This document shows, in pieces, positions 1-11,682 of a stretch of DNA of 11,682 bases (position 1 is the first letter of the stretch; every line of letters begins with the position of its first letter). A program made the position numbers and the translations under genes. The stretch lies in assembly GCA_024511395.1 (NCBI GenBank), contig JANELJ010000033.1, forward strand, positions 1 to 11,682. The letters are read 5' to 3'. Source of the DNA: Gammaproteobacteria bacterium. GTDB taxonomy: Bacteria; Pseudomonadota; Gammaproteobacteria; GRL18. The notes below the pieces were generated by a model. The model ran no database searches and had not been told where the DNA came from. It worked only from the letters and a program-made list of their open reading frames with translations.

Positions 1-126
1 AAGGTAATAAGGCTTATTTTACCAAAAACCTGCAAATTTAACACCCATAATCAAGCAATATTTCCTTATAAATCAATGTACTATGATTTATTCAGGTCAG
101 ACTAAATAACGGCCTTAAAACATAAT

Positions 127-165
127 ACCCTCATCCTAACCTTCTCCCATAGGGAGAAGGAACTG
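127..165. repeat. REP-like palindromic repeat downstream of cobS
   Basis: A perfect 9-bp inverted repeat (CCTTCTCCC at 140-148, loop ATA, GGGAGAAGG at 152-160) follows the lead-in CCCTCATCCTAA. This combination resembles dispersed extragenic palindromes common in gammaproteobacterial genomes. No T-run follows the stem on either strand, so it does not look like a standard intrinsic terminator, although it lies just past the cobS stop and could stabilise the 3' end of the cob mRNA. The rest of 1-192 is AT-rich and I see no gene in it. Family assignment rests on sequence resemblance only. Confidence 0.55.
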
Positions 166-192
166 GGAACAGCTTATCAATATTATTCAGGT

Positions 193-939
193 TTAAAGTA
201 CTATACCAATTAAAGCTGCAGCTTCCACGATTTCCACACAGGTTCCAATAGTATCCCCTGTCATGCCGCCAAGCCTTTTAAGCATCATAGCTCTCAAACC
301 GTAGAGTGCTGCAAACGCCAGCAGCAATGCCCAGAAACCAGTAACTATAAGACTAAGCAGCACGCTGATGCTTAACACACTCCACAGAGCTTTCTGATCC
401 GGCATTTCTTCCAGAATGGCCGAGCCCAGACCGGATTCACGTACATATTCAGTCGACATAAACAGAGCCAGTATCACGGCCCGGGAAAACATGGGCAGCA
501 CCAGAATAAAGGCACTTTGTCCACTTTTAAATAAATAACTCAGCGCACTCCATTTCAATAGCAACACCAGCACCACCACAGCCACACCAATGGGACCGCA
601 ATAAGGATCTTTCATAATCTCCAGGGTACGACTGCGGCTGTGCTGTCCACCCACCCAGGCATCGGCGGTATCGGCCAGGCCGTCTAGGTGCAGACCTCCG
701 GTAATTAAAACCCATAGAGTCAGCACAACCGCCGCCATAACATCCGCCGGGAAACCACTGGACAGAAACCATAACAGCTGCATTGTCAGCCAGAGTATAC
801 AACCAATCAGTAGTCCCACCAGCGGATAAAACAGCATGGACTGACCAATTTCCTGCTGGCTGACATCACCTTTTAAAGGCACCGGGATCCGTGTTAAAAA
901 ACTCAGGGCTATAAAAAAAGAACGCAGTGGATTATTCAT
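193..939 (-). CDS. cobS: CobS, adenosylcobinamide-GDP ribazoletransferase (cobalamin synthase)
   Basis: This 248-residue integral membrane enzyme joins adenosylcobinamide-GDP to alpha-ribazole or its 5'-phosphate, the last assembly step of adenosylcobalamin. Family marks are the N-terminal ALSFLTRIPVP (residues 11-21), the acidic GGLHLDGLADTADAW motif (81-95) expected to bind metal and substrate, and the MKDPYCGPIG segment (109-118). Several hydrophobic stretches span most of the protein, notably around 35-60, 66-84, 117-136 and the C-terminal half. Length is usual for the family. The ATG overlaps the cobC stop in an ATGA junction, so translation is probably coupled. It is the last gene of the cobU-cobT-cobC-cobS run. 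Nothing appears truncated. Confidence 0.95.
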   Translation of the reverse strand: MNNPLRSFFIALSFLTRIPVPLKGDVSQQEIGQSMLFYPLVGLLIGCILWLTMQLLWFLSSGFPADVMAAVVLTLWVLITGGLHLDGLADTADAWVGGQHSRSRTLEIMKDPYCGPIGVAVVVLVLLLKWSALSYLFKSGQSAFILVLPMFSRAVILALFMSTEYVRESGLGSAILEEMPDQKALWSVLSISVLLSLIVTGFWALLLAFAALYGLRAMMLKRLGGMTGDTIGTCVEIVEAAALIGIVL

Positions 940-1553
940 ACCGGCTGACCATGCTGTTTAAGCGTTGCTTTGGTTTCATCACCATTATAATAAACCTTAA
1001 TTGCAGAACAACAGACATAAGGCACTTCTATATTATGTATGGCGGTTAGGGGCATTTCCAGAATATGAGCCAGAATCACTTTCTGCACTCCCCCGTGGAT
1101 CACCAGCAGACTGTTCTGTATGGTCTCTTCCTGAATAATTTTCTGCCAGCACTCAATAACACGCTGATTAAAATCCTCCAGCATTTCACCTTCAGGCGGA
1201 GCATAACTTAGCGGATCAGACCAGAAATTATGCAATGCCTGAGCTTCTGTCTGCTGGATCTCATCAATGGCCCGGCCATCCCATTGGCCAAAATCCAGCT
1301 CCTGCAATGCAGATTCTATGTAACAGGGTATCTGCTTCTGATTTGAATAGTGTTGTGCAAAAGCAGCACAACGCTGTAATGATGAGCTGAACACCTGTTG
1401 AATATCCAGTGCATCAGCAACCTGCTGCATTTGCTGCCAGCCTTCCCGGGTCAAGGGCGTATCGGTTCTGCCCTGAAAAACCGGTCGGTCCTGTAAACTG
1501 TCTGTGTCTTCTGTCCGGCCATGACGTAATAGATAAAATAGTTTAGGTTTCAC
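936..1553 (-). CDS. cobC: CobC-like alpha-ribazole phosphatase (histidine phosphatase family)
   Basis: A 205-residue phosphoglycerate-mutase-like phosphatase, expected to remove the 5'-phosphate from alpha-ribazole phosphate (or from adenosylcobalamin phosphate) in the cytoplasm. The catalytic RHGRTE motif is at residues 10-15, with H11 as the phosphorylated histidine. Also visible are the SSSLQR segment (56-61), ELDFGQWDG with the acid E85, and the second histidine H153 in VIHGG. The start codon is GTG, 6 bases after the cobT stop, with only a weak purine-rich stretch (AAAAGAAAATAACAAAGA) as ribosome binding site. The histidine phosphatase fold is certain. The specific CobC role is inferred from its position between cobT and cobS. 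Confidence 0.9.
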   Translation of the reverse strand: MKPKLFYLLRHGRTEDTDSLQDRPVFQGRTDTPLTREGWQQMQQVADALDIQQVFSSSLQRCAAFAQHYSNQKQIPCYIESALQELDFGQWDGRAIDEIQQTEAQALHNFWSDPLSYAPPEGEMLEDFNQRVIECWQKIIQEETIQNSLLVIHGGVQKVILAHILEMPLTAIHNIEVPYVCCSAIKVYYNGDETKATLKQHGQPV

Positions 1554-1559
1554 TCTTTG

Positions 1560-2627
1560 TTATTTTCTTTTTTCACTTTGATTACTGACTGAGGCACTTT
1601 CAAAGGTGGCCATTTGATTGTGTAGTAAACAGGCAGACTGGATGAGTGGCCAGGCTAAAGCTGCACCGCTGGCTTCTCCAAGGCGCAGATTTAAATCCAG
1701 CAAATGCTGTGCATCCAGTAAATCCAACACTTTTTTATGGCCAGCCTCATCAGACAGGTGAGAAAAAATCAGCCACTCCTGACAGGCCGGGTTAATGCGT
1801 ATGGCAAATAATGCCGCTACGGTGCAGATAAAACCATCCACTAAAGAAATAATCCCCTGTTGTGCACAGGCCAGGTAGGCAGCACACAGGGCAGCAATTT
1901 CAAAACCGCCCAACACCCTTAGTATTTCCTCGGCACTGCCGAGCTGGTGCTGGTGCTTATGCCAGTCCAATGCCTGATTAATTACACTGATTTTATGTTT
2001 TAGACCAGCATCATCAAGTCCCGTCCCTTTTCCGGCAATCTGTTCTGGCTGTAAATTTTCCAGAGCACAAACAAGTGCTGTAGCAGTAGTGGTATTGGCA
2101 ATACCCATTTCACCCGCAATTAACAATTTTACATCTTCCTGCTTAAACTGTTCAGCTTTTTGCCTGACAAAATCAAACACCTGTTCAAACTGGTTTTGAG
2201 ACATGGCATCCTGATGCAGAAAATTTTCTGTGCCTGGGCCTAAGGGATAACTTATAACATCCGGCAGCTGCTCCAGTTCAGTAATCAGACCCAGATTAAC
2301 TATCTGCAAAGGCAGATTATACTGTCTGGCCAGCACTGAAATCGCAGCGCCGCCGGCAGAAAAGTTGCATACCATTTGTGCCGTTACTGATTGAGGAAAG
2401 ACCGATACGCCTTCTTGAGCAATACCATGATCAGCAGCAAAAATCATTATCCGTGTTTTACTAACATCCGGAATAAGACTTTTCTGCAGTCCACTGATCC
2501 GTACCGCAAGGGATTCCAGTCTGCCCAGAGACCCCGGCGGCTTGGTCAGCTGCATCTGCAGCTGCTCTGCCCGCTGTAGATAATCTCTGTCAGGAGGGGT
2601 TATTGTCTGTTGCAGCCAGTCTATCAT
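1560..2627 (-). CDS. cobT: CobT, nicotinate-nucleotide:dimethylbenzimidazole phosphoribosyltransferase
   Basis: CobT transfers phosphoribose from nicotinate mononucleotide to the lower-ligand base (usually 5,6-dimethylbenzimidazole), giving alpha-ribazole phosphate. The 355-residue protein shows KPPGSLGRLE (29-38), AADHGIAQEGVSVFPQSVT (64-82), the AGEMGIANTTTATAL segment (171-185), and RLGEASGA (315-322). In that last motif E318 corresponds to the catalytic glutamate near position 317 of the Salmonella enzyme. The ATG overlaps the cobU stop as ATGA and has no strong Shine-Dalgarno sequence of its own, so it is probably translated by coupling. The last ten or so residues are polar and probably not conserved. 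Which base is used cannot be read from the sequence. Confidence 0.96.
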   Translation of the reverse strand: MIDWLQQTITPPDRDYLQRAEQLQMQLTKPPGSLGRLESLAVRISGLQKSLIPDVSKTRIMIFAADHGIAQEGVSVFPQSVTAQMVCNFSAGGAAISVLARQYNLPLQIVNLGLITELEQLPDVISYPLGPGTENFLHQDAMSQNQFEQVFDFVRQKAEQFKQEDVKLLIAGEMGIANTTTATALVCALENLQPEQIAGKGTGLDDAGLKHKISVINQALDWHKHQHQLGSAEEILRVLGGFEIAALCAAYLACAQQGIISLVDGFICTVAALFAIRINPACQEWLIFSHLSDEAGHKKVLDLLDAQHLLDLNLRLGEASGAALAWPLIQSACLLHNQMATFESASVSNQSEKRK

Positions 2628-3163
2628 AGTGATACTTCAGGAGACTTCAGTGAGTGTTCCAGGCCGGCAATCACCAGGGTCACCCGGTCACTGATGCTGG
2701 CCAGTTCCTGATGCAACCAGCCGGCTTCATCAACAAAGCGTCGGGTGAGCTCACCCATAGGCACCACACCCAGTCCGGTTTCATTACTGACCAGGAAGAT
2801 ACTGGCTTTATGTTCCTGAAGAATGGTTAACATGGCCTGTTTTTGCTCGGAGAAAAGATGAGGGTCGCTATGACATAGCAGATTACTTAGCCATAAAGTT
2901 AAACAGTCAATCAGAATCAGCATATTAGGCCGATTATACTCGGCAAGCACACTAGCCAGGTAGATCGGTTCTTCGACAATTATCCAGTGTTCCGGTCTGC
3001 GACTTTTATGCCGGGCAATCCGCTGTTTCATTTCATCATCATCGTCCGTGGCTGTTGCAATATAAACCACTGGAACATCGCTATTATGAGAATATTCAGC
3101 AATGCGTGACTCTGCCAGCCGGCTTTTACCGGAGCGGGCACCGCCGAGGATTAATTCAATCAA
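2624..3163 (-). CDS. cobU: CobU/CobP, adenosylcobinamide kinase / adenosylcobinamide-phosphate guanylyltransferase
   Basis: A bifunctional cytoplasmic enzyme that phosphorylates adenosylcobinamide and then transfers GMP from GTP, activating it for CobS. The 179-residue protein has a P-loop GGARSGKS (7-14), YIATATDDDDEM (34-45), RHKSRRPEHW (51-60) with the candidate guanylylated histidine H52, DCLTLWLSNLL (86-96), and SNETGLGVVP (126-135). The start is TTG, overlapping the terminal TGA of the upstream GGDEF gene as TTGA. An AGGTGG Shine-Dalgarno sequence sits seven bases upstream of this TTG and supports the choice. Translation may be partly coupled to the upstream gene, which carries an amber codon 450 bases earlier. 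The enzyme itself looks intact. Confidence 0.95.
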   Translation of the reverse strand: MIELILGGARSGKSRLAESRIAEYSHNSDVPVVYIATATDDDDEMKQRIARHKSRRPEHWIIVEEPIYLASVLAEYNRPNMLILIDCLTLWLSNLLCHSDPHLFSEQKQAMLTILQEHKASIFLVSNETGLGVVPMGELTRRFVDEAGWLHQELASISDRVTLVIAGLEHSLKSPEVSL

Positions 3164-3609
3164 TGACTGTCCACCTGGGCAATAATACAGCGGTTACATC
3201 CCTGCTCCTTAGCCTGATACAGAGCCTTATCAGCCCTGGAAAAGGCAGAATCCGGAGTATCATTTTCCACAAACAGACTGATACCGCAGGAAATAGTCAC
3301 CTTAACGTTATCACCCCGGTAATGAAATTCCAGTTTTTCAATGATTCCACGGATTTTTTCCACGACTTTATAACCGCCGCCTAAAGTAGTTTCAGGCATT
3401 AAACTGACGAATTCCTCACCACCGAAACGGGCCACAAAATCCGTTTCTCTGAGGTTCTTCTGCAAAACCTGGGCAACCACTTTTAATACCTTGTCACCTG
3501 CCTGATGGCCGTATCGTTCATTAACCTGTTTAAAAAAGTCAATGCCCCAGACCATAATTAACAGGGTGTTATGGTATCGTTTCCAGCGTGCATACTCCTG
3601 CTGTATCCG
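3160..3609 (-). pseudogene. Catalytic (GGDEF) half of a dgcH-like diguanylate cyclase, cut off by an in-frame TAG
   Basis: These 149 codons continue the reading frame of the upstream coiled-coil gene without any shift; only the TAG at 3610-3612 separates them. They complete a GGDEF domain. The GGEEF active-site loop is at 3409-3423, the RETD inhibitory-site motif (RxxD) lies five residues before it, and the guanine-binding Asn and Asp of FKQVNERYGHQAGD are present, as is the closing KALYQAKEQGCNR. The usual DIDFFK motif reads GIDFFK: codon 3546-3544 is GGC where GAC is expected, so the first metal-ligand aspartate (D327 in PleD) is missing. The first internal ATG (3555) falls inside the domain and has no visible ribosome binding site, so a functional fragment is unlikely. 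The stop overlaps the cobU TTG. Confidence 0.85.
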
Positions 3610-5100
3610 CTAGTCATAAGCCATCCGGTTTGGCAATTCAGTCAGAGAATCTATTAAAGCCTTATTCTGTGATTCGAGCACCTGCTTTCTTAATTTACCG
3701 CTCTGGGACTCCAGTTTTTTCAGTCGGCCCGACAAAACTTCGCTCTGCTCTTTTATTCTGGCTACACGAATATCTTCTTCAGCACGGTGCTGATCAAGAT
3801 GTGTTATGATTTTATCCAGGTGGCTCTGTACCGTATTTTCTACTTCTTCCAGAGTACTCAGTCCCGTAACAGAATCACTTATCCCTTTAACCTGATCTTT
3901 AACGGCATCATCCAGTTTTATCCCACTCTGGTATGAGGCCTCATGTTCCTCTATATTATTTTGCAGATATTGATCCACTTCTTTTAGACGACCGGTAAGA
4001 CTTTTCAGAAATTTTTCAAACTCTTTCTGTTCCTGCTGAACATTACGCTGCATCTCATGAATAAGCTCGGCAATGGCCTGCAGAGCATCGGGTAACTGCT
4101 CTGTACTGACACCATTTAAAAAATTATTTTTGAGTTCTTCAGCCTTTGCCTTAACACTGTCTTCAAGAGGTAAAAATTCCAGCAGGCGAATCAGCAACTC
4201 ATGATGCTGAGAAACCTCAGACATTAATTCATCGCAATCCTGTTCAACCACACCATAGCCTTTCAGAATATCCTTCAGATCATCCAGCAGGACATGAATT
4301 TCCCGGTTTGGTTTGACGGTAAAAACCTTGTCTTTAAGCTGCTCCTTAATATCCTGGGGCACATCCAGTCCATCGATAATAGACTCCAGAACATTTTGCA
4401 CCGTTGCAACCACGCTGGTCAGCTGTTTCTGATCCAATTCCTGTAAGGATTCAGACTCTGTATCATAAGAAGCATGATGCTGGTTATCATCCCTTTTTTC
4501 TGAGTCTTCAGCCTGTTCTTCACGCTCCTGTGTGCCATTGTAGACAGTTTCAGATTGAGCATCATCCGCAGCTTTAGAACGTGCAAACAGACCACTCAGA
4601 AATCCTGCCTTGCCCCCTTCCAATTGCTCATGATTCTGAACATCTTCAATGGCCTGCTGAATCACATGGTTCAGTAAATCACTGAACTGCTCTATTAACT
4701 CTTTCTGTTCAGGGGGATTTATGGGTTTTAATGCTTTTATGAACCTGGCAGCTTTTTTTTCTGCTTTGCCATTAAGGTCCATACCTTCAATAATTTTTAA
4801 CAGCAGGCCAGCATCACCAGTCGGCCCGGATTGAAGCTGCTTGTCCAGTCTGATCACTTCCTTGGTGACATTTTCCAGAATGGTTCGAATAATCCGGTTA
4901 TTTTTGCCTTTACGCAGAGCCGTACGCAACTGCCCAAGCTCATTATCCAGACTTTTACTATTGCCTTCTGCAGCTAGGCTTAAGCGGGAAATGGCCTGTT
5001 TAAATACTTCTTCCCGATCATACCACTGCTTTTCTTTCTGTTCCAGCTCATCCAGACTATCATAGTATTTCTTTTTCCACTGAGTTGCATTGTCAGTCAT
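3610..5100 (-). CDS. Coiled-coil N-terminal region of a dgcH-like diguanylate cyclase, truncated by an amber codon
   Basis: As it stands this encodes 496 residues ending in DSLTELPNRMAYD, the first strand of a GGDEF domain, at TAG (3610-3612). The protein is highly charged and helix-rich, with no membrane segments. It reads as a long coiled-coil sensory or scaffold region typical of some soluble gammaproteobacterial GGDEF proteins. With the downstream 149 codons the gene would give about 645 residues, similar to what I recall for Pseudomonas PA5487 (DgcH), which also lies next to dsbA. I place the start at 5100, where GGCGGA sits six bases upstream; a longer ATG at 5127 lacks a good ribosome site. 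The residue before the stop suggests an original Glu codon (GAG to TAG). A truncated product without cyclase activity is the simplest expectation. Confidence 0.8.
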   Translation of the reverse strand: MTDNATQWKKKYYDSLDELEQKEKQWYDREEVFKQAISRLSLAAEGNSKSLDNELGQLRTALRKGKNNRIIRTILENVTKEVIRLDKQLQSGPTGDAGLLLKIIEGMDLNGKAEKKAARFIKALKPINPPEQKELIEQFSDLLNHVIQQAIEDVQNHEQLEGGKAGFLSGLFARSKAADDAQSETVYNGTQEREEQAEDSEKRDDNQHHASYDTESESLQELDQKQLTSVVATVQNVLESIIDGLDVPQDIKEQLKDKVFTVKPNREIHVLLDDLKDILKGYGVVEQDCDELMSEVSQHHELLIRLLEFLPLEDSVKAKAEELKNNFLNGVSTEQLPDALQAIAELIHEMQRNVQQEQKEFEKFLKSLTGRLKEVDQYLQNNIEEHEASYQSGIKLDDAVKDQVKGISDSVTGLSTLEEVENTVQSHLDKIITHLDQHRAEEDIRVARIKEQSEVLSGRLKKLESQSGKLRKQVLESQNKALIDSLTELPNRMAYD

Positions 5101-5189
5101 TTTAATTCCGCCAGACCATTTGCTCATAATAGACTCAATATATCCAGTCTACCCACTGTATCTGCTAACTATAATAGTAAAACCACAAT

Positions 5190-5226
5190 AAAAAAAGACA
5201 TAAAGTCTAAACCTTATGCCTTTTTT
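5190..5226 (-). terminator. Intrinsic terminator after dsbA
   Basis: On the minus strand a 9-bp stem (arms 5212-5220 and 5197-5205, two G-U pairs) encloses the loop TTTAGA and is followed by a run of T. An A-run precedes the stem, so it could act in both directions. It lies about 30 bases past the dsbA stop and separates the resB-ccsB-dsbA transcript from the GGDEF-cob genes, implying that the latter have their own promoter between about 5101 and 5189. Confidence 0.75.
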
Positions 5227-5254
5227 AAAGATATATTTTTTTACTGGCTAAAAA

Positions 5255-5875
5255 CTACTTCTGGTCTTTTTCAACCTTTTCAATCAGAAAATCCACAACC
5301 TTAAACACGTTTTCATGATCATGCACCAGAGTGCTATTAGTACGGTATTTACCCTGCACCACTATATTGGGTACGGACTTAATACCGTAGCTCTGGGTCA
5401 TACTTTTAGCCCGGCGGGTTTTAGCTGCCATACTAAAAGAATTGAGTGCCTGTTCCAGTTTGTCACTGCTGACCCCATTGGCTTCAAACAGAACCTTGAG
5501 TTCATCAAAAGAACGCACTTTTTTACCTTTGCCGTGCATGGCATCAAAAATCAGCGGATGCATTTTTTCCTGTACACCCAGAATTTCTGCTGCATAGTAC
5601 AGGCTAGCCAGTGCTTCCCAGTTTTTACTGAATATCGCCGGCACATGCACAAATTCTACATTATCCGGCTTGGTCTTTTTCCACTGCTCAATATAGGGTT
5701 CAAAACGATAGCAATGCGGACAGGCATAGGAGAAAAATTCAATCACCTGTACCTTACCATCGGTTGGAGCGTGTTGAGCATTGGCCAGTACCTCATAATC
5801 AACACCTTCTTCATAGCCTGCCCAGGCCATGGAGGTAAAACCCAGTAACAAAAGCAGAGTTAAAATTTTACGCAT
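5255..5875 (-). CDS. dsbA: DsbA, periplasmic thiol:disulfide oxidoreductase
   Basis: DsbA introduces disulfide bonds into exported proteins. The 206-residue precursor has a signal peptide (residues 1-19, hydrophobic core LTLLLLLGF, cleavage after AWA), a thioredoxin-fold active site CPHC at 52-55 in the context FFSYACPHCYRFEP, and the cis-proline loop SVPNIVV with P169. The ATG is preceded by AAGGA at a good distance. It follows ccsB by 53 bases with no terminator between, so it is probably the last gene of the cytochrome maturation operon. There it may oxidise apocytochrome CXXCH thiols before their reduction and heme attachment. dsbA beside cytochrome c4/c5 genes also occurs in Pseudomonas. 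It ends in TAG. Confidence 0.95.
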   Translation of the reverse strand: MRKILTLLLLLGFTSMAWAGYEEGVDYEVLANAQHAPTDGKVQVIEFFSYACPHCYRFEPYIEQWKKTKPDNVEFVHVPAIFSKNWEALASLYYAAEILGVQEKMHPLIFDAMHGKGKKVRSFDELKVLFEANGVSSDKLEQALNSFSMAAKTRRAKSMTQSYGIKSVPNIVVQGKYRTNSTLVHDHENVFKVVDFLIEKVEKDQK

Positions 5876-5928
5876 ATTTTTTCCTTTTATGTCAGTTTTC
5901 TATTATTTTGTTTTGTTTCTATTAACAG

Positions 5929-7110
5929 CTACAGCTCACCATAAGAATGCAGGCCGGAGAGAAACATATTCACACCGATAAATGCAAACAAGGTGACAAA
6001 TAAACCAATTACCGCCCACCAGGCTAGGGGACGCCCACGCCAGCCTTTAGTCAGTCGCAGATGCAGCCAGGCCGCATAATTCAGCCAGACAATTAATGCC
6101 CAGGTTTCTTTCGGATCCCACGACCAGTAACCGCCCCAAGCTTCTGCCGCCCACATAGCCCCCAGAATGGTCGCTAGGGTAAAAAAAGCAAAGCCCAGTG
6201 CAATAGCCTTATACATTACATCATCAACCACATCCAGGTCGGGCAGGCGGCGGATAATCGGTCCGTCAGAACCCCGCTTAAGCATGGAGTCCTTGATCAG
6301 ATAGGCTACTCCGAGCATGGCTGCCAGAGCAAAGGCGCCATAGCCGACAAAATTTGCTGGTACATGAATTTTCATCCAGTAACTCTGCAGGGCCGGAACC
6401 AGCGGCTGTATCTCACTGGCACCGCGCAAGCCAAAGCCGTACCACAGTAGAAAAGCCGCCGCTGAGCTGATCACCAGCAGCACAAAACCGCCCATATTAT
6501 AGGTTTTACTTTTACCTTCGTAATACAGATAAAGCAGGGCGGTAATAATGGAGAATAAAATAAATACTTCGTACAGGTTACTGACGGGGATATGCCCTAC
6601 GTCCACATGGATCAGATAGGATTCACGCCAGCGCACCAGCAAGCCCACCAGCCCCATGACGGTTGCCGACCAGGTCATGGCTGAAGCGGTTTTATTAATA
6701 AATTCCGATCCGGTGACCAGGCCGATAAAATACGCCACCGTGGCCAGCACATACAGAGCCGACATCCACATAATGGCGTATTTACTGGAGATTAAAAATT
6801 TCAGGAAAAAGTTGCTTTCACCCAGAGCCAGATTATTACCATACAGTGAAATAGCAAACAGGCTTAATAAGGCCACCACAATGGAATAAGCCCGCACCGG
6901 TTTCCATAACCAGCCCCAGGCAATAATGGATAAACCGGTACCCAGCAAAATACCGGCTTCATAATTATCCATATACGCAGAATACTCATTCCAGGCATAG
7001 CCGCAGCCCAGTAGCACTGCTGCGGCCCAGCCCCAGTCAAACAGACTCAGAGAGCGCCAGAAGCTTTGTTTTTCAAACATATTCTGCATTTCAGAAGTGG
7101 TGTTGGACAT
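5929..7110 (-). CDS. ccsB: CcsB (CcsA/ResC-type) System II cytochrome c biogenesis protein
   Basis: A polytopic membrane protein of the heme-handling family that, with ResB, exports heme and attaches it to apocytochrome c (System II). The 393-residue protein carries the tryptophan-rich WWD motif at about 325-338 (WGGYWSWDPKETWAL). Candidate external heme-ligand histidines are H249 (WMKIHVP) and H388 near the C-terminus, and HIPVSNLYE is typical of the family. About eight hydrophobic segments are visible. AGGT lies upstream of the ATG, and the gene starts 24 bases after resB, so the two are co-transcribed. Naming varies between systems: this WWD protein is CcsA or ResC in Bacillus usage and CcsB in some databases. 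It ends in TAG. Confidence 0.93.
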   Translation of the reverse strand: MSNTTSEMQNMFEKQSFWRSLSLFDWGWAAAVLLGCGYAWNEYSAYMDNYEAGILLGTGLSIIAWGWLWKPVRAYSIVVALLSLFAISLYGNNLALGESNFFLKFLISSKYAIMWMSALYVLATVAYFIGLVTGSEFINKTASAMTWSATVMGLVGLLVRWRESYLIHVDVGHIPVSNLYEVFILFSIITALLYLYYEGKSKTYNMGGFVLLVISSAAAFLLWYGFGLRGASEIQPLVPALQSYWMKIHVPANFVGYGAFALAAMLGVAYLIKDSMLKRGSDGPIIRRLPDLDVVDDVMYKAIALGFAFFTLATILGAMWAAEAWGGYWSWDPKETWALIVWLNYAAWLHLRLTKGWRGRPLAWWAVIGLFVTLFAFIGVNMFLSGLHSYGEL

Positions 7111-7134
7111 TATAGCTACCTGCTGGTTGTTATA

Positions 7135-9225
7135 TTAGTTGTCTTGTTTAAATTCTCTGTCCAGTAATTCGGACAGCGCCTCTAATTCTCTGGCAAACTC
7201 TTTCTGGTGACGATCACCGCTGCCGGCCACCAGTAGTTCATTCATCTGTCCGCCTTCTATGGGCTTAATTCTAATCCAGATCCGCTTATGTGCCACATAA
7301 AACATCAGCACGATACCTATGACCAGAAAAATACAGCCTAGGTACACCATATCCTTGACCGGTGCCCGGGTGATCTGGAAACCAGAAGCCTGTTTATGCT
7401 CAAAGGACTTAATCTGCACATAGAACGGCGCGTCATAATTTGCCAGTACACCCATAGTATTGACCAGATCATCGTAATATTGTTCCCGAGCCGAGGTAAT
7501 ATTATTGCCGATATCCACCCCTTCCTGCTGCAGTACTTCCAGATACACCGTACCCAGAATGGTATGCAGAACCTTGAAATAGGATTCTGTAACGGCCTGA
7601 TGCTTTTCTTCAGGTACCTTGTTATTAATATCTTCCAGCACCTGGTCAAAACCACCCTTATTAAACAGATCCTCCAGACGCAGCATAACAACCGCCATCT
7701 GCTCCACCAGTTCCGGCTTCAGTTTGCGGTCACCCTGCAGCGACAGTTCAGCAGTTTTTCTGGAAATCCGCTCCATTTCCGCATGATTATTTAATAAGGA
7801 GCGAAAGGCAAAAAAGCGTTTCAAACTGAACTGCTCATCCACAGGAATAAACAGGTAGCGGAACGGTTCAGAAGTACTGCTGCGCACACCACTGAGGAAA
7901 AACATCCGTCCTTCCTGCTCCGTCGGTAATATATAATTAATATATTCTTTGGCCTGGCCGGAACTGTCCCGAATACGAAAAGTGAGTGTCGGTCCCATAT
8001 TTTTAAACTTATGCCCAGTTTCTTCTGCTTTGGGATTGGGCTGAACATTACTGGCCTTAAACTCCACCAGTTCCAGTTTAACCTTGCCCTGTGCAGTTTC
8101 TATATCCCGGCTTTTGCCTACCACCTGTTTAAAGTTCTCAATATGCCGTGAGCCGTTTTCCAGTGACCAGAGCTGCAGATCCATAATGGAGCCACCGTCA
8201 TCAAAGGAAGCCTGATAAATTGCAAAGTCCTTATAAAAAAGAGGATGATTGACTTCAATGGTTTTACTGATTTTTTCACCGGTTTGCAAATCCTCAATCA
8301 CAATATCACTTTCAAAGGATTTGGGCATACCGGATTCATAATGTTCAATACGAAAATCATGCAGAGTCAGATTAAAGGGCAGTTCCTGCACCAGAAAACC
8401 GTTTCTCATCTGCAGAAACACAATATTGGTGGTACTGCCTTCAGGCAGGCTGATACTGCCGCGAAAGGCATGGTTGTCATCCGGGCCCAGACGACTGATG
8501 GGCGGCACCTGTGATGCCAACAGATCCCGGGTTTCCGGTTTCAGCTGACTGGCCAGCTCTCTTAATTTAAGATTGAAATTACCGTCATAGAGTGCACTTA
8601 AACAGATCAGAATAATGGCACCATGGGTAAACAGATAACCTAATCGATTGGCAGCCCCTTTTTTGGCTGCAATAGTCAGCACACCATTATCCAGTTGTTC
8701 ACGGCTGCTGTAACCACCATTGACCAGCTTCTGTTTTACAAAAGCCGCCGCCTGTTCCTGAGTCTGTCCGGTTTTCCATAGCTTGGAACAGTGCATTAAT
8801 TTCAGGGATTTTTCTGACACATTCAGACGAAACTGACGCCATTCACGTAACATAAATGGCGCATAGTGATAGATACAGACACTGGTGGACACCAACAAAA
8901 AGCCCAGTAAAAAGACAAACCACCAGGAACTATAGATATCAAACAGTTTCAGGGAACGGAACACTTCAAACCAGAACGGACCAAACTTGACGATATAAGT
9001 ATTGTAGGCCTGATTCTGCTGCAAAATAGTACCAATAATCGAAGCAATGCCCACCACAACAAACAGGGTAATGGCCACTTCCATAGAACCCAGGAAACTG
9101 AGCAGAACCCTACCCAGCCCATGTTCACCACGATTGGAGCGGTGCCGTGTCACACGGCTGCTGGTTTCAGCCGGTTCAGTATTTTCAGCGGATTGATTAC
9201 TGGAATGTTGCTTTTCCTGATTCAC
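7135..9225 (-). CDS. resB: ResB (Ccs1) System II cytochrome c biogenesis protein
   Basis: The large partner of CcsB in the System II cytochrome c synthase. The 696-residue protein has a polar cytoplasmic N-terminus (1-40), membrane segments at about 43-67, 100-120 and 194-213, a large periplasmic domain containing the family-typical FYKDFAIYQASFDD, and a final membrane helix at about 626-644 followed by a charged cytoplasmic tail. The start is GTG, with AGAG purines upstream; the next Met lies inside the first membrane region, which supports the GTG. It is the first gene of a probable resB-ccsB-dsbA operon behind a promoter at 9258-9287. The usual extra System II genes, ccsX and ccdA/dipZ, are absent from this window. 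Sequence outside the membrane segments is less conserved. Confidence 0.93.
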   Translation of the reverse strand: MNQEKQHSSNQSAENTEPAETSSRVTRHRSNRGEHGLGRVLLSFLGSMEVAITLFVVVGIASIIGTILQQNQAYNTYIVKFGPFWFEVFRSLKLFDIYSSWWFVFLLGFLLVSTSVCIYHYAPFMLREWRQFRLNVSEKSLKLMHCSKLWKTGQTQEQAAAFVKQKLVNGGYSSREQLDNGVLTIAAKKGAANRLGYLFTHGAIILICLSALYDGNFNLKLRELASQLKPETRDLLASQVPPISRLGPDDNHAFRGSISLPEGSTTNIVFLQMRNGFLVQELPFNLTLHDFRIEHYESGMPKSFESDIVIEDLQTGEKISKTIEVNHPLFYKDFAIYQASFDDGGSIMDLQLWSLENGSRHIENFKQVVGKSRDIETAQGKVKLELVEFKASNVQPNPKAEETGHKFKNMGPTLTFRIRDSSGQAKEYINYILPTEQEGRMFFLSGVRSSTSEPFRYLFIPVDEQFSLKRFFAFRSLLNNHAEMERISRKTAELSLQGDRKLKPELVEQMAVVMLRLEDLFNKGGFDQVLEDINNKVPEEKHQAVTESYFKVLHTILGTVYLEVLQQEGVDIGNNITSAREQYYDDLVNTMGVLANYDAPFYVQIKSFEHKQASGFQITRAPVKDMVYLGCIFLVIGIVLMFYVAHKRIWIRIKPIEGGQMNELLVAGSGDRHQKEFARELEALSELLDREFKQDN

Positions 9226-9257
9226 AAATAAACTCTACTTCTCTTTAAAACGTTCTC

Positions 9258-9287
9258 ATTAAATTTTTTATCAAGATCTAATATCAA
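9258..9287 (-). promoter_or_regulatory. Candidate sigma70 promoter for resB-ccsB-dsbA
   Basis: On the minus strand TTGATA (9287-9282) and TTTAAT (9263-9258) are separated by 18 bases. Each matches the consensus at five of six positions. Transcription would start near 9251, leaving a leader of about 25 bases before the resB GTG. The site lies just past the cytochrome c4 terminator. AT-rich DNA gives such matches by chance, so this is a reasonable prediction and no more. Confidence 0.5.
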
Positions 9288-9300
9288 AACAGCCCTGTCA

Positions 9301-9335
9301 AAAAAAAGGGGTGGTCAAAGACCACCCCTTTTTTT
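9301..9335 (-). terminator. Strong intrinsic terminator after cytochrome c4
   Basis: A perfect 9-bp GC-rich stem (GGGGTGGTC at 9308-9316 and GACCACCCC at 9320-9328) has a three-base loop, seven A before it and seven T after it on the plus strand. The symmetry makes it work in either direction. On the minus strand it lies about 55 bases past the cytochrome c4 stop, separating the c5-c4 transcript from resB. Confidence 0.9.
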
Positions 9336-9390
9336 ATATCACTTAACAGTTAAGGCTTTGAACGCTAGAACTGCAGCTGTTGGTTTAAAT

Positions 9391-10023
9391 TTATGGATTT
9401 AAACCCTGGATATATTGTGCAACGGCTTTAATTTCCGGATCACTCATGCGTTTGACCGCATTACGCATCATTTTGCTGGCATCATTATGACGGCCCATGG
9501 CATCATTATTCTGAGCGGCAGTTCGGAAATTCTTCAGCTGATTTTCCACATAAGTAGCTTTCTGACTGGACAACTGTGGGAAACCTGAACCTGGGTTGCC
9601 GGCACCGGTAGGTCCATGACAGGCCATACAGGCAGGTACACCAATTTCAGAAATACCACCTTTATAAATTGCTTCACCGGCATCAACCAGCGCCGCATCA
9701 GCCTGGCCCGCTTTTATTTTCTGAGTCGCAAAGAAAGCAGAAATGTCCTGCATCGCCTGATCGTCCAGAGGCAGAATCATGGCATCCATGGTTGGATCCT
9801 TACGTTTGCCTGCTTTAAAATCTTTCATCTGCTTATACAGATAGGAGGCGCTTTGCCCGGCAAGATTAGGAAAATTCGGTGCAATTGAATTTCCATCCGC
9901 ACCGTGACATGCAAAACAACTTGCAGCTTTAGCCTTACCCACTTCCGTATCACCGGCGGCGTGTACGACACCTGTTAAACCTGCTACCAGAGCAATAGCA
10001 ATAGCAATAGCAATTTTTTTCAT
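9391..10023 (-). CDS. Cytochrome c4, periplasmic diheme c-type cytochrome
   Basis: A 210-residue precursor with two class I cytochrome domains, used as an electron carrier to terminal oxidases. The signal peptide spans about residues 1-22 (MKKIAIAIAIALVAG..., cut after VHA). Heme motifs are CFACH (36-40) and CMACH (132-136). Candidate axial methionines lie in DPTMDAM (M79 or M82) and SKMM (M186 or M187). I place the start at 10023 because AGGAAG lies just upstream and the signal peptide begins there; a longer frame to 10086 adds 21 residues with no export signal. The hydrophobic core of the signal is encoded by four copies of a 6-bp repeat. It follows the c5-like gene by 107 bases, across a long inverted repeat. 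Confidence 0.95.
   Translation of the reverse strand: MKKIAIAIAIALVAGLTGVVHAAGDTEVGKAKAASCFACHGADGNSIAPNFPNLAGQSASYLYKQMKDFKAGKRKDPTMDAMILPLDDQAMQDISAFFATQKIKAGQADAALVDAGEAIYKGGISEIGVPACMACHGPTGAGNPGSGFPQLSSQKATYVENQLKNFRTAAQNNDAMGRHNDASKMMRNAVKRMSDPEIKAVAQYIQGLNP
9991..10014. repeat. Four tandem copies of AGCAAT inside the cytochrome c4 signal sequence
   Basis: AGCAAT is repeated four times exactly. Read on the minus strand it gives ATT GCT four times, encoding Ile-Ala four times in the hydrophobic core of the cytochrome c4 signal peptide. Gain or loss of a unit would keep the frame and change the core by two residues. Confidence 0.9.
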
Positions 10024-10070
10024 GGTTCTTCCTAAATCTTGTTCTTGATAAAATGGCGATATAAAACCGG

Positions 10071-10111
10071 TAACGACTGCTTTCATTGAAAGTAACTGGA
10101 AACAGTCGTTA
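10071..10111 (-). other. Long imperfect inverted repeat between the c5-like and c4 genes
   Basis: TAACGACTG (10071-10079) pairs perfectly with CAGTCGTTA (10103-10111), and TTTC/GAAA extends the stem after one bulged C, leaving a 14-base loop. In the c5-to-c4 transcript this forms a stable hairpin about 20 bases after the c5 stop. It is followed by CCGGTTTTA, which is not a clean T-run, so it could be a partial terminator or an RNA-stabilising element that sets the c5:c4 ratio. I infer the role from position only. Confidence 0.6.
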
Positions 10112-10130
10112 TGGGCTTTTTATTGAATAT

Positions 10131-10430
10131 TTACTGGACCTTGCTGACCATAAACTCAACCACTTCACGGATTTGAGCTTCAGTCATCTGAGTACCACCC
10201 TTAGGAGGCATAGCACCTTTACCGGTTAATACAGTTTTGACCAATGCATCAACACCCTTACCAACACGGGGTGCCCATAATTTTTTATCGCCCAACTTGG
10301 GAGCTCCGGCAACACCGGCATCATGACAGGCAAAACAGGCTGTCTTATACAGTGCAGCACCATCAGCAAAAACAGCAGAAGAACCCGCAACCAGAGCAGC
10401 GGCCACTAATAATTTAATACTTTTTTTCAT
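10131..10430 (-). CDS. Cytochrome c5-like monoheme c-type cytochrome
   Basis: A 99-residue exported electron carrier. The signal peptide is residues 1-22 (cut after VFA). One heme motif, CFACH, is at 32-36, and the axial methionine is M74 in GAMPPKGG. The LGDKKLWAPRVGKGVDAL segment is characteristic of the c5 family. GGAG lies six bases before the ATG. Classical c5 proteins carry a further Cys pair just after PPKG; this protein reads GTQMTEAQ there and has no other cysteine in the mature part, so that disulfide is missing. It is first in a probable c5-c4 transcript with a candidate FNR-type promoter upstream. An exact physiological partner cannot be named. Confidence 0.92.
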   Translation of the reverse strand: MKKSIKLLVAAALVAGSSAVFADGAALYKTACFACHDAGVAGAPKLGDKKLWAPRVGKGVDALVKTVLTGKGAMPPKGGTQMTEAQIREVVEFMVSKVQ

Positions 10431-10596
10431 TATTAACTCCAGATTAATTATATTTATACCACATCACTTAAACCGCATGTTTCAACAAAAGTTCAACTCT
10501 TAATTCTACAATTAAAGTTAAGCTTAAGTCCGGCAAAGTAGACATCGCACAGAAAATATTTTACACAAAACAAAGTCGCTTGACCAACATTTGTTC

Positions 10597-10639
10597 ATAA
10601 TAAAGTGCTAAAATAACCTATTATATTGATCTACACCAA
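10597..10639 (-). promoter_or_regulatory. Candidate FNR/Anr-dependent promoter for the cytochrome c5-c4 genes
   Basis: TTGAT CTAC ACCAA at 10626-10639 matches the FNR/Anr consensus TTGAT-N4-ATCAA at nine of ten positions. On the minus strand the -10-like hexamer TATTAT (10602-10597) would give a start near 10590, which puts the box centre close to -42, the classic position for activation by FNR-family regulators. The leader would then be about 160 bases. An alternative extended -10 promoter, TGGTATAAA (10461-10453), lies nearer the c5 gene. The site is also about 75 bases upstream of engB, so an effect on that gene is possible but less well placed. Confidence 0.5.
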
Positions 10640-10708
10640 GTTTTATATGTCCGTTTTTCGACTTGGCTGACTATAGATTAACCATTTTTAACTGAACCGG
10701 GGCTTAAC

Positions 10709-11329
10709 ATGGCCGAAAATAACAATCAGAAGCCCAATCTCTATCGCAAGGCTGAATTTTTACTCAGCGTCAATAAATGGGCCGATCTGCCTGCTGACAG
10801 TATTACCGAAGTGGCATTTGCCGGCCGTTCCAATGCCGGTAAATCCAGTGCTATTAATGCCATTACCGACATCAAAACCCTGTGCCGAACCTCTAAAACA
10901 CCCGGTCGAACCCAGATGATCAATTATTTTACTGTCTCTGAAGGGAAACACCTAGTGGATCTGCCCGGCTACGGCTATGCCAAAGTGCCGGTTAAGATTA
11001 AACAGCACTGGCAGAATCTGCTGGAACGCTATCTGGTGGAACGTCCCATGCTCAAGGGAGTGGTCATGATTATGGATGTCCGCCGTCCATTGACAGAATA
11101 TGATGTGCTGATGCTGCAATGGTGTCAGCGTGCCGAAATGCCGACCCATATACTGCTCACCAAGGCAGACAAGTTCAAACGCGACGCGGCCCAGAATATC
11201 CTGCTTAAAGTCCGGCGCACCCTGAAAGAAGAATACCCCAGTACCACGGTACAGCTATTTTCGGCACTGAAAAAGACCGGTCTGGATGAGGCTCGTGCCC
11301 ATCTGGATGAATGGTTTAACCTAAATTAA
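10709..11329 (+). CDS. engB: EngB (YihA/YsxC) ribosome biogenesis GTP-binding protein
   Basis: A cytoplasmic GTPase needed for maturation of the large ribosomal subunit and usually essential. The 206-residue protein shows the expected motifs in order: G1 GRSNAGKS (39-46), G2 region TPGRTQ (64-69), G3 DLPGYG (84-89), G4 TKAD (151-154) and G5 FSALKKTG (184-191). CCGGGGC precedes the ATG as a modest ribosome binding site. It is divergent from the cytochrome genes, a pairing also known from Pseudomonas. Its TAA overlaps the stop of the opposing chimeric ORF by three bases, and I see no intrinsic terminator after it, so its transcript may run into that remnant in antisense. Confidence 0.96.
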   Translation: MAENNNQKPNLYRKAEFLLSVNKWADLPADSITEVAFAGRSNAGKSSAINAITDIKTLCRTSKTPGRTQMINYFTVSEGKHLVDLPGYGYAKVPVKIKQHWQNLLERYLVERPMLKGVVMIMDVRRPLTEYDVLMLQWCQRAEMPTHILLTKADKFKRDAAQNILLKVRRTLKEEYPSTTVQLFSALKKTGLDEARAHLDEWFNLN

Positions 11330-11682
11330 TCTTTAAATTTCTCTGCAATATTTTTAAACGCACTCTGTAATACTTCAAAGGCATCCACAATATCCGGGTC
11401 AAAATGACGGCCTTTCTGTTTCAGGATCAGGTTGACGGGAATTTTATTGCCTTTAAGGCCGTATGGATAGCTGGAGCCGTCCCATTTTTCATGATGAGTG
11501 AGGGTGATTTCTCTGGCTACCCGCAAAAAAGATGTGGAACCCAGTTCATTTTCGGCTCGGATAATGGCATCACCGACTGTGCCTTTGAGGTAGCAGCGAT
11601 CTAAACGGCCATCGTTTTTCATATGACCGATTTCAGGCTCAATCGCACTGCGCCGTTTTAATGCCTTTTTAATACTTCGGGT
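11326..11682 (-). pseudogene. In-frame chimera: transposase C-terminus joined to a damaged HD-GYP phosphodiesterase tail
   Basis: The frame is open from the window edge to TAA at 11326 (118 codons plus stop). The first 35 to 40 residues are transposase. From about 11571 the protein becomes the C-terminal part of an HD-GYP cyclic-di-GMP phosphodiesterase: DAIIRAENELGS, the HHEKWDG motif, YGLKGNKIP, then GRHFDPDIVDAF. The HD-GYP part is broken. The catalytic HD motif and everything before it are gone, GYP reads SYP, and the roughly 30 residues that normally lie between the IP motif and the HFDP motif (including the ADVYDAL block) are missing at about 11431-11436, without loss of frame. Any product would lack the metal site, so I treat it as a pseudogene. 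An internal ATG exists at 11622 but falls within the transposase part. Confidence 0.85.
11563..11682 (-). mobile_element. Truncated 3' portion of an IS5-type DDE transposase gene
   Basis: The codons at the window edge translate to KRRSAIEPEIGHMK followed by NDGRLDRCYLKGTVGD. This fits the R-(3)-E-(6)-K part of the IS4/IS5 transposase signature; the catalytic glutamate codon is 11640-11638. The RSAIEPxIGHxK block followed by YLKG and GD is familiar from IS5-family proteins. The remaining C-terminal residues and the expected terminal inverted repeat are absent, because the sequence switches into HD-GYP code near 11563-11574. The 5' part of the element lies outside the window, so its completeness there is unknown. 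Confidence 0.8.

Follow-up and report, generated by a model that had tools for sequence, protein, structure and literature searches.

A decay scar as the probable origin of an open reading frame joining an IS5-family transposase to the 3′ remnant of an HD-GYP gene

The window analysed here, 11,682 nucleotides long and 45.1% G+C, corresponds to contig C274 in its entirety, one of the contigs of a draft gammaproteobacterial genome (G000; 2,264,450 bases in 407 contigs, completeness 99.43%), and its edge at position 11682 is the end of the contig. A minus-strand frame enters at that edge and runs through 118 codons before meeting a stop that ends at 11326. Within it, an ATG-started open reading frame (11622-11326) would specify 98 amino acids. 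The initial annotation had proposed that the frame stays open upstream of this ATG as far as the window edge, and that it passes from transposase into HD-GYP sequence without a stop. Both proposals are borne out, since residues 2-40 match an IS5 transposase model and residues 39-84 match an HD-GYP-related domain. The features that matter for the argument are as follows.

11574..11682, minus strand: 3′ part, up to the switch, of an IS5-family transposase gene that runs off the contig end (NF033578 match and genomic copies; transposase sequence extends further upstream in the database protein P0001).
11562..11573, minus strand: 12 shared bases that hold the switch, GTGATGCCATTA on the minus strand.
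11326..11561, minus strand: 3′ remnant of a REC+HD-GYP response-regulator gene (HD_5 match above cut-off; congener genes adjoining engB).
11435..11438, minus strand: scar that an in-frame 90-base deletion, with about four bases (CCGT) shared at its ends, left within the HD-GYP remnant (alignments to G003, G005, G002 and G004; break-point sequences).
10709..11329, plus strand: engB (yihA), an intact neighbour that serves as synteny anchor (open reading frame; 97% identical frame in the congener G005).

The EngB protein of the window is identical to that of a database cluster of 60 contigs, and in a search of plasmids the matches, engB-like ones among them, were 60-80% identical and each fell short of covering 80% of the query. 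With the exception of a diguanylate cyclase at 3160-5127, the remaining genes of the window hold their frame relative to G005.

In the downstream half of the fused frame, the Pfam HD_5 match scores 31 bits against a cut-off of 27.2 and covers only positions 81-126 of the 170 in the model, and the NCBIfam NosR family NF053512 gives 32.4 bits, below its cut-off of 400. A homologous REC+HD-GYP gene adjoins engB in all five congeners (G001-G005) and is complete in four of them, with frames of 362 codons in G001 and G004 and 366 codons in G003 and G005; the 246-codon frame of G002 is cut by a contig edge. Because a large gene that resembles a hybrid sensor kinase by eye precedes the homologue in both G005 and G001, the ancestral arrangement was probably a kinase/REC-HD-GYP pair. 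Homology between the window and the congener genes extends to 11573 (G005, G002, G001 and G004) or to 11571 (G003).

In its C-terminal sequence and in its position beside engB, the remnant is like the REC+HD-GYP c-di-GMP phosphodiesterase genes of the congeners. Unlike them, it has neither a receiver domain nor the catalytic motifs. The receiver domain and the HD motif (PLHDIGK in the congeners), which binds metal, would lie 5′ of the switch and are missing from the window. Active HD-GYP domains carry the signature HHExxDGxGYP; where the congeners read HHEKWDG(S/T)GYP the window reads HHEKWDGSSYP, so that GYP has become SYP. Finally, the in-frame 90-base deletion, whose ends share about four bases, took 30 codons that include DVYDAL. 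Since the receiver domain, the HD motif, the glycine of GYP and DVYDAL are all lost, the known roles of these motifs make it very unlikely that the remnant could function as a phosphodiesterase, and the fusion product is almost certainly dead. Neither an intact allele nor the 5′ part of the HD-GYP gene was found in G000 among the 40 of 61 first-look candidates that were scored, and the best other match (71% identity over 180 bases) was judged to be a paralogue. By eye, two database proteins, P0006 and P0110, appear to represent this HD-GYP gene broken in other ways, by an apparent frameshift in one and a different internal deletion in the other, which hints at repeated loss of this gene in relatives.

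The upstream half matches the NCBIfam IS5 transposase model NF033578 at model positions 364-402 of 419 (41.5 bits, E 9e-11), a score far below the whole-protein cut-off of 275, as is expected for a fragment. Pfam DDE_Tnp_1_6 reaches 13.8 bits on the fused frame, under its cut-off of 25.1, and the transposase assignment therefore rests on the NCBIfam model and on the genomic copies. The Pfam search that had been suggested earlier thus supports the HD-GYP half through HD_5 and fails to recognize the transposase half. The IS5 C1 signature has the form R-x3-E-x6-K. The window reads RSAIEPEIGHMK, which fits, and together with the NF033578 match it confirms that a C1 region of IS5 type lies in frame. 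The stretch 11575-11682, which could have turned out to resemble HD-GYP proteins, matches transposases.

The DNA from 11562 to 11682 recurs in G000, with at least 27 matches (the window itself included) among the 40 of 53 first-look candidates that were scored, and 14 of the 26 other matches cover the full 121 bases at 94-99% identity. A search of the whole draft with NF033578 gave 48 matches, many of them at contig ends, and a single one exceeds the cut-off of 275 (C201, at 275.5 when combined with its frame neighbours). We aligned 23 of the 26 other matches (all except C8, C193 and C52) for comparison. At the position of the switch, 21 of the 23 read GGTGATGC(C/T)ATTA followed by AT(G/A)TGGTTA, the T variant of (C/T)ATTA occurring in C188 only, where the window has TCCGAGCC. 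The transposase continues past the switch point in 21 of these copies; C325 has an internal deletion and C131 is unaligned there. Other copies end on the right in TTATTCAGGTTGAAC or variants and on the left in GTCCGACCTGAATAA or variants, which together form an imperfect terminal inverted repeat. By our own count, the element is bordered by six bases of the form TANNTA in 16 of the 17 right flanks compared and in 8 of the 9 left ones. No copy among those examined shows both of its own ends, and several others are broken within the gene, either through joins to other DNA (C387, C201 and C253) or through internal deletion (C184 and C325).

At the window locus, the left end of the element is off the contig and the right end is lost, the right inverted repeat being absent and HD-GYP sequence following the switch in its place. 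The initial annotation was therefore correct that the transposase end and its inverted repeat are gone and that the locus is not a simple insertion. A simple insertion of the element into the HD-GYP gene is rejected, as there is no IS end at the switch. Among the congeners, the transposase has three matches in two of the five genomes, versus 32 in G000. One lies in G001 at 25% identity; the others are two pieces in G005 at 100% identity, and since both are short and stand at contig starts, G005 may hold unassembled copies. G014, of the same family, has a match at 85% identity within a 481-codon frame. Regarding intact parents elsewhere in the genome, which the initial annotation proposed to seek, copies of the transposase were found and an intact HD-GYP allele was not, among the candidates scored.

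The two halves meet in bases that both parents hold. Relative to G005 and G002 the overlap is 12 bases (11562-11573), and relative to G003 it is 10. In a comparison that took in G005, G002 and G003, the 12-base word proved to be the longest common to the 688-base IS part (taken from the C270 copy) and the G005 and G002 genes. The G003 gene shares a different 12-base word with the IS elsewhere, which the join did not use, and the G004 gene differs by one base at the switch site. When 200,000 random joins of the IS part to the G003 gene were simulated, five had 12 or more shared bases and eight had 10 or more. The existence of a 12-base word somewhere in both genes is not very rare (9 of 200 shuffles reach at least 12), and the rare feature is that the join falls on the shared word rather than that there is such a word. 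Because simulated joins so rarely share this many bases, the join very probably used them, which supports the earlier suggestion that a short shared sequence mediated it. The shared bases also lie in the same reading frame in the transposase and HD-GYP genes, so the fused frame could be open without selection. The junction 25-mer occurs in one of 57 genomes, G000 itself, and the congeners have REC+HD-GYP instead; a natural, conserved architecture is ruled out on these grounds.

We consider it likely that the fused frame is a scar of gene decay, in which a deletion between short repeats joined an IS5-family transposase to the 3′ end of an HD-GYP gene. A c-di-GMP phosphodiesterase gene of the REC+HD-GYP type would have had an IS5-family element in its own orientation, either upstream or within its 5′ part. 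A deletion between the 12 shared bases, with one copy in the transposase gene and the other in the HD-GYP gene, would then have brought the two frames together at the cost of the IS right end, of whatever DNA lay in between and of the first two thirds of the HD-GYP gene. The common frame of the shared bases would have kept the joined frame open with no need for selection. In the order of events that we envisage, the remnant would have been emptied further by the separate deletion of 90 bases, whose ends share about four. The deletion that joined the frames was presumably independent of RecA and may have proceeded by replication slippage or single-strand annealing. The outcome resembles the RecA-independent deletions described previously (PMC4627823), in that two direct repeats become one and the intervening DNA is lost. 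However, the repeats of that study are 438 bp long, whereas those proposed here are 12 and about four bases, and the event at this locus is deduced from its product rather than watched. Several observations count against the decay-scar reading, namely that the contig end is unmatched, that G004 differs by a base at the switch and that the 12-base word of G003 was left unused.

An unlikely, though not negligible, alternative is a rearrangement rather than a local deletion. Through recombination at the shared bases, an inversion or translocation would have linked the 3′ end of the HD-GYP gene to an IS copy from elsewhere, and the upstream DNA would have been lost through other IS events. The many IS copies in G000 would offer partners for such an exchange. 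Beyond the 5′ part of the HD-GYP gene in G005, contig C299 from about 19,433 to 44,082 (24.6 kb) has weak matches in G000 (at most 87 bits), and no orthologous DNA for this stretch was found among the first-look candidates scored (40 of 61 and 40 of 48). Synteny with G005 resumes on C332, whose end bears a different IS, as judged by eye. More than one event therefore separates the two sides, and because the far side of the IS element is off the contig as well, a simple deletion is not proven against rearrangement. Nevertheless, the reduction of two direct repeats to one is reached in fewer steps by deletion. As judged by eye, C332 also has a gamma-glutamyltransferase-like gene (3195-3449, L207) that carries an in-frame TAG and is cut by a different IS.

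A further possibility is that the join is an artefact of the library or the assembly, in which an IS copy was wrongly connected to the HD-GYP gene through the 12 shared bases. This concern, already raised by the initial annotation, is a fair one, given that the join lies 121 bases from the contig end and within a multicopy repeat of the draft. An overlap of exactly 121 bases with another of the contig stretches retrieved is seen for six of the 26 contig ends compared. The window itself extends exactly 121 bases beyond the point at which it last differs from other IS copies. We interpret these end matches as the mark of a k=121 graph, in which the window would branch at this point. No other place in the draft matches the last 121 bases of the window exactly (the best is 99%, and the longest exact stretch from the contig end is 101 bases), and so the graph partner expected at the contig end is not seen. 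However, 12 bases should be too few for an assembly at k=121 to merge paths, no intact HD-GYP allele was recovered among the candidates scored, and the remnant carries its own 90-base deletion. In addition, the database protein P0001 (162 amino acids) is identical over all 118 residues and continues for 44 residues further upstream into the transposase; over 84 residues, its transposase portion has 93% identity to the C270 copy. As the window is unable to encode the first 44 residues, P0001 comes from another contig. Its cluster has four member sequences and two contigs, the longest of 30,645 bp, although these contigs may derive from the same sample as the window. The join is very probably real, judging from these sequence comparisons, and a chimera is a highly improbable explanation.

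The decay-scar reading is in keeping with the state of other c-di-GMP genes in G000. HD_5 has six matches there, at five loci, and three of the six contain stops, versus 8, 9, 12, 10 and 12 matches in G001-G005 (51 in total, none with a stop and a few of them partial). One of the five loci is the window remnant, and comparison with G005 proteins, with frames worked out by hand from coordinates, shows frame changes at the other four; these, on C52 (L209), C95 (L211), C202 (L210) and C361 (L212), have stops or frame changes. GGDEF has 19 matches in G000, six of them with stops, versus 32-61 in the congeners, and EAL has 13 versus 16-34, where partial matches are inflated by contig breaks at IS copies in the draft. 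The diguanylate cyclase within the window (3160-5127, minus strand) contains an in-frame TAG close to where its GGDEF domain begins, and its G005 counterpart is intact at 662 codons. On C184 (L007) and C34 (L024), the same IS5 element adjoins pieces of GGDEF/EAL genes, each with a TAG, and the element may therefore have hit other c-di-GMP genes. The best reading of this pattern is IS-driven erosion of c-di-GMP signalling, which is a known kind of process. We dropped genome reduction as an argument from size (2.26 Mb versus 3.2-4.2 Mb in the congeners), since EngB database clusters at 100% rounded identity hold contigs as long as 3.47 and 4.01 Mb, so that the draft probably lacks repeats.

It is scarcely credible that the fusion is a new working gene, translated and with a transposase-derived half that gives the HD-GYP tail a new role. 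P0001 has 162 open codons and its cluster has four member sequences, but the HD and DVYDAL motifs and the glycine of GYP have been lost, all of the HD-GYP loci found in G000 are broken and the shared bases suffice to keep the frame. The same very low probability attaches to a 162-codon chimera kept in several strains and translated for some non-enzymatic role, such as binding DNA at IS copies or interfering with the remaining c-di-GMP proteins. Since the HD-GYP part is already a remnant with a second deletion and every such locus found in G000 is broken, two points that the initial annotation had not noticed, we regard the fusion as a scar and not a gene.

A comparable condition has been described for the tubeworm symbiont Candidatus Vondammii deminuti HMS1, in which IS expansion is accompanied by truncated transposases and by fewer two-component systems (PMC10300362). 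That chemosynthetic symbiont has 986 transposase genes in ISs, 716 of them putatively truncated, and 29 two-component genes versus 46-61 in vestimentiferan symbionts. The likeness lies in IS-rich erosion, with abundant transposases that are mostly truncated in HMS1. The G+C content of the window, in contrast, is 45.1% versus 50.41% for HMS1 (PMC10300362), and the host of the window is therefore probably a different organism. The terms ‘c-di-GMP’ and ‘pseudogene’ are absent from the main text of the HMS1 paper, and a literature search covering titles and the beginnings of abstracts turned up no fusion of a transposase with HD-GYP.

The value of this locus lies in a tidy record of an event and in the collapse of the c-di-GMP genes around it, rather than in a new protein. 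It offers a clean example, in which both the IS copies and the congener gene can be compared, of how chance short homologies would let IS copies seed deletions. Such deletions would leave in-frame chimeric open reading frames that enter protein databases, which warns that domain fusions in IS-rich draft genomes should not be read as new architectures. Finally, because the HD-GYP loci found in G000 are all broken while each relative has 8-12 matches, the genus may be used to follow the loss of c-di-GMP control.
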